Shown here: in pieces, positions 1 through 64,000 of the stretch
Layout: each line of letters opens with the position of its first letter
Position numbering within the stretch: the stretch's first letter is position 1
NCBI GenBank assembly: GCA_001790855.1
Contig: MGDH01000042.1
Location: forward strand, 62,001 to 126,000
DNA length: 64,000 bases
Source: Candidatus Schekmanbacteria bacterium RIFCSPLOWO2_02_FULL_38_14
Lineage (GTDB): Bacteria > Schekmanbacteria > GWA2-38-11
Direction: 5' to 3'
The notes under the pieces: model-generated
Database searches by the model: none
What the model was told of the DNA's origin: nothing
What the model saw: the letters and a program-made list of their open reading frames with translations, nothing else
Position numbers and translations under genes: made by a program

Positions 1-109
1 TTGTTCTGAATTTACTTTTTTCTGGCATATACTGTTACCCTTAAAAATATTTTTTTTATTTACTGTCTTGTCTTTCTAAAATGTATTGTCCGGGAACTAA
101 TTAAAAATT

Positions 110-577
110 CTAAATATCTTTTTTTGAATTCTGATTCAGGTGTTCAGTCAGCCTCTCTATAGTCCCTATCAAAAGTTCCTGATCTTCCCTGTTCAAAATC
201 TCCAGAACAGCAACTATTCTATCCTGTCTTTTCCTGTTCAATTCTTCAATAATCTCATCCCCTTTTGGGGTCAATTTTACGCGAACCAACCTCCTGTCAT
301 CAATACCTCTTTGCCTCTCTACAAAACCATCCCTTACCATTCTGTCTATAATTCCGGTAAGTGTGCTTAAAGAAACATCCAGATGCTCTTTCATCTCTCC
401 CATTGTGCAGTTATTGTTTCTGGCAAGATAGTTAAGGGCAAAATATTGAGGCTCTGTGATATTGATATTGGAAAAACTCGAGGGTTTCCTTAAACGGACA
501 ATCTTGAAAAATTCTCCAAAAACCTTTTCAAATCTTTTTGCTTTTTTAACAAGCTCTGCTTTTTCCTTATCTTGCAT
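110..577 (-). CDS. MarR-family transcriptional regulator
   Basis: A 155-residue winged-helix regulator of usual MarR length, probably a dimeric DNA-binding repressor. The N-terminal third is a dimerisation helix. The helix-turn-helix covers about residues 58-85 (MGEMKEHLDVSLSTLTGIID). It is followed by the MarR wing, with the conserved DDRR at about 93-96. The ATG is preceded by AGGAAG at good spacing. A near-consensus promoter and a 16-bp palindrome lie just upstream, so autoregulation is likely. The ligand and targets cannot be read from sequence. The neighbouring phosphate transporter gene lies downstream of the regulator on the same strand, upstream in coordinates of nothing else regulated, so no specific target is implied. 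Confidence 0.9.
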   Translation of the reverse strand: MQDKEKAELVKKAKRFEKVFGEFFKIVRLRKPSSFSNINITEPQYFALNYLARNNNCTMGEMKEHLDVSLSTLTGIIDRMVRDGFVERQRGIDDRRLVRVKLTPKGDEIIEELNRKRQDRIVAVLEILNREDQELLIGTIERLTEHLNQNSKKDI

Positions 578-613
578 AAAAATACTTCCTGTAAAGAATA
601 GTTCGTAACATAA

Positions 614-641
614 AATTTATACATTAAAAACATTTTGTCAA
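614..641 (-). promoter_or_regulatory. Sigma-70-type promoter of the MarR gene
   Basis: On the minus strand TTGACA (641-636) is followed after 16 bases by TAAATT (619-614). The -35 is a perfect consensus match and the -10 is weaker. It lies about 37 bases upstream of the MarR start codon. Confidence 0.55.
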
Positions 642-643
642 GC

Positions 644-659
644 AAAACAATATTGTTTT
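644..659. promoter_or_regulatory. Palindromic operator candidate for the MarR protein
   Basis: AAAACAATATTGTTTT is a perfect 16-bp palindrome that abuts the -35 element of the MarR promoter. Size and position fit a MarR-dimer site. This is an inference from symmetry and location, and the AT-rich context makes chance palindromes more likely. Confidence 0.5.
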
Positions 660-746
660 TGTATAAAAATTTGGTTAAAAAAGTGTAAAGTTATTATAAT
701 GCAGTAGATTAATTGATTAGCTTTATCTTATTGATATATTTATAAA

Positions 747-1745
747 TTAACTTTTAAAAAAAAGATTTATTATGTAGAATGATATTGCTGAAATTAAAGC
801 AGACATTGGAATAGTTAAAATCCATGCAATAACTATTTCTCTTGCTACACCCCACCTTACTGCAGAAATTCTTGTAGTTGATCCCACCCCCATGATCGCA
901 CCTGTAATGGTGTGTGTTGTGCTTACAGGAATGCCGAAAATTGCTGTGCCAATAAGGGTTGTTGCACCTGCAAGTTCAGCACAAAAACCTCCAACTGGTT
1001 TCAGTTTTGTTATCTTGTGTCCCATTGTCTTCACTATTCTCCATCCCCCAGCTAAAGTCCCGAGTGCTATTGCTATATGGCAGGTTATTATCACCCAGAA
1101 AGGGACATAAAATTCCTTCCCAAGATACCCCGTAGTAAATAGAAGTATTGTTATAATCCCCATTGTCTTCTGTGCATCATTTGTTCCATGTCCCAAACTA
1201 TATAAAGCGGCTGAAAAAAGCTGAAGCCTTCTAAACCAGTGGTCAACCCTTGCTGGCATAGAATCTTTACAAAGCCATGAAACCACAATCATATTAAAAA
1301 AACCAAGAAGTAGTCCCATTAGCGGGGAGATAAAGATAAAGAGAGTAATTTTATAAAGACCTGAAGGAATTAAACTGCCTACACCTGCACCTGCAATTGC
1401 AGCTCCTGTAAACCCTCCTATTAAGGCATGAGAAGAGCTTGAAGGTATGCCATAATACCATGTTATCAAATTCCAAGCTATTGCTCCTATAAGAGATGAC
1501 AATATTACATATTCATTTACTGCTTCAGGTGTTATTACTCCTTTCCCTATGGTTTTTGCTACATTTACTCCAAAACCGAATGCAGCAACAAAATTAAAAA
1601 AGGCAGCCCATATGACTGCTAATTTTGGAGAAAGTACTCTTGTTGAAACCACAGTAGCAATTGAATTTGCAGAATCATGAAAACCATTTATGAAATCAAA
1701 TGCGAGCGCTACAACTATTATTAGGATAACAAGGAAAAGAATCAT
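747..1745 (-). CDS. Inorganic phosphate transporter, PiT family
   Basis: A 332-residue polytopic membrane protein with about ten hydrophobic segments, the length of the short bacterial PiT transporters. The two duplicated PiT signatures are visible: GFHDSANSIATVVSTRV near residues 21-37 and GHGTNDAQKTMGI near 185-197. PiT proteins move metal-phosphate with protons or sodium across the inner membrane. The gene follows a DUF47 protein on the same strand 75 bases away. Pairing of PiT with DUF47 is common and suggests that DUF47 modulates transport. Confidence 0.95.
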   Translation of the reverse strand: MILFLVILIIVVALAFDFINGFHDSANSIATVVSTRVLSPKLAVIWAAFFNFVAAFGFGVNVAKTIGKGVITPEAVNEYVILSSLIGAIAWNLITWYYGIPSSSSHALIGGFTGAAIAGAGVGSLIPSGLYKITLFIFISPLMGLLLGFFNMIVVSWLCKDSMPARVDHWFRRLQLFSAALYSLGHGTNDAQKTMGIITILLFTTGYLGKEFYVPFWVIITCHIAIALGTLAGGWRIVKTMGHKITKLKPVGGFCAELAGATTLIGTAIFGIPVSTTHTITGAIMGVGSTTRISAVRWGVAREIVIAWILTIPMSALISAISFYIINLFFKS

Positions 1746-1820
1746 TATTTAAAATATCCTGAAAGAAATGGATTAAAAAGGCTGGTTAATTTAAAAATAT
1801 ATTTCAGAAAATTTTCGCTA

Positions 1821-2441
1821 TCAGGCATTCTTCAGGACTGCCCCTTCAATTACATTCGCAACATCTTCACATCTGTCAATTGCTGTTTCAAGATTCTCAT
1901 ATATCTCTTTCCACTTTATCACATCTATAGGGCTTGTACCATCGTCAAATAGTTTTGCCACTGCATCTCTGAGAATCACATCACCCTTGTTTTCAAGTGT
2001 ATTTATTTCAATACAGTATTTTAATATTGCTTCAGGCTTTTTAATATTGCGAAGCTCTCTTATTGCCTTATCCATTTCTTCAACTGATTTGAGCAATACA
2101 TCCATTAAAGCACGAGCTTCATTGGTTGGAAATTTGACCTTGTAGAGAATCATTCTCGAAGAAACTGCATCTATAAAATCCAGAACATCATCCATCTTGC
2201 ATATAAGGGAGTATATGTCTTCCCTGTCAAGAGGGGTAATAAATGTATTATTAAGTTTTGTTACTGTATCGTGAGTAATTTTGTCTCCCTCATGCTCAAC
2301 CTCTTTTATCCTCTTGCTCTTTTCAATGATGTCAGTGTAGTCTGTTATCAGATCACTTAAAAGCCTTGCTCCTTCAAGCACATTTTCGGAGCCTTTTGCA
2401 AACATATCGAAAAATTTTTCTTCTTTTGGGAAGAATCTCAA
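1821..2441 (-). CDS. DUF47 / PhoU-like phosphate transport regulator
   Basis: A 206-residue all-helical protein of the DUF47 family, a PhoU-related fold. The E-x-x-G-D metal-binding type motifs typical of PhoU-like bundles occur twice: EHEGDKI near residue 50 and LENKGDVI near 150. Together with the following PiT gene it forms a probable two-gene unit. In other bacteria such pairs act as PiT transporter plus accessory regulator. The direct role here is inferred from family and neighbourhood. Confidence 0.9.
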   Translation of the reverse strand: MRFFPKEEKFFDMFAKGSENVLEGARLLSDLITDYTDIIEKSKRIKEVEHEGDKITHDTVTKLNNTFITPLDREDIYSLICKMDDVLDFIDAVSSRMILYKVKFPTNEARALMDVLLKSVEEMDKAIRELRNIKKPEAILKYCIEINTLENKGDVILRDAVAKLFDDGTSPIDVIKWKEIYENLETAIDRCEDVANVIEGAVLKNA

Positions 2442-2509
2442 TTTTTAAAACCCTTATCTTGGAAAGGATAATTTGTTGATGCTATGAAACAGTTTTTCAT
2501 GGAACAGAA

Positions 2510-2929
2510 TTATTGTTTTTTACCTTCTGTTACAACTCCTATTGTCTCTACTCCTGAACCGCGGCATATATCCATTACTTCCACAACATTTCCGTAAACG
2601 AGTGTTCCATGTGCCTTAATAAATATTGTCTTATCTTTTTTTTCGGCAAAGATTTCTTTTACTTTTTCAGCCAGCTGGTATCTGGCTACTGGCTCCGTGT
2701 TTATATCAATTGATGAGTCCTGTCTGACTGTGAGAACAACTGGTTTGTTTTCATCTGATGGTGGCGGCGGAGCAGAAACAGTTTTTTCAGGTATATTAAC
2801 ATCAATCCCTTTTTGTGTAAGTGGTACAATAACCATAAATATTACAAGCAAAACCAGAACTACATCAATTAAAGGAACAATGTTTATTTCTGATTTCAGG
2901 CCCTTTTTCCCGCTTACATCCATTCCCAT
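2510..2929 (-). CDS. ExbD/TolR family biopolymer transport protein (second copy)
   Basis: A 139-residue protein with one N-terminal membrane helix (PLIDVVLVLLVIFMVIVPL, about residues 19-37). The proton-path aspartate is within it, at about residue 22. The rest is a periplasmic ExbD/TolR domain. With ExbB it forms the proton-driven motor that energises TonB. It is the last gene of the tonB-exbB-exbD-exbD cluster and sits 29 bases after the first exbD. The two copies share the MGMDV start and clearly arose by duplication, but their periplasmic halves differ. Confidence 0.92.
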   Translation of the reverse strand: MGMDVSGKKGLKSEINIVPLIDVVLVLLVIFMVIVPLTQKGIDVNIPEKTVSAPPPPSDENKPVVLTVRQDSSIDINTEPVARYQLAEKVKEIFAEKKDKTIFIKAHGTLVYGNVVEVMDICRGSGVETIGVVTEGKKQ

Positions 2930-2958
2930 TTTAAAGATTCCTCCTTTTTATTATCCTT

Positions 2959-3372
2959 CTATTGAATCACTGCTTTTTTCTCTGTCAACAACCCTATTGA
3001 TTCTACTCCAGATTCTCTGCATATATCCATTACATCCATCACTGTCTGATATGATAAAGTTGTATCTGCTTTCAGATACATTCCCTTATCAACTCTTGAT
3101 CCAAAAATCTCTTTTACTTTGTTTCCTAAATTTGATTTTGGAACCTGATCTGATTCAAGATAAAGGGTTCCATCTTTTTTTATTACAAGAGTTATCTTGA
3201 CTTCTGGTTTTTTTGCCGAATAAGCTGCCTCTGGAAGTTTTACATCCACTCCCTTTTGAAGCAGCGGAGTCACAACCATAAAAATGACCAGAAGTACAAG
3301 GCAAACGTCTACAAGAGGAACAACGTTTATGTCAGATTTGACTGATCTATCCCCTCCAACATCCATTCCCAT
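2959..3372 (-). CDS. ExbD/TolR family biopolymer transport protein (first copy)
   Basis: A 137-residue ExbD/TolR-type protein. It has a short cytoplasmic N-terminus, a membrane helix at about residues 19-38 carrying the conserved Asp (PLVDVCLVLLVIFMVV), and a periplasmic domain. Its start overlaps the stop of exbB by one base, so translational coupling is likely. It works with ExbB as the proton channel for TonB. Having two ExbD-type subunits beside one ExbB is common in delta-type proteobacteria and may allow heteromeric motor complexes. Confidence 0.93.
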   Translation of the reverse strand: MGMDVGGDRSVKSDINVVPLVDVCLVLLVIFMVVTPLLQKGVDVKLPEAAYSAKKPEVKITLVIKKDGTLYLESDQVPKSNLGNKVKEIFGSRVDKGMYLKADTTLSYQTVMDVMDICRESGVESIGLLTEKKAVIQ

Positions 3373-4064
3373 TACTTGCTTACCTCCTTGATTAAATAAT
3401 CAATAAGCTCGGATGAAGAGTTGTCTATTTCAACAACAAAATTCTCTGTCTTTGTTATAAAATAGTTGAAAAACACAACTGCCGGAATAGCAACGCCTAT
3501 TCCTAATGCTGTGGTTATTAAAGCTTCTGCAATTCCTGCAGAAACGGTAGCAAGTCCGCCAGATCCACTCATAGCCATGCTCTGGAATGCATTTATAATT
3601 CCAAATATGGTTCCAAAAAGCCCAACGAATGGAGAAATACTGCCAATAGTTGCTAATGCTCCTGTGCCTTTCTTAAATCTTGCCACTTCAACTGCCGTCT
3701 CTCTCTGAACAGCTCTTGAAGCAGCTTCGATTCTCTCTTCGGTCATAAGTAATTTCTCAATTGAACCGCTGTTTTTGCCCAGGTTGGAACCCTTCATTTC
3801 CTGAAGTCCTGCTGCGATGACTCTTGCAACATGGCTGTTTTTTGAGTTTTTTGCAATCTCCAATATCTCTGCAAGCTTTCCATCTTTAAACAAAGGACTT
3901 GAAGATTCAACAAATTGTTTTGATTGTTTTTTGGCTTGATAAAAAGCCCATAACCTCTCAATAACAGTAGTAAGGGCATAGATTGACATAAGCACAAGAA
4001 TGAGAACCACTCCCTTTGCGAGAAGTCCCATAGAATGCCACATTTCTATTAAAGTAAATTGCAT
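3372..4064 (-). CDS. exbB: ExbB/TolQ/MotA family proton channel protein
   Basis: A 230-residue inner-membrane protein with three predicted helices, at about 14-34, 130-157 and 172-197. The C-terminal pair carries the family signature IGSISPFVGLFGTIFGIINA followed by the conserved segment near EALITTALGIGVAIPAVV. It forms the pentameric proton channel around the ExbD helices. It is 40 bases downstream of tonB. The symbol is assigned because TonB is in the same operon, although TolQ is a close relative. Confidence 0.93.
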   Translation of the reverse strand: MQFTLIEMWHSMGLLAKGVVLILVLMSIYALTTVIERLWAFYQAKKQSKQFVESSSPLFKDGKLAEILEIAKNSKNSHVARVIAAGLQEMKGSNLGKNSGSIEKLLMTEERIEAASRAVQRETAVEVARFKKGTGALATIGSISPFVGLFGTIFGIINAFQSMAMSGSGGLATVSAGIAEALITTALGIGVAIPAVVFFNYFITKTENFVVEIDNSSSELIDYLIKEVSK

Positions 4065-4104
4065 ACTTTAAACCTCCTTAATTAAAGCTTGAAAAATTTT
4101 AAAT

Positions 4105-4830
4105 TTACTGTAAAATAAATTTTACAGGAACATTATAATAAACTCTTACCGGTTTCCTACCAGATAAAGCTGGAGAAAATTTCCACTGCATAACTGCTCT
4201 TACCGCCTCGTCTTCAAACCCCACTCCCTTTGCTTTTGGCGGTATTACTGTCAGGACTTTTGCTTCCTGAACCTTACCCTCAGCACCTATAATCAGCCTG
4301 AGAAGAACTGTTCCCTCAACTCCGGCTTTTCTGGCTAATTCTGGATATGTAGGGTTAACCTGACTTATTAATGCTGGTGGTGTCATATTTGCAGTAACCA
4401 TCACAGGAGGTGGAAGTACACTTTCAGCAGAAACGCTTTTTGCAACTTCTTTTAGGAAATCACTTCCGCTTCCTCCGGTTGAGCCCCCGATAACACCTCC
4501 TATTACACCAAATTCTCCGCCTTCTCCCTTTGATGTTCCTCTTACATCAGGGGCAGTAAGGGTTTCAGTTGGAGCAACAATCTTTGAGATATCTGGTTTT
4601 GGGGCTATTGGTTTTGGTGCTGCTGCTGCCGGCGGTGGCGGTGGCGGTGGCGGCGGCGGTGGCGCAAAAAGTTTTACATTAATCTTTTCAGTTATCATCT
4701 GGGGAAATAATATAGGAATAAGTATAATGATACCTATTACAATTCCATGAATGATTATGGAAATTGGTGCTAAATACCATTTTTTATCTCCTACTTTCGC
4801 TTGCCCAGATTCTAATAGGGTATCAAACAC
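4105..4830 (-). CDS. tonB: TonB energy-transducing protein
   Basis: A 241-residue TonB. There is one membrane anchor (about residues 22-44), then a proline run of about eleven residues and an Ala/Pro/Lys-rich periplasmic linker. The C-terminal TonB domain is at about 150-241 (QVNPTYPELARKAGVEGTV). It transmits ExbBD motor force to outer-membrane receptors. The start is GTG, chosen because AGGAGG lies seven bases upstream. It heads the tonB-exbB-exbD-exbD cluster. No TonB-dependent receptor gene is in the window, so the substrate is unknown. Confidence 0.93.
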   Translation of the reverse strand: MFDTLLESGQAKVGDKKWYLAPISIIIHGIVIGIIILIPILFPQMITEKINVKLFAPPPPPPPPPPPAAAAPKPIAPKPDISKIVAPTETLTAPDVRGTSKGEGGEFGVIGGVIGGSTGGSGSDFLKEVAKSVSAESVLPPPVMVTANMTPPALISQVNPTYPELARKAGVEGTVLLRLIIGAEGKVQEAKVLTVIPPKAKGVGFEDEAVRAVMQWKFSPALSGRKPVRVYYNVPVKFILQ

Positions 4831-5131
4831 TAATTTGACCTCCTTTCATTACACTCCTTTCATTATACTCAATGGTATTTTTATAACATTTTTTTTCTTC
4901 TTAAAGAGAAAAAATTATCAACTGCTTTTTGATCCGTTTTATTTTAAAGTATGCTCTTGAATACCTGAATTATTCTAAAATTTCATTAGCTTCAATAGTG
5001 AAATTTGCTTGTATACTTTTTATATTCTTTGTCAACAAAAAAATTAAGTTTTTTTATTGTAAAAAAGATGTATTAAATAAATATTTTTTCTGTTGTATTA
5101 TTTTCATTATTTCCTTTCTGTTTTTACCAGA
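4831..5131. other. AT-rich gap with no recognisable gene
   Basis: About 300 bases between the tonB start and the subtilase stop. The sequence is very AT-rich and holds the upstream region of tonB plus probable terminator sequence for the subtilase. A plus-strand reading frame here lacks a ribosome site and family resemblance, so it is not called. Confidence 0.6.
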
Positions 5132-8100
5132 CTATTTCTCAGTCATATTTTTCTTCAATCTAAAGCCATGTTTCAAAACATTTAAAGAAAATATCGATAT
5201 TTTCTCATTCACCTCAAAGTCAATGCCAGAAGTCTCCGTTTTTGGTGTAATGGCTACAATATGTGGATCTGCAAAAGTCGGGTATATTCCGCAAGCCTCT
5301 CCATCATCACATATAAAACCATCATCATCTCTGTCTGTTCCGGCTATTACAAAATATTTTCCTTCTTCAACTTCTGAAATTGTGTACTCAAAGGTTTGAC
5401 TCAAATCAGTCTGCGTTTCATTCAAAGTTTTAAAAGTTTTTTTATCCACTACCAGTATGTAAACTGTCCCTATGTCTCTATGAGAAAATTTTCCAACTTG
5501 CATGCTTATATTTAAACTACTGTTCCCTCCATTTGAAGCTACTGTTACCGTTCCTGAATAATAACCATCTGTCAACTCACTCCGAATAACATCGACAGTA
5601 ACTATAAGCTCACTATTTTCTGTTACACTCCCGGCAGATGGATTAGCTGTTAGCCAAGGCATATCTCCAGCTATACTATCAATAATCAGAGTGCCTCCTC
5701 CAGAGTTTTTTATCGAAAATGTTAACTGAGTTTTATTATCTCCAAAAATCAAGCTGCTTGTTGAAGTTGTCAAAACAGGCAAAAAAGGATTCCTTATTAT
5801 ATTAATCGCCTTTTCTACCGCCCTTTGAGCATCTATGAGTCCATAACCGTATATATCATCTTTTCCAGGATCACCTATGTCCACAGCTGTAGATATCAAA
5901 ATATCTTTTATCTCCCCCGGAGTTAATAATGGAAACCCATTATCAAGACGTACAGACTGAATGAGTGCCACTACTCCTGCTACATGAGGAGAGGCCATTG
6001 AGGTTCCCTGATAAAACCCGTAAAATAAATTTTTTTTATCATCTGCAAGAGTACTCAGAACGCCGTCAACATAACCATCATTATTAATGTCATTTAAAGT
6101 ATTCCCTCCAGGGGCTACAACTACAATTGATGAACCAAAATTTGAATATGATGCTTTTTTTAAACTGAGGTTAATTGCACCAACGGAAATAACTCCTTCA
6201 AACGAAGCAGGATAACTCGGTTTATTAGTATTCTCATTCCCTGCTGCTGCAACAACAACAACACCCTCATTAATCACCTCCATTATCTTTTCCTTAAAAT
6301 TTTGGCTATAACCAGCGCCACCAAGACTCATGTTTATTACATCAGCTTTTTTAAACGGAACAGTTCCAGAATCATTTGGCAACCCTGCAGCATAAAGGCA
6401 TGCATGGATAACATCATAGTCGGTTCCACCTCCGGCTCCGAGAACCCTCAGAGGCATTATCTTTCCGCTCCATGTTACTCCTGAAACTCCAATCTCATTA
6501 TCAGTAGCAGCTCCAATTGTTCCAGCGACATGGGTTCCATGAAAAGAACTCCTTTTTTTATTCGGGTCATCTCCGGGATCTTTCGGGTTGTCATCTATAC
6601 CGTTTCCGTCAAGAGCTGTTTTTGGACTGCTGATAAAATCATATCCCTGAATAATTCTGCCGGCAAGGTCAGGATGTTCAGAGACAATTCCGGTATCAAT
6701 AACGGCTGCAATTACGTTATCATTTCCTCTTGTAAGTTCCCATGCCTGTGGAAGGTTGATAATTGAATAATGCCATTGCAGGTTATAATATTTATCATCA
6801 GGGGTTAAATATGCTTTCCTGATGTAATTAAGGTCAGCAATTTCAACTTCAGGAAGGCTTCTTAGTTTTTCGAGCATCTGGGCTGTTAAGACCTTAAAAT
6901 CCTCATCATAATTTTTTATTAACTGATTGTTAATCCTGTAAGCCTTTCTCCTGTTTTGCAGTATTTCATCTGCATTCTTAAGCTCTAAAAGCGTTAATCC
7001 GCTTGTTATGGGTCTTGCTATTTTAAAATTTTCAAGCTGAGATGATTTTTTACTTCTGCCTTCAAAATATTTTTTTTTAAACTTTACAATGAACTCCCCC
7101 GGGACAAATTCCTCTTTTGATAAATTCAATACATCTGTTGAAATTTCACTTGTAAGCCTTGGTCTGTCTAAAGTTAGAATGTATGAACCTGTGCCATTAT
7201 AGGCTTTGACGCCAACAAATATCGGTTCAGGGAGAAATGAATAATATTTCAACGACTCTGCAATACCATTATCTTTTTTCTCTGAACTTGCAATCGCCCG
7301 TCCGCTGTCATCTATAAGAAAAAGGTCAAAGTCTGCATCCTGACTATTAGACTCAAGAGTTATTTCAATTTCATTATCAGTTAAGATATAAAAAATATCC
7401 TGTATGATTTCTTGCGAATTATCTAGAGTATATCCACTATCAGAACTTGATGCATCTCCAAATACAACTACAGGAAGTGTATTTAACTGCTGCGATATTT
7501 CAAGAGAGTTATTTGGCTCTTTTTCATTTAACGTAATGTAAGGCTGTATTGTGAGTTTGCCTGAAAGGCTCCCGGGAGGTTTTTCTACTATAAAACCTCT
7601 TCGGCTTATTGATATTCCTGCTGGTGTTATTACCTTAATCCTGCCGTTCTGAGCATTTTCCGGAACAGTTACTTTAATCTCGTTTCTTTTTGCAGCAACT
7701 ATCTCAGATTCTACATCACCAAATTTAACCTTTAAAAACCCTTCATCAAGTATATTAGAAATATCTTTTCTGTTATTATTCTCAGCAGCACCTTTATCAA
7801 TAAAATTAAACCCTGTTATTACAATCTGTTCACCTGTTTTTGCTTTGTGAGGAGAAATTTTTTTGATCCTCGGTCTTCCTATAATCCTGAATATCTCTGT
7901 AGATAAAGCAATGCCTCTTGGAGTCCTAACCTTAATCCTTTCTGATTTTGCTCCGTGAGGAACTCTTATCAATATTTTATTTTCATCTCCTTCTACCACC
8001 TCAGCTTTTTTTTTACCCAGAAAGACAACATTTTTGTTTGGAAACTTACTAAAATTACTTCCATTGATTAAAACCTTTGTTCCATTGTACCCCTTATTGG

Positions 8101-8308
8101 CAGCAAATCCTCTGGAAGGCTTTATGGACAGAATTCGTGGTTTTCCAAAATCAAGATTCAAAAAAACTTCAGGAAAAACATTTGAAGAAACAAAAAATAG
8201 ATTATATGCAATTACGGAAAATATTGATATTTTTTTCACCCCGCCTAAATATCTCTCTTCATATTTTCTGTAAATTTCTGATAGAATATCAGAAATGGTT
8301 GAAAACAT
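5132..8308 (-). CDS. Large modular secreted subtilase (peptidase S8) with IPT/TIG domains
   Basis: A 1058-residue exported serine protease. In order: a hydrophobic export or anchor segment at about 27-45; two IPT/TIG Ig-like domains at about 57-243; a pre-peptidase C-terminal-like (PPC) domain at about 262-385 (DFDLFLIDDSG); a propeptide-like region at about 400-500 with the start VPGEFIVKFKKKY; and the S8 domain at about 510-830. The catalytic triad is Asp538 (VIDTGI), His590 (HGTHVAG) and Ser770 (GTSMASPHVAG). A BACON-like beta domain follows at about 835-930, then a tail with a calcium-loop-like stretch (DRDDDGF). The triad is complete, so the enzyme should be active. It is unusual in placing IPT/TIG and PPC domains before the catalytic domain. 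Its substrate is unknown. Confidence 0.93.
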   Translation of the reverse strand: MFSTISDILSEIYRKYEERYLGGVKKISIFSVIAYNLFFVSSNVFPEVFLNLDFGKPRILSIKPSRGFAANKGYNGTKVLINGSNFSKFPNKNVVFLGKKKAEVVEGDENKILIRVPHGAKSERIKVRTPRGIALSTEIFRIIGRPRIKKISPHKAKTGEQIVITGFNFIDKGAAENNNRKDISNILDEGFLKVKFGDVESEIVAAKRNEIKVTVPENAQNGRIKVITPAGISISRRGFIVEKPPGSLSGKLTIQPYITLNEKEPNNSLEISQQLNTLPVVVFGDASSSDSGYTLDNSQEIIQDIFYILTDNEIEITLESNSQDADFDLFLIDDSGRAIASSEKKDNGIAESLKYYSFLPEPIFVGVKAYNGTGSYILTLDRPRLTSEISTDVLNLSKEEFVPGEFIVKFKKKYFEGRSKKSSQLENFKIARPITSGLTLLELKNADEILQNRRKAYRINNQLIKNYDEDFKVLTAQMLEKLRSLPEVEIADLNYIRKAYLTPDDKYYNLQWHYSIINLPQAWELTRGNDNVIAAVIDTGIVSEHPDLAGRIIQGYDFISSPKTALDGNGIDDNPKDPGDDPNKKRSSFHGTHVAGTIGAATDNEIGVSGVTWSGKIMPLRVLGAGGGTDYDVIHACLYAAGLPNDSGTVPFKKADVINMSLGGAGYSQNFKEKIMEVINEGVVVVAAAGNENTNKPSYPASFEGVISVGAINLSLKKASYSNFGSSIVVVAPGGNTLNDINNDGYVDGVLSTLADDKKNLFYGFYQGTSMASPHVAGVVALIQSVRLDNGFPLLTPGEIKDILISTAVDIGDPGKDDIYGYGLIDAQRAVEKAINIIRNPFLPVLTTSTSSLIFGDNKTQLTFSIKNSGGGTLIIDSIAGDMPWLTANPSAGSVTENSELIVTVDVIRSELTDGYYSGTVTVASNGGNSSLNISMQVGKFSHRDIGTVYILVVDKKTFKTLNETQTDLSQTFEYTISEVEEGKYFVIAGTDRDDDGFICDDGEACGIYPTFADPHIVAITPKTETSGIDFEVNEKISIFSLNVLKHGFRLKKNMTEK

Positions 8309-8500
8309 ATTATTTTTGATTTTTAAAAATATTTAAAACTTTTCAATATTTATTATTTGGATTTAATTTTAGTATATCAATAAATATAATTTATCAAATA
8401 ATTTAATTTAGTTAATTTATTTGTTGATTTTTTATTATCTTAATTAATAAAAATATTTTCCGAATAAGAAACTCAAAGAAAGACAGGAGATAGATAAAAA

Positions 8501-8704
8501 ATGTTGGTTGTAAATACAAAGCTTAAACAACTCATAAAAGAGTCTGGCAAAACCCAGGGACTATTGGCAAAAGAAGTCGGAATACCTGAAGCAAGGCTAT
8601 CAAGAATAATCCATGGATATATAACACCAAGAAAATCTGAAGAAAAAACAATAGCAAGAATTTTGGGGATATTGACAATTGATGTTTTCCCCCCACAACT
8701 GTAA
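8501..8704 (+). CDS. Small Cro/C1-type helix-turn-helix protein
   Basis: A 67-residue stand-alone XRE-family DNA-binding domain. The helix-turn-helix spans about residues 18-40 (LLAKEVGIPEARLSRIIHG). The length equals one HTH_3 domain with almost no tail. AGGAG lies about ten bases before the ATG. It is followed 27 bases later by a 35-codon membrane peptide ORF, so the two may be cotranscribed. Such minimal regulators occur in phage remnants, toxin-antitoxin modules and as host regulators. No partner identifies which applies here. Confidence 0.85.
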   Translation: MLVVNTKLKQLIKESGKTQGLLAKEVGIPEARLSRIIHGYITPRKSEEKTIARILGILTIDVFPPQL

Positions 8705-8731
8705 TTCAATTTCAGGAAGGATATTTAAAAA

Positions 8732-8839
8732 ATGGATAAGAGAACAAAGGTATTTTTCACAGTAGCTTTTTCATCTACTGCCATTATTATGCTCTTACTT
8801 CTCCTTGATTTTTTACGCGCATTTCGTGGTTTTTTCTAA
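8732..8839 (+). CDS. 35-residue hydrophobic peptide
   Basis: A short ORF with a strong ribosome site (AGGAAGG, about eleven bases before the ATG). It encodes a positively charged start (MDKRTK), one hydrophobic helix (about residues 7-26, VFFTVAFSSTAIIMLLLLLD) and a short basic-aromatic tail. It follows the small HTH gene closely. It looks like a real single-pass membrane microprotein, but no family was recognised and the function is unknown. A toxin-like peptide controlled by the HTH protein is one possibility. Confidence 0.45.
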   Translation: MDKRTKVFFTVAFSSTAIIMLLLLLDFLRAFRGFF

Positions 8840-8864
8840 AAAAAACGCAGAACTTCTTATTTAA

Positions 8865-9380
8865 TTAAAATGTAATTAAGGAAAAGACCGGATAACGTTT
8901 TAATTTATCTCTGCCGTTTAAAAAACTAAGTTCAATTAAAAATGCCAACTCTACTATTTCTCCTTCAAGCTGCTCTACAAGCTTGGAAACAGCATTAATT
9001 GTTCCCCCTGTAGCAAGAAGGTCATCAACTATAAGAACTTTTTCTCCTTTTTTTATAGCATCCTGATGTATATTTAAGCTATCAGTGCCATATTCCAGTT
9101 CATAATCTATTCGATTAGTGTGAAATGGAAGTTTTCCTGGTTTCCTTACAGGGATAACTCCTGCACTGAGTTTATATGCAAGAGGTGCTCCGAACAGAAA
9201 TCCCCTGGCTTCTACACTTACAACTTTATCTATCTTTTTATTTTTATACCTTTCAGCTAAGGTGTTTATAGCTCTCTGGTAGCCTGCGCCATTCCCAATT
9301 AAAGGTGTTATATCCTTGAAAACTATTCCTTTTTTAGGAAAATCAGGAATATCACGGATAAATTCTTTAAGCTCTTTCAT
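8865..9380 (-). CDS. apt: Adenine phosphoribosyltransferase
   Basis: A 171-residue purine salvage enzyme that converts adenine and PRPP to AMP and diphosphate in the cytoplasm. The PRPP-binding motif [13 protein letters not shown] is at about residues 117-129. The N-terminal [20 protein letters not shown] and the C-terminal VFSL are typical of Apt, and the length is normal. The start is the ATG at 9380, preceded by AAAGGGAG; a TTG immediately upstream is a less likely alternative. A possible 50-codon ORF precedes it by 35 bases. Confidence 0.95.
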
Positions 9381-9415
9381 CAAACTCCCTTTCAGAATAT
9401 TTTAAGCATTTATTC

Positions 9416-9568
9416 TCAAGCATTGAGGGCACACAATTGTGAATAAATAGGATACGGAAATGTTGCATCATCGCCTCCAAAACACCCTGAACCTTTGGTC
9501 ACTATCCCTGCAACCAGTCGATTTTCATCAAGTCCCATCTCAATACCAAGTAATTCATATTGTGTCAT
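9416..9568 (-). CDS. Possible 50-residue leader or hypothetical peptide upstream of apt
   Basis: A 50-codon ORF from ATG at 9568 to TGA at 9416. The peptide is MTQYELLGIEMGL and so on, ending in a glycine/cysteine-containing segment (GSGCFGGDDATFPYP). Codon use looks coding-like. Only a poor ribosome site is present (AAGG two bases before the ATG). A promoter-like pair lies about 60 bases upstream. No family was recognised. It could be a small protein, a leader ORF for apt, or a remnant of a larger gene. Confidence 0.35.
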   Translation of the reverse strand: MTQYELLGIEMGLDENRLVAGIVTKGSGCFGGDDATFPYPIYSQLCALNA

Positions 9569-9632
9569 AGCCTTATTACTTTTCTAAGAAACAAATTTAT
9601 AGTTTTTAAAATCTGCCCTTTGAATTTGAATC

Positions 9633-9660
9633 CTAATACCTTAAATCTAATGATTGTCAA
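9633..9660 (-). promoter_or_regulatory. Promoter candidate for the leader ORF and apt
   Basis: On the minus strand TTGACA (9660-9655) is followed after 16 bases by TATTAG (9638-9633). This would start transcription about 58 bases upstream of the 50-codon ORF and give an apt message with a long leader. Confidence 0.5.
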
Positions 9661-9762
9661 TAGTTTTTTGAAGCCACATTTTTAAAAAAAATATTGACTT
9701 TCCACCAAGGCATAAGGAATTATTCCTGAATATAAAGATGAAATTTACAGGGCGGTAATCAA

Positions 9763-11283
9763 TTGAACCAAAATAACAAAGAAGTAAAAGAGGTTTTATC
9801 TCCTCAGGAAGAAAGGTTTGAGAAAATAAGAAGGACTGCTGGCTTCTTCCTGTCTCCGGTTACATTTGTTGTAATACTGCTTATCCCCTTTCAAAACCTA
9901 TCAACTCGCTCTCATAATCTTTTGGCTATAATCTCTATGGTTATTATCCTTTGGGTTTCTGAAGCAATTCCAATTCCAGTAACTGCTCTGCTTGGACCTA
10001 CTCTTTGTGTTATTTTAAAAGTTGATAATGTAAATAATATCTTTTCATCCTTTGCTCACCCCGTAATATTTTTGATGATTGGCAGCTTCATAATCGCAAA
10101 TTCTATGTTCATTCATGAACTTGACAAGAGATTTGCTTATAAGATTCTTTCTTCACAATTCATAGGAAACAGCAGTACCAGAATTTTATTTGCCTTTGGC
10201 TTTATAACCTATCTTCTTTCTATGTGGTTAAGCAATACTGCTACCACTGCCATGATGTTTCCAATTGGTATAAGTATTTTAAAAACCCTAACATCAGAAA
10301 GTGGTGATAGCTTCAAGAGATATAAATATAGTACAGGCTTGATGCTTACCATTGCATTTGCCTCTTCTATCGGAGGGATAGCAACTCCAGTTGGAACACC
10401 TCCAAATTTAATCGCTATTGGAATGATTGAAAAATATACAAACATAAAGATATCTTTCTTTAGCTGGATGTCTTTTGGAATTCCAATCTCAATTTTCCTG
10501 TTTCTTTTTCTCTACCTCTATATTTCAAGGTCCTGCCCTCTGAAAAAACAGTTGAGTACAGAACAGTCCCGCTTTTTCAGAAAACAGCATTCAAATCTCG
10601 GCAAACTAAATTCAGGTCAAAAAAACGTCATTTTAGCTTTTGGAGTAACTGTAGCACTTTGGGTTTTGCCGGGTCTTCTTGGATTATTTTTAGGAACAGA
10701 AAATGATACATACAAATTCTTCTCAGACATTTTTCCCGAGTCTATTGCAGCGCTCATAGGAGCAAGCCTCCTTTTTATCCTCCCTGTCAACCGGAAAAAG
10801 CGGGAGTTTACATTGAAATGGAATCAGGCTGCAGATATAGACTGGGGAACAATACTTTTGTTTGGAGGAGGGCTGGCGCTTGGTGAGTTAATGTTTAAAA
10901 CAGGGTTAGCAAAATCAATTGGAACTTTTTTAATTGAATTAACCCATGTAAAAACTCTTTTGATGACGACTCTTCTGTTTACGGTTTTAGCAGTTATTAT
11001 AAGTGAAACCACATCCAATACTGCGTCAGCCAATATGGTAATTCCAATCGCTATTGCAGTTGCCAAGACGCTAAACATTAATCCCATTCTCCCTGCACTG
11101 GGTGCCTGCTTTGGTTCAAGCTTAGGTTTTATGCTTCCTGTTGCAACCCCTCCCAATGCCATTGTTTATGGTTCTGGTTGCATTCCCATTACAAAAATGA
11201 TAAAATATGGTTTTATTGTTGACTTAATAGGTATTGTGATTGTGGTAATTACAGTAACTTACCTGTGTCCTTTACTGATATAG
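9763..11283 (+). CDS. DASS-family anion:sodium symporter (SLC13-like)
   Basis: A 506-residue inner-membrane transporter with about eleven to twelve hydrophobic helices. The duplicated DASS signatures are present: SNTATTAMMFPIG near residue 160, with GTPPNLIAIG about 50 residues later, and SETTSNTASANMVIPI near 420, with the matching TPPNAIVYGSG near 465. The family imports sulfate, or di- and tricarboxylates, with sodium. The substrate cannot be told from the motifs. The start appears to be TTG after a weak GGGCGG. A small basic ORF follows after 15 bases and is probably cotranscribed. Confidence 0.92.
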   Translation: MNQNNKEVKEVLSPQEERFEKIRRTAGFFLSPVTFVVILLIPFQNLSTRSHNLLAIISMVIILWVSEAIPIPVTALLGPTLCVILKVDNVNNIFSSFAHPVIFLMIGSFIIANSMFIHELDKRFAYKILSSQFIGNSSTRILFAFGFITYLLSMWLSNTATTAMMFPIGISILKTLTSESGDSFKRYKYSTGLMLTIAFASSIGGIATPVGTPPNLIAIGMIEKYTNIKISFFSWMSFGIPISIFLFLFLYLYISRSCPLKKQLSTEQSRFFRKQHSNLGKLNSGQKNVILAFGVTVALWVLPGLLGLFLGTENDTYKFFSDIFPESIAALIGASLLFILPVNRKKREFTLKWNQAADIDWGTILLFGGGLALGELMFKTGLAKSIGTFLIELTHVKTLLMTTLLFTVLAVIISETTSNTASANMVIPIAIAVAKTLNINPILPALGACFGSSLGFMLPVATPPNAIVYGSGCIPITKMIKYGFIVDLIGIVIVVITVTYLCPLLI

Positions 11284-11298
11284 CAAGGAGAAAAATCT

Positions 11299-11511
11299 AT
11301 GTTAACTGCAGAAAAACTGAAAAAATCTATTGCTGACTTAAAAAAGGAAATAAAAGAAAAAGCCTCAGATTCAGAAAACCAAAAATCTGACAAAGAGTTA
11401 AGAACAATCAGGAAAAAGCTTAAAAGAGCTCAGAGAAAACTAAGAATTTTATATCCGCCTTCTTCTACGGTAAAAGCTGAAGAACCGGAGCAAAAGGCGA
11501 AAACAGTTTAA
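11299..11511 (+). CDS. Small, highly charged coiled-coil-like hypothetical protein
   Basis: A 70-residue protein very rich in Lys, Glu and Arg (DKELRTIRKKLKRAQRKLR). It probably forms one or two long amphipathic helices and ends in a Pro/Glu-rich tail. A clean AAGGAGA ribosome site lies before the ATG, and it starts 15 bases after the DASS transporter. Charge and length suggest a nucleic-acid- or ribosome-associated protein, but no family is recognised and this is only an inference. Confidence 0.65.
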   Translation: MLTAEKLKKSIADLKKEIKEKASDSENQKSDKELRTIRKKLKRAQRKLRILYPPSSTVKAEEPEQKAKTV

Positions 11512-11526
11512 GCAGACATAAACAAA

Positions 11527-11730
11527 ATGTACTTTAAAAAACCTGGCATTGAGAACACAACAAAAACCCTTGAAATTGCAATAAACGAAGCTAAATCCCG
11601 CGGAATAAAACACCTTATAGTTGCTTCAACCTTTGGCAACACAACCCCCGAAGCCTTAAAACTTACAAATGCAAATTTTGTGCCAAAAGGAATCTATCTG
11701 TTTTTAAATTACATTTTATTTCTTTTCTGA
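11527..11730 (+). pseudogene. Truncated pyruvate-kinase C-terminal-like domain protein
   Basis: The first ~45 residues (YFKKPGIENTTKTLEIAINE, then GIKHLIVASTFGNTTPEAL) match the start of the stand-alone pyruvate kinase alpha/beta (PK-C-like) proteins, which are normally about 180-190 residues. After that the reading frame runs into unrelated hydrophobic sequence and stops at 67 codons, overlapping the stop of the convergent gene. The remaining ~140 residues are not found downstream. There is no convincing ribosome site. I read it as a decayed gene fragment. Confidence 0.6.
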
Positions 11731-12084
11731 TACGCTGCAGTTATCCATTTTTTTATGAGCTTCACAATAAATATATTTCTTAAATGCACCATCCTTTTGC
11801 TTGACTTCAAAACTTTTCAAAGCAATCTCATTTTCTTTTTCTTTGTTTCCTGTTATTTTTACTTCTTCTGTCTGACAACCTATTTCATACGGTTTTTTCT
11901 CAATTATATTCAATACTTTACCTGAAGAATCTTTGAGTGTATGTTTATGTCCTTTTTCCATGCTTGAACATAAAAGCTTTCCTGCTACTGATATATCTCC
12001 TTCACCTCTTGCAAAATCAGGAACAAGATATGCAAAGAATGAAACTAATAGTATGGCTGTTAATCTCAGCACTAACCTCTTCAT
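11716..12084 (-). CDS. Exported hypothetical protein, small beta-domain type
   Basis: A 122-residue protein with a clear signal peptide (MKRLVLRLTAILLVSFFAYL, with cleavage likely near residue 27). The mature part begins ISVAGKLLCSSM and contains HKHTLKDSSGKVLNII, a pattern seen in small periplasmic OB-like proteins. It has four cysteines that could form disulfides. It lies 22 bases downstream of the degenerate-GGDEF lipoprotein gene on the same strand and is probably in its operon. The family was not identified. Confidence 0.7.
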   Translation of the reverse strand: MKRLVLRLTAILLVSFFAYLVPDFARGEGDISVAGKLLCSSMEKGHKHTLKDSSGKVLNIIEKKPYEIGCQTEEVKITGNKEKENEIALKSFEVKQKDGAFKKYIYCEAHKKMDNCSVSEKK

Positions 12085-12106
12085 TGGTTACCACCTCCCT
12101 CCTTTT

Positions 12107-12673
12107 TTATTTATCCAAATCTTTTTCTGCAGCTTTTATGATGTCGTCTGCTGTTTCTCCATCCCTAGGGTATGAAGCAACACCTATTCTTACATTTCCC
12201 CAACCTTTTTCTTCTGCAACCTTTAGAAGTCTTTCTTTTATATTTTCAGGGTTATCATCTGCTACAATTTGAGAAAGAATAACCTTGTATCTCCTGAAGT
12301 TCATTTTTATAACCTGGTCATGTCCTCTTAACTTGCTCTGAATTGTCTCAACATCAATAGTTCTACCAGGAAGAAAATAGTGGACACCTCTTGGAACTCC
12401 ACTCTTCACCTCAAGAATAAGCAGCCCTGTTTTTTGTTTATATCTCCCAGCCTTGTTTATTTCAGTTGAAAGGTTTTTCTTCATCACTTTTTCAGGAGAC
12501 ATATAAAGTCCCTGCTGGTTTCTAAATATAAAAGAGATTGCAACAAAAACAATTATAATTGCCGCAATTCCTGGAATTAAAATAAAATAAAAAGGAAGAT
12601 TGTTGATTGTTCCCTGGCTGCAACCGCACAGAAGAAAGAGAAATGAAACGATTCCACAAAAAATTCTTTTCAT
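12107..12673 (-). CDS. Lipoprotein or membrane protein with degenerate GGDEF-like domain
   Basis: 188 residues. The N-terminus has a lipobox-like LCGC around residue 18, followed by a second hydrophobic segment at about 28-50. The C-terminal ~110 residues keep the fold pattern of a GGDEF domain, ending in GVASYPRDGETADDIIKAAE, which matches the family's terminal motif. The GG[DE]EF active loop is missing (the region reads MNFRRYKVILSQ), so it cannot be expected to make cyclic di-GMP. It may be a nucleotide-binding relic or a scaffold. It lies 15 bases after dacB in the same direction. Confidence 0.65.
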   Translation of the reverse strand: MKRIFCGIVSFLFLLCGCSQGTINNLPFYFILIPGIAAIIIVFVAISFIFRNQQGLYMSPEKVMKKNLSTEINKAGRYKQKTGLLILEVKSGVPRGVHYFLPGRTIDVETIQSKLRGHDQVIKMNFRRYKVILSQIVADDNPENIKERLLKVAEEKGWGNVRIGVASYPRDGETADDIIKAAEKDLDK

Positions 12674-12688
12674 AAATTTCCTCCAAGG

Positions 12689-14320
12689 TTAATTTGTTGC
12701 TTTGCCTCCTGAGATGCCATTTCTTGAAAATTTATTCAGTTTGACTATTATCGAGTTCTGCACTTCTTTAGCTGCCCAGACATCAGAACACCTGTTGAAA
12801 AGAAAAGAAAAAGCTACAGGTTCATTATCTGCCGTAACAAGATAACCTGAAAGGCATGTGACCCCATTGAGAGTACCGGTCTTGGCTCTTGTTCTTCTTT
12901 CTGTAAAAAATCCTGGCAACCTCTTCTTTAATGAACCGTCTATTCCGAATATCGGCAGTGACGAAATATACTCTGGCCAGAGCTCAAAATCGTTATACAT
13001 ATACTCTAAAATTTTTATCATCTGAGAGGGTGCTATTTTATTTTTTTTTGACAGACCTGCTCCGTCACCGATTGAATAGCTTCCGTTTTCTATTCCTATT
13101 TTTTTTAAAAATTCCTTTTCCACTTCTATTCCTTTTTCCTCTGTTGCCGGAGCGCCCTTTAACTCTCCTCCTAATACCTTAAAAATCTGTTCTGCAATAA
13201 AGTTATTACTGTATTTGTTCATATCTCTTATAATTGAAACAAGCGGCCTGGAATTATGAATAACAAGAATTCTCGCATTCCCCGGGACACCACCTCTCTC
13301 AACCTTTCCTTTTATTGAAACACCGTTTTTATCCAAAAAATCTTTAAAGACAGTAGCAGTATAAATCGGGGGATTATCAATTTTTTTATAAGTTTCTGCT
13401 GTTCCCCTGTTTGCAATTCTTCCCTGAAGGAGAATTTTCTCATTGTTCTCAGAATCTTCATCTATCCATCTGGTTGATACTGCAGCCCCTCCTTTTGACG
13501 TTTTTAATCCTACCCTGTTATCAATATCTACATAACTGGTTGGAGGGTCAACCATTACTGTAGGATGTTTTAAGTCCTGCGGAAGAGCAGAGACAATAAT
13601 TCTTACAGTATTATAGTTTAGAGAAAGTGCACCTACATACGATGTATAAAGGCTCTCTTTCGGATATTCTTCCCATCCGTCCCCCATTCTTTTGTTATCA
13701 AAGAATGAATCGTCTGCAATGACATTTCCGGTAATTTCTCTTATCCCTTTCAAGTATACATTATTTGCCATAATCCAGAGGTCTTCAGAAACAAGCGAAG
13801 GGTCGCCAAATCCTTTCAAGTAAATATTTCCTTCAACTTTTCCGTTTTTCAAAACCCCGCCATAATAAACCATCGTTTTGAAAGTATATTCTGGTTTTAA
13901 ATAAGCCAGTGCTGCTGCAGCGGTTATCAGTTTAATATTTGATGCTGGAATCAATGAAAGGTCAGAGTTTTTTTCAAATATTACCTCTCCTGTTTTAAGT
14001 GACTTTATCTTAATCCCATAAGACGAATTACTCAATGCCCCTGAGCTAACCAACTTCTCAATCTCTTTTTTTAAACTTCCAAGAGAGTTTAATTCGCTGT
14101 TCTCAGAATATTTATCCTCCTTTAATATTACAGGGAATGTAAAATCCTTTTTTTTTGGTATGCTGGTGCGGCGGGAACTTCTGTATTTTTTTTTTGCCGC
14201 AAAACTTGGATTAATCAATATATTGCCATTACCAGAAAAATCTAAATCCAATCCTGAGAAAACAAAAAAGAATATTAAAAATATCAACATAGCCTTTTTA
14301 TGTTTTTCATTTCTGATCAA
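12689..14320 (-). CDS. dacB: D-alanyl-D-alanine carboxypeptidase/endopeptidase, peptidase S13 (PBP4 type)
   Basis: A 543-residue penicillin-binding protein that trims peptidoglycan stem peptides in the periplasm. A signal peptide is at about residues 9-42. The three active-site motifs of S13 enzymes are present: SNIK (IPASNIKLITA, about residue 130), SNN (KYSNNFIAEQ, about 370) and KTG (ARAKTGTLNG, about 480). The length and the long insert between the first two motifs fit PBP4. It follows the zinc-ribbon/TPR gene by 26 bases, so it is probably part of the minus-strand envelope operon. Confidence 0.93.
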   Translation of the reverse strand: MIRNEKHKKAMLIFLIFFFVFSGLDLDFSGNGNILINPSFAAKKKYRSSRRTSIPKKKDFTFPVILKEDKYSENSELNSLGSLKKEIEKLVSSGALSNSSYGIKIKSLKTGEVIFEKNSDLSLIPASNIKLITAAAALAYLKPEYTFKTMVYYGGVLKNGKVEGNIYLKGFGDPSLVSEDLWIMANNVYLKGIREITGNVIADDSFFDNKRMGDGWEEYPKESLYTSYVGALSLNYNTVRIIVSALPQDLKHPTVMVDPPTSYVDIDNRVGLKTSKGGAAVSTRWIDEDSENNEKILLQGRIANRGTAETYKKIDNPPIYTATVFKDFLDKNGVSIKGKVERGGVPGNARILVIHNSRPLVSIIRDMNKYSNNFIAEQIFKVLGGELKGAPATEEKGIEVEKEFLKKIGIENGSYSIGDGAGLSKKNKIAPSQMIKILEYMYNDFELWPEYISSLPIFGIDGSLKKRLPGFFTERRTRAKTGTLNGVTCLSGYLVTADNEPVAFSFLFNRCSDVWAAKEVQNSIIVKLNKFSRNGISGGKATN

Positions 14321-14346
14321 ATATAAACCTCCTTTCCGCTCTATGT

Positions 14347-15252
14347 CTATTCTTCAAACTCTTCTGTATTTCCTTTTAAGGTGCTGTATATTTCATATTC
14401 TTTCCTGCTCAATTCTTCTCTGCCAATTATTTTGTATATAACAGATAATCTGTAATGAGCCCATGAAAAACTGCTGTCTATCTCTACTGACTTCTGAAAC
14501 TCATTGAGAGCTTTCTCCATATCCTCTCTTTTCTGATATATTTTACCAATTTGATAATGAGCAAAAACTATTTTTTTGTCCACTTTTAAAGCATTTTCAA
14601 ATTCTCTCAGAGCATTATCATCCATCCCCTTCTTAAGGTATACAATTCCCAATCTATAGTGCGCCCATGCAATGGATGGGTCTATGCTTATTGATGCCAA
14701 TATTTCTTTTTCAGCCAAATCCAGTTTCCCTTCTTTTTCCAGAGATAACCCCTTCCTGTAAAGAACATAAGCTTCAGTTCTCTTTTCCCCTGTCATTCTT
14801 ATATTTTCCGGAGATGGCTTTTCAGCATAGGTTCCAGTTTCTGCAGTTCCTTTTTCATTAGCATTAACTGTCCGGGATAATACTGCTTGGTCAGATACAT
14901 TTTCATTTAAACCCTGTTCAGCATTTTCTTTGTTCCCTCTTGCCTCATTTTTTTCTGTGAAAGCTAAACTTTTTCCTTCTTCAATAATTGCTGATTTCTG
15001 TCTGTTATTTCCAATTTCTTCTTTTTGTAAGTAGAAATAAAACAACAGCAACGCAACCGTAATAAAACCAAAGACGGAGACAATGATGTTTATCCGCGGT
15101 TTTTTTATCAAAAGAGGAGAAGGGCTTTCTTCAGTCACTTTGCTTTCTGCTGCAAGCCTGTAGATTCTTTTACAGTAAGGGCATTTAATAATCCCTTCCT
15201 CTACTTCTTTGCCACAGAAAGGACACTCTTTAAATCCCTTTTTTTCTGACAT
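14347..15252 (-). CDS. Zinc-ribbon, single-pass membrane protein with TPR repeats
   Basis: 301 residues. An N-terminal zinc ribbon (CPFCGKEVEEGIIKCPYC, about residues 10-27) is cytoplasmic, followed by one membrane helix at about 53-72. Then comes a low-complexity linker, and at about 160-290 at least three TPR-like repeats marked by the recurring AHYRLGIVYLKKG and AHYQIGKIYQKR. The protein is likely a membrane scaffold for an envelope process. Its operon with dacB and the ABC1 kinase supports an envelope role, but the partner is unknown. Confidence 0.75.
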   Translation of the reverse strand: MSEKKGFKECPFCGKEVEEGIIKCPYCKRIYRLAAESKVTEESPSPLLIKKPRINIIVSVFGFITVALLLFYFYLQKEEIGNNRQKSAIIEEGKSLAFTEKNEARGNKENAEQGLNENVSDQAVLSRTVNANEKGTAETGTYAEKPSPENIRMTGEKRTEAYVLYRKGLSLEKEGKLDLAEKEILASISIDPSIAWAHYRLGIVYLKKGMDDNALREFENALKVDKKIVFAHYQIGKIYQKREDMEKALNEFQKSVEIDSSFSWAHYRLSVIYKIIGREELSRKEYEIYSTLKGNTEEFEE

Positions 15253-15265
15253 TTTACCTCTTTAA

Positions 15266-15499
15266 TTAAGATTTAACCTTTGTGTCCTTTGCTTTCTTTA
15301 CATCATCTTCAGTTCTTTTTATCTCCTCGTCTATCATCGACTTGAGAGCAAGCAGAATTTCTTTTTTTGAATTTCCAAGGTGTTCCAGTACATCATCAGG
15401 TATCTTGGATAATATTGTATTAACAAAATTCTGGCACGCCTCCTTGGACTTCTTCTTAAACTCTTCATATTTTTCCTTGCTTTTTTCTTCTGCAGGCAT
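15266..15499 (-). CDS. Small helical hypothetical protein
   Basis: A 77-residue, lysine/glutamate-rich, probably all-helical cytoplasmic protein (IPDDVLEHLGNSKKEILLAL). A GGAGGGT-type ribosome site precedes the ATG. It sits 13 bases upstream of the zinc-ribbon/TPR gene, suggesting one operon. Small proteins of this kind are often found beside ABC1 kinase genes and resemble phasin-like or coiled-coil helpers, but no family assignment is made. Confidence 0.6.
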   Translation of the reverse strand: MPAEEKSKEKYEEFKKKSKEACQNFVNTILSKIPDDVLEHLGNSKKEILLALKSMIDEEIKRTEDDVKKAKDTKVKS

Positions 15500-15555
15500 T
15501 GCAACACCCTCCTATTTATATTAATTAACTGAATTATATTAACAGGTTTCCACTA

Positions 15556-17220
15556 TCATAGAAAAGGAAATTTTTCTTCTATCTCTCTTTCAACCCTTCT
15601 TTTGTGCCACTCAGAAGGACTGAATACACGCCTTGCCGGAAGCACAAATGTTACCAGCAATAAAAATCCTGCAAAGCCAAATGATATAAAAAGCAACCAT
15701 ATTCTTTCAATCCTCAAATAGAGTATTGCACCAACCAGTGCTATTGATGTTGCAGTTATGCTTACCATTATCCTGCGGAACATATAGCCAAAAATTCCTT
15801 CAAGCCACGTAATATCAACCGGATGAAGTCTGACTTTGAACTGTTCCCTTTCAGCAAGCCTCATTACCTTCTCAAGGTTCTGAGAGAGTCTGTAAAGTTC
15901 CTTCATCTTTCCGTACACAAGATCAAATATCTCAACTTTTGGCTCTTTCAAAGCCTGACCAAAAACCTTTTTTACAATCGGAGTTCCGTCTTTGATTCCA
16001 TTAAAATCAGGATTATATTTGATTCCTATCCCTTCTATTAAAACAGCTGTTTTAAAAAGATATACAAGATTTGATGGAAGATATAGTGGGAAATGGTAAA
16101 AGGTATTAAATATTTCATTCGAAATCTCTTTAATTCTTTTCTTTGAAATCTTTTTCTTGTCAAAAATATTCATCATCATCTCTGTTGCATCTTTTAGAAC
16201 TGATAAATTCATATCAGGGTCTATTACTCCAAGCCTTGAAAGACTTTCTATCAGTTCGTCATACTTCCTGTTGGCTCCGGCAATAGCTGCTTTTGCCAGC
16301 TCCCTTCTTGTGCCTTCATCTATTGTTATCACCATCCCAAAGTCCAAAAGTATAATCTTACCTTCTTGGTTCACCAAAATGTTCCCAGGATGAGGATCAG
16401 CATGAAAAAACCCATCGATTAATACCTGATGCGAATAAATAAGTATGAGAGTTTCAAGAATTCTCTTCATATCTAAGTTGAGTTTTTTCAGTTCATCAAT
16501 CTGGTCTATTTTTACTCCCTTATAATATTTCAAAACAAGAACTCTTCTTGTAGTTAGTTCCGGGTAAACTTCAGGTATTATAACATTCTGGTTTTCTTTA
16601 AAATTCTCCCTAAATCTTATAGCATTCTCAGATTCTTTTAAAAAGTCCATCTCCTCTTTGATTATCTTTGAGAATTCCTGAATTATTATTTCAAAAATTT
16701 TTACTTCATGAACAGGAAAAACCCAAAACAAAAAATCTACTATTATTTTCAGAACCCTCAGGTCCATATAAATGAGCCTTTCAATTCCTGGGCGAAGAAC
16801 TTTAATAACTACATCCTCTCCCTTGAAAACAGCTCTGTGAACCTGCCCTAATGATGCAGCAGCTATTGACTGTTCAGAAAATCTTTCAAAAACCTCTCCA
16901 ACGGGTTGATTAAACTCCTTTTCAATTATCCCTACGATTTCTTTTGTCTTTACAGGAGGAACATGGTCCTGAAGAGTTGAAAGCTGTTCAAGATAAACCT
17001 TTGGCAGAAGGTCAGCCCTGCTACTCAGTATTTGTGTAAGTTTTATGAAAGTAGGTCCAAGGCCAGCTATTTTTGCTGTTAGTTTCTTTGCTCTTTTTAT
17101 ATGTACGGTTTCTGGTACCTGTCGTGGGCTTCCAAAAAAAACAAACCGTTTCCTGTCTCTTAAAAGAGCTAAAATAAACGGCAATAGATTGATAAGAACT
17201 ACTAAACTTCTTATAACCAT
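15556..17220 (-). CDS. ABC1/UbiB-family atypical protein kinase
   Basis: 554 residues, normal for UbiB/ABC1. The Ala-rich nucleotide loop (AAASLGQVH, about residue 105), the lysine-bearing VVIKVLRPG, the catalytic region DGFFHADPHPGNILV, and the DFG motif (LLDFGMV) are all present. Two membrane helices lie near the C-terminus (about 490-535). UbiB homologues support isoprenoid-quinone synthesis. The conserved KxGQ motif reads KLTQ here (FIKLTQILSSRADLLP), a change at the glycine that is notable. No quinone genes are nearby. Confidence 0.92.
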   Translation of the reverse strand: MVIRSLVVLINLLPFILALLRDRKRFVFFGSPRQVPETVHIKRAKKLTAKIAGLGPTFIKLTQILSSRADLLPKVYLEQLSTLQDHVPPVKTKEIVGIIEKEFNQPVGEVFERFSEQSIAAASLGQVHRAVFKGEDVVIKVLRPGIERLIYMDLRVLKIIVDFLFWVFPVHEVKIFEIIIQEFSKIIKEEMDFLKESENAIRFRENFKENQNVIIPEVYPELTTRRVLVLKYYKGVKIDQIDELKKLNLDMKRILETLILIYSHQVLIDGFFHADPHPGNILVNQEGKIILLDFGMVITIDEGTRRELAKAAIAGANRKYDELIESLSRLGVIDPDMNLSVLKDATEMMMNIFDKKKISKKRIKEISNEIFNTFYHFPLYLPSNLVYLFKTAVLIEGIGIKYNPDFNGIKDGTPIVKKVFGQALKEPKVEIFDLVYGKMKELYRLSQNLEKVMRLAEREQFKVRLHPVDITWLEGIFGYMFRRIMVSITATSIALVGAILYLRIERIWLLFISFGFAGFLLLVTFVLPARRVFSPSEWHKRRVEREIEEKFPFL

Positions 17221-17238
17221 AAAATGGAAGGTTAAAAT

Positions 17239-17442
17239 TTAAGAAAGGAAAGTGATAATTATTCCAAAGCCAGCTGCCATGCCTACCAATCCAAGAAAAA
17301 TATAAATCCCTATTCTGAATGACGGCAGCAATTCATTTTTTCCCCCATCAAAGTCTAAAATTCCCCATATTGTAGAAACTGCAAAAGCCAAGAATATAAA
17401 ACTTAAAACCTGAAACACTTTTTTCCCTTTCCAAAACCTCAA
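17239..17442 (-). CDS. Small two-helix membrane protein
   Basis: 67 residues with two hydrophobic segments (about 10-29 and 42-65) separated by a polar loop (DFDGGKNELLPSFR). It is located 18 bases upstream of the ABC1 kinase gene on the same strand. No family was recognised. The conserved position next to ABC1 suggests an accessory role, which is inference only. Confidence 0.6.
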   Translation of the reverse strand: MRFWKGKKVFQVLSFIFLAFAVSTIWGILDFDGGKNELLPSFRIGIYIFLGLVGMAAGFGIIITFLS

Positions 17443-17467
17443 CTCTGCTTTTAAATCTCGTCCTGTC

Positions 17468-17887
17468 CTACCCTTTTTTATTCATAGCAATATCATAGGC
17501 ATCCATTATTATAAGTATATTTAAAAGCCCTGCTATAATAATAAAGGTTCCGCCTATCTCCATCATTCCCGGTATTCCGCGGACATGAGCTGAGCTTTTA
17601 AAACCTGCGAGAATAAGATATATTATGCCATTAAAAAGCTGCACAAAAACTGAAAGCAAAACAAAAACTTTTGCAAATGATTGGTCGCTCATTTCTCCCT
17701 GGGGAGTAAAAAACCCTCCGAAAAACTGAAGCCCGAGCAGAGAGAGGAGTGTAATAGCTGAAAATATTGCCAAAGACCTCCATCTTTTGCCAAGATAAAA
17801 ATGGCCTCCTCCGGGAATTAAAAACGCAAGAGTAAAAGTCATCAACAATGATTTTCGCTCAGATATCTTTTCTGCGTAATCTTCCAA
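17468..17887 (-). CDS. Small multi-pass membrane protein (DUF6677-like)
   Basis: 139 residues with four predicted membrane helices. Near the N-terminus it has the motif FLIPGGGHFYLGKRWRSL, which is typical of small TM2-like and DUF6677 membrane proteins. It heads the minus-strand run that leads to the ABC1 kinase. Function is unknown. The GGGHFYLG hairpin between the first two helices is the most recognisable feature. Confidence 0.65.
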   Translation of the reverse strand: MEDYAEKISERKSLLMTFTLAFLIPGGGHFYLGKRWRSLAIFSAITLLSLLGLQFFGGFFTPQGEMSDQSFAKVFVLLSVFVQLFNGIIYLILAGFKSSAHVRGIPGMMEIGGTFIIIAGLLNILIIMDAYDIAMNKKG

Positions 17888-18047
17888 GCAAATTCTCCTG
17901 TTTGTTTAGATTTTCTAACATTAAGGGTAGCTTTTTGCAAGGTTTTTTTTGTAATTAAATTTATTAAACATTAACTTTTATTCTTTGTTATTTGACATTG
18001 CTTCTTATAACCGTTATCTTTAGCAAAACTTTTTAAATGTAATATTT

Positions 18048-20165
18048 ATGAAAATCACAAAAGAAGATGTATTAAAATACTTAAAAAAATCCGGCGACAA
18101 ACCTCTTACTTCAGAAGAACTTATATCAGGGTTCAAAGTTTCCAGCAAAGACAGAGAGTTTTTTGAGCTTCTCTTGGAAGAGCTCATTTTTTCAGGTGAG
18201 ACAGTCAGAATCAAAGATGGCAGATTAGGAATTCCTGAAAAAATGAATCTGGTTGTTGGAAAGCTAAAAATGAACAGGAAAGGCTCAGCATTTGTTATAC
18301 CTGTGAAAGAAGGAAAAGATGACCTGTTTATCAATATGAATAAACTTGGAAACGCAATGCACAATGACCTTGTTGTTGCAAGAATTGAAACAACATCTCC
18401 CGGGAAAAAGCCGGAAGGTGTTGTTGTGCAGGTTCTGAAACATTTTTATAAAAAAATTGTTGGAGTTTTTGAAGAAGAAGGAGACCACGGATGGGCAATA
18501 CCTGAACAGAAGGGATTTTCCCACGACATATATATTCCGGGCAATGAAAAACACAAAGCCTTGAACGGACAGGTTGTTGTTGCTGAAATTACAAAATATC
18601 CATCTCTAAACCGCAACCCTGAAGGGAAAATAATAAAAGTTCTTGGGTCCCATCACGACAGATTCATTGAGACAAAGATAGCAATTGAAGAATATGACAT
18701 TCCGCAGGAATTTTCAGATTCTGCGATTAATGAGGCAGAAACCTGCTCGCACCCTGACATAAAATATATTGTAAGCAGAAAAAACCTTCAGGACCTTCCA
18801 ACTGTTACAATAGACGGAGAAAACGCCAGGGATTTTGATGACGCAATATCAATAGAAAAAACTGAAAATGGAAATTATAAGTTATGGGTTCATATTGCAG
18901 ATGTTGCTTACTATGTAAAAGAAGAAAGTTATCTTGACAAAGAGGCTTTTTTCAGGGGAACAAGTATTTACTTCCCTGACTACTGCGTACCAATGCTCCC
19001 TGAAAGGCTTTCTAATGATATATGCAGTCTCAGACCAAATGAATCAAGGCTTACGGTTACAGCTTTTATGGAGTTTAATCCAGGCGGGGAACGTATTAGT
19101 TACGAATTATTTGAAAGTGTTATTAAAAGCAACGAAAGAATGACCTATGAAAACCTGAAAAGGATTATCATAGACTCAGATGAGAAATTAATTGAAAGAT
19201 ACTCTTATCTCCTGGACAAATTTATAATCATGAAAGAGCTATGTCTGCTTTTAAAGGAGAAAAGATGGAAAAGGGGGAGCCTTGACTTTGACCTTCCAGA
19301 ACCTCAATTCATAATAGACGCTACAGGACAGATAACCAGCATTATTAAATCAGAAAGAAACCTGGCACATCAAATAATAGAAGAATTCATGATTGCAGCA
19401 AACGAAACTGTTGCATCACACCTTTTTTTAAAAAACATACCTTCTCTTTACAGGGTACACGGGAAACCTGATGCTGAAAAAATAACAAATTTTAATGAAT
19501 TCATTAAAGACTTGAAGCTTGATGTCAAACCTATAGGAAAAATTGTTCCGAAAGCGCTTCAGAATTTATTAAACAGTGTCAAGGGAACCTCTGTTGAGCA
19601 TATGATATCATCACTCCTTCTCCGCTCACTAAAACACGCTTTCTATTCAAAAGATAACATTGGCCATTTTGGCCTTGCCTCAAAGATATACACCCACTTC
19701 ACCTCTCCTATTCGCCGCTACCCTGACCTAATTGTCCACAGAATTCTGAAAAAACTCCTGAGCAAAAGTAATTTGCCAAGTGGTGTAATAACCGGACTTG
19801 AAGAAAAACTTCCAGCCATAGCCTCCCATTCTTCAACAAGAGAAAAGGTTGCGGAAGATGCAGAAAGGAAAGTGCTTGAGATAAAAAAATTAGAATTCCT
19901 GTATGAGAAAAAAGGAGAGGTTTTTTCAGGAGTAATTTCAGGAGTAACCTCTTTTGGAATCTTTATAGAAATCAGCGAACTCTTTATCGAAGGGATGGTA
20001 AGGCTTTCAAGCCTTAAGGATGACTATTATAAATTTATTGAAGAGAAACACTGTTTCAAGGGAGGACGGAAAAAAAATATATACAGGCTTGGCGACAAGG
20101 TAAAGGTAAAGGTAACTGAAGTTGATTTAAAACGCAGGGAAGTAAACTTGGTATTTGTAAAATAG
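18048..20165 (+). CDS. rnr: Ribonuclease R
   Basis: A 705-residue 3'-to-5' exoribonuclease of the RNB family that degrades structured RNA in the cytoplasm. In order: an N-terminal winged-helix segment, cold-shock domains at about 70-220, the RNB catalytic domain at about 245-575 with the metal-binding run ENARDFDDAISIE and the typical HFTSPIRRYPDLIVHR, and a C-terminal S1 domain at about 620-705 (GVISGVTSFGIFIEI). The length is normal. It lacks a strong ribosome site. It is divergent from the membrane-protein run before it. Confidence 0.95.
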   Translation: MKITKEDVLKYLKKSGDKPLTSEELISGFKVSSKDREFFELLLEELIFSGETVRIKDGRLGIPEKMNLVVGKLKMNRKGSAFVIPVKEGKDDLFINMNKLGNAMHNDLVVARIETTSPGKKPEGVVVQVLKHFYKKIVGVFEEEGDHGWAIPEQKGFSHDIYIPGNEKHKALNGQVVVAEITKYPSLNRNPEGKIIKVLGSHHDRFIETKIAIEEYDIPQEFSDSAINEAETCSHPDIKYIVSRKNLQDLPTVTIDGENARDFDDAISIEKTENGNYKLWVHIADVAYYVKEESYLDKEAFFRGTSIYFPDYCVPMLPERLSNDICSLRPNESRLTVTAFMEFNPGGERISYELFESVIKSNERMTYENLKRIIIDSDEKLIERYSYLLDKFIIMKELCLLLKEKRWKRGSLDFDLPEPQFIIDATGQITSIIKSERNLAHQIIEEFMIAANETVASHLFLKNIPSLYRVHGKPDAEKITNFNEFIKDLKLDVKPIGKIVPKALQNLLNSVKGTSVEHMISSLLLRSLKHAFYSKDNIGHFGLASKIYTHFTSPIRRYPDLIVHRILKKLLSKSNLPSGVITGLEEKLPAIASHSSTREKVAEDAERKVLEIKKLEFLYEKKGEVFSGVISGVTSFGIFIEISELFIEGMVRLSSLKDDYYKFIEEKHCFKGGRKKNIYRLGDKVKVKVTEVDLKRREVNLVFVK

Positions 20166-20769
20166 CATTCCATGATATTATTTTAACAATACCAATAATT
20201 TTTCTTATATTGTTCACTATTCACTTTACCGGCAACACGTTAAACTTCTTGGTGTTGCTCGTGCCATACATGGTCTTGACTTTGACTGAAACAAATTTTC
20301 CTTTCTTGCCTAACTTCATACCGGGAACATTAACAATGATGCTCTTATCTCCCCAGCTAACAACATCAGCCAGAGCTTTGTTAAAGCGAACCTGACTCTT
20401 CTCATCCTCCTCACCAAAATTCTTTCCGGCAATTACAAGTTCTGAACCAATCATTCCTGATTTGGCTGAAAGACCAGTAATTCTTGGGTTTGGTTTTATA
20501 AACTTGAATGATTCTGAATTGCTCTCATTTTCAGAAACTGTAGTGACTTTAACCTTATTTATCCCGACCTTACAGCCCCATGGCACTGACCCTATAATTT
20601 CATCATCTGCCCAGCTTATTATAAACCCGTCCATAGCCTCATAACCAGATTTTTTAAACGTAATCAGTCCTTCTTCATCACAGAAACCAGTCCCTGTTAT
20701 TGTTACTTCCTTCCAATAAGTTCCCTTTGTTGGATTAATTTCTGAAATCTCCGGATTCTCACCACACAC

Positions 20770-20999
20770 TGTCGTACTTGTAGTAGAAGAAGTAGTTGTT
20801 GTTGTAGATGTAGTACTACTCGAAGAAGTTGTTGATGTAGTGGTAGTTGTTGTAGTTGATGTCGTTGTAGTACTTAAGGTTGTTGTAGTCGTTGATGTCC
20901 CTCCACCTCCAGATGTGGTCGTAGTAGTAGATGATGTGGTTGTGGTCGTCGTAGTTGTTGTCGTGGTTGTGGTGGTGATCGTAGTAGTAGTCGTTGTAG
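20770..20999 (-). repeat. Threonine-rich low-complexity linker in the subtilase gene
   Basis: Imperfect ACx-codon repeat encoding about 75 residues of almost pure Thr with some Ser and one GGGG. It separates the S8 domain from two IPT/TIG domains. It is a flexible, possibly glycosylated stalk. Simple sequence of this kind is prone to length change. Confidence 0.85.
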
Positions 21000-21721
21000 G
21001 TAGAGATGGTAAATTCAATCTCCCGTAACCATATATATTATCTTTACCTGCTGTGCCCATATCTATTGCAGCATTAGTTAAAGCATTCCATAGCTGTGAG
21101 ACAGAATAGCTTGGATTTTTTGATAAAACTAAAGCTGCTGCGCCTGCAACATGAGGAGATGCAGCACTTGTGCCAGAAAACCCACCAGCCCAATAAGTAT
21201 AATTTGAAACCCCGTCTGGTCCAGAAATCTCTGGTTTAATATAGCCATCATTTGCAGGACCCTGAGAGCTAAAGGGTTCCTGGTCACCTGTTGTCCAATT
21301 ACCTTGGTCAATTGCGCCAACAGCAAACGCATATATTGCATCTGCCGGGTTTGTTAGGCTACTTGAGGCAACCGCTGGGTTTAATTGGTGGTTTGAACTG
21401 TATAATTCTAATTGATGATTTGATGTGGCATATACCTTTTTAATTCTAAGATAATATGTTCCGGTACTTGTTACTAAATAAGAAATAAATTCAGTTGGTT
21501 TTTGTGTTCCTATTTGCCAATTTTGGCTTGAAGCAACTTGATTCATAGAACTATCATAAAGAAAAAGGTCATGATCTTGATTTGTTGTAGGCCATGCATC
21601 CCAAGTTAAATATGCTTTAATTGTATCTCCATAGCTTGCCTCTAAACTTATAACCTCAACGCTTCCTGATACATTATGCCATCCATCATAATCAGTATCC
21701 GTAAATGTAGCTTCATAATGG

Positions 21722-22312
21722 TAACTGCAACGATACCTTTAGCATCTATACCTGTTCTGTCTAAAAGATTTTTAAGACCCAAATAAGTATTTATATCGCT
21801 GTCAGATAATTCAGATTTACCAGAAGGATGGTTATGTTTCAAATAAACGTTAGCAGCTCCTTTTTCTCTTGTTGCAATACCTGCAATTTCTTTCAAATCA
21901 ATTTGAGAAGAAGCTCTGTCGCCTTTAGAAAGAAAATGAGTTGATAGAATTTTCCCTTCCTTGTCGGTTATAGTCGCAAGTAATTGTTCCTGTGGATATT
22001 TTATTAGATAATCGTAACCATGTCTTGCAGCATCTTCAAGAGTATGTATTTCTTTTACAGGGGATTTTATTCGCCCTGATATTGCGGATATGACTTCGGG
22101 GAACCTTTTTTCCAATACTTTCCAAGAGATTTTATTGTCAACCCCTCCTTCTGTTTTGGATATTTCTTCGGAGATTTTTGAGGTTTCTTTTCCATGACTA
22201 TAATTATATGGCTTCTGTTCTATTTTGTCAAGAGTTGCCTTACTCTCAAAGAAATCCATTACATCCTGAGCGTTCCTTGCCTCTTGCTCTGCGGTAAGGT
22301 CGAAAACCACTA
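21722..22312 (-). other. RadC/JAB-type domain segment inside the subtilase gene
   Basis: A ~590-base open segment in a different frame from both subtilase parts. It carries a JAMM-type motif (LKHNHPSGKSELSDSD) within a RadC-like domain that includes EQLLATITDKEGKILSTHFL. The amino-terminal part (AEQEARNAQDVMDFFESK) looks like an internal piece of a larger polyvalent phage or plasmid protein. It begins without a good start codon (a GTG with no ribosome site) and ends by running into subtilase DNA read in the wrong frame. It is a transplanted fragment and not a free-standing gene. A sequence assembly join cannot be excluded. Confidence 0.8.
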
Positions 22313-22881
22313 TCTATAATTGCAACCTTTACACCTGAACCAGTATAACCTGCAGAATGATAGACTGAAGCACCTGATAAGTTAACACCTTCACTTTGGA
22401 ATCCTTCCGGTGTAGGTTTATCTGGCAGGGTAATAAATGAGATTCCCTTAACATTATCAGCTATCTTTTTTATTCTATTAACGGGAATATCTACCTGTAA
22501 TACCTTATCACCACTTTTAATAATTTCAGCGCCATATTTTATAAGTGATTTTTTATCAATGGCATCTACAGTTTTTCCAGCTTCTGAGATTAAAAACACA
22601 GTTATTTTATCTTTTTCTTTAACCTTAAGTGCTCTTTTTTTCGCAAACTTCTTGGCATTAGCTCTATCTTTTATGTATTCTTCTTGAAGCTCGAACAAAA
22701 CACTCTCTATTTTAGGATGTCCTTTCTTCTTTCCTGCAAGCAACTTTGCTTTTTGAGCAATAGCAGAGGCTGGAGAAATTAAGAAAAAAAAAGATAAAAA
22801 GAGCAGGAGGAAAATTATAAGGGAATTTTTTCTCCAGTTTTTATGATAGCTGAGTTTAGGAAATAAATTAGGTTGGGAGTT

Positions 22882-22917
22882 TGAATGAATGAATGAATGA
22901 ATGAATGAATGAATGAA
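22882..22917 (-). repeat. Tetranucleotide tandem repeat, nine units, in the 5' end of the subtilase gene
   Basis: Nine perfect TGAA units on the plus strand (TTCA in the coding direction) start 15 bases into the reading frame from ATG 22934. With nine units that ATG reads to an early stop. With ten (or seven) units it would join the signal-peptide frame. This is the hallmark of a slipped-strand contingency locus. Confidence 0.9.
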
Positions 22918-22995
22918 GGCAAAAAGTGTGCCATTTTCTGTCCTGAATAAAGATTTATTAAGATTTCTTAATTTTCTTTATTTAGAATTAAAATT

Positions 22996-23017
22996 AACAG
23001 CTATAAGCTGATTAATT
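22996..23017. repeat. 22-bp direct repeat, left copy
   Basis: Starts AACAGCTATAAGCTG and is identical over 22 bases to 24328-24349. The two copies bracket the BrnTA-like and DUF2283 genes. Confidence 0.8.
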
Positions 23018-23065
23018 ACAAAAAATCCTTTTTAAGTTCCCATGATTACAGAGATTTAGGGAAGA

Positions 23066-23305
23066 TTATCCTACTTTTTCCATCAACCATTCCTGTATTA
23101 ACAGGTCTTCATTTTTATGAAGTTTCTTTGCCTTGCTGCGAATCTTTTTAAATAGATCCATATCCAATCCGACATATTTCTTTTTTTGCAAGTTGAACTT
23201 AATATCTGTTACTTCTTTCACGTTATTGAGCTCGAATATGTCATGCTCATCAAAAAAATCGCTTGCCTCTAATATGGTCATTCCTTTTTGCTTATTTTTT
23301 TTCAT
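23066..23305 (-). CDS. BrnA/CopG-like antitoxin
   Basis: A 79-residue protein that overlaps the 3' end of the BrnT-like gene by 14 bases, the usual arrangement of a brnT-brnA pair. Its C-terminal half (YVGLDMDLFKKIRSKAKKLH) resembles the ribbon-helix-helix region of CopG-type antitoxins, which bind the promoter as dimers and neutralise the RNase partner. The N-terminal half is acidic and probably toxin-binding. The assignment rests on arrangement plus a weak fold match. Confidence 0.65.
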   Translation of the reverse strand: MKKNKQKGMTILEASDFFDEHDIFELNNVKEVTDIKFNLQKKKYVGLDMDLFKKIRSKAKKLHKNEDLLIQEWLMEKVG

Positions 23306-23582
23306 ATCTCCTCCGTTCCCGCCTGTTCATATCTCTGGCTGTTATAATCAAAGCTCTATTACCAAGTTTTTTTATAAAAAATACTGAAAGGTAACGTCCT
23401 GTACTTGTCCTGCCAAGTGCGTTATATAAATCTTCACCTTCAACATTACCACTTTCTTTCCTAAATATTCTGCATTTACCAGATAATACTTCTTCAACTT
23501 CATGAGGGAGAACAACATGCTTCCATGCAAGTTTTTCTACAATATCATCTAACCAAATTATGCCATCAATTATAAATGACAG
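23292..23582 (-). CDS. BrnT-like ribonuclease toxin, non-canonical start
   Basis: A ~96-residue open frame without ATG, GTG or TTG at its 5' end. It shows the BrnT-type pattern: IIWLDDIVEKLAWKHVV at the N-terminus, EVEEVL, then LGRTSTGRYLSVFFI and LIITARDMNRRERRRYEKK, matching the family's GR-x-x-x-GR and ARxMxxxERRxYE features. A strong GAGGAGG lies five bases before CTG at 23582, which I take as the start; ATT a few codons later is an alternative. BrnT toxins cleave mRNA. The gene is first in the pair, overlapping its antitoxin. The loss of a normal start may be a mutation that silences it. Confidence 0.6.
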   Translation of the reverse strand: MSFIIDGIIWLDDIVEKLAWKHVVLPHEVEEVLSGKCRIFRKESGNVEGEDLYNALGRTSTGRYLSVFFIKKLGNRALIITARDMNRRERRRYEKK

Positions 23583-23633
23583 ATAAACCTCCTCTTTTTT
23601 TTTAAAGCTTGGATACCCCTTTTTGCAAAAACC

Positions 23634-23855
23634 TTAAGTTAAAGTCTGCTGAACAGGAGTAACTTCTACAATAATCTTTTTTGTGTCACCAATAACAACA
23701 CTTGCATTCAATAATTCCAACCCTGCGATTTTACCATCTGGTCCATAATTTGCTATCATGTCTTCATTTAATTCTCTATTTTCAGCAGTTCCTGGTTCGA
23801 GTTCTCTAAACTCAATATAGAGGGCATCAACCTCTGCATCATAATAAATTTTCAT
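23634..23855 (-). CDS. DUF2283 family small protein
   Basis: A 73-residue protein with the DUF2283 pattern (IYYDAEVDALYIEFRE at the start, then DGKIAGLELLNAS). Family members often sit beside DUF4258 or other toxin-like genes in mobile regions. No DUF4258 partner is visible immediately upstream. It lies 52 bases before the BrnT-like gene. Function is not established; the association with toxin-antitoxin loci is inference. Confidence 0.85.
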   Translation of the reverse strand: MKIYYDAEVDALYIEFRELEPGTAENRELNEDMIANYGPDGKIAGLELLNASVVIGDTKKIIVEVTPVQQTLT

Positions 23856-24013
23856 TATTGTTTTACCTTATAAGAGCTCTTCACCCTCTTTATCTTCAAA
23901 GAGAATCTTCTTGTAAAATCTTTATAATAGCCTAAGAGGTTAAACTTTTAATAAAAATATTGCTTTGCTTATTAATTGTCAACGCATATCTTAAGAAAAT
24001 TTTAAGTGGGTTG

Positions 24014-24289
24014 CTATCTATTTTTTGCCTTTTCTGCTATGGCTTTTAACTGTTTCTGAAGGTCAGTTTCTTTTGCCTCTAACCAGAGCTTGCCATCTTT
24101 AATATCAAAAACAAATTCACCGGGGTTGAGGGTTTTCTTTTCAGAAAATCCCCCTAAATCCCCCTTTGCCAAAGGGGGAGTAAGAGGGATTATATCTTTT
24201 TCAGAAAGAGGAGTTTGCTGAGAGTTTTCAGCAGAGATTGCTTCGCTATCGCTCGCAATGACGAGCGAGGGACCTGCTCGCAATGACAA
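24014..24289 (-). CDS. Hypothetical ORF built partly from dispersed repeats
   Basis: A 91-codon frame. Its first ~50 codons are made from two dispersed intergenic repeat families (SLVIASDSEAIS and PLTPPLAKGDLGGF are their typical translations). Only the last ~38 residues (GEFVFDIKDGKLWLEAKE and on) look like ordinary protein. The tail may be the end of a small antitoxin-like gene whose front was overwritten by repeats. Expression is doubtful. Confidence 0.3.
   Translation of the reverse strand: MSLRAGPSLVIASDSEAISAENSQQTPLSEKDIIPLTPPLAKGDLGGFSEKKTLNPGEFVFDIKDGKLWLEAKETDLQKQLKAIAEKAKNR
24149..24190. repeat. Dispersed GC-rich hairpin repeat (CCCCCTTTGCC type)
   Basis: CCCCCTTTGCCAAAGGGGG forms a hairpin within a C-run/G-run repeat. 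A second copy of this family is at 41821-41865. Confidence 0.7.
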
Positions 24290-24291
24290 CT
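24234..24291. repeat. Dispersed ATTGCGAGC-family repeat
   Basis: Contains GATTGCTTCGCTATCGCTCG and CTCGCAATGAC, the same family as in 25606-25800. Confidence 0.7.
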
Positions 24292-24327
24292 AAAAGAGTC
24301 TTTCAGCAACCTGTTAGAACTAATAAT

Positions 24328-24349
24328 AACAGCTATAAGCTGATTAATT
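24328..24349. repeat. 22-bp direct repeat, right copy
   Basis: Identical to 22996-23017 and in the same orientation, 1332 bases apart. Confidence 0.8.
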
Positions 24350-24489
24350 CCTAAATTGCTTTGCTAATCAAACTCAGATATGAAATTTTATTCAAGTATA
24401 GAAAGGACACAAAAAATGTCAAGACAAAAAAGATGTGTTGTGATAGCCAGATGTAGACGTCAGAAGGGAAAATAAGAATCTTTAAAAAT

Positions 24490-24708
24490 TTACTTTTCTA
24501 ACCATTCTTTGCGGCTAATTCCAGCCTGCTTCAGGATTCGAGACAGCAGATCAATGCTTATTTCTGCACGATGAGGATTAGGAATAGTAAGAACTATATT
24601 GCCTTTTATCATGTAGGGATGTTTTCCGCCTTGCAAAGGCCCTTCAAACCCAAATGAACGAAGCCGTTTTACTAAGGTGAACCAAGATATAGGAGTAAGT
24701 TTACCCAC
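24490..24708 (-). CDS. hicA: HicA-family mRNA interferase toxin
   Basis: A 72-residue HicA/YcfA-type double-stranded-RNA-binding-fold toxin. The family features are clear: LVKRLRSFGFEGPLQGGKHP followed by VLTIPNPHRAEISIDLLSRI, including the GGKH-type catalytic histidine around residue 29. HicA cleaves mRNA without need for ribosomes. The gene overlaps the HicB-like antitoxin by 8 bases. Here the antitoxin comes first, the reverse of the commonest hicAB order but also known. Confidence 0.9.
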   Translation of the reverse strand: MGKLTPISWFTLVKRLRSFGFEGPLQGGKHPYMIKGNIVLTIPNPHRAEISIDLLSRILKQAGISRKEWLEK

Positions 24709-24955
24709 GGAACTGGAGAGCTTTAAGAGGCTCTATTCGATAACGGCCTAATTGAGGAATAGAAAGACCTTTTTTAAGACGAATTACAATCCAACCATCA
24801 AGCACTTCTGCAAGGCGCTGTCTGCATTCCTCAAGGGTCTTACCTGTTGCCCAAACTCCCTTAAGACCTGGTATCTCTCCATAGAAAGGTTCTTCATCAT
24901 CTATTTTTTCGTACATAGCTCTTCGAAGTGCTTCTTTTACATATTCTATAATCAT
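24701..24955 (-). CDS. hicB: HicB-family antitoxin
   Basis: An 84-residue HicB-type protein: a partial RNase-H-like fold with IDDEEPFYGEIPGLKGVWAT and TLEECRQRLAEVLDGWIVIR. The family's C-terminal DNA-binding domain is reduced to a short LPQLGRY-like tail (SIPQLGRYRIEPLKAL), so it may neutralise HicA without strong DNA binding. It is upstream of and overlaps hicA. Confidence 0.9.
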   Translation of the reverse strand: MIIEYVKEALRRAMYEKIDDEEPFYGEIPGLKGVWATGKTLEECRQRLAEVLDGWIVIRLKKGLSIPQLGRYRIEPLKALQFRG

Positions 24956-25138
24956 TGAAGATTTCCCTTTTTCAAGATTTATTAATTTATTTCAATTTTT
25001 TAATCTTTTTACTTTGATTGAATTTTAGCAAATAATTTTTCTTTATGTCAATGGAAACAATTTTTAAAATAGTTTTTTTACAATGCTCTGCTTCCTACAA
25101 TGATAGATAGGATATCCGTCCTATTAAATACTGTTAGC

Positions 25139-25489
25139 TTAAAGCTCTTCTGATGAACTTTCTCCCTCTTGAGCATCCTCATCCATTGCATGGTCAACTG
25201 CATCGTCAAAATCCTCGCCAGCATCCTCCCCCATCTCCTTCCCCATCCGCTTCATCCATCTGGCAATGTTTTTTGGGTCCTTTTCATCAAGTCCTGCAAG
25301 TTTGCTTGGGTCCGCAAGGGATTCAAGCCGTGATTCTTTTGATTTTGGGGTGGCAATCCTAGATAATAAACGATTGAGCTTTTTACTTTTACATTTTTTA
25401 CATTCAAGAGTTTTCAAGCTTTCCTGAGAAAAGATTAAAAAACTCATTCTTTTACCGCAGGTTTTACATTCATATTCATAAATAGGCAT
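25139..25489 (-). CDS. FmdB-type zinc-ribbon protein
   Basis: A 116-residue protein that starts with the FmdB regulatory domain: MPIYEYECKTCGKRM, with a second CxxC (ECKKCKSKKL) at about residue 30, forming one zinc ribbon. The rest is an acidic, low-complexity tail (EMGEDAGEDFDDAVDHAMDE). The family is widespread and small, and its role is poorly defined. The length is typical of FmdB proteins with an acidic extension. Confidence 0.85.
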   Translation of the reverse strand: MPIYEYECKTCGKRMSFLIFSQESLKTLECKKCKSKKLNRLLSRIATPKSKESRLESLADPSKLAGLDEKDPKNIARWMKRMGKEMGEDAGEDFDDAVDHAMDEDAQEGESSSEEL

Positions 25490-25516
25490 AGGTTTTAATT
25501 TTTTGCTTCCCTGAAT

Positions 25517-25536
25517 GCAGGGTTAGAAAACCCCGC
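25517..25536. repeat. Partial copy of the GCGGGG hairpin repeat
   Basis: GCAGGGTTAGAAAACCCCGC is one hairpin of the composite repeat found at 31193-31242 and 32803-32852. Confidence 0.7.
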
Positions 25537-25605
25537 TTATCAATATACTTGAAAAATACAAATCTCAAATAATTCTGAAGCTCCCTACAGAAAGTAGATT
25601 GTCCA

Positions 25606-25800
25606 AGATTGTCATTGCGAGGAGCGACAGCTACGTGGCAATCTCTAACTCATTGATTTGCATAAAACTGAGATTGCGGAGTAATGTCATTGCGAGCGAA
25701 GCGAAGCAATCCAGACGAGATTACCACGAGCCGATAAATCGGCTCTCGTAATGACCCTTTGGGTCAGATTGCTTCAGGGCTAAAGCCCTTCGCAATGACA
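25606..25800. repeat. Cluster of ATTGCGAGC-family dispersed repeats in a gene-free gap
   Basis: The 475-base gap 25490-25964 has no gene. It holds a short element at 25606-25645 with AGATTG/CAATCT ends. A longer inverted element at 25686-25800 has GTCATTGCGAGC and CTTCGCAATGAC ends, with internal hairpins (GAGCCGATAAATCGGCTC; AGGGCTAAAGCCCT). These are typical non-coding palindromic repeats. Confidence 0.75.
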
Positions 25801-25964
25801 ATATTGCGAGTTTTTCAACAGGTTTAAAAACCTGTTTCTATATATATAAAATGTAGAAACACACATTTATGTGTGTTGGTTATAAAATAGAATTAACTTT
25901 AGCAATTTAGTTTTACCACTTCTGCCTAAGCTTACAGCTTATAACTTACAGCTGTTTTGAACTT

Positions 25965-27413
25965 TCAGTTTTCAATTGATGTTTCTAAATACTCAACAAA
26001 AGTTTTAACGCAAAGCGGGTCAAACTGAAAACCGGAATACTTTTTTATCTCTTCTATAGCCTCTTCAGATGATTGCCCCTTCTGATAGCTCCTGTCTGAA
26101 CGCATTGCGTCATATGCATCTGCAAGCATTATTATCCTTGCAAGAAGGGGAATGTCCTTGCCCTTTAAGCCATCAGGATAACCCTTTCCGTCATATCTTT
26201 CGTGGTGATGTCTTACAATTGGACAGAGTTTTGAAAGGGATTCTATTGGTTTTAAAATATTTTCTCCTGTAACCGGATGCTTCCATACTAAGTCCTTTTC
26301 ATCATTTGTAAGTTCATCTGTATTTCTGAGAAGGTCATCCGGCATACCGATTTTACCTATATCATGAAGCAGTGCCGCATCCCTTAAAACATCAATATCG
26401 CTCTGTGCAAGTCCCATATTTTTTGCAATTCCTATTGCATATTTAGCCACCTGTTTTGAATGCCCGATAGTATATTCGTCTCTTGAGTCAACAGCAGTAG
26501 CAAGGGCTATTATGGTTTCAAAATATGATTTTTCAGCATTTTTGCGAAGCCTTGAATTTTCAAGCGCCATCGCTATCTGGCTGCTTAAATTTTCAAGCAA
26601 AAAAAGTTCGTCCTCTAAATATTCACCTCCGTTTTTTTTATCAGCAAGGCTTATCACTCCTATAACTCTGTTGCCAAGAATAATGGGAGCGCTTATGCTT
26701 GTTTTGCTTTTGTCAATTGGGCATAAAACCTCATTGACCTCAATAGTATTATTTATGGAAATTCTGACAGACTTCTTTTCTCTTATTACTTTTTTTATTA
26801 TTCCTTCTTCTCTCCAGTTCTCATAATATTTCAAATCTTCATCAGTTGCATTGACATTAACCAAAAGACTCATAACCCCTTTTTCATCATCCTGCATAAA
26901 AAAAAACCCCTTGTCTCCCTCAAGGACATGGACAGTTGTAGACAAAAGAATTTGCATTACCTTGTCTATATCAACAGGAGAAGCAATAATATTTCCTATT
27001 CTGAAAAGCATCCTTCTCATCTGTTCTTCTGATGCTTCAAGGTTTTTTATGGTATTTTCAAGGTTGCTTGTAATCCGGTTAAAATTCATTGCGAGCCCGC
27101 TTATCTCTTCCCTTGCTGATTCTGTCAGTCTCTTGCTCACATTTCCTTCAGCAACTTCTTTTATTGCACTGATGGCTTTCATTATTGAACCTGCCATTGT
27201 TGATGAAAGGTAAATTCCAAGAAAAATAATAACTACTTCAAGAGACAATAAGATAATAAGCTGGTATTTTGAATATTCTTCAGGAAGGTTATAATTTATA
27301 ATAAGGTAACTGGAAATCAGAGCAGGTAAGATTGTTGTAAGGGAAAATATTATAAAAAGCTTATAGCCTATTCCCCGCTCTTTCACTTGACCTATTTTTT
27401 TTCCCTGAAACAC
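25965..27413 (-). CDS. Membrane HAMP-GAF-HD-GYP protein, putative c-di-GMP phosphodiesterase
   Basis: 482 residues. Two membrane helices at about 20-65 are followed by a HAMP-like segment (about 65-118), a GAF sensory domain (about 140-285) and an HD-GYP domain (about 300-470). The HD-GYP motifs are intact: HDIGKIGMPDDLL, then HHERYDGKGYPDGLKGKDIP. HD-GYP enzymes hydrolyse cyclic di-GMP. The periplasmic part is very short, so input is probably through GAF or the membrane. It is the only active-looking c-di-GMP enzyme in the window. Confidence 0.93.
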   Translation of the reverse strand: MFQGKKIGQVKERGIGYKLFIIFSLTTILPALISSYLIINYNLPEEYSKYQLIILLSLEVVIIFLGIYLSSTMAGSIMKAISAIKEVAEGNVSKRLTESAREEISGLAMNFNRITSNLENTIKNLEASEEQMRRMLFRIGNIIASPVDIDKVMQILLSTTVHVLEGDKGFFFMQDDEKGVMSLLVNVNATDEDLKYYENWREEGIIKKVIREKKSVRISINNTIEVNEVLCPIDKSKTSISAPIILGNRVIGVISLADKKNGGEYLEDELFLLENLSSQIAMALENSRLRKNAEKSYFETIIALATAVDSRDEYTIGHSKQVAKYAIGIAKNMGLAQSDIDVLRDAALLHDIGKIGMPDDLLRNTDELTNDEKDLVWKHPVTGENILKPIESLSKLCPIVRHHHERYDGKGYPDGLKGKDIPLLARIIMLADAYDAMRSDRSYQKGQSSEEAIEEIKKYSGFQFDPLCVKTFVEYLETSIEN

Positions 27414-27691
27414 TAATTTGTTTTTAAGAAAAATATAATTTTTTTGAAACTTTCCGCATTTAAAAACGCATTGTTTTTATAAAGCAATAATCTGCTTGAG
27501 TCAACATTAATTTGATTTTGATTTACAATTCTTTATAACTTTTTTTCTTTTTACATAAGAATTTATAAATTCCTTATACACACTACATCATTAATCTTCA
27601 ATTCAATAATTAATAATAGCTTGTAAAAAAGAATATTTTTGTTTATTTTCATAAAATTAATTTAACAAACTACACTCTTTTGGAGCAAAGG

Positions 27692-29569
27692 ATGATTCAG
27701 GTAAGCAATCTAACAAAGACCTATGGCGAGCAGATACTCTTCGACGGTGTGAGCTTCTCCATCAGCCCGGGTGAAAGGGTCGGGCTTGTCGGCAGAAACG
27801 GCCACGGAAAGACCACTCTCTTCAGGCTCATACTTGGCGAGGAAAACGCCGACTCCGGAACTATCAGCATCCCGAACAGGTACATAATCTCTCATCTTTC
27901 CCAGCATATCAGTTTCACAGAGGACACTATCCTCGAAGAAGGATGCCTGAGCCTGAGACCACAGGAAAAAGGCAGAGATGAGACCTACAAGGTAGAGACC
28001 ATTCTTAACGGTCTCGGGTTTTCTAAAAAAGACTTTGGCCGCAACCCTTACGAGCTTTCAGGCGGATATCAGATACGGCTTAATCTTGCAAAGGTTCTTG
28101 TTTCAGAGCCGGACATGATACTTCTTGATGAGCCTACAAACTACCTTGATATCGTCTCCGTCCGCTGGCTTACGCGCTTCCTTCTCGCATGGAAGGGAGA
28201 GCTCATTATTATAACCCACGACCGTTTATTCATGGACAGCGTTACAACACACACAATGGCAATCCACAGATGCAAAGTCAAAAAGATAGCTGGCTCCACA
28301 CAAAAGCTTTATGACCAGATTGCAACGGAAAAAGAAGTCTATGAACAGACACGGACAAACATCGAGAAAAAACGCAGGGAAGACGAGCAGTTTATTAATC
28401 GCTTCAGGGCAAAGGCAAGCAAAGCCCGCGCAGTCCAGTCGAGAATAAAGCAGCTTGAGAAGAAGGAGAAACTTGAAGAGCTGTCTGATGTAAAAAATCT
28501 GGATTTTAAATTCAAATCGATTCCTTTTTTTGGCAAGAGGCTCATGGATGTTGAGGATTTATTATTTTCTTTTGACCATGTTTCTCCCCCGCTCATTGAA
28601 GGGCTAAATTTCTCGGTTGCAAAAAACGACAGAATCGGTGTTATCGGGAAAAACGGCAAAGGAAAAACTACACTCCTAAATCTTCTTGCCGGAGAACTTT
28701 CACCTATTAGCGGAAATATTATTACGCATCCAAAACTTAAGGCTGCCTATTTTGGTCAAACCAACATAGACCGCCTTAATCCCCAAAAAACAGTTGAGGA
28801 AGAAATGCTTGATGCGCACCCCGGGCACGACCGCAGGGCCTCCCGCAGTATCTGCGGTCTCATGATGTTTGACGGCGACAAGGCATTAAAGAAGGTAAGC
28901 ATACTTTCAGGCGGAGAGAAGAGCAGAGTCCTTCTCGGAAAACTTCTTGTAAGCCCGGCAAACCTTCTTCTTCTTGATGAGCCAACAAACCATCTTGACA
29001 TGCAGTCCATTGACTCAGTGCTTGAGGCAATAAACAAATTCGATGGAGCAGTTATAGTAGTAACCCACAGCGAGCTGATACTAAATTCCTTAGCGACTAA
29101 GCTCATTGTATTTGATAAAGGTAAGGTAAGCATCTTTGAAGGGACATACCATGACTTCCTTGAGAGGATAGGATGGGAAGATGAAGCATCTCTTATAACA
29201 GACAGCAATAGCAGAAACGGAAAATCGCAAGATAAGCCGCTAAGCAAAAAAGATGAGAGGCGCGCAAGAGCTCAAATAATTTCTGAAAGGTCAAAGATAC
29301 TCGGAGCATTGAAAAGCAGGATTGCAAAAACTGAAAACACCATCATAAGCCTCGAAAAGGAAATAAACCAGAACTCAGAGGCTTATCTTGAAGCCTGCCA
29401 GGCAGGCAAAGCTGAATTAATCAAAAAGCTCTCAAAGACAATCCACGAATCGCAGAAAAAAGTTGAAGAACTATTCACTGAACTTGAGGTTCTCTTTGAC
29501 GAGCGTGAAAAGAAAACAAAAGAATTTGAGGAACGGCTTGGGAATTACTCTGAACTCCAAAATTTTTAA
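27692..29569 (+). CDS. ABC-F family ATPase (Uup/EttA-like translation factor)
   Basis: A 625-residue soluble protein with two ABC ATPase domains and no membrane segments. Walker A motifs are GRNGHGKTTLF (near residue 38) and GKNGKGKTTLL (near 330). Signature and Walker B are LSGGYQIRLNLAKVLVSEPD/LLDEPTN in the first half and LSGGEKSRVLLGKL/LLDEPTN in the second. The linker and C-terminal coiled coil fit ABC-F ribosome-associated factors. ATG 27692 was chosen because GGAG lies six bases upstream; a TTG twelve bases earlier is an alternative. The gene has a visibly higher G+C than its flanks. Confidence 0.95.
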   Translation: MIQVSNLTKTYGEQILFDGVSFSISPGERVGLVGRNGHGKTTLFRLILGEENADSGTISIPNRYIISHLSQHISFTEDTILEEGCLSLRPQEKGRDETYKVETILNGLGFSKKDFGRNPYELSGGYQIRLNLAKVLVSEPDMILLDEPTNYLDIVSVRWLTRFLLAWKGELIIITHDRLFMDSVTTHTMAIHRCKVKKIAGSTQKLYDQIATEKEVYEQTRTNIEKKRREDEQFINRFRAKASKARAVQSRIKQLEKKEKLEELSDVKNLDFKFKSIPFFGKRLMDVEDLLFSFDHVSPPLIEGLNFSVAKNDRIGVIGKNGKGKTTLLNLLAGELSPISGNIITHPKLKAAYFGQTNIDRLNPQKTVEEEMLDAHPGHDRRASRSICGLMMFDGDKALKKVSILSGGEKSRVLLGKLLVSPANLLLLDEPTNHLDMQSIDSVLEAINKFDGAVIVVTHSELILNSLATKLIVFDKGKVSIFEGTYHDFLERIGWEDEASLITDSNSRNGKSQDKPLSKKDERRARAQIISERSKILGALKSRIAKTENTIISLEKEINQNSEAYLEACQAGKAELIKKLSKTIHESQKKVEELFTELEVLFDEREKKTKEFEERLGNYSELQNF

Positions 29570-29606
29570 AAAGTAGAGCTTCGCTCTACTGCTACAATTA
29601 ATCGAC

Positions 29607-31151
29607 TCACCCATTCACTTCTTCCACTATCATATCCGCTACCATATTCCCGCTGTGCATAGCTGTTGCAAATCCTCCCATAAAAAGCTGTGAAAAAGCC
29701 TGATAGCCAACCATGTAGAGATTTGGGACTGGAGTCCTTATCAGGCATTTAAGCTCTGAGCCCATCTCATCAGATTCATCCCACGACCATCCGGCACAGG
29801 CGCCTTCGCTTCCTCCACCCCATGTTTCATATGTCAATGGTGTTGATGCCTCAGAAAATTCAACAGAAGAAGAAAGTCCGGGCAGAATCGTTTCTGCTGC
29901 CTGAATCAGATATTTTATTATTTTATCCTTATACTCATAATATCCTTCTTTCCGTCCACCTTCCATGGCTTTCCATTTTCTGAAGTGCTGATAGGGTGCA
30001 TTTACTCTGATAATTATAGCGTCCTTTCTTTCAGGAGCAAAGCTTTTATCTTTTCCAGACCAGTGGCAGATTTCAAATTCCCTTCTTGTAAAAAACTCTT
30101 TTGAGAAAGTACCGCTTCCCCATAAATCCACAGGGGCTATACTGGAACGATAGAAAAGATGTAATGCCCTTAAAGCGCTCAAGTCTACTTTGGAAGAATC
30201 AACACCAAGGTAAACACAGAAAACTGAACCGCTGTCTCTTAAATCTCTCACCCATTTTACAAAATCATGGGGCAGAAAACTTTCACCTATCATCTGAAGG
30301 AAAGTAAGTTTATGGTCAAGACATGAAATAACAATGTCAGACTTAATCTCTTCTCCTCCACTAAGTTCTACACCTGTAGCCTTACCATTTCTAACAACGA
30401 TTTTTGATACCGGAGAAAAAGTTCTTATCTCCCCTCCGTTTTCAGATATTATTTTTGAAAATAATTTGCCAATCCCCTCAAAACCGATGTCAGGGTACCA
30501 TATGCCAGTTTCACTCATCAAATCCCACATGTTCGCAGCCAAAGAAGCTGACATTGTTCCCTCTTCAAAACTTTGGTTTGCCAAAAGGTTTTCAAGAATT
30601 TCATCTTTCACAAACCCATCTGCTAACTTATTTGCACCAACTCTGCTGTATTTTTTTATAACCGAAAGTCTCTTTTCAACCTCATTGCCATATGGTTTTT
30701 TAGCTTCGTTTTTTTTATTTCCCTCAAGCAGTTGATAGTCCCACTCCCACCTTTTATCCTGAGCCTTTCCAATCTTCTTCATCAATCTAAAAAATGAACG
30801 GATACCCTTTTTTTCTTCTGGAAAATATTTTTTCAATTCATCAGTCAACTCTTGAAAAGGAAGTGAAAGAAGCAAATCTATTTTTCCAGATTTATACTGG
30901 AAATGTGAGCGCTTGAAAGTAATTTCTTCTTTTACGCCTAGTTCCTTCAATGTGCTGGCAACATAAACTGGATAGCTGAATGATAATGGCCCTGCTGCAA
31001 ATGTATATCCTTCCCTTCTGAACACTGAAGCTGTTCCTCCAATATGTTCGAATTTTTCGCAGAGAAGGATTTTCATTCCATTTTTTGCAAAACGCGCTGC
31101 GCATGTAAGCCCGCCAATTCCTGCCCCGATTACTATGCAGTCATATTTCAT
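29607..31151 (-). CDS. Phytoene-desaturase/carotene-isomerase-like FAD oxidoreductase
   Basis: A 514-residue flavoprotein. The dinucleotide-binding motif VIGAGIGGLTCAARFAKNG is at the N-terminus, and the C-terminal carotenoid-oxidoreductase motif is near PNLYMVGYQAFSQLFMGGFA. The family covers phytoene desaturases, CrtISO-like isomerases and related retinol saturases. No other carotenoid gene is nearby, so the substrate is open. It is a single gene, separated from the next by a repeat. Confidence 0.85.
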   Translation of the reverse strand: MKYDCIVIGAGIGGLTCAARFAKNGMKILLCEKFEHIGGTASVFRREGYTFAAGPLSFSYPVYVASTLKELGVKEEITFKRSHFQYKSGKIDLLLSLPFQELTDELKKYFPEEKKGIRSFFRLMKKIGKAQDKRWEWDYQLLEGNKKNEAKKPYGNEVEKRLSVIKKYSRVGANKLADGFVKDEILENLLANQSFEEGTMSASLAANMWDLMSETGIWYPDIGFEGIGKLFSKIISENGGEIRTFSPVSKIVVRNGKATGVELSGGEEIKSDIVISCLDHKLTFLQMIGESFLPHDFVKWVRDLRDSGSVFCVYLGVDSSKVDLSALRALHLFYRSSIAPVDLWGSGTFSKEFFTRREFEICHWSGKDKSFAPERKDAIIIRVNAPYQHFRKWKAMEGGRKEGYYEYKDKIIKYLIQAAETILPGLSSSVEFSEASTPLTYETWGGGSEGACAGWSWDESDEMGSELKCLIRTPVPNLYMVGYQAFSQLFMGGFATAMHSGNMVADMIVEEVNG

Positions 31152-31192
31152 AGAAATAATAAAATATAATTTGTCTTTGCAATATGAAAGTA

Positions 31193-31242
31193 GCGGGACA
31201 AGAATGTCTCGCCTATCGATAGGCGGGGTTTTCTAACCCCGC
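31193..31242 (+). repeat. 50-bp composite palindromic repeat (left inverted copy)
   Basis: Three hairpins in a row: GCGGGACA..TGTCTCGC, GCCTATCGATAGGC and GCGGGG..CCCCGC. About 47 of 50 bases match the reverse complement of 32803-32852. The pair flanks one gene. Confidence 0.9.
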
Positions 31243-31322
31243 ATTTTTATAAGACCTGTTTTTACATCTTACGAGGTACGACATAGAAACGACAAAATAC
31301 CAGTGACGAGCGACCAATAAAA

Positions 31323-32759
31323 CTACTTCCTCTTCGACATCACAGAATCAAGTGACTGGTGCAGGGCTTCAATTACATGTTTCTGATACTTTCCTACAGG
31401 AACACCATTGTAGATTACTTTGGTTTTGCCCTGTACCATTATTCTGCTGTATGGAACTGACCAGTCAGGATAGTCAATTGGCTTCTCTATATCATACTGG
31501 TCAAAGTTCTGGTAGCATTTCATTGCGTGGTGCATAAGCGTGTCAGAATTTTCTGCAAAAAACTCAATTGGAAGTCCTATTGCATAATCATAATTCTCTT
31601 TAATTGCATTCCAGTAAGCGCGGTTGGTTGAAAGATATTTTTCCTTTGGGTCCCAGATAGGGTCTGCAAATTCATCCTGGCAGGTTACTACATTTGTTTT
31701 GCTGAACTTGTACTTCTTCAGCATTTCCTTTACATCTTCATAAAGTTTGTCGCGGTATGCAGGTGCAAGTTTTAACCAGCCTTCCCACTGAAAAGCGTCC
31801 CAAGGCATTCCGTGGACAGTAACAGCAACTGTGACAGATGAGCCCTCTGGAACTGTATCAAGCCTGTCTTCAAGCATTTCAAGGAAAGCCTGTCTCAGTG
31901 GCTGAAAATTCCCCATCTGCGGAGCAATGATTATCTTGATTTTTTTGTTGTGCTCTTTTTCCCATTCTTCTATGTATTCAAAACAATGATAAAAACTTGA
32001 GTTAAAATCCTCGAAGTGTGAATAGATGCCCATTGGAGAAGAAAGGATTATTGTTTCGCATCCGGAATCAAGCAGTTCATGGAGCTTTTTCCTCATATCA
32101 TAATAGAAAAGGTTAGTCTCTGACCTGAACTCCACATCTTTATATTTCTGCTTGATTTTATCAAAGGCGCCATTGATTATTTTAAAACTCTCTTCCCAAT
32201 GAGGCAGTTTTTTCTGCTTAATCCCGTGGTCATAGTAGTAAAGCCTTGATTTATTCGCAACCTTTCCGCAAATAGACGGCTCACCACCCAAACGCCCTGT
32301 ATAGAGAAAGTATCCATGGTCAAGATAGATTCTTGAAGATGGCGGTTGCCATATAACCTGTCCCTGATGATATTTCTCTATGTAAGGAGTCCCGTCAAGG
32401 TCCCGGTCATCCCCGAAAGCGTCTTCAAGATGAGTTGGAACGAATGGTTCTCTGGCATGGACGTGTTTAGGGTCTAAAAGCGCAACTCCTCTGTCCTTAG
32501 TGGCAAGAACATTGAAAGGCCAGGGAATAACAACCTTGAATATCTTCCTTACAATATTATGAAAAAACCAGTGGTTGTGGTTGGTTGGCATAATAAGGGC
32601 TGTTGCAAATATGCCTACTTTTCCGACTGGTGTAGTGTCCTGATTCTCATAAATCTCAAAGTAATCTGGTTGGGGTCTGCGATTCTTGTATTTAAAAAGC
32701 GCAAAGGAAAAAACGATAATGATAACGAGCACAACCAAAATTCCAATAAGAATACCCAT
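31323..32759 (-). CDS. Membrane-anchored ferrochelatase-like protein of unknown substrate
   Basis: 478 residues. An N-terminal membrane helix (about 3-23, ILIGILVVLVIIIVFSFALF) is followed by a large soluble domain. The C-terminal part has a chelatase-like pattern: VAVTVHGMPWD (histidine in a class-II chelatase position) and, later, YAIGLPIEFFAENSDTLMHHA, resembling the ferrochelatase segment around the second active-site residue. The first half (TALIMPTNHNHWFFHNIVRK) is not recognised. It is larger than normal ferrochelatase (~320). It may insert metal into a tetrapyrrole at the membrane, but it could be an unrelated enzyme on this fold. It is flanked by 50-bp inverted repeats. Confidence 0.6.
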   Translation of the reverse strand: MGILIGILVVLVIIIVFSFALFKYKNRRPQPDYFEIYENQDTTPVGKVGIFATALIMPTNHNHWFFHNIVRKIFKVVIPWPFNVLATKDRGVALLDPKHVHAREPFVPTHLEDAFGDDRDLDGTPYIEKYHQGQVIWQPPSSRIYLDHGYFLYTGRLGGEPSICGKVANKSRLYYYDHGIKQKKLPHWEESFKIINGAFDKIKQKYKDVEFRSETNLFYYDMRKKLHELLDSGCETIILSSPMGIYSHFEDFNSSFYHCFEYIEEWEKEHNKKIKIIIAPQMGNFQPLRQAFLEMLEDRLDTVPEGSSVTVAVTVHGMPWDAFQWEGWLKLAPAYRDKLYEDVKEMLKKYKFSKTNVVTCQDEFADPIWDPKEKYLSTNRAYWNAIKENYDYAIGLPIEFFAENSDTLMHHAMKCYQNFDQYDIEKPIDYPDWSVPYSRIMVQGKTKVIYNGVPVGKYQKHVIEALHQSLDSVMSKRK

Positions 32760-32802
32760 AACCTTTCCTCCTCTTTTTCAAACTAGACTATAATCTTAAG
32801 AT

Positions 32803-32852
32803 GCGGGGTTAGAAAACCCCGCCTATCTATAGGCGGGACATTCCTGTCCCGC
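32803..32852 (-). repeat. 50-bp composite palindromic repeat (right inverted copy)
   Basis: The inverted partner of 31193-31242. The surrounding gap 32760-33146 has no gene. It also holds a small hairpin near 33005 (GGCTAAAGCC type) and the upstream region of the Msr gene. Confidence 0.9.
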
Positions 32853-33146
32853 TAATTTTCATGATTATATGGAAGAAAACTAATATTAAAGGGATATACC
32901 TATGTCAAGTCAAAAAAAGTAAACTGTCTTTACATTCCCTTGACACTTCCTACAAATTTTGTATTTGCAACTTACGATTCATAGACAAGCCCGTGGTTTT
33001 CAGGATGGAAGGCTAAAGCCTCCACTACCCTGTAACCACAAAACTTTGCATACTTACAACTTTTTTCCAGACCCCTGAATTTCTCCCTTGAACTATTTCA
33101 ATAAATTTATAATTAGATTAAAAAGTTTAGATAAGGAGGGTGTAAA

Positions 33147-34145
33147 ATGAATAATAAGTTCATAATCTTTTTTAGTACTCTGTCTATTTTATTGCTGGTG
33201 CTTATCACATACGGCAAAAAAGATACCCGTGCAGAAAAGAAAGATGAGTTATCCTGCCCTGATGTTTCAGTAAACTCTAAGGAAATGGCAATGAGCGATG
33301 AGGAATGGAAAAAACTTCTTTCAGAAGAACAGTACAACGTGATGAGAAAAAAAGGGACAGAACTCCCCTTCTCAGGGAAATACACCTACAATAAAGGAAA
33401 AGGAATTTATCAATGTGCTGCCTGCGGGAATGAACTTTTTAGCTCAGACACAAAGTTCGAATCAGGTATAGGATGGCCCAGCTTCTGGAAACCTGCATAT
33501 GATGGAAGTGTAAAAACAATAGAAGACAACAGCCTTGGAATGAGGAGAATAGAAGTAATATGTGGAAAGTGCGGCTCTCATCTTGGTCATCTATTTCCAG
33601 ATGGTCCCAAACCAACTGGACAGAGATACTGCATCAATTCAGTAGCGCTCAAATTTAACAAGGAGGAGAAAATGGAGAAAGCGACTTTTGGAGGTGGGTG
33701 TTTCTGGGGTGTAGAAGCAAAATTCAGAAAACTAAAAGGAGTTGTAAATACAACAGTCGGTTATATGGGAGGCACATTTAAAAACCCAACTTATGAAGAT
33801 ATATGCACAGACAAAACAAGCCATGCAGAGGTTGTGCATATAGAATATGATCCTTCTAAAGTTACTTATGAAGAACTCCTTGATGTTTTCTGGAAAGTTC
33901 ACAACCCAACACAGTTTAACCGGCAGGGCCCTGATATAGGCACCCAGTACAGGTCAGTGATTTTCTTCTATTCACCTAAGCAGGAAGCATTAGCAAAAAA
34001 GTCTTTAAAAAAACTTGAAGACTCAAAAGTCTATGACAGAAAAATAGTTACACAGATTGCTCCTGCTGCTGAATTTTACAAAGCAGAAGAATATCATCAG
34101 CGCTATCTTGAAAAACACGGGCTTGACAGCTGCAAGGCCTTTTAA
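33147..34145 (+). CDS. Exported MsrB-MsrA fusion, peptide methionine sulfoxide reductase
   Basis: 332 residues. An N-terminal signal or anchor (about 4-22) is followed by MsrB at about 45-172, with zinc cysteines ([20 protein letters not shown]) and the catalytic RYCINS. MsrA follows from about 176, with GGGCFWG and Cys185. The pair reduces R- and S-methionine sulfoxide. The domain order MsrB-MsrA is the less usual one. AAGGAGG and ATG are present inside the gene at the domain joint (ATG 33672), so MsrA might also be made alone in the cytoplasm. The main start has a strong AAGGAGG. Confidence 0.95.
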
Positions 34146-34384
34146 TGCAAACCTTGCAGATATGATTTGGTTTTTTATTGCGATAGGTTCAATACCAGAC
34201 CTCAGTGCCTTTGCCTTTGGGAACCATAGTCTAAAAGATTTTTTTCCAGGACCTGTCAAAACAGAATTAACAATACTGGTTTCAGTAATTCCATGCTTGA
34301 CATGGAACCCGGTTATTTATATTAAACCAGAATTCATATCTTTACAGGGATAATAGTTTTATAGAGTTTTTTTCAATACAAGCA

Positions 34385-35251
34385 ATGAACACAAAAAACA
34401 AAAGTAAAATCACAATCGGGCTTATCCAGACCCTTGTTTCTGAAAATCCTGAGGCAAATTTAAAAAATATCATAGAGAAAGTAAAAGAGGCTGCGGGGGA
34501 AGGTGCAAAGATTGTTTGCCTTCAGGAACTGTTCAGCACAAAATATTTTCCACAGTTCAGGAACAAGAATGCTTTCAAATTAGCTGAAACAATTCCGGGA
34601 AAAACCACAGATGTCCTTTCCGCTCTTGCAAAAGATTTCAGAATTGTCATCATCGCGCCAATCTTTGAAAAAGATTCAAAGAAGAATTATTTCAACTCTG
34701 CTGTTGTAATAAACACAGATGGAAAACTTCTCAATACTTACCGCAAGGTTCATATCCCCCAAGATTCGCTTTTTTATGAAAAGACCTACTTCAAACCGGG
34801 AAACTCCGGGTTTAAAGTATATAATACTGAATATGCTAAAATAGGAGTTCTGATATGCTACGACCAGTGGTTTCCTGAGGCTGCGAGGATTCTTGCACTC
34901 AAAGGCGCTGATATAATATTTTACCCAACTGCTATAGGATGGATTAGAGGTTATACTTCACCTGACGGAGACTGGCATGATGCATGGGAAATAATCCAGC
35001 GTTCCCATGCAATTGCAAGCGGAGTACACGTTGCATCAGTGAACAGGGTTGGAACAGAAGGGAAACTTGAATTCTGGGGACAATCCTTTGTCTGTGACTC
35101 TTTTGGGAAAGTGCTTAAAAGAGCAAGCAGCAAAAAAGAAGAAGTGGTCGTGGTAGAAGTTGACTTAAGCAAGAACAAAAGAATCCGCGATGGTTGGGGA
35201 TTTTTAAAAAATAGAAGACCGGAAACGTATGGGATGCTGGTAAAAAAGTGA
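34385..35251 (+). CDS. aguB: N-carbamoylputrescine amidohydrolase
   Basis: A 288-residue carbon-nitrogen hydrolase with the E-K-C triad: CLQELF (Glu, about residue 47), YRKVHIPQD (Lys, about 120) and LICYDQWFPEAAR (Cys, about 157). It hydrolyses N-carbamoylputrescine to putrescine. The specific assignment is supported by the agmatine deiminase gene 73 bases downstream on the same strand and by GRYTSPDGDWH-like residues (RGYTSPDGDWHDAWE) typical of this subfamily. The length is normal. Confidence 0.93.
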   Translation: MNTKNKSKITIGLIQTLVSENPEANLKNIIEKVKEAAGEGAKIVCLQELFSTKYFPQFRNKNAFKLAETIPGKTTDVLSALAKDFRIVIIAPIFEKDSKKNYFNSAVVINTDGKLLNTYRKVHIPQDSLFYEKTYFKPGNSGFKVYNTEYAKIGVLICYDQWFPEAARILALKGADIIFYPTAIGWIRGYTSPDGDWHDAWEIIQRSHAIASGVHVASVNRVGTEGKLEFWGQSFVCDSFGKVLKRASSKKEEVVVVEVDLSKNKRIRDGWGFLKNRRPETYGMLVKK

Positions 35252-35324
35252 CTCGTCGTTCGTGACTCGTGGATAGTATAAATTTTAAATTTTAATTTAT
35301 CATTTAGACTTTTGATTTTTCATA

Positions 35325-36383
35325 ATGACCAATATAAATAACCAAACCAAGACTCCTTCCCAGTTAGGCTACTATATGCCTGCTGAATGGGAAAAACATG
35401 ATGCAATCTGGCTTTCATGGCCACATGACCCCATTACCTTTCCTGACCGCGTTCAAAAAGTTGAAAAAGTTTTTCTAAATATAATAAAAACAATTCATAA
35501 AAGCGAAAGAGTAAATCTTTTTGTAAGAAATGAAGATATTGAGGCTAACGCTTTTAAACTATTGACTTTTAAAGATGTTGATTTGAGCCGTATCAGTTTT
35601 TTTGTTTACAACTACGCAGATGTCTGGTTTAGAGACTATGGACCTATTTTTCTGTTAAATAAAAATGAAAAAAAAATAGCCATGTCCCACTGGATTTTCA
35701 ATGCATGGGGTGGCAAATACAAAGACCTTATTAAGGATACAGAAATTCCATCATTTATAAACAAACATCTTAACCTGCCCTGCTTCAAGCCCGGAATTAT
35801 TCTTGAAGGTGGTTCAATTGATGTAAATGGCAATGGAACCTTGCTGACAACAGAAGTCTGCCTTTTAAATAAAAACAGAAATGCTCATCTCGGCAAAAAC
35901 GAAATAGAAAAATATCTAAAAGAATTTCTTGGAGTAACCAATATTATCTGGCTCAAAGATGGCATAGTTGGGGATGATACTGATGGCCACATAGACGATA
36001 TAGCAAGGTTTGTTAATCTTTCTACTGTCCTTTGTTGCTATGAGGAAAATAAAGAAGATGCAAATTATAAAATACTTAAAGAAAACTATGAAATTTTATG
36101 CGAATCAAAAGACCAGGATGGGAATAGATTAGAGGTAGTAAAATTACCAATGCCGGGTTTTATTGGAGATAAGGAAAGAAGACTTCCTGCAAGTTATGCA
36201 AATTTTTACATAGGCAACAGTGCTGTGCTGGCTCCTGTTTTTGGAAAACAAAATGACAAGAAAGCCCTTGAAATAATCCAAAGACAGTTTCCTGAACGCA
36301 GTGTTGTTGGAATAAATTGCAGCGACCTTGTGTACGGACTCGGGACGCTACACTGCATCAGCCAGCAACAGCCCGCACTTTAG
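35325..36383 (+). CDS. aguA: Agmatine deiminase
   Basis: A 352-residue guanidino-group-modifying enzyme that converts agmatine to N-carbamoylputrescine. The catalytic cysteine lies in the C-terminal GLGTLHCISQQQPA. The DTDGHIDDIARF motif and GGSIDVNG are present, and the N-terminal MPAEWEKHDAIWLSWP is diagnostic. With aguB it gives the agmatine route to putrescine. No arginine decarboxylase gene is seen in the window. Confidence 0.95.
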   Translation: MTNINNQTKTPSQLGYYMPAEWEKHDAIWLSWPHDPITFPDRVQKVEKVFLNIIKTIHKSERVNLFVRNEDIEANAFKLLTFKDVDLSRISFFVYNYADVWFRDYGPIFLLNKNEKKIAMSHWIFNAWGGKYKDLIKDTEIPSFINKHLNLPCFKPGIILEGGSIDVNGNGTLLTTEVCLLNKNRNAHLGKNEIEKYLKEFLGVTNIIWLKDGIVGDDTDGHIDDIARFVNLSTVLCCYEENKEDANYKILKENYEILCESKDQDGNRLEVVKLPMPGFIGDKERRLPASYANFYIGNSAVLAPVFGKQNDKKALEIIQRQFPERSVVGINCSDLVYGLGTLHCISQQQPAL

Positions 36384-36435
36384 GGTTTTATAAATGATAA
36401 TTAAGATTACTCTATTTCTTTCCCTGCTATGGATT

Positions 36436-36783
36436 TTAAATCCCTTCCTTGGAAACAACCCCTTTTTCAAATAAATAACTGAGCAGGATAAAACCTCCGC
36501 AGGGAGAGGCATCATAATTGCAGTCAGGGTCCCTGAAATCGCATCCATCTATGAAAAAATCACATTTTTTGCAGATAATCTCTTTCAGGATATCATCAGA
36601 CCTGAAAGTTATTTCTTTTACCTGAACCCTTAAACCCTCTGTTTTATCCTGAAACATTTTGTTATCAAGCAAACTTTTCATTATCTCAAATCCCCTGCAG
36701 GCAGATTCTTCTTTCTTGCCCTTCTTGTAAAACCTGCAATGCAATTCACAAATTAAATATTTTTTTTGTTCTTTCACAATCAT
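36436..36783 (-). CDS. Cysteine-rich hypothetical protein, possible metal site
   Basis: 115 residues with two cysteine groups: ICELHCRFYKKGKKEESACRG near the N-terminus (three Cys) and IICKKCDFFIDGCDFRDPDC and so on at the C-terminus (six Cys). Spacing resembles small Fe-S or zinc proteins with a SPASM-like flavour, but no family was recognised. It lies between aguA and the acyl-CoA synthetase, convergent with aguA. Confidence 0.65.
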   Translation of the reverse strand: MIVKEQKKYLICELHCRFYKKGKKEESACRGFEIMKSLLDNKMFQDKTEGLRVQVKEITFRSDDILKEIICKKCDFFIDGCDFRDPDCNYDASPCGGFILLSYLFEKGVVSKEGI

Positions 36784-36843
36784 TTTATAAACCTGATAGT
36801 TGTCTGCTTATAACTTATAACTCACAGCTGAAATTTTTATGTT

Positions 36844-38622
36844 TCAGTCATACATCTTCTCAATAACATCCCTGTATTTTTCAAGAATTATCCCCCTCTT
36901 TACTTTTAGTGTCGGAGTAAGTTCTTCTGATTCAATTCTGAAATCATCCGCTACAAGAGAGAATCTCCTGACCTTCTCAAAAGTCGCAAGCTCTTTGTTG
37001 ATTCCATCAGTGATAGACTGGTACAGAGAAATTATTTTTGAGTTGTTTATTAACTCCGGTTTACTGGAAAATTCTATCTTCTCATCTTCAGCATATCTCT
37101 CAAGGACTCCAAAATCAGGGACAAGAATCGCGGTTATGAACTTCATCCTGTCGCCTATTACAACTGCCTGAGATATGAACCTGTTTTTCCTGAATGCATT
37201 TTCAATCTGCTGTGGCGCAACGTACTTCCCGCCTGATGTCTTTATCAGGTCTTTAAGTCTGTCCGTTATGGTAAGAAAATTATCTGAATCCAGAAAGCCA
37301 ACATCTCCTGTATGTAACCATCCCTCATCATCAATTACCTTCCTTGTCCCCTCTCCATCCTTATAATACCCCTGCATTATAACAGCCCCTCGTACAAGTA
37401 TCTCATTCCTGTCTCCAATTGCAATTTCAATTCCGAGCAATGGTTGTCCGACAGTTCCATAACGGACATCATCTCTCCTGTTCAGTGTAACGGCGCAGGT
37501 TGTTTCTGTCAGCCCGTATCCCTCCTGAATTACCAACCCCAAATCACTGAAAAACTCGCCAACCTCTTTATACAGAGGTGCACCTCCTGAAATAAGCATT
37601 CTCAGCCTTCCTCCAAGCCTCTCTTTTATTTTCGAAAGGACTATTTTCTCAGCAATTAAATTTTTTATATAACTGATTCTGTTTCTTTCAGTCCCCCTGT
37701 TTTCCCTGTAAGCTCTTCCGGATTTCAGCGCCCAGTGAAAAAGTTTTTTCTTGAATTCACTTTCCCTTTCAACACCATCCGAAATCATTGAATAGATTTT
37801 CTCATACACCCTTGGCACTGAAACAAGAAGCGTCGGCTTGAGCTTTGCAAGGTTCTTTGCAAGGGCTTCGATATTTTCCGAGTAACCAACCCCGCATCCG
37901 TTAAATATCACGAAATATTCAACCATCCTCTCAAGAACATGGCTCAGAGGAAGAAAGGATATCAGGAGGTCATCTTTTTCAACCTCAATACTTTTCCCGA
38001 GAGCATAAATCTCCGCTGTAATATTGCGGTGAGAGAGCATAACTCCTTTTGGAACTCCTGTTGTTCCGGATGTGTACATTATCGTTGCCATATCAGATGG
38101 TTTCACGGTTGATACTCTTTTCTCATAGCTTTCAGAGCCGCTTTCAAGCCTCTCTCTCCCGGTTTCAACAACTTCCCTGAAAGTAAGAGCCTCTTCCGGG
38201 GTTCTTTCTGAATTGCTCTCAAGAATAATTATTTTTTCAATGGTTTTCAGTTTACTCCTTATAGAAAGAATCTTTTTCAGAAGCTGCTCGTTTGAAACAA
38301 CAATTATTTTTGAACCCGAATCATTGATAATGTACTCAAGATGGGACGGGGTCAGGGAAGTGTAAAGGGGAACATCTATCCCTCCTGCCCCGATTGTTGC
38401 AATATCACATATCATCCACTGGGGCAGGTTTTCTGAAAAAATAGCAAGCCTGTCCCCTCTCCTGAACCCGAGGGCTTCAAGTCCTGCCGCAAAACATTCA
38501 ACCTTCTGCAGAAATTCCCTGAACCTTATTGCGTGGAATTTCCCCTCGTGTTTGTACAGGAGAACCTCTTTGTCCGGATATTTTTTTGCAGTCTCTAAAA
38601 ATAACTTGCCTACCGTGTCCAT
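36844..38622 (-). CDS. Long-chain acyl-CoA synthetase (AMP-forming)
   Basis: A 592-residue ANL-superfamily enzyme. The P-loop YTSGTTGVPKGVMLSHRN is at about residue 188, EGYGLTETTC at about 370, and the downstream LHTGDVGFLDSDNFLTITDR with the ligase lysine motif KTSGGKYVAPQQIE is present. It activates fatty acids to acyl-CoA for lipid synthesis or oxidation. It is isolated from other fatty-acid genes. Confidence 0.93.
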   Translation of the reverse strand: MDTVGKLFLETAKKYPDKEVLLYKHEGKFHAIRFREFLQKVECFAAGLEALGFRRGDRLAIFSENLPQWMICDIATIGAGGIDVPLYTSLTPSHLEYIINDSGSKIIVVSNEQLLKKILSIRSKLKTIEKIIILESNSERTPEEALTFREVVETGRERLESGSESYEKRVSTVKPSDMATIMYTSGTTGVPKGVMLSHRNITAEIYALGKSIEVEKDDLLISFLPLSHVLERMVEYFVIFNGCGVGYSENIEALAKNLAKLKPTLLVSVPRVYEKIYSMISDGVERESEFKKKLFHWALKSGRAYRENRGTERNRISYIKNLIAEKIVLSKIKERLGGRLRMLISGGAPLYKEVGEFFSDLGLVIQEGYGLTETTCAVTLNRRDDVRYGTVGQPLLGIEIAIGDRNEILVRGAVIMQGYYKDGEGTRKVIDDEGWLHTGDVGFLDSDNFLTITDRLKDLIKTSGGKYVAPQQIENAFRKNRFISQAVVIGDRMKFITAILVPDFGVLERYAEDEKIEFSSKPELINNSKIISLYQSITDGINKELATFEKVRRFSLVADDFRIESEELTPTLKVKRGIILEKYRDVIEKMYD

Positions 38623-38750
38623 TTTCTCAAAAAATCCAAAAAGTTTTTAGCCTTGAGTTGCAATTTGAACTTCAGTTTTAATTTTATTGACACAATCTTC
38701 ATGATTAGTCTATTTTAATATCACATTTAATTTTTTTGTAAATACAGGCA

Positions 38751-39092
38751 ATGAAAAAAAATATTTTTAAAGAAAAACGTGGATATCCAAGAATCAAATC
38801 ACTTCATTTAAATGCCTATAATTATTTTGATCAAAAAGAATACGAGAAAAGGAAGGGAATTGCCCTTACGTTGAATATCAGCTTGAGCGGAATGTTCATA
38901 GAGTCAGGGGTTCCTTTTCCAATACACTCAGTGCTTGAAATAACTCTTGCCCTTGAGGAAATCCTGCTGACATTAAAAGGCGAAGTGAGAAGGTCTGAGA
39001 TAGCTGAAAATGGAAATTATCACCTCGGAATTTTTTTTGTTGATATCTCCCCTGAATCACAAAAAATCCTCAATACTCTCATTCCCTCATAA
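38751..39092 (+). CDS. PilZ-domain protein, putative c-di-GMP effector
   Basis: 113 residues that form one PilZ domain. The RxxxR-type segment is altered to KEKRGYPRIKS, and the [DN]xSxxG motif appears as LNISLSGMFIESG. The changed arginine motif makes binding uncertain. The gene is monocistronic, convergent with hisD. A c-di-GMP hydrolase of the HD-GYP type is encoded 11 kb away. Confidence 0.85.
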   Translation: MKKNIFKEKRGYPRIKSLHLNAYNYFDQKEYEKRKGIALTLNISLSGMFIESGVPFPIHSVLEITLALEEILLTLKGEVRRSEIAENGNYHLGIFFVDISPESQKILNTLIPS

Positions 39093-39135
39093 TTCTGTCT
39101 CTAAGTTTCCAATTTATAATCTAAAATTTGCCCTC

Positions 39136-40434
39136 TCACTTTCTCACCATTGCAGACCTTGCATGGGCATCAAGTCCTTCAATAGATGCAAAAGTTATGA
39201 GAAGCCTTTTTAGCTTTAAAAATTCTTTCCTGTTAAAAGAAACAATGCTGATTCTTTTCACAAAATCATCAACTGAGAGAACTGAAGAAAACCTTGCTGT
39301 TCCGCCTGTTGGCAGCACATGGCTTGGTCCTGCGGCATAGTCTCCAAGAACTTCCGGAGTATAACTCCCAAGAAACACAGCGCCTGCATTTTCTACCTTA
39401 GATACAAGACGCATTGGGTTCTTTACCATTATCTCAAGATGCTCCGGTGCAATCCGGTTTGCAATACCAATACCGTCAGAAATTGTCTCTGTTATGATTA
39501 TAGCTCCGAATTTTTCAAGCGCCCTGATTGCTATTTCAGAGCGGTTAAGTTTTTTTATCTGCGCTGATATTTCTTTTTTAACCTGAGAAGCTATTTTTTC
39601 TGAATTGGTTATCAGAATTGCTGATGCTGTTTCGTCGTGCTCAGCCTGAGAAAGAAGGTCGGCAGCAATATATTTGGGGTTTGCCCCTGCGTCAGCAACA
39701 ACAACAATTTCAGTGGGACCTGCAACCATATCAATCCCGACCTTTCCGAAAACCATTCTCTTTGCTGTTGCCACATAGATGTTTCCGGGTCCGACAATCT
39801 TGTCAACCCTCGGAACTGTTTCTGTTCCGAAAGCCATCGCAGCAATAGCCTGCGCCCCTCCAATCCTGTAGACTTCATCGACTCCGCTCCACCTTGCCGC
39901 AACAAGCGGGTACGGGTTCAAATCTCCCTTTGGAGCAGGAAAGCACATTATGATTTTTTTGACACCTGCAATTCTTGCAGGAATTGCGTTCATAAAAACT
40001 GATGACGGGTATGATGCCTTGCCTCCCGGAACATAAATCCCAACTGTTTCTATTGCTCTCATCCCCTGCCCGAGGAAAATTCCCTTCTTCTCTGAATAAA
40101 CACGGCTTCCCTTTAAATACTTCAGGTGATATTTTTTTATCCTTGTCATTGCTGTCCTCATAGCCTTTTTCACATCGCCGGGAACCATATTCTCTGCAGC
40201 AATGAATTCTTTTTCTGATACCTTCAGAGTATCAGGTTTGATGTTTACACCATCAAACTTTTTTGTTAGTTCAATCAGCGCTCTGTCGCCGTATTTTTTG
40301 ACCCTTTCAATTATCCTGCTTACTCTCTTTTCAACCTCCGGCGATTCCTTTCCATGGCGATTCAATAAAGCCTTAAAGAAATTATTAAATTCCCTGCTGT
40401 CAGCTTTTATTATCTTCATCATTGTTCCACTCAC
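39136..40434 (-). CDS. hisD: Histidinol dehydrogenase
   Basis: A 432-residue enzyme that carries out the last two oxidations of histidine synthesis. Conserved HisD motifs are GIYVPGGKASYPSSV, VDKIVGPGNIYVATAKR, SQAEHDETASAIL and APEHLEI near the C-terminal third. The zinc-binding Gln/His in SQAEHD are present. The gene stands alone; no other his genes are in the window, so histidine genes are scattered in this organism. Confidence 0.95.
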   Translation of the reverse strand: MSGTMMKIIKADSREFNNFFKALLNRHGKESPEVEKRVSRIIERVKKYGDRALIELTKKFDGVNIKPDTLKVSEKEFIAAENMVPGDVKKAMRTAMTRIKKYHLKYLKGSRVYSEKKGIFLGQGMRAIETVGIYVPGGKASYPSSVFMNAIPARIAGVKKIIMCFPAPKGDLNPYPLVAARWSGVDEVYRIGGAQAIAAMAFGTETVPRVDKIVGPGNIYVATAKRMVFGKVGIDMVAGPTEIVVVADAGANPKYIAADLLSQAEHDETASAILITNSEKIASQVKKEISAQIKKLNRSEIAIRALEKFGAIIITETISDGIGIANRIAPEHLEIMVKNPMRLVSKVENAGAVFLGSYTPEVLGDYAAGPSHVLPTGGTARFSSVLSVDDFVKRISIVSFNRKEFLKLKRLLITFASIEGLDAHARSAMVRK

Positions 40435-40578
40435 CCCCTTTCATGATAATGAATTCCTGACCTCTTAAAGACCCTAACCCTTTTTTAAGTAACTAAATTT
40501 ATTACAAAATAAATCTCTTGACAATCAAAAAAATAGTAATATAGAAATAAAAGGAAATTATTTTAAAGGAGTAATCCA

Positions 40579-41814
40579 ATGCAAAGAAATAAAATATTCC
40601 TCATTCTGCTCTCAATATCCCTAATAATCCCTCTCATCAGTTGTGAATCTTCAAGAAAGAAAAAAGAATACCAGAAGCATTTAAGCCAGGGAGAAAAATA
40701 TTATGCTGAAAGTGATTTTGAAAAGGCAATAGAAGAGTTCAGGCTTGCAGCAGAAATAGACCCTAAATCTGATGAAGCCTATAAAAATATAGCCGTGTGT
40801 TATTCAAACCTTTTCCTTGTTAACATAGACCCCTTTCAAAAACCAAAACGTCTTGAGATAGCAAACAATGCAATTAAATATTACCAGAAAGTTATAGAAC
40901 TAAAACCTAATGATGCTGAGGCGCAACTTAATATTTCAAGCGAGTATGCAAAGATAGGTAATATGTATATGAACGATGGTCAGTTCCCTGAAGCCATTCT
41001 ATACCTCAAGAAAAGAATCGAAATTGACCCGAACAACTCAGAGGGACATTACACAATAGGCGTCCTTGACTGGGGATTATGCTTTGACAACAGAAAACTT
41101 TATAATGTTCTGGGCATGAAAGATTATGTAAACAACCTCAAGGCAAATGAAAGCGCAGTTGAAAAGATAAGCAGGGTTTCAGGGATAAGCAAGGAACTTG
41201 TCCCGCAGGTGCTTGACGCAATAAATACAGATGAAGGAACCGTTCTTGGAAAACTGGATAAAAAATCATTAATGTCCCGGATTACGAGTGTCCCGAAAAT
41301 TAAAAAGGAATATGGAGAAAAGGCAATTGAGTGTATAACAAGTTCTCCTCAGGATATAATAAGCTGTATTGGGAAAATTGAAGGAATCAAACCAGAAGAA
41401 GTAAAGATGCTTCACTCTGTTTTGAGCAAAAGCCCTGAAAATTTAGCAAACTACATTCCCCTTGTAGTAAGCGGTGTCAATAAGAATGCTGCTGCAAAGG
41501 CTGTTGATTTAATAATAGACCTTATTAAAAATGAAGCAATTGAAGATGGTTTAAAATCCCTTGACAATGCGATAGAACTCAATAAGAATTATCCCGATGC
41601 CCTTAATTATAAAGTGCTTCTGTATGTTGAGAAAATAAAGCTTGAAAAAGACAAGACAAAGCAGGATGAAGCTATCAAAACAGCTGCTGATATTTCTGCA
41701 CAGGCAAGCAAGCTCAGAGACTCTAACAAAACTGATGATATGATAAGCAAAGAAATAGAAGCATTCAAGAAAGCCGTTAATAATGTAAGGGGCAAAAGCA
41801 GGATTCAATCTTAG
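40579..41814 (+). CDS. TPR lipoprotein with unusual helical middle region
   Basis: 411 residues. A signal peptide ends in a lipobox-like ISC at residue 22 (LIIPLISCESS). At about 30-170 there are TPR repeats (FEKAIEEFRLAAEIDPKSDEAYKNIA and so on). The middle (about 195-300) is a series of short helical pairs (KISRVSGISKELVPQVLDAI; CIGKIEGIKPEEVKMLHSVL) that look like an HhH/UBA-type repeat, then more TPR-like helices. It is probably anchored to a membrane as a scaffold. An AAAGGAG site precedes the ATG. Confidence 0.8.
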   Translation: MQRNKIFLILLSISLIIPLISCESSRKKKEYQKHLSQGEKYYAESDFEKAIEEFRLAAEIDPKSDEAYKNIAVCYSNLFLVNIDPFQKPKRLEIANNAIKYYQKVIELKPNDAEAQLNISSEYAKIGNMYMNDGQFPEAILYLKKRIEIDPNNSEGHYTIGVLDWGLCFDNRKLYNVLGMKDYVNNLKANESAVEKISRVSGISKELVPQVLDAINTDEGTVLGKLDKKSLMSRITSVPKIKKEYGEKAIECITSSPQDIISCIGKIEGIKPEEVKMLHSVLSKSPENLANYIPLVVSGVNKNAAAKAVDLIIDLIKNEAIEDGLKSLDNAIELNKNYPDALNYKVLLYVEKIKLEKDKTKQDEAIKTAADISAQASKLRDSNKTDDMISKEIEAFKKAVNNVRGKSRIQS

Positions 41815-41820
41815 AACAAA

Positions 41821-41865
41821 TCCCCCTCTTCTCCCCCTTTTCTAAAGGGGGAAACAGGGGGGATT
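41821..41865. repeat. Dispersed C-run/G-run hairpin repeat
   Basis: CTCCCCCTTTTCTAAAGGGGG folds into a hairpin, followed by a further G-run. Same family as 24149-24190. It lies between two convergent genes and may help transcription stop. Confidence 0.7.
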
Positions 41866-41905
41866 ATCTCTTAAACTCTAAACCCTCGAACCCTTGAACC
41901 CTTCT

Positions 41906-44035
41906 CTATATAAATAGCGGTGCCAGAACGAGTGTGATTGTGCTCAGAAGCTTTATCAGAACGTGCAGTGACGGACCTGCTGTATCCTTTAACGGGTCCC
42001 CTACTGTATCGCCAACTACTGCTGCCTTGTGGGTATCAGAACCCTTTCCGCCAAAGGCTCCGGTTTCAATATATTTCTTTGCATTATCCCATGCGCCGCC
42101 GCCATTGTTCATCATTGTCGCCATAAGGATTCCGGTAATTGTTCCTACCATCAGAAGCGCTGCAACAGACTCAGCACCTATGTTTCCTGAAGAAGAAAGA
42201 TACTTAAATGAAAAACCAACTGAAACAGGAAAAAGAACTGCAATAATACCGGGAAGCACCATCTCCTTTAAGGCACCTATTGTAACTATGTCAACGCATC
42301 TCCCGTAATTTGGCTTTGAAGTTCCCTTCATGATACCGGGGTTTTCCTTAAACTGTCTTCTTACTTCATTTATTATACAATACGCTGCCCTTCCGACAGC
42401 CCTGATAGCAAGGGCGCTGAAAAGGAAAACAAGCATTGCTCCAAGAAGTCCAGCGACAAAAACCGGCACACGGCTGAGATCTACCTGAATTACTTTATGG
42501 GTAATTTTTTGAACCTCGTCAAGATATGCCCTGAAAAGAAGGAATGCTGCAAGCCCTGCGCTTCCGATTGCATATCCCTTTGTAAGAGCCTTTGTTGTAT
42601 TTCCGACTGAATCAAGCTTATCAGTTCTCTGTCTTATCTTTTCAGGCTGTTTTGACATTTCTATAATTCCGCCTGCATTGTCTGTTATAGGACCAAATGT
42701 ATCCATTGCAAGGATATATGCGCATGGTGCCAGCATTCCCATTGTGGCAATTGCTGTTCCGTAAAGCCCTGCGCCTGTTACACCAGGCAGTGCAAACTGC
42801 CCGCACTTGTATGCAGCCATTATTGCTGCAGACATAACAATAATAGGGGCTGCTGTACACTCCATTGAAACTGCAAGCCCTGTTATGATGTTTGTTGCAG
42901 GACCTGTCCTTGAAGCCTCAGCAATAGATTTTACCGGTCTGTATTTAAATTCTGTGTAGTACTGTGTGATGAAAACAAAGGAAAGAGCTGTCAGAATCCC
43001 GATTACACCTGCAGCAAAAAACCAGTTATTATTAATGCCAGGACCAGGAGGAAGAAGGAGTTGTACAGCAAAGTAAAAACCTATCATAGCTATCACGGTT
43101 GTAACATAATAGCCCCTGTTAAGTGCCTGCATAGGGTCGCCATCTTCTTTTGTTTTAACAACCATAACTCCTACCATTGTGGCTATAAGTCCAAAGGCTC
43201 TGGCAAGAAGCGGAAACATAATTCCGCCAAGTCCGAATATCGGGTAAAGGGCGATTCCAAGAATCATTGCTCCAATATTCTCTGCAGCAGTTGATTCAAA
43301 AAGGTCAGCGCCCCTTCCTGCGCAATCACCGACATTGTCACCAACAAGGTCTGCAATTACTGCAGGGTTTCTCGGGTCATCCTCAGGAATTCCTGCTTCA
43401 ACCTTTCCAACAAGGTCTGCTCCGACATCCGCAGCTTTAGTAAAAATTCCTCCTCCAAGCTGTGCAAAAAGAGCAACAAAGCTTGCTCCGAAACCAAATC
43501 CTACAATCTGGAGAGGAACAACAAGATACTGATCAGGATCAAGCCCGCCGTAAAAATAAAAAAGTCCGCCAACTCCGAGTAAACTCATCGAAACCACTGC
43601 AAGCCCGGAAACAGCGCCGCCTCTCAATGCAATCTGCAATGCCTTGTTTAGGCTTTCCCTTGCTGCTGATGCTGCCCTGATGTTTGCACGGATTGAAACA
43701 AACATCCCAATGAACCCTGCAACTGCAGAACAGGCAGCGCCAAGTATGAAGGCAAAAGTTACCTTTAATGCTATTGAAGGTCCAAGCTCTGTTATGTTTG
43801 GGCTTGAGCTGTAATTATAAAAAAGAAAAAGTGCAGCAGCAACAACAATGCTTAAGAGTCCGATGGTTTTATACTGACGTCTTAAAAATGCCTCAGCTCC
43901 CTCTTTGATTGCGTTTGATATTTCCTGCATCTCTTTTGTTCCGCAATCCTGTTTGAAAACATAGCTTGTCAGATAACCTGCAAATGCAAGAGAAATCACG
44001 CTTATTGCGATGATTATTAATAATATTGTAAGCAT
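41906..44035 (-). CDS. hppA: Membrane-bound proton pyrophosphatase, K+-independent type
   Basis: A 709-residue integral protein with about sixteen helices that couples pyrophosphate hydrolysis to proton export. The substrate-binding motif (DVGADLVGKVEAGIPEDDPR) and the downstream DNVGDCAGRGADLFE are present. The segment GNTTKALTKGYAIG carries Lys where K+-dependent enzymes have Ala, so the K+-independent class is indicated. The gene is single and separated from neighbours by about 190 bases on the 5' side. Confidence 0.95.
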   Translation of the reverse strand: MLTILLIIIAISVISLAFAGYLTSYVFKQDCGTKEMQEISNAIKEGAEAFLRRQYKTIGLLSIVVAAALFLFYNYSSSPNITELGPSIALKVTFAFILGAACSAVAGFIGMFVSIRANIRAASAARESLNKALQIALRGGAVSGLAVVSMSLLGVGGLFYFYGGLDPDQYLVVPLQIVGFGFGASFVALFAQLGGGIFTKAADVGADLVGKVEAGIPEDDPRNPAVIADLVGDNVGDCAGRGADLFESTAAENIGAMILGIALYPIFGLGGIMFPLLARAFGLIATMVGVMVVKTKEDGDPMQALNRGYYVTTVIAMIGFYFAVQLLLPPGPGINNNWFFAAGVIGILTALSFVFITQYYTEFKYRPVKSIAEASRTGPATNIITGLAVSMECTAAPIIVMSAAIMAAYKCGQFALPGVTGAGLYGTAIATMGMLAPCAYILAMDTFGPITDNAGGIIEMSKQPEKIRQRTDKLDSVGNTTKALTKGYAIGSAGLAAFLLFRAYLDEVQKITHKVIQVDLSRVPVFVAGLLGAMLVFLFSALAIRAVGRAAYCIINEVRRQFKENPGIMKGTSKPNYGRCVDIVTIGALKEMVLPGIIAVLFPVSVGFSFKYLSSSGNIGAESVAALLMVGTITGILMATMMNNGGGAWDNAKKYIETGAFGGKGSDTHKAAVVGDTVGDPLKDTAGPSLHVLIKLLSTITLVLAPLFI

Positions 44036-44226
44036 CTAAAACCTCTCTAAAAAAATGTTAAATGTTAGAATGTGAAAATGTTAAAATGTATCTTAAAGTT
44101 TAATACTTAAATTTTGAAGGCGTAGATTTGACTGAAAAGGTCAAAATTGTCAAGCGGAAAATATGGGGGGGCAAAAATTTATGCGCTAAAAAACTTTATT
44201 GAACTTCGTTAGAAAATTTTTCAGTC

Positions 44227-46677
44227 TTAAACTGGTCTCTCACGCTTGGATGGCTTGACCTTATCTTCTCTTGCCTTTCTCTTATCAAGTGCTATCTCAA
44301 AAACCTCTCCAACGTTTTCAACAAAAATAAACTTCATTTTCTCCCTGACATTCTTTGGAATATCCTCTAAGTCGTTCTCGTTTCTTTTAGGAAGAATGAC
44401 AGTGTTTATTCCTGCGCGGTTTGCAGCCATAACCTTTTCCTTTATTCCGCCAACAGGAAGAACCTTTCCCCGAAGCGTTATCTCTCCAGTCATTGCAAGT
44501 TCATTTTTAACAGGCCTTCCTGTCAGGAGAGAAGCAAGAGAGGTTGCCATTGTTATCCCTGCCGAAGGACCGTCTTTTGGAATTGCGCCTGCCGGCACAT
44601 GGATATGAATATCAGAACTATTAAAAAACTTCTCATCTATTCCAAACTGTTTTGCCCTTGACCGCAGATAGCTTAAAGCAGCCTGCGCTGATTCCTTCAT
44701 CACATCCCCCAAGTGTCCTGTGAGAGTCAAGCCCTTGCTCCCCTTCATCTTTGTGGATTCAATAAAAAGAATATCCCCTCCTGATGGAGTCCATGCAAGC
44801 CCTATTGCAACACCCGGTTCATCGGTCCTTTCTGCAATCTCTGAAAAGTATTTCTTGTTCCCTAAAAACTCTTTTATGCTGTCTTTTGTTACTTCAAACT
44901 TTCCCTCTTTTCCCTCTGTAATTCCCTTTGCCACTTTTCTGCAGATATTTGCTATTTCCCTTTCAAGATTCCTTAAGCCCGCCTCTCTTGTATAATCTCT
45001 GACTATGGAGACTATTGCCTCATCATGTATTAAAAGATTATCATCAGTCAAACCGTTCTCAAAAAGCTGTTTGGGAATTAAATGTTTTTTTGCGATGTGC
45101 AGTTTTTCATCCTCCATATAACCCAAAAGTTCAAGCACCTCCATCCTATCCATCAAGGCAGGTGGAATTGGGTCAAGGAGATTTGCAGTTGTAATAAACA
45201 TCACCTTTGAAAGGTCAAAAGGCACATCAAGGTAATGGTCTGAAAAAGAAAAATTCTGCTCAGGATCCAAAACCTCAAGAAGCGCTGAAGATGGATCTCC
45301 CCTGAAATCCATCCCGATTTTGTCCACTTCATCCAACATGAACACAGGATTGTTTGAACCAGCAGTTTTGACTCCCTGAATTATCCTTCCGGGCAAAGCC
45401 CCAATATAAGTCCTTCTATGCCCTCTTATCTCAGCCTCGTCCCTTACACCTCCAAGTGAAAGTCTTATGAATTTCCTTCCCAAAGCCCTTGCAATGGATT
45501 TTCCCAAAGAAGTCTTCCCTGTCCCAGGCGGACCTGCAAAACACAAAATTGAACCCTTTGCATCCTTTTTAAGTTTTCTTACTGCAAGATACTCAAGAAT
45601 TCTGTCTTTTACTTTTTCAAGGTCATAATGGTCATCATCAAGAATTATTTTGGCACGCAGGATATCAAGGTTGTCCTCTGTTGAAACTGCCCAAGGAAGC
45701 GCAACAAGCCAGTCAAGGTATGTCCTGACTACTGTGTGCTCTGCTGACTCAATAGGTATTACTTTTAACCTGTCAATCTCTCTCTTTGCTTCCTTTTCAG
45801 CCGTTTCAGGCATTTTTGCTTCAGCAATTTTTTTCTCAAGCTCTTCAATTTCAGAAGATCTCTCATCCTTCTCGCCAAGTTCTTTCTGTATTGCCTTTAA
45901 CTGCTGTCTTAAAAAATACTCTCTCTGTCCCTTATTTAACTCAGACTGAACCTCAGATTGAATCTTCGTGCCAAGTTCCAAAAGCTCTAAATTCTTCTGA
46001 ACAATTGCAATAACTTTTTCCACTCGTATTTTAACATCAAGAGTATCAAGAATCTCCTGCTTCTCCTCAAGGGTTATATTCAAGCTTGAAGCAACAAGGT
46101 CAGCAATTCTTCCAGGGTCTTCAATGTTCATAACCATAATCTGAAGCTCTTCAGGAAGATAGGGTATCTTTGAAATAAGATTAGAGAAGTTATTGACAAG
46201 AGCAGCCTTTAAAGCATCCATCTCCTTTGATGTCTCGAAAACATCGTCAACAGTTTTTATCTTACCTTTAAAATATGGGGTATATTGGGTACTCTCTATT
46301 ATACCAATCCTTTTCAATCCCTGAACAAGTATTCTTATGGTTTTATCCGGAAACTTGAGCATCTTGAGTATCACAGCAACCGTCCCAACTTCATTTAACT
46401 CCGGTTTTTCACCCTTTTCTCTGTTTGGATTTTTCTCAAGGAAAAGTCCAACCATTTTATCTTCTGCAAGAGAATCATCAATAAGCTTTATTGAATTCTC
46501 TCCCGCAACTACAAGCGGTGTTACGGTTGACGGGAAAACAATCATATCCTTCAAAGGTAGGATTGGAAGATCTTTAGGAATTTTTTCATTTTCCTCTTTT
46601 TTATCCTGATTTATTTCTTCTCTCTCGCTTTTATCAAAAAAAACCATTACTTCCCTCCTCTTGTAGGGGAATGGCAT
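44227..46677 (-). CDS. lon: ATP-dependent protease Lon
   Basis: An 816-residue hexameric AAA+ protease. The N-terminal substrate domain is at about 35-230, followed by a coiled coil. The AAA+ module has Walker [16 protein letters not shown] near residue 390 and Walker [12 protein letters not shown]. The C-terminal protease domain has the Ser-Lys dyad: Ser in [15 protein letters not shown] (about 708) and Lys in [14 protein letters not shown] (about 751). It starts 17 bases after the hsp20 stop, so the two are a probable heat-stress operon. The first fifteen residues may be an over-long start; an internal ATG is possible. Confidence 0.95.
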
Positions 46678-46694
46678 GTCATTCCCCTAATATT

Positions 46695-47126
46695 CTATTC
46701 TTCTATCTCAACCTTTATTATTTTTCTTCTTTCCTTAAACGGCAATCTTATTTTCAGAATCCCTTCTTCAAGGTTGACTGAAATCTCCTCTGCATTAATC
46801 TTTTCCTCAATTTTTATCAGGCGTTCAAATCTGCCATGTTCTATTTCAAGCTGCGTAAATTTTTTTTTGTTTTGTGCGTACGGTTGCTTGCGATTACCTC
46901 TCAATCTCAATATTCCATCCTTGTAAGTAATTTCCACTTCGCTTTTATTGACACCTGCAAGCTCAGCAAAAATTATAACTTCTTCGTCTGATTCAACAAT
47001 ATCTATTGAAGGTCTCCATACTGCTTCAAGTGAAAATCTAGAATGTCTGACAAAATTATGGAACCTGTCAAAAAATTCCTCAAAATCCATTATTCCTTCT
47101 TCTGGTTTTTTATCATATATATCCAT
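46695..47126 (-). CDS. Small heat shock protein, Hsp20/alpha-crystallin family
   Basis: A 143-residue chaperone. The alpha-crystallin domain is at about 40-135, with the diagnostic VSLEEGILKI-type segment (VNLEEGILKIRLPF) near the C-terminus and AELAGVNKSEVEITYKDGIL before it. It binds unfolding proteins without ATP. It precedes lon on the same strand with an 17-base gap, so refolding and degradation are probably co-regulated. Confidence 0.93.
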   Translation of the reverse strand: MDIYDKKPEEGIMDFEEFFDRFHNFVRHSRFSLEAVWRPSIDIVESDEEVIIFAELAGVNKSEVEITYKDGILRLRGNRKQPYAQNKKKFTQLEIEHGRFERLIKIEEKINAEEISVNLEEGILKIRLPFKERRKIIKVEIEE

Positions 47127-47317
47127 TTTAAACTCTTCTTTCTTAAAAAGACTAAAGATTTACTTTAAGAAGTTTCAACTTTCTCTATAACTCTATATTT
47201 TTCATAATTCATTACTCCTTTCAATTGAAAAATTCCATTTTTTCAAGTTGATTTAAGACTCCACTTCTCGTTAATCCTAAAGTCATAAGACAGAAGTTAT
47301 AGTTTATAAGTTATTTT

Positions 47318-48766
47318 TCATCCCTTAATCACACCAAGAGGCTTAAGCTGAGCTACTTTTCTGCTAATTCCTGCTCCAGTTACTACATTTACGACATCAG
47401 TTACATTTTTATAGGCTTCAGGCACCTCTTCATCAATTGTTCCCCTTCCAGAAGCTTTAACAAATATATCATTCTTCTCGAGTTCTCTCTCTATGGCTCT
47501 TCCTTTAACTAATTTTTTAGCCTGATTCCTGCTCATCAGCCTTCCTGCCCCGTGACAGGTGCTTCCAAAGGTTTCATCAAAAGCCCCTTCTGCTCCAACT
47601 AATACATAGGAGCATCTCCCCATATCTCCTGGAATTAAAACAGGCTGTCCTGTTGAATAATAATCCCTTGGTATATGATGACTGCCGGGAGGAAAAGCCC
47701 TTGTTGCCCCTTTTCTGTGAACACATAATTTTTTTTCCACTCCATTTACAGTATGAGTCTCAATTTTTGCTATATTATGTGCAACATCATAAACCAAATC
47801 CATTCCGAGGTCATTTGGCCCAATTCTTAAAACCTTCTCAAAAGTTTCTCTTACCCAGTGAGCTATTATCTGGCGGTTAGTAAAAGCATAGTTAGCAGCG
47901 CAAGCCATTGCTCCCATATATCTTTTACCTTCTTCAGATTTTAAAGGTGCGCAGCATAGCTGTTTATCAGGAATTTCTATATCATATTTTCTTATAGCAT
48001 CAATCATTACCTTAATATAATCATCGCATACCTGATAACCTAACCCTCTTGAGCCCGTATGTATCATTACAGTGATTTTATTTTTCTCTATGCCTAAAAT
48101 GCCTGCAAGATTTTCATCATATACCTCTGAGACATAACCAACCTCTACAAAATGGTTTCCTGAACCCAATGTTCCAAGCTGGTCTTTTCCTCTCTCCAAA
48201 GCCCTCACACTTACAATCTCAGGATTTGCCCCAGAAATACACCCCTCACTTTCTATATGGAGAAGGTCTTCTTCAGTGCCAAATCCCATTCTGACTGCCC
48301 ATTTTGCTCCCATTTCAAGAACCTTTTTTTCCTCATTGCTGCTTAATTTTAAATCCTTCCTGTGCGAACCAACTCCAGTTGGTATATTGGAAAACATGAC
48401 GTTGGTTATCTCCCTGATTCTTGGTTTAACATCTTCCAGAAAAAGATTTGAACTCAACAACCTGACCCCGCAGTTTATATCATAACCCACACCCCCTGGA
48501 GACACAACCCCTTTATCAACATCAAAGGCAGCAACACCTCCAATCGGGAAGCCATAACCCCAGTGTATGTCAGGCATTGCAAAGGAAGCCTTGACTATGC
48601 CTGGCAACTGAGCCACATTTGCAACTTGTACTAAACTCTCATCCTGCCTTATGGTTTCAATCATTCTTTCATCAGCATAAATCACACCATCTACTCTCAT
48701 CCTCCCTTTTTTAGGAATTTTCCATCTGTACTCATCTATCCTCTGCAACTCCATCTTTTCTGCCAT
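47318..48766 (-). CDS. rtcB: RNA-splicing ligase RtcB
   Basis: A 482-residue GTP- and Mn-dependent RNA ligase that joins 2',3'-cyclic phosphate or 3'-phosphate ends to 5'-OH ends. The metal-binding cysteine lies in GGVGYDINCGVRLL. Conserved GSGNHFVEV, MIHTGSRGLG and the GMP-attachment HGAGRLMSR near residue 400 are present. The length is typical. The archease cofactor gene lies upstream on the same strand, separated by a MITE-like element. No RtcA or RtcR gene is seen. Confidence 0.95.
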   Translation of the reverse strand: MAEKMELQRIDEYRWKIPKKGRMRVDGVIYADERMIETIRQDESLVQVANVAQLPGIVKASFAMPDIHWGYGFPIGGVAAFDVDKGVVSPGGVGYDINCGVRLLSSNLFLEDVKPRIREITNVMFSNIPTGVGSHRKDLKLSSNEEKKVLEMGAKWAVRMGFGTEEDLLHIESEGCISGANPEIVSVRALERGKDQLGTLGSGNHFVEVGYVSEVYDENLAGILGIEKNKITVMIHTGSRGLGYQVCDDYIKVMIDAIRKYDIEIPDKQLCCAPLKSEEGKRYMGAMACAANYAFTNRQIIAHWVRETFEKVLRIGPNDLGMDLVYDVAHNIAKIETHTVNGVEKKLCVHRKGATRAFPPGSHHIPRDYYSTGQPVLIPGDMGRCSYVLVGAEGAFDETFGSTCHGAGRLMSRNQAKKLVKGRAIERELEKNDIFVKASGRGTIDEEVPEAYKNVTDVVNVVTGAGISRKVAQLKPLGVIKG

Positions 48767-48786
48767 TCAACTCACCACCTTTATAA

Positions 48787-48919
48787 GTTCACTATAGTAA
48801 ACGACAAAAATAAATTGACATATCTCAATCCCGATAGACGGGGTTTTCTACCCCCGTCTCGGCGGGACAAGAATGTCCCGCCTATCGTATGGGATGTTAC
48901 TTATGTCGTTCACTATAGT
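48787..48919. mobile_element. MITE-like palindromic element between rtcB and archease
   Basis: ACTATAGTAAACGACA at 48791-48806 and TGTCGTTCACTATAGT at 48904-48919 are inverted with one mismatch, and the 11-mer GTTCACTATAG also occurs directly at both ends (48787, 48908). Inside are the hairpins GACGGGG..CCCCGTC (48837-48858) and GGCGGGACA..TGTCCCGCC (48861-48882), the same family as the 31193 and 32803 repeats. It has no coding capacity. Confidence 0.65.
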
Positions 48920-48943
48920 TTTTAGTAGTAGGTTATAATTTAT

Positions 48944-49555
48944 TTATACATCCATAATAACCCTTGTATGCCAACCAATATCATCTTTTATAATTTTAAG
49001 CTGATGATAGGTAATTGCCTTTACTGTTGTATTTATGATATGAACTCCATCGTCATATCTTTCACCTCTAATTTCAGCAACTAGTTTCAACCATTCAACC
49101 TCTTCAGGGCTTTTTTTTTCTTTAAATGAAAAAGCGACTTCTTTATCCTTCTCTGTATTATTTTTAGATGCTATTATTTGACAAAAATCCTGTTTTTTAT
49201 CTTTTGAAGTTATAGATGATGTATTTAGCTCTATAATCTTGAATTCTTTTAATATAATTCTTTCTTTATCATATATATATAAAAGCTCTCCAAGCCAGTT
49301 AACCATTATTTCATCAAGGTCCCTTCCTGTTACAGTTACACTTTTTGAAACTTTACTTTTCACAAGTGAGAGATCTGTTATTATGTCAAAAAGAGCATAG
49401 CCTGCATTAGAAAAAAGTTGAGGCAGGTTTTCCCCAAAAACCTCAATCCCTATATCTGATGTATGATCAATTAATCTGTATTTTTCCATATTCAAAGTTT
49501 GCTCCATAACGCCAATTAAAATATTTATAAATTTTATATTTTCTTCTATGTTCAT
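48944..49555 (-). CDS. Archease, RtcB cofactor, with N-terminal extension and insertion
   Basis: 203 residues if translated from ATG 49555, which has AGGGA in front. Archease proper begins at about residue 23 (MEKYRLIDHTSDIGIEVFG). The family ends with ITYHQLKIIKDDIGWHTRVIMDV, as here. Normal archeases are about 140 residues. This one carries about 22 extra N-terminal residues and a ~45-residue polar insertion (SSITSKDKKQDFCQIIASKN and on) before the strand with LKLVAEIRGERYD. It speeds RtcB guanylylation. A TTG start nine codons earlier is unlikely. Confidence 0.9.
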   Translation of the reverse strand: MNIEENIKFINILIGVMEQTLNMEKYRLIDHTSDIGIEVFGENLPQLFSNAGYALFDIITDLSLVKSKVSKSVTVTGRDLDEIMVNWLGELLYIYDKERIILKEFKIIELNTSSITSKDKKQDFCQIIASKNNTEKDKEVAFSFKEKKSPEEVEWLKLVAEIRGERYDDGVHIINTTVKAITYHQLKIIKDDIGWHTRVIMDV

Positions 49556-49659
49556 TATATTCCCTAGTCGCTGATATATCAACAGGAGAGTAAAAAAGTA
49601 TTACTGAAACAGTTATAATTTCAGATAACAAAGCTTAAAGAAAAGATTATTTTGACATT

Positions 49660-50658
49660 TCAAGACAGGATGGCTTCTCTCAATATCTTTGCTGCATCTT
49701 CTGGTAGTACCGGATTTGCATAAAGCCCTGTTCCCCATTCAAAACCCATCATATCACTGCATCTTGGTATTATTTCCCAGTGCCAGTGATATTCATTCAC
49801 CAATCCGCGCTGAAACGGTGCAGAGTGGAGTACCATGCTGTAGGAAAGATTTCTCAGGGCTTTTTTTATTCCGGTCATAATTTCTTTAAAAATAATTGCC
49901 TGATCCTTTAACACATCATCACTGATTGCACCAAAGTCTGAAACATGCGTTTTAGGAGTAATGCATATTTCAAAAGGAAACTTTGATGCATAAGGACTAA
50001 AAACCAGAAATTTATCAGATTCTTTTATGATTCTCTTGCCTATATTTATCTCCTCATTAATTATATCACAATAAATACATCTCTCTTTGATTTTAAAATA
50101 ATCTATGGAATTGTTCAACTCCTCATCAACTCTCTTAACAACAAATGGCATAGCTAAAATATGGGAATGGGAATGGCTGTAGTGGGTTGTAGGTATGCCG
50201 TGGTTTTTAACAATAATTATATGCTTGAATCTTGTATCCTTTCTTAAATCAAGGGCTCTCTGGCGATATACACCAAGTATAATTTGCAGCTGGTCAATTT
50301 CCAATTCTGTCCAGTCTGCATCGTGCTCAGGAGTTTCAATAACAACTTCATGGGCACCGACAGCGTTCATCATATCATACATTCCATGCCCTCTTTTTTT
50401 TAAATCCCCTTCTATTCTCAACAACGGAAACTTATCAGGAATGACTCTTACTCTCCATTTGCTCCTGCTGTCTTCACTCATAGGGTCTTTCACAGCTAAT
50501 ATTTCAACAGGAGATTTCTCCTCATTTCCAGGGCAAAAAGGGCAAATATGCTTTTCCTCTTCTGTGGTTGTAGTAACATATTCAGATAATTTATTGTTTC
50601 TGTCATCTGAAACAATAACCCATCTTCTTATTATAGGATCTTTGCGAAGCTCAGACAT
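49660..50658 (-). CDS. galT: Galactose-1-phosphate uridylyltransferase family protein
   Basis: 332 residues from ATG 50658, which lies one base after the response-regulator stop. HIT-type GalT fold: the zinc site CPFCPGNE and RCIYCDI, then the nucleotide-transfer segment with YSHSHSHILAMPF, where most GalT enzymes read HPHSQ. The substitution keeps the catalytic histidines. It moves UMP between UDP-glucose and galactose-1-phosphate in the Leloir pathway. No galK or galE is nearby, so a related sugar-1-phosphate may be used. Confidence 0.88.
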   Translation of the reverse strand: MSELRKDPIIRRWVIVSDDRNNKLSEYVTTTTEEEKHICPFCPGNEEKSPVEILAVKDPMSEDSRSKWRVRVIPDKFPLLRIEGDLKKRGHGMYDMMNAVGAHEVVIETPEHDADWTELEIDQLQIILGVYRQRALDLRKDTRFKHIIIVKNHGIPTTHYSHSHSHILAMPFVVKRVDEELNNSIDYFKIKERCIYCDIINEEINIGKRIIKESDKFLVFSPYASKFPFEICITPKTHVSDFGAISDDVLKDQAIIFKEIMTGIKKALRNLSYSMVLHSAPFQRGLVNEYHWHWEIIPRCSDMMGFEWGTGLYANPVLPEDAAKILREAILS

Positions 50659-50659
50659 A

Positions 50660-51061
50660 TCATTTTCTCCCTTCTTCCTTTCTGAAAATTGCCTCAAGAA
50701 GCCTTATCAGTTCTTCATAATTAATGGGTTTATTAATGTAATCATACGCCCCCTTAACAAAAGCATCAAGATAGCTTCCAACCTCACCAAAAGCTGTTAC
50801 AATTATAACCGGAAGTTCCGGGTCTGTTTTTTTTATATTTTTTAAAAGTTTAAGCCCTCCTATTTCAGGCATCCTTAAATCCGTAATAATAACATCATAT
50901 TTGTTGAGCTCCATTTTTTTTATCGCTTCTTTACCATTAAAACATACCACAACCTCATATCCGTCCTCTGAAAGAAGCTTTGATAATGTCTCAACCGCGT
51001 GTTTATCATCATCAACAAGTATGATTCGCTTTCTTACTTTTGATGAATCTGATAAATTCAT
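50660..51061 (-). CDS. Single-domain response regulator
   Basis: 133 residues forming one receiver domain: acidic pair DDDKHA near residue 17, phosphoacceptor Asp in VIITDLRMPEIGG at about 60, and the switch Thr and Lys (VTAFGE; NKPINYEE). It has no output domain. It follows the sensor kinase gene by 36 bases and precedes galT with one base between. It is the likely partner of that kinase, passing signals to a protein outside this window. Confidence 0.92.
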   Translation of the reverse strand: MNLSDSSKVRKRIILVDDDKHAVETLSKLLSEDGYEVVVCFNGKEAIKKMELNKYDVIITDLRMPEIGGLKLLKNIKKTDPELPVIIVTAFGEVGSYLDAFVKGAYDYINKPINYEELIRLLEAIFRKEEGRK

Positions 51062-51097
51062 TTTTATCTCCTTATTATGAATTATAAATTACAAAAA

Positions 51098-53188
51098 TCA
51101 TGTTTTAACAGGAATTATTATTGTAAAAGTTGTTCCTTTCCCGGGTAGACTTTCAAAACTGATTTTCCCGCTGTGATCCTCAATTATCTTTTGAGCAATT
51201 GATAGCCCGAGCCCTGTTCCTTTCTCCTTTGTGGAATAAAACATATCAAATATATTCTCACCATCTTTTATGCCAATCCCTGTGTCTCTTATCTTCACTA
51301 TAACACCCTCATTATCCAGCAAGGTGCTAACCTCCAGACTCCCGCCTCTTGGCATTGCTTCAAGAGAGTTTGTTATTATGTTAAGAAAAATCTGTTTTAC
51401 TCGTCCTGAGTCCATAGGAATTGAAGGCAGTTCAGTATAATTTTCATTTATTATAACGCCTTTATCTTTTGCTTCAATTTCAATAAGCTTTAAAGTTTCT
51501 TTAAGCACACGATTAATGTCATTCTCAATAAAATTCTTTTTTGAGACTTTTGAAAGGTCAAGAAAATCTTCTGTCAATTTATTAAGCCTGCTTATTTCTT
51601 TTCTGACAATATCTATCAGAATTACGGCCTCATCTTTTATATCTGCATTTATTTTTGAAATCCTTCTCTCAAGCAGGGTTAACTGTAAATTTATTGAGTT
51701 GAGCGGGTTTTTGACCTCATGAGCAAGGGCCGATGCAAAGATGCCGATTAAAGCGAGTTGTTCTGACCTCTCAAGGCGTGTCCTCGTCCTGTGCTGTTCC
51801 GTTGTATCCTTCACATATTCTACTATCTGGACAATTTCACCATTTTCATTTCTGAGAGGGAAGGCCGTTACATCTGCATAGAATTTGCTTCCGTCGTCTC
51901 TCTCCATAATCTCCTCTGAAAACGAAGGGGCTCCCGTTCTTTGTGCAATCTCGACAGGGCATGAAGGGCACTTGCTTTTTCCTTTTTTTAATTCTCTGAA
52001 GCAAACCCCTCCAATAATCTCTTCAGGTGTTTTACTAAACATTTTCGCAAATGCTCTATTGGTATTCATTATAACTAAATTTTTATCAATCAGAGTAATA
52101 CCGTCTGTTATTCCGTCAAAGATAGCCTGGAGTTCTGTCTTGACTCTGAGAATTTCCCTTGAAGATCTCTCCTTCTCTTCAAGGATAACTCTCCTTGTAT
52201 TAATCCTTACAAGCAAAAATGCTCCTGAACTTGAAGAGATTATAATCAAAAAAACCAATATCAATGTATTTACAAGATTAATTTTTAACAATTCCTCAAC
52301 CTCTGAAACAGGCGCAACAACGCCTACGGACCATAAATCATCCCCAATCTGTACAGGCGCATAGGCAATAAAATTTGCATGACTTCCCCTAACTGAATAC
52401 CTCCCGGTTCCCAATTTCCCCTGAACCATCTCTTTTTCTGTAGAAAATGAGCTATGGCAGGAAAAACATTTTTTCTCAGAAGTAAAAATATTTTTATTTA
52501 CCATTTCCGGATGTTTTATATGGCTGAGTAAAATCCCGTTTTTATCAATAAGCCACGCAAATCCATTTTTTCCTGATTTGACTGGGAGTATGTAACGTTT
52601 TATAATTTTTTCTATTTCAACTTCAAGCAACACAGCACCTAAAAATCTTGACTCGCTGTATGATGATGAATCTTTAGAGGATTCGTCCTTATTACTTTTT
52701 AATACCAGAGGAAATATCATAACAATTGCAGGTCCCTTCCTGTTAAAATAATCCATTATAATAAGCGAATGCCCTGTTATTCTGGATTTTATAAAATAAT
52801 TAATTTTGCTGTAATCCCTCTCAGGCTCTCCATATCCGATTTTTGATGAAAAGTACCTGGTTTTCCCCTCTCTGTCCACAACACCCAAAAATCTTACATA
52901 CTCTTTTTCCTGACTATACAACACTTGTATTCTTCCCATAGTCTCTTTTTTCATATCTTTGACAACCTGGTAATTTGAAAAGAGTTCAAGTTTATCAATT
53001 AACTCTGAAAAATAATCTTGAATGTCGCTTGCAACTTCCTTTGCCAGCAATAACTGCTGGTAATTGAACTGGTCTGCAAGGGTATTTTTGCTTGAATAAT
53101 AAATCCTGTAGGCAAAGAAAATAATAATAGATAAAAAGAGTATCAAAATGATAATTAATGAAACTATCTGTTTCTGTGCTTTTTTCAT
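51098..53188 (-). CDS. Sensor histidine kinase with c-type heme motif in the periplasmic domain
   Basis: 696 residues. Transmembrane helices at about 10-30 and 302-325 bracket a Cache-like periplasmic domain that contains CFSCH (residues 241-245), a classic CxxCH heme c site. A PAS domain at about 350-460 carries a cysteine cluster (CPSCP near 408). The HisKA segment is ALAHEVKNPLNSINLQL and the ATPase ends in GTGLGLSIAQKII. It probably senses redox or a heme ligand and phosphorylates the adjacent receiver. It has no HAMP. Confidence 0.92.
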   Translation of the reverse strand: MKKAQKQIVSLIIILILFLSIIIFFAYRIYYSSKNTLADQFNYQQLLLAKEVASDIQDYFSELIDKLELFSNYQVVKDMKKETMGRIQVLYSQEKEYVRFLGVVDREGKTRYFSSKIGYGEPERDYSKINYFIKSRITGHSLIIMDYFNRKGPAIVMIFPLVLKSNKDESSKDSSSYSESRFLGAVLLEVEIEKIIKRYILPVKSGKNGFAWLIDKNGILLSHIKHPEMVNKNIFTSEKKCFSCHSSFSTEKEMVQGKLGTGRYSVRGSHANFIAYAPVQIGDDLWSVGVVAPVSEVEELLKINLVNTLILVFLIIISSSSGAFLLVRINTRRVILEEKERSSREILRVKTELQAIFDGITDGITLIDKNLVIMNTNRAFAKMFSKTPEEIIGGVCFRELKKGKSKCPSCPVEIAQRTGAPSFSEEIMERDDGSKFYADVTAFPLRNENGEIVQIVEYVKDTTEQHRTRTRLERSEQLALIGIFASALAHEVKNPLNSINLQLTLLERRISKINADIKDEAVILIDIVRKEISRLNKLTEDFLDLSKVSKKNFIENDINRVLKETLKLIEIEAKDKGVIINENYTELPSIPMDSGRVKQIFLNIITNSLEAMPRGGSLEVSTLLDNEGVIVKIRDTGIGIKDGENIFDMFYSTKEKGTGLGLSIAQKIIEDHSGKISFESLPGKGTTFTIIIPVKT

Positions 53189-53266
53189 AAAATAAAAATA
53201 TTTAGTTATTTTTTAGTTGATTTTAAAAAACAATATAATATGATTAATAAAATTTATTATATCTTC

Positions 53267-53298
53267 ATGCTAATAGCAAATCAATGCTAATAGCAAAT
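53267..53298. repeat. Two-copy 15-bp direct repeat upstream of the alanine-zipper lipoprotein
   Basis: ATGCTAATAGCAAAT occurs at 53267-53281 and at 53284-53298, a 17-bp period. It lies 30-60 bases before the start codon, where a regulator could bind. It is also compatible with a small local duplication. Confidence 0.6.
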
Positions 53299-53327
53299 TC
53301 GATATATTAACCAGAAGGAGGTGATTT

Positions 53328-53690
53328 ATGATGGGTTCAAAGAGTTTATTAAAAGTAATGGTCGTCCTCATAGCTTCTTCTCTACTTTTCACTGGGTGCG
53401 CTTGGCGTGCTGAGTGTTTAAAGGCAAGAGATGAAGCTGTAAAAGCATCTCAGGATTCACAGGCTGCGCTTCAGGAAGCAAAAAGTACCGCAGCAAAAGT
53501 AGAGGGAGCAACTGGAAAAGCTGAAGCTGCTGCAAGCAAAACAGACGCTGCTGCTGCCAAATGCGATGGAGTAGACGCTGCTGCAAGCAAAGCAGACGCT
53601 GCTGCTGCCAGAGCTGAAGAAGCTTCTAATAAGGCAACAGCCGCTGCAGAAAAAGCTGAGGCTATCTTCAACAAGATAATTAAAAAATAA
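53328..53690 (+). CDS. Alanine-rich coiled-coil lipoprotein (Lpp/OprI-like)
   Basis: 120 residues. The lipobox LLFTGC at residues 18-23 marks a lipoprotein. The mature part is a low-complexity heptad-like string of Ala with Lys/Glu/Asp (KAEAAASKTDAAAAK and so on), as in alanine-zipper outer-membrane lipoproteins. It has a very strong AAGGAGGTGATTT ribosome site and a perfect terminator after it, so it is likely to be abundant. An outer-membrane-to-wall linker is possible. The neighbouring L,D-transpeptidase genes would fit. Confidence 0.85.
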   Translation: MMGSKSLLKVMVVLIASSLLFTGCAWRAECLKARDEAVKASQDSQAALQEAKSTAAKVEGATGKAEAAASKTDAAAAKCDGVDAAASKADAAAARAEEASNKATAAAEKAEAIFNKIIKK

Positions 53691-53704
53691 TTACCTGAAT
53701 TTAA

Positions 53705-53750
53705 AAGCGCAAAGCCTTTACAATGTTCTGGCTTTGCGCTTATTTTTTTT
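53705..53750. terminator. Bidirectional intrinsic terminator
   Basis: A 12-bp perfect stem (AAGCGCAAAGCC with GGCTTTGCGCTT, loop 13) is followed by ATTTTTTTT on the plus strand. The minus strand also has a short T tract. It ends the lipoprotein gene and the convergent L,D-transpeptidase gene, whose stop overlaps it. Confidence 0.92.
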
Positions 53751-54687
53751 CACTTGTTGTGGCAGGAACAACAGATATGCAAACAGGCAAACCGCTTTTT
53801 TCTTCCAAAGCTGATTTAATTTTTTCAATATCAACCTTATCAATGTAACCTAATTTCCCTAATAAGCTGATTGTTTCTTTCACAGGATTCTTCACCACAC
53901 CATAAATATCATTATATACTTCAATATAGAGTTTATTATTTTTAATTCCAATTTTTACGGGCTGGTATAATATTTCAACTGTTGTTCCGACATTAGCTAT
54001 TCTGTAAAAAAACTCCATATCCTCAGGATACAATCTTATACAACCATGCGTAGTAAGCCTTCCAATTGACCAGGGGGAGTTTGTTCCGTGAATTCCGTAC
54101 CCCCTTGAAAGTGAAAGAAAGTATTTTCCTAGAGGATTATCAGGTCCCGGAGGAACAACTGTTTTAGGTTCCTCCATTGTACTTCTGATTGATTTCGGAA
54201 CATACCATGTCGGGTTTTCTTTTTTTCCTGTTACTTTAAATTTTCCTTTGGGAGTCTGCCAGTCCTCCATTCCCAAACCAATTGGAAATGTATATAAAGA
54301 ATTTGTCTTTGGAATGAAATAATAAAGCCTCATTTCAGGTATGTTTATCACTATCCCCTTGAAACTGCACTCAGGCAAAATCCATTCACTTGGAATTACC
54401 AAGATTTCATCTTCTGGCGGTATCCAAGGGTCTACTCCGCTGTTACAAATCTTAAGCTCAGCAAACCCCAGACTAAAACTTCTGGCAATATCAAGCAACG
54501 TGTCTGTCTTCCTAATTTTATATACCTTAATTTCTCCAATCATAGGCGTTGGAAACTTTGTTAAATTATTTTTAATCTTCTGGTTATAATAATATAACCC
54601 TTTTGAATCTGCTGAAAATCCTGGTTCAGCAAAAAGTAGGATTAAAAATACCAAAAAAACAGATATTTTTTTAAAGCACTCAGTCAT
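53740..54687 (-). CDS. LysM-containing L,D-transpeptidase (YkuD family)
   Basis: 315 residues. A signal peptide (about 8-26) is followed by a LysM domain at about 48-98 (KTDTLLDIARSFSLGFAEL) and the YkuD catalytic domain at about 110-245 with HGTNSPWSIGRLTTHGCIRL, which includes the catalytic Cys. The tail is an unassigned helical region. It makes 3-3 cross-links or attaches lipoproteins to peptidoglycan in the periplasm. It is divergent from the second L,D-transpeptidase gene. Confidence 0.93.
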   Translation of the reverse strand: MTECFKKISVFLVFLILLFAEPGFSADSKGLYYYNQKIKNNLTKFPTPMIGEIKVYKIRKTDTLLDIARSFSLGFAELKICNSGVDPWIPPEDEILVIPSEWILPECSFKGIVINIPEMRLYYFIPKTNSLYTFPIGLGMEDWQTPKGKFKVTGKKENPTWYVPKSIRSTMEEPKTVVPPGPDNPLGKYFLSLSRGYGIHGTNSPWSIGRLTTHGCIRLYPEDMEFFYRIANVGTTVEILYQPVKIGIKNNKLYIEVYNDIYGVVKNPVKETISLLGKLGYIDKVDIEKIKSALEEKSGLPVCISVVPATTSEKK

Positions 54688-54760
54688 TTTCTCTTGTCCT
54701 CTCTAAATATTTTTTATATTATGCATGAATATTCTTCAAAATAAATTTCAAGAAAGATTT

Positions 54761-55492
54761 ATGAAAACTGTTTACATCATGAAATATTTTAAAACGACTT
54801 TTTCTGTTTTGTTTATCATGTCTCTTTTTTCATTTTCTTCAAACCACCTTAAGATTGCCCAGGCAGATGAAGCATTAAAATTTCAGAATAACATAAAAGA
54901 TAAGGAAAGACAAAGAATAGAATCTGATATCTCCGTTAAAAGCAATATTTCATCTGCCTTAATAGTAAAACAATTTTTGAGAAAAATCTCAATAGAAGAA
55001 AGCAAAGAAGACATAAAAATCGTAGTTTATAAATCAAATAAATTAATTGAGGTTTATAAAAACGGCAATTTGAATTTCTCTCAAAATATTCTTTTAAGTC
55101 CTTTCTGGCGCGAGAAAAAAGAGATGCGTGGCGATAAAAAAACCCCTGAGGGAAAATACTATGTCTGCTGTAAAAAAAATAAAAGCAAATACAACTATTT
55201 TATTGGAATCAGTTATCCCAATGACCTTGATGCGCTTTATGCGCTGAAGAAAGACCTTATTTCTGTCAAAGAATTTATTTCAATTGATAAGGCAATAAAA
55301 GAGAGAAAGAAACCTCCTTGGAATACAAAACTTGGAGGCTACATAGGAATTCACGGGACAGGGAAAGATAAAGAATTTGAATCAAAGTGGAAAATAAACT
55401 GGACAGACGGCTGCATTGCCATCAGTGATGATGCCATGGAAAAGGTTTACAATATTGTGGAAATCGGAACCCCTGTAATGATTCTGCCATAA
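54761..55492 (+). CDS. L,D-transpeptidase (YkuD family), no LysM
   Basis: 243 residues from ATG 54761, taken because AGAAAG lies upstream and the next residues form a signal peptide (MKYFKTTFSVLFIMSLFSFS). A start twelve codons earlier is possible. The YkuD domain is C-terminal: GYIGIHGTG and NWTDGCIAISDDAM with the catalytic Cys. The catalytic segment lacks the usual Arg after the Cys-Ile (CIAIS in place of CIRL), a common variant in ErfK-like proteins. Divergent from the LysM-type enzyme. Confidence 0.88.
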   Translation: MKTVYIMKYFKTTFSVLFIMSLFSFSSNHLKIAQADEALKFQNNIKDKERQRIESDISVKSNISSALIVKQFLRKISIEESKEDIKIVVYKSNKLIEVYKNGNLNFSQNILLSPFWREKKEMRGDKKTPEGKYYVCCKKNKSKYNYFIGISYPNDLDALYALKKDLISVKEFISIDKAIKERKKPPWNTKLGGYIGIHGTGKDKEFESKWKINWTDGCIAISDDAMEKVYNIVEIGTPVMILP

Positions 55493-55576
55493 AGTCTGGA
55501 CACGTGTAAGATGCCATTACACTGGTTTAAGAAAAAATATTTTCTCTCTCTTTATTCTGAATTTTAACCTCTGGCT

Positions 55577-56236
55577 TTACACAGTGTACATAGCATCCGC
55601 CTCATTAGTTATTTTCAGAAGTCTTGATTCAAGCTCTTTTCTTTTTTCTTCCAAGACATCATCTGAAGAATCCTGCTCAACAAACATAGGCTCTCCGTAT
55701 TTCATACATATTCTTGAAAATGGCTTTGGGACAATGAACCTGTCCCAGCTGTTGAAACTCCATTTTTTTTCTGCTCCAACCGTAACAGGCAGTATTGGCA
55801 TACCAGTACTCTTTGCAATCTGGATTATACCCAGTTTAACATTATATATTGGTCCTCTTGGCCCATCAGTAGCAATTCCTACTATATGCCCCTTCTCTAA
55901 AACCTCTATTATTTCGCGGGTTGAACTTATTCTTCCCCTTGAACTGGAGCCTCTTACAGGAACTATACCAAAGCTCTCAACAACCCTTGCAATCATCTCC
56001 CCATCCTTGCTGTAACTTATCAAAACTCTCCCGTTGCTCTTTTTAAAGTGGTAAATGAGATATAAAAATCTCTGATGCCAGAATGCATACAAAATTGAAG
56101 GATAATCTTTTTTAAGTCTCTCTTCAGACTCTCTGCCTATGATTTCTACTCTGTAACTTTTTGCTAAAAGATTAAATATTCTGGTTCCAATCTTCTTAAT
56201 CAAAAATAAAATAATTCTCTGACGAAACCTTTTCAA
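55577..56236 (-). CDS. DUF374 lysophospholipid-acyltransferase-like protein
   Basis: 219 residues. An N-terminal hydrophobic helix and the acyltransferase-like LYAFWHQRFLYLIYHF and VPVRGSSSRGR segments are present, with DGPRGPIY characteristic of DUF374. The family is related to LpxL-type acyltransferases and usually follows lpxB, as here (4-base ATGA overlap). It is likely to act late in lipid A synthesis, possibly by adding a secondary acyl chain. Confidence 0.88.
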   Translation of the reverse strand: MKRFRQRIILFLIKKIGTRIFNLLAKSYRVEIIGRESEERLKKDYPSILYAFWHQRFLYLIYHFKKSNGRVLISYSKDGEMIARVVESFGIVPVRGSSSRGRISSTREIIEVLEKGHIVGIATDGPRGPIYNVKLGIIQIAKSTGMPILPVTVGAEKKWSFNSWDRFIVPKPFSRICMKYGEPMFVEQDSSDDVLEEKRKELESRLLKITNEADAMYTV

Positions 56237-57381
56237 TTTAAAAACTCCGCAATCTCCTTTGCAGCTATCATGCTTGCACCGCTTCCTCCAAGACTGGAGG
56301 CAATTTCAGAAAGCTTTCGCTCTATAGATTTTCTCTTCTTTTCTGACTTTAAAACTGAAATAACATAAGCAGAAAGATTCTCACCGTTTACTTCTTCCTG
56401 TTCAAGTTCAGGAACAATCTCTTTTCCTGCCATTATATTTACCAAACCCCATTGTTTAATCTTGAGCATTCTCCTTCCAATAATCTCTGTTATTTTGGAT
56501 AATCTGTATACAATTAACATCGGAGAACCAAGAATTGCTGCTTCAAGGGTTGCAGTGCCGGAACAGATGATGGAAATATCAGAAACTCTCATAACTTCGT
56601 GGGAATTCCCATCCACAACTTTCACCTCAACACCCTTGCCGCTTATAATTTTTTTTACATAAGATTCATCAACCTCTTTTGCTCTTGGAAGAATAAACTG
56701 AGCATCAGATATCTTTTCTCTAATCAGCAAAGCACCATCCATCATTGATGGAAGGAGAAACCTTACCTCCTTGTTTCTGCTTCCTGGCAGTATTCCGATT
56801 ATTGGAGAAGAAGGATTTAATCCTAACTGCGAACATATGAGCTCTTTATCGCTATCCGCATTGATTACATCAAACAACGGATGGCCAATAAATCTTACAT
56901 CAACACCCGCATTTCTGTATATATCAACCTCAAATGGAAGGATGACCAGCATTTTATTAACTCTTTTTTTTATCTTTTTTATTCTCCCGCTTCCCCATGC
57001 CCATATCTGTGGACTTATGTAATAGATTACAGGAATGTTCCTGCCCCTTATTTCTGCAGCAATGTGCAGATTAAATCCCGGAAAGTCCAAAAGGACTGCA
57101 GCATTGATTGTATTCGTATCAAGCAGTTTCAATATGTCTCTTTTAATCTTTCTTATAAGTGATACCTTGGAGACAGCTTCCCATAACCCTATGACCGACA
57201 TATCTTTTACATCATATAATATCTTAACCCCCTCTTCCCGCATCTTCTCTCCGCCTGTACCAACAATATTTATTGATGAATCGATTTTCTTTAACTCATG
57301 AACCAATTTTGCCCCATAAAGGTCTGCCGATTTGTCACCAACTATTATTAGCAAAGTTTTGTTTTTTGATGATGGATTCAT
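56233..57381 (-). CDS. lpxB: Lipid-A-disaccharide synthase
   Basis: A 382-residue glycosyltransferase-B-fold enzyme that joins UDP-diacylglucosamine and lipid X. The signature segment LLDFPGFNLHIAAEIR and YYISPQIWAWGSGRIKKIKK near residues 96-140 is diagnostic, with CSGTATLEAAILGSPM later. The length is normal. It overlaps the DUF374 gene by 4 bases. No lpxH/lpxI-type hydrolase is found between lpxA and lpxB, so lipid X formation must be encoded elsewhere. Confidence 0.95.
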   Translation of the reverse strand: MNPSSKNKTLLIIVGDKSADLYGAKLVHELKKIDSSINIVGTGGEKMREEGVKILYDVKDMSVIGLWEAVSKVSLIRKIKRDILKLLDTNTINAAVLLDFPGFNLHIAAEIRGRNIPVIYYISPQIWAWGSGRIKKIKKRVNKMLVILPFEVDIYRNAGVDVRFIGHPLFDVINADSDKELICSQLGLNPSSPIIGILPGSRNKEVRFLLPSMMDGALLIREKISDAQFILPRAKEVDESYVKKIISGKGVEVKVVDGNSHEVMRVSDISIICSGTATLEAAILGSPMLIVYRLSKITEIIGRRMLKIKQWGLVNIMAGKEIVPELEQEEVNGENLSAYVISVLKSEKKRKSIERKLSEIASSLGGSGASMIAAKEIAEFLN

Positions 57382-57561
57382 TCTGTTAAATTAAAAAAAT
57401 AAAATGCAATAATGATAAATCACAATCAAAAGATGTATTAAGAAAAGATATTTTTACCTTAGGTTTAAATTTATGATTTTTAATTTTATGGCATGCTTTA
57501 TATTCAAGCCCTGTTTCAAATGTCAGCACATATATCTATTCATTTTTCTGAAAGGGGTATA

Positions 57562-58530
57562 TTATACCTTTTTATTTCCCTTCAGCGAGTTGATTATTTT
57601 TAAAGCAATATCAAGAGATCTCGTTTCATCTTTCTCTTTTAAATTTCTCTTGTCTTCATTTTCGATGCAGTCAAGGAAATGTTTTATCTGAAGTTTAAGC
57701 GGATTATCCTTATAAACAAATAATCTTTCTATAAATGATTCCTGCTTGTACCGTATCTCCTCCCTGCTTACAAAGTAACCTGAATCAGCACGCCTGTGGA
57801 TATGAATATCCTGATCAGTATAATCAAGAAAAATATATGCATCACGCTGTGTAATTGCCAGTGTCCTTAGCTTGTGCTCCGAAGCCCTGCTTGCTGTAAT
57901 TGTAGCTATGCATCCGTTCTCAAAAAGCATCTGAACTGTTGCAATATCTTCCTTTTCTGAATAGACAGACCTTCCAAGAGCGCTATAATTCAAAATATCT
58001 GAATCAACAAGATTTAAAATTATATCTATATCATGTATCATCAAGTCCATTATAACGCTGTCATCTTTAACTCTTGATATAAAAGGACCTATTCTGCGGC
58101 TCTCAATCAGAAGAGGATCTTTGATTATCTTCTTTAATTCCTGCACAGCACCATTGAATCTCTCAACATGTCCAACACGGATAACAAGGTTCTTCCTTTT
58201 GGCAATATCAAAGAGTTCTTCAGCCTCCCCAAGGGTTGTAGTAAACGGTTTTTCAACGAGCACGTGAACCCCTGCTTCAAGGCAATCCTTAGCTGCTTTG
58301 TAGTGTAAGGCTGTTGGAACAGCTATGCTTACAGCCTCAACTTCATTCAATAACTCCTTATAATCAATATAGGCTCTGATTCCGTATCTCTCGGCAAGTG
58401 CTTCAACTTTTTCTTTATCAACATCAGCTATTCCTATTAACTCAGCATTAATTAACTGCTCTGCGTATACATTTACATGATAATGCCCCATATGGCCTGT
58501 ACCTATAACTCCTGTTTTTATTTTTTTCAA
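57562..58530 (-). CDS. Gfo/Idh/MocA family oxidoreductase in the lipid A operon
   Basis: A 322-residue NAD(P)-dependent sugar oxidoreductase. The Rossmann motif GVIGTGHMGHYHV is near the N-terminus and the family EKPFTTT is at about 93. Position between lpxA and lpxB suggests a lipid A or nucleotide-sugar substrate, such as UDP-GlcNAc oxidation at C3 (GnnA-like). The matching aminotransferase GnnB is not in the window, so this is only a hypothesis. Confidence 0.88.
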   Translation of the reverse strand: MKKIKTGVIGTGHMGHYHVNVYAEQLINAELIGIADVDKEKVEALAERYGIRAYIDYKELLNEVEAVSIAVPTALHYKAAKDCLEAGVHVLVEKPFTTTLGEAEELFDIAKRKNLVIRVGHVERFNGAVQELKKIIKDPLLIESRRIGPFISRVKDDSVIMDLMIHDIDIILNLVDSDILNYSALGRSVYSEKEDIATVQMLFENGCIATITASRASEHKLRTLAITQRDAYIFLDYTDQDIHIHRRADSGYFVSREEIRYKQESFIERLFVYKDNPLKLQIKHFLDCIENEDKRNLKEKDETRSLDIALKIINSLKGNKKV

Positions 58531-58582
58531 CTTCCTAATCTCCTTTGGAAAACAACCTGAATCTTTATCTGTTGAAGCTGCC

Positions 58583-59353
58583 TTATTTACAAATCCCTCT
58601 TTCAGAATTTTCTATGAATCCTACAAGGTGATCAATCTCATTGCATTTTGGAATTTCGCTCTTAATTCTTTCAAGCGCCTGAGACACATTCAGTCCTGAC
58701 TGAAAAAGAAAACAATATGCCTCTTTCAGGCAGTCAATCGCTTCTTCTGGAATATTATTCCTTTTCAGTCCGATTATGTTGAGCCCATAAGGTTTGGTTG
58801 TAACACCCCTGACAATAACAAAAGGAGGAACATCTTTTGATACTCCTGAAAACCCGCTTATCAATGCAAGCTTTCCGATTTTGCAGAACTGGTGTATTCC
58901 AACAAACCCTGAAATTATTGCTCTCTCTTCAACCTTTACATGCCCTGACAGACCTACATAGTTTGTAATTACAACATTGTCTCCTATTTCGCAGTCATGG
59001 GCAACATGGGAATATGCCATAACCATAACATTGCTTCCTATAACAGTTGCCCTTTCTTCCTGAGATGACCTGTGAATAGTTACAAATTCTCTTATCTGAG
59101 AATTATCACCTATTTTAACAAAAGACTTTTTATCTCTGAATTTCTGGTCCTGAGGTTTCCCTCCAATTTTTGCTCCTGATGACACCTCACATTCTTTTCC
59201 AATGGTAGTCCACTTTTCTAAAAGCACATTTGATGCAACCTCTGTATTATCACCTATGAAAACTTCTTCTTCAACAACCGTATAGGGACCTATTATCACA
59301 TCCCTCCCAATCTCAGCTTTGGGATGAACTACTGCAGTGGGATGAATTTTCAT
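58583..59353 (-). CDS. lpxA: UDP-N-acetylglucosamine acyltransferase
   Basis: A 256-residue left-handed beta-helix enzyme, the first step of lipid A synthesis. The hexapeptide coils run from residue 4 to about 185 (VIGPYTVVEEEVFIGDNTEV and similar), with the catalytic His in MAYSHVAHDCEIGDNV. The C-terminal helical domain (PEEAIDCLKEAYCFLFQSG) is of normal size. It overlaps fabZ by 4 bases (ATGA). Confidence 0.95.
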   Translation of the reverse strand: MKIHPTAVVHPKAEIGRDVIIGPYTVVEEEVFIGDNTEVASNVLLEKWTTIGKECEVSSGAKIGGKPQDQKFRDKKSFVKIGDNSQIREFVTIHRSSQEERATVIGSNVMVMAYSHVAHDCEIGDNVVITNYVGLSGHVKVEERAIISGFVGIHQFCKIGKLALISGFSGVSKDVPPFVIVRGVTTKPYGLNIIGLKRNNIPEEAIDCLKEAYCFLFQSGLNVSQALERIKSEIPKCNEIDHLVGFIENSERGICK

Positions 59354-59808
59354 TTATCTTTCCTCATTAAATCGCTTATTCTGAGATCAGAAACATAAGC
59401 CTGAAGTTTCCCTTCAGTAACAAGAACATCCTCTACAAAAGCCTTCCCGTCAACTCTCCAGATTCTGTCCCTTCTCTTTGTAACAACAATCTCCATTTTT
59501 AGCTGGTCGCCGGGTACAACATTTTTTCTGAATTTGACCTTATCCATGCTCATGAAATAGATGACCTTTTCTGCATCACCGGTTGAAACAAGCAAAAGCA
59601 AACATCCCAGTTGTGCCAGTGCTTCAATAATCAAAACTCCGGGCATAACCTTGTGCCCCGGAAAATGTCCAGGGAAAAAAGGTTCATTGGCAGTTACATT
59701 TTTTATTCCGACTATCCTTTTGTTATTTTCTATTTCAACCACTCTGTCAACAAGCAAAAAAGGATATCTGTGAGGAAGAAGTTTTTCTATTTCATTTATA
59801 TTCAGCAT
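59350..59808 (-). CDS. fabZ: 3-hydroxyacyl-ACP dehydratase FabZ
   Basis: A 152-residue hot-dog-fold dehydratase that makes trans-2-enoyl-ACP for membrane fatty acids and competes with LpxA for hydroxyacyl-ACP. LPHRYPFLLVDRV is at the N-terminus, and the active-site histidine and glutamate are in FFPGHFPGHKVMPGVLIIEALAQ. It lies between lpxD and lpxA in the order lpxD-fabZ-lpxA, as in many Gram-negatives, and overlaps lpxA. Confidence 0.95.
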   Translation of the reverse strand: MLNINEIEKLLPHRYPFLLVDRVVEIENNKRIVGIKNVTANEPFFPGHFPGHKVMPGVLIIEALAQLGCLLLLVSTGDAEKVIYFMSMDKVKFRKNVVPGDQLKMEIVVTKRRDRIWRVDGKAFVEDVLVTEGKLQAYVSDLRISDLMRKDK

Positions 59809-59827
59809 ATATAAACCTCTAATCTTT

Positions 59828-60874
59828 CTATTTTTGTTTTTCTTTTATTGCCAATTTCTGTTCTAATTTTAAGATTTTCTTTTCAAGTTTTTTTAACTTC
59901 TTGAAAAATTCCGGAAGTTTCGGAAGGCACACCTGAGTCCTTCTCCATTTATGGTGAGGATAAGCCGGAGCCCCGCTTACAACTGAATTAGCTTTTATAT
60001 CCTTTCCTACACCTGATTTTGCACCAACTACCACATAATCACCAATCCTGACATGGTCAGCAATACCAACCTGTCCTGCCAAAAGAACATTATCCCCTAT
60101 AACGCAGCTTCCAGATATTCCAACCTGAGATACCAGTATGTTATTCTCGCCTATTGTTACATTGTGTCCAATCTGAACCAGATTGTCTATCTTGGTCCCT
60201 TTCTTGATAATAGTTTTTCCAAGAGTAGCCCTGTCAATAGACACATTCGAGCCTATTTCAACATCATCCTCAATAACCACTGAACCAACCTGTGGAATCT
60301 TGATATGTTTTCCATTCTCTTGTACAAATCCAAAGCCATCGCTTCCAACCGAAGTCCCGCTGTGGATTATCACTCTTTTTCCTATCTCTGTGCCTTCCCT
60401 GACTGAAACATTTGGATATATGATCGTGTCCTCATCAATTTTTGAATTTCTGCCTATGAAACTTCCAGGCATAACAGTTACCCTGTCGCCTATTTCCACA
60501 TTATCTTCAATAACAACAAAGGGGTAAACTGACAGGTCCTTCCCAAACCTTACATTTTCTCCAATAACAGTGTTTCTATCAACACCAACGGGCTTTCTTT
60601 TTTCAACATAAAAGAGGTTAATAAGCTTTGCAAATGCCATATACGGGTTTGGAACAATTATCATTGCTCTGTTGCAATCAGGTATCTCCTTTGCAACAAG
60701 TATTGCTGATGCGTGAGTCTTATATAACAGAGGAAAAAATTTTGGGTTAACAAAAAAAGTAATATCTCCTTCCTTGGCTTCCTCAATCCCTGAAACGCCT
60801 GAAATTGAAATATCACTCCTGCCGACTACTTTCCCTCCAACAATTTCACCTATCTCTCCAAGACTCTTAATCAT
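59828..60874 (-). CDS. lpxD: UDP-3-O-(3-hydroxyacyl)glucosamine N-acyltransferase
   Basis: 348 residues from ATG 60874, selected because AAAGGGG lies eight bases upstream; the ATG six codons earlier has no ribosome site. An N-terminal uridine-binding domain (to about 100) is followed by a long hexapeptide beta-helix, with the catalytic His in [15 protein letters not shown]. The C-terminal helix is present ([18 protein letters not shown]). It adds the N-linked acyl chain of lipid A. It is 32 bases after skp. Confidence 0.95.
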
Positions 60875-60906
60875 TAAATCAACCCCTTTCATTTTTTATT
60901 CTACTT

Positions 60907-61422
60907 TTAACCCTTTCCTTTGCCATTGTAGAGTTTTATCACTTTGTCAGTAATATCAATTGCAGAAGATGTGAATATAGCATTCTGTCTTTCCATTATC
61001 AAAGAAAACTTCTCCTCTTCACCCACCGTCCTTACGAGCTCAATAATGTCTGAGAGTATCTTATCAGTAAAATTTTTATTCTTTCTCTGAAATTCATCTT
61101 TAAGGTCAGTCTGATGCCTTCTGTATTCTTTCACTTTCTTGTCATATTCCTCCTCCTTCTCCTGTTTAACCTTCTCGCTCCAGAGAGAACCTCTCTTTGT
61201 TATTTCCTCTTCAAGTTTCTTAATATCATCTTCCTTTGCATTAAGCTCTTTTTTCTTTTTTTCAAACTCAACCTCAAGAAGTTTTACTGCCTCTTTCCCT
61301 TTTAACGACTCATTAAGAACTTTTTGCAAATCTACAACTCCAATCTTTGACGTCTCAGCATTTGCCATTTGCGGAATTGCAATAATTAATATAAGAGTAA
61401 AAACCTTAAATAAATATTTCAT
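60907..61422 (-). CDS. skp: OmpH/Skp-family periplasmic chaperone
   Basis: 171 residues. A signal peptide (about 1-22, ending in NAETSK) is followed by the Skp pattern KIGVVDLQKVLNES. A long, charged coiled-coil arm then runs to about residue 125. It holds unfolded outer-membrane proteins for BamA. It lies between bamA and lpxD, the classical order. Confidence 0.93.
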   Translation of the reverse strand: MKYLFKVFTLILIIAIPQMANAETSKIGVVDLQKVLNESLKGKEAVKLLEVEFEKKKKELNAKEDDIKKLEEEITKRGSLWSEKVKQEKEEEYDKKVKEYRRHQTDLKDEFQRKNKNFTDKILSDIIELVRTVGEEEKFSLIMERQNAIFTSSAIDITDKVIKLYNGKGKG

Positions 61423-61522
61423 AAAAAATCTCCTGTGTCTTGGTTCTTAGTTTTAAGTTTTTAGTTTTAAATTCCATTTTCTAAATTTCTCTTTTAAATA
61501 TTTTGCTGCTTAATTTTGCTTT

Positions 61523-63853
61523 TTAATAGAATGTCCCTCCTACTCCAAAGTGGAATTGTGTCGCTGATTCCCCCTTCTCTTTGTCAAGTTTATATCCAAT
61601 GTCTATACGGACAGGACCTATTGGCAGAAAAAGCCTTGTACCTACTCCCACGCTTTTTTTCACATTACTGAGCAAATTTTCACTGTTCAGGACTGCATTG
61701 CCTGCATCAAAAAACAATATAAGCTGCACCTGATTTGGCAGGATTGGAATAATGTATTCTGCATTAAATACAATCTCTTTGTTTCCTCCGATTTTATTTT
61801 CAAACTTGTCCGCAGGTCCTATATCTTCATTCTGGTATCCCCTGATAGTCCTTGCACCTCCGAGTTTGAACCTTTCATAGACAGGAACACTTTTTCCATT
61901 GTAATCATCAACGTAACCAAAAGTGCCGTGGAGAAGAAGCGCAGTATCACCCCACATTGGATAATACTTGCTGCTGTCAACTATTATCCTGTAAAAGTTT
62001 ATGTCTCCCCCAAGAAAAGCACCTGCATGCTCATAGGATATTTCGTGCCTTGTTCCGCTTGTTGGAAATAATGGATGGTTTCTTGTATCTCTTGTAAAAC
62101 TGTAAAGGTTACTTATTGTAGTGTTGCTTCCCTCGAACTGTTTAATTATGTCTGATGATTTTATGTCAATGTTTGAAAGGCTCTCATTAACATATTTTGG
62201 AGAGAAAAATGCCCATACTCTTTCAAAGACCCTAAATCCAAACCTCACCCTTCCGCCTGTTTCCTTTCTTGTGTAATCATCATTGAAATCCTCTGACCTC
62301 CTGTTAAAAAGGTCAAAGCCTGCGCTTATAGGCTTATCCATAAACCAAGGATTGGTGAAGCTCAGGTCAAACTGTGTTGTCCTGGTGCTGAACTGGCCGC
62401 TGAGAGAAATTCTGTACCCTCTCCCGAAAAGGTTATCTTCAGAAACACTTATTACTCCGACTAAGCTCTCAGCAGAACTGAATCCGCCGCCAAATGTAAG
62501 AGTGCCTGTTGGTTTTTCCTCAACATTCATTTCAAGGTCAAGGCGATTTTTCCCTTTCCCTCTCTTTGTTTTAGCCTTAATGTCTCCAAAAAACCCAAGG
62601 GCATAAATATCATCTCGGCTTTGCCTCAGCTTCAGGCTGTTGACTGGGTCTCCTTCAGCAATATTAAGTTCCCGCCTTATCACTTTATCCTTTGTCTTAT
62701 AATTACCTGTGATTTCAATTCTTCCAAGATAATATCTTTCACCCTTGTCAATGGTGATATTCATGTTGATAACAGGAAGGTCTTTTGGGAATTTCCTTAC
62801 AGGAATAATATCAGCAAAAAGATATCCCTTCTGAGCATGCATATCACTTAGTGCAATAATCCCGTTTTCAAGTTTGCCACGGTTGAAAATGGAGCCCTTT
62901 TTAAATCCAAGAATACCCGCAACTTCCTTGTCTGAAAACAAAGTATTTCCCCGTATGTCAATTCTTCCTACCTTAAACTGCCTTCCCTCCTTTATGGGGA
63001 TAATAAGAAACATATTCTTTCTGTCGCTTGAAAGCTCTATCCTTGGCTCATCTATCTCAACTTCTATGAAACCATTGTCCTGATAGAAAGAATCTATTTT
63101 TTCCAGATCCTTTTTAAAAACATCCTCTTTAAAATCACCTGCTGAAGTCGCCCATGCAAACAGCCAATCCTCTTTTGTATCCATAACAGCTTTTATCTGT
63201 TTATCTGTAAAGGCATTGTTCCCTTCTATTATTATTTTTTTCAGGGTTACCTGATTCCCTTCAGTAATATTAAACACAACCTCAACACTGTTTTTTGGCA
63301 TGGGTTTTTGTGTATAGGAAATTTCAACAAGATAATATCCCTCGTTCTGATAGAGGGTTCTGATTTTTTTAATTGAAGCATCAATCTCTTTTCTTGACAA
63401 AATTGTATCAACTATAAGGGTAATTTCTTTCTTTATCTTTTCTGTATCAATAAGCTTGTTTCCGCTAACAGTTATAATCTTTACAGTTGGTTTTTCAGAA
63501 ACAATATAGGTCAGAATAACTCCTCGCTGCACTTTCTCTTTCTCGACCTGAACATCTTTAAAAAAACCAAGGTCAAAAACAGCGCTTATATCCTTGCTTA
63601 TCTGTTCAGAAGATAAAAATGTCCCTGCCTTGGATTCTATTTTAGAAAGGATTGTTGAGGTCTCAATCTTTTTATTTCCCTGAACCTTAATTTCAAAAAT
63701 CTTTTCCCTGCCATCATCTTCATCAGCAGCGTTGCTATCAGCAAAAAAGACTGAAAAAGTTAACAGGACTATCAGAAGCATGAAAAAGTTCTTCAATAAA
63801 TAAATCCCCTTGAAAACCACCTCTTTATAATAAAATACATAGCGCATCCTCAC
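61523..63853 (-). CDS. bamA: Outer membrane protein assembly factor BamA
   Basis: 776 residues at most. A signal peptide (FFMLLIVLLTFSVFFAD) is followed by five POTRA domains (about 45-430) and a C-terminal 16-strand barrel ending FHFGVGGTFY. The conserved VRGF-type motif in barrel loop 6 reads IRGYQNEDIG. It is the core of the machine inserting outer-membrane barrels. The long start GTG at 63853 gives an N-terminal extension. TTG at 63796 with AAGGGG upstream gives a standard signal peptide and may be the real start. It heads the outer-membrane operon. Confidence 0.94.
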   Translation of the reverse strand: MRMRYVFYYKEVVFKGIYLLKNFFMLLIVLLTFSVFFADSNAADEDDGREKIFEIKVQGNKKIETSTILSKIESKAGTFLSSEQISKDISAVFDLGFFKDVQVEKEKVQRGVILTYIVSEKPTVKIITVSGNKLIDTEKIKKEITLIVDTILSRKEIDASIKKIRTLYQNEGYYLVEISYTQKPMPKNSVEVVFNITEGNQVTLKKIIIEGNNAFTDKQIKAVMDTKEDWLFAWATSAGDFKEDVFKKDLEKIDSFYQDNGFIEVEIDEPRIELSSDRKNMFLIIPIKEGRQFKVGRIDIRGNTLFSDKEVAGILGFKKGSIFNRGKLENGIIALSDMHAQKGYLFADIIPVRKFPKDLPVINMNITIDKGERYYLGRIEITGNYKTKDKVIRRELNIAEGDPVNSLKLRQSRDDIYALGFFGDIKAKTKRGKGKNRLDLEMNVEEKPTGTLTFGGGFSSAESLVGVISVSEDNLFGRGYRISLSGQFSTRTTQFDLSFTNPWFMDKPISAGFDLFNRRSEDFNDDYTRKETGGRVRFGFRVFERVWAFFSPKYVNESLSNIDIKSSDIIKQFEGSNTTISNLYSFTRDTRNHPLFPTSGTRHEISYEHAGAFLGGDINFYRIIVDSSKYYPMWGDTALLLHGTFGYVDDYNGKSVPVYERFKLGGARTIRGYQNEDIGPADKFENKIGGNKEIVFNAEYIIPILPNQVQLILFFDAGNAVLNSENLLSNVKKSVGVGTRLFLPIGPVRIDIGYKLDKEKGESATQFHFGVGGTFY

Positions 63854-63927
63854 CTTGGGTTTGCAGCAATGAGCCTCAAATCCAAGTTTTTTTAAATATC
63901 AACTAAATAAGATTTTGTAAATAAAAA

Positions 63928-64000
63928 TTAAGAATTCATTTTATAAATTATCTTTAGTCCTTCAAGCGTCAGGAAAGGATATACTTTTTTGATTTTCTTT
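63928..64000 (-). CDS. C-terminal end of a gene entering from beyond the window
   Basis: A minus-strand frame open to the window edge ends at TAA 63928. Its last 23 residues are KKIKKVYPFLTLEGLKIIYK and so on. No family can be named from so little. It is 74 bases upstream of bamA. Its being coding at all is uncertain. Confidence 0.35.
   Translation of the reverse strand, partial: KKIKKVYPFLTLEGLKIIYKMNS

Follow-up and report, generated by a model that had tools for sequence, protein, structure and literature searches.

A sensor histidine kinase from a Schekmanbacteria genome with a putative covalent haem c site in its periplasmic dCache domain

What might a histidine kinase sense if its sensor domain contains a CXXCH motif, the putative site of a covalently attached haem c? 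Such a kinase is encoded in the 64,000-nucleotide stretch of Candidatus Schekmanbacteria bacterium DNA analysed here (the window). We propose that it is a periplasmic haem c sensor of a type we call dCache_heme, in which haem would be held by Cys241 and Cys244, ligated by His245 and Met229, and would act as a switch for redox state or for NO or CO. We regard this reading as likely, and we infer haem attachment, ligand and output alike. The features of the kinase and of its neighbouring receiver are as follows.

51098..53188, minus strand: sensor histidine kinase of 696 amino acids with an ATG start, in the order TM1, dCache with CXXCH, TM2, PAS, HisKA, HATPase_c
53108..53167, minus strand: TM1, about residues 8-27 (hydropathy)
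52316..53086, minus strand: predicted periplasmic dCache sensor, residues 35-291 (Pfam dCache_1, E 1.6e-18; AlphaFold2 model)
52502..52504, minus strand: Met229 of an HPEM sequence, lying 12 residues upstream of Cys241 and proposed as distal axial ligand (conservation)
52454..52468, minus strand: CFSCH, residues 241-245, within the membrane-proximal Cache module; putative site of covalent haem c attachment (sequence, conservation)
52205..52294, minus strand: TM2, about residues 299-328 (hydropathy)
51788..52120, minus strand: cytoplasmic PAS domain, about residues 352-467 (coordinates for residues 357-467), with C396, C407 and C410 (Pfam)
51545..51739, minus strand: HisKA, residues 484-548, with phospho-acceptor His490 (Pfam)
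51104..51412, minus strand: HATPase_c, residues 593-695 (Pfam)
50660..51061, minus strand: lone receiver of 133 amino acids without an output domain, 36 nt downstream of the kinase (Pfam Response_reg, E 6.6e-31)

The kinase matched the dCache_1 profile (PF02743) with 67.6 bits against a gathering cut-off of 45, over residues 35-291 and across the whole profile. HisKA and HATPase_c were both matched, and the H, N, G1 and G2 boxes were all found. CFSCH is the single C..CH in the protein, and when the non-overlapping ORFs of 80 amino acids or more in the window (55 in all) were compared, the kinase alone contained such a motif, which arose in 57 of 200000 shuffles of the protein. Hydrophobic segments flank the motif on both sides (19-residue windows starting at 3-15 and 297-312). 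Since the N-terminus is basic (MKKAQKQ) and the second segment is followed by the basic RINTRR, the part of the kinase between the segments is predicted to be periplasmic. A preliminary description of this DNA had assigned CFSCH to the periplasmic part and had named a cytoplasmic location as one finding that would speak against a haem; the motif lies between the two predicted membrane helices, which bears out the assignment, and the cytoplasmic location was not seen. Its suggestion that c-type haem attachment is possible is supported by this predicted export of the domain and by retention of the motif in homologues. The PAS domain, described there as cysteine-rich, does contain three cysteines, arranged as C-x10-C-x2-C-P (window 51959-52003, minus strand). 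The same arrangement occurs in a paralogue on contig C36 of the window genome and in loci L017, L021, L022 and L023, and a regular expression found it in 1 of 69 kinases of the phylum of genome G263. C396, C407 and C410 may form a cytoplasmic metal or iron-sulfur site.

Conservation of CXXCH and of an axial His in homologues had been set beforehand as a check, with homologues lacking the Cys or His as the other adverse finding. Eleven of 60 genomes searched, the window genome (G000) included, gave a match; CXXCH together with an upstream HPEMV or a variant of it was found in the genomes that share its family and order, as well as in G004, and the other matches were plain dCache domains without CXXCH. 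Three copies are present in the window genome: besides the window gene there is one on C36 and another on C5. When 386 genomes were searched with a profile, 23 matched at E <= 1e-8, among which the CXXCH members lay in 8 genomes with E <= 1.7e-31; all other matches were at 3.8e-16 or worse, and CXXCH was absent from the matched stretch. A scan of GTDB with one narrow peptide pattern gave six loci, two each from Schekmanbacteria, KSB1 and unclassified bacteria.

The earlier profiles contained the motif. We therefore built a motif-blind profile from 195-198-residue stretches of 12 sensors, ending 17 residues before the first Cys, and searched 295 genomes of the G263 phylum, a phylum other than that of the window genome. 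Every one of the 78 places (71 genomes) that scored above the first plain dCache kinase kept CXXCH with a Met at -12, and loss of the Cys or His, the second adverse finding, was not seen among them. For 77 of these E was 7.7e-41 or lower, and the 78th (G614) had an E of 5.9e-29, near that of the best plain dCache kinase (7.1e-26). Thirty-one places scored lower than the 78, and CXXCH was present in the sensor in none of the 18 examined. One of the 78, region L156 (G408), is absent from ORF-based counts due to an overlapping reverse ORF; its kinase keeps CFQCH.

In an alignment of 83 CXXCH sensors, C241, C244, H245 and Gly218 were each found in 83/83, Trp212 and Phe248 in 82/83, Met229 in 81/83, Glu251 in 79/83 and His223 in 77/83. 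Columns kept at 85% or more numbered 33, of which 26 lie from residue 206 on, and the distal Cache module was weakly conserved. No Cys column besides C241 and C244 reached 40% and His223 was the sole other well-kept His, so that a zinc site is not suggested. Invariance across the 83 sensors, the 78 of 78 places of the motif-blind search and the shuffling result together rule out a chance occurrence of CXXCH.

We compared the Met229 column with that of plain dCache homologues, 38 of 39 of which aligned (near-duplicates included; L014 and L047 are one protein). The column held Phe in 25, Leu in 5, other residues in 8 and Met in none. With Met in 81/83 CXXCH sensors and 0/38 plain homologues, Met229 is, on the evidence of the alignment, a residue gained together with CXXCH, as expected for a distal ligand. 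Two CXXCH kinases (G100 and G366) have Ser at this position. Haem c would probably be ligated by His245 and Met229. His223 is nearly as well kept and could be the ligand instead, although it is missing in six CXXCH sensors and common in plain dCache homologues. His226 of HPEM is disfavoured, since in the G263 phylum its place is mostly taken by a different residue, usually Gln, while CXXCH is retained.

An AlphaFold2 model of residues 28-300 (seven sequences; pLDDT 79.3, pTM 0.80) had a two-module dCache fold behind a long N-terminal helix. It matched the sensor of Tlp1 (4wy9) with a VIA Z of 21.9 and an rmsd of 2.9 over 243 residues, followed by 9kpj (VIA Z 21.6) and 5wbf (VIA Z 20.8), and it matched 3lid in Foldseek at 2.5e-11. 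In this cofactor-free model the CXXCH segment is predicted to be a short helix (model 212-217) of the membrane-proximal module, between strands 192-195 and 233-237, and three strands (233-237, 245-254 and 257-266) come after it.

The Geobacter haem c chemoreceptors named as precedents in the preliminary description belong to PF11845, the sCache_heme family (PMC12889525). PF11845 did not match the kinase among families up to E 0.1, nor any protein of its own genome at E 0.001, and PF11845 structures were absent among the VIA matches listed for the model, an absence that excludes nothing. Alignment of the dCache_heme and PF11845 profiles gave an hhalign probability of 16%, with the aligned region lying around the motif itself. 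In PF11845 members from G002, G003, G008 and G009 and in Tll0287 (5b82), CXXCH comes after the apparent penultimate strand, with one strand following, and for sCache_heme PMC12889525 places CXXCH between b3 and b4. Membership of the kinase in PF11845 was rejected on the missing profile match, the low hhalign probability and the other motif position; the Geobacter chemoreceptors therefore stand as precedents in function and not as close kin. From positions compared by sequence and model we infer that CXXCH was inserted by separate events in dCache_heme and sCache_heme. A 361-residue ORF of G008 (L065/L066) contains two tandem PF11845 domains with a CXXCH in each.

The distribution of the motif was then mapped on a tree of 120 sensors, which took in 37 plain rows (L047 was dropped as a duplicate of L014). 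The haem label needed 3 changes as compared with 31.8 for shuffled labels, and none of 500 shuffles was as low. A single change sufficed in 22% of bootstrap trees, and the sequences are compatible with one origin of the haem dCache. On its long branch the window sequence came closest to a kinase of G002, with some uncertainty as to its exact position. A broader scenario can be offered only tentatively, at somewhat less than even odds: covalent haem c would have been acquired twice in the Cache superfamily, once in sCache_heme and once independently, elsewhere in the fold, giving widespread dCache_heme kinases whose His/Met redox switch is reduced by adjacent periplasmic multihaem cytochrome chains and regulates them via sigma-54 activators.

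Attachment of haem to an exported domain would call for a maturation system. The window genome has three strong CcsA-like (PF01578) and three ResB (PF05140) loci, with adjacent pairs on C33 and C21. G002, a genome of the same order that is 98% complete, gave no PF01578 or PF05140 match. It encodes four dCache-CXXCH kinases and one PF11845 protein and gave 29 Paired_CXXCH_1 matches, so that haem attachment is expected there; this suggests that the missing CcsA and ResB matches reflect a missed gene or an assembly gap. PF01578 was present in 293 of the 295 genomes of the G263 phylum, and co-occurrence with maturation genes was set aside as evidence because it offers no contrast.

We examined the genes around dCache-CXXCH kinases of the G263 phylum. 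Once regions truncated at a contig end had been set aside, an NtrC-type activator was encoded downstream in 58 of 66, and an ORF with at least four CXXCH was present in 28 of 69 regions and missing from the other 41. Such multihaem ORFs occurred in 3 of 60 evenly spaced 15-kb control regions, taken from three single-contig genomes, and in none of 20 plain dCache kinase regions; for kinase regions of at least 13 kb the count was 19 of 46. The Fisher p for the enrichment was 1.1e-6, and since the genomes are related and independence is overstated, the p-values (1.1e-6, 5.4e-6) serve as a guide only. A module of a 7-haem protein, cytochrome b561 and a 9-haem protein recurs near the relatives. In the window genome itself, a sigma-54 NtrC-type activator comes directly after the C36 paralogue, and 11-haem ORFs and cytochrome b561 lie within about 5 kb; at a distance of roughly 13 to 20 kb there are a Rieske/cytochrome b set and, with NrfD, a molybdopterin oxidoreductase. 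No multihaem gene is found near the window kinase within the 64 kb.

Some further arrangements were seen. Two genomes encode, about 10 kb from a dCache-CXXCH kinase, a protein of 600-604 amino acids in which a receiver is joined to a membrane anchor of the NapC/NirT type with 11 CXXCH (L103:12183-13997, on G000 C36, and L106:3200-5002, on G002 C10); it is possibly a multihaem quinol dehydrogenase under phosphorylation control. Among the plain dCache kinases L163-L182 of the G263 phylum, a regular expression found a lone receiver of about 140 amino acids downstream of the kinase in 11 of 20, and the order of kinase and receiver in the window is the same as in these kinases, which are without the haem motif. 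Upstream of the window kinase, a small lipoprotein-like ORF with alanine-rich repeats (53328-53690, plus strand) diverges from it, and two adjacent divergent genes (53740-54687, minus strand, and 54725-55492, plus strand) encode proteins with HGT and GCI motifs, which we take to be L,D-transpeptidases.

The lone receiver, which had been suggested as the partner of the kinase, does consist of a receiver domain only, and it is the probable partner. Its stop codon (50660-50662) and the galT ATG (50656-50658), read directly, are separated by one base, as had been reported. Such translational coupling could mean that the kinase-receiver pair controls galT or sugar metabolism. The best galT homologues in G002 and G003 (50% and 47% identical) keep their downstream neighbours, two genes that we take to encode archease and RtcB, and have another gene upstream, with neither kinase nor receiver there; among four genomes checked, the pair adjoins galT in that of the window only. 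The one-base gap thus stands and the link is not conserved, and the coupling was rejected as an indication of function. On this gene order the pair is a local neighbour of galT and not a conserved partner, and control of galT is scarcely credible.

The remaining alternatives concern the sensor. If the haem c mainly bound NO (or CO), with redox secondary, the kinase would be a periplasmic gas sensor. The signalling sCache_heme of P. azotoformans is reported to bind NO tightly (PMC12889525), and the Geobacter domains bind both NO and CO with displacement of Met60 (PMC8396549). However, the domain family and the insertion site differ from those of sCache_heme, the nearly fixed Met (81/83) suggests a six-coordinate resting haem, and the recurring neighbours are electron-transfer genes; we hold a sensor mainly for gas to be unlikely. 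A second alternative places the signal in the other half of the domain. dCache domains often bind ligands in the membrane-distal module, and the model shows both modules, so the distal one may still bind a small organic ligand while the proximal haem is structural or secondary. Conservation, however, peaks at the haem segment (26 of 33 columns from residue 206 on) and the distal module is poorly kept, making this quite unlikely. The cysteines might also act without haem, as CXXC pairs in general can serve as a thiol-disulfide switch or as a metal site, here of zinc or iron, and G002 has four copies of the kinase with no CcsA or ResB detected. Against this, the His after CXXC is invariant (83/83), no other Cys is conserved, Met appears with the motif, and the wealth of multihaem motifs in G002 leads one to expect haem attachment there in any case. 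We consider a haem-free site highly unlikely.

The haem c sensor remains the favoured reading, and it may be pictured as follows. After export, the CcsA/ResB machinery would attach haem to Cys241 and Cys244. In the reduced state His245 would be the proximal and Met229 the distal ligand, and Met229 would be freed when the iron is oxidised or when NO or CO binds. The resulting change in the proximal Cache module, which lies beside TM2, would cross the membrane, reach the kinase by way of the PAS linker and alter phosphorylation of His490 and of the receiver. A redox or gas switch is proposed by analogy with GSU0935 and GSU0582, an analogy of mechanism and not of family. According to a review (PMC8396549), Met binds the reduced haem of these two domains and leaves the oxidised haem, NO and CO displace the axial Met (Met60), and the potentials are -251 and -156 mV. 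By this analogy, what the dCache_heme kinase reports is probably the redox state of the periplasm or NO/CO. Its relatives would mostly have the receiver as part of a sigma-54 activator of the NtrC type, and multihaem and b-type cytochrome genes often lie nearby; given this setting, these relatives probably serve as a rule to match the expression of respiratory genes to the redox state of the periplasm. The receiver in the window has no output domain, and the output of the window copy would therefore be indirect.

A 2026 preprint presents sCache_heme as the first Cache domain known to bind a cofactor covalently and regards ordinary Cache domains as cofactor-free ligand binders (PMC12889525). 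In the text examined it describes no dCache family, and the word 'dCache' occurs once outside the references, applied to the P. azotoformans protein studied there. Kinases with a haem motif are not in themselves new, since a review (PMC8396549) lists 12 signal transducers of Geobacter that have CX2-4CH motifs, and eight of these are two-component proteins. Searching PDB sequences with the profile of the family gave only weak dCache and cytochrome c554 matches, and no description of a dCache domain with haem c was found in a literature search outside which most subscription papers lay. What appears new is a dCache family with its own insertion site, a nearly fixed Met and a characteristic genomic setting, although some of the Geobacter CX2-4CH transducers may be of the same kind. 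Should dCache_heme also carry haem c, haem would have been added to the extracellular Cache sensors, a large class in bacteria, on more than one occasion and at different positions. In bacteria with many multihaem cytochromes, the family would then be a direct candidate for the means by which the redox state of the periplasm is sensed and respiratory genes are adjusted to it.

Among known systems, the sCache_heme, Tll0287-like or DUF3365 proteins (PF11845; GSU0582, GSU0935, Tll0287 and the P. azotoformans protein) resemble the window kinase in being periplasmic sensors of the Cache superfamily with CXXCH. They are often fused to kinases or chemoreceptors, may have Met or Cys as distal ligand, and have been proposed to sense redox state or NO (PMC12889525, PMC8396549). 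They differ in having a single Cache module with one strand after CXXCH, whereas the window kinase has a dCache domain with three. DcrA of Desulfovibrio vulgaris, by its description, shares haem c-based periplasmic sensing of redox or oxygen (PMC8396549), but is a chemoreceptor. AtoS gave the best score for the PAS-HisKA-HATPase half of the window kinase, which was under the curated cut-off of every NCBIfam model among the matches listed. Like the AtoS/ZraS two-component systems, the dCache-CXXCH relatives pair with NtrC-type sigma-54 activators, but the sensor domain of the window kinase is another one. Ordinary dCache_1 (PF02743) kinases and chemoreceptors such as Tlp1, TlpA, TlpC and vpHK1S-Z8 have the same fold; unlike the dCache_heme sensors, all 38 plain homologues checked lack both CXXCH and the Met.
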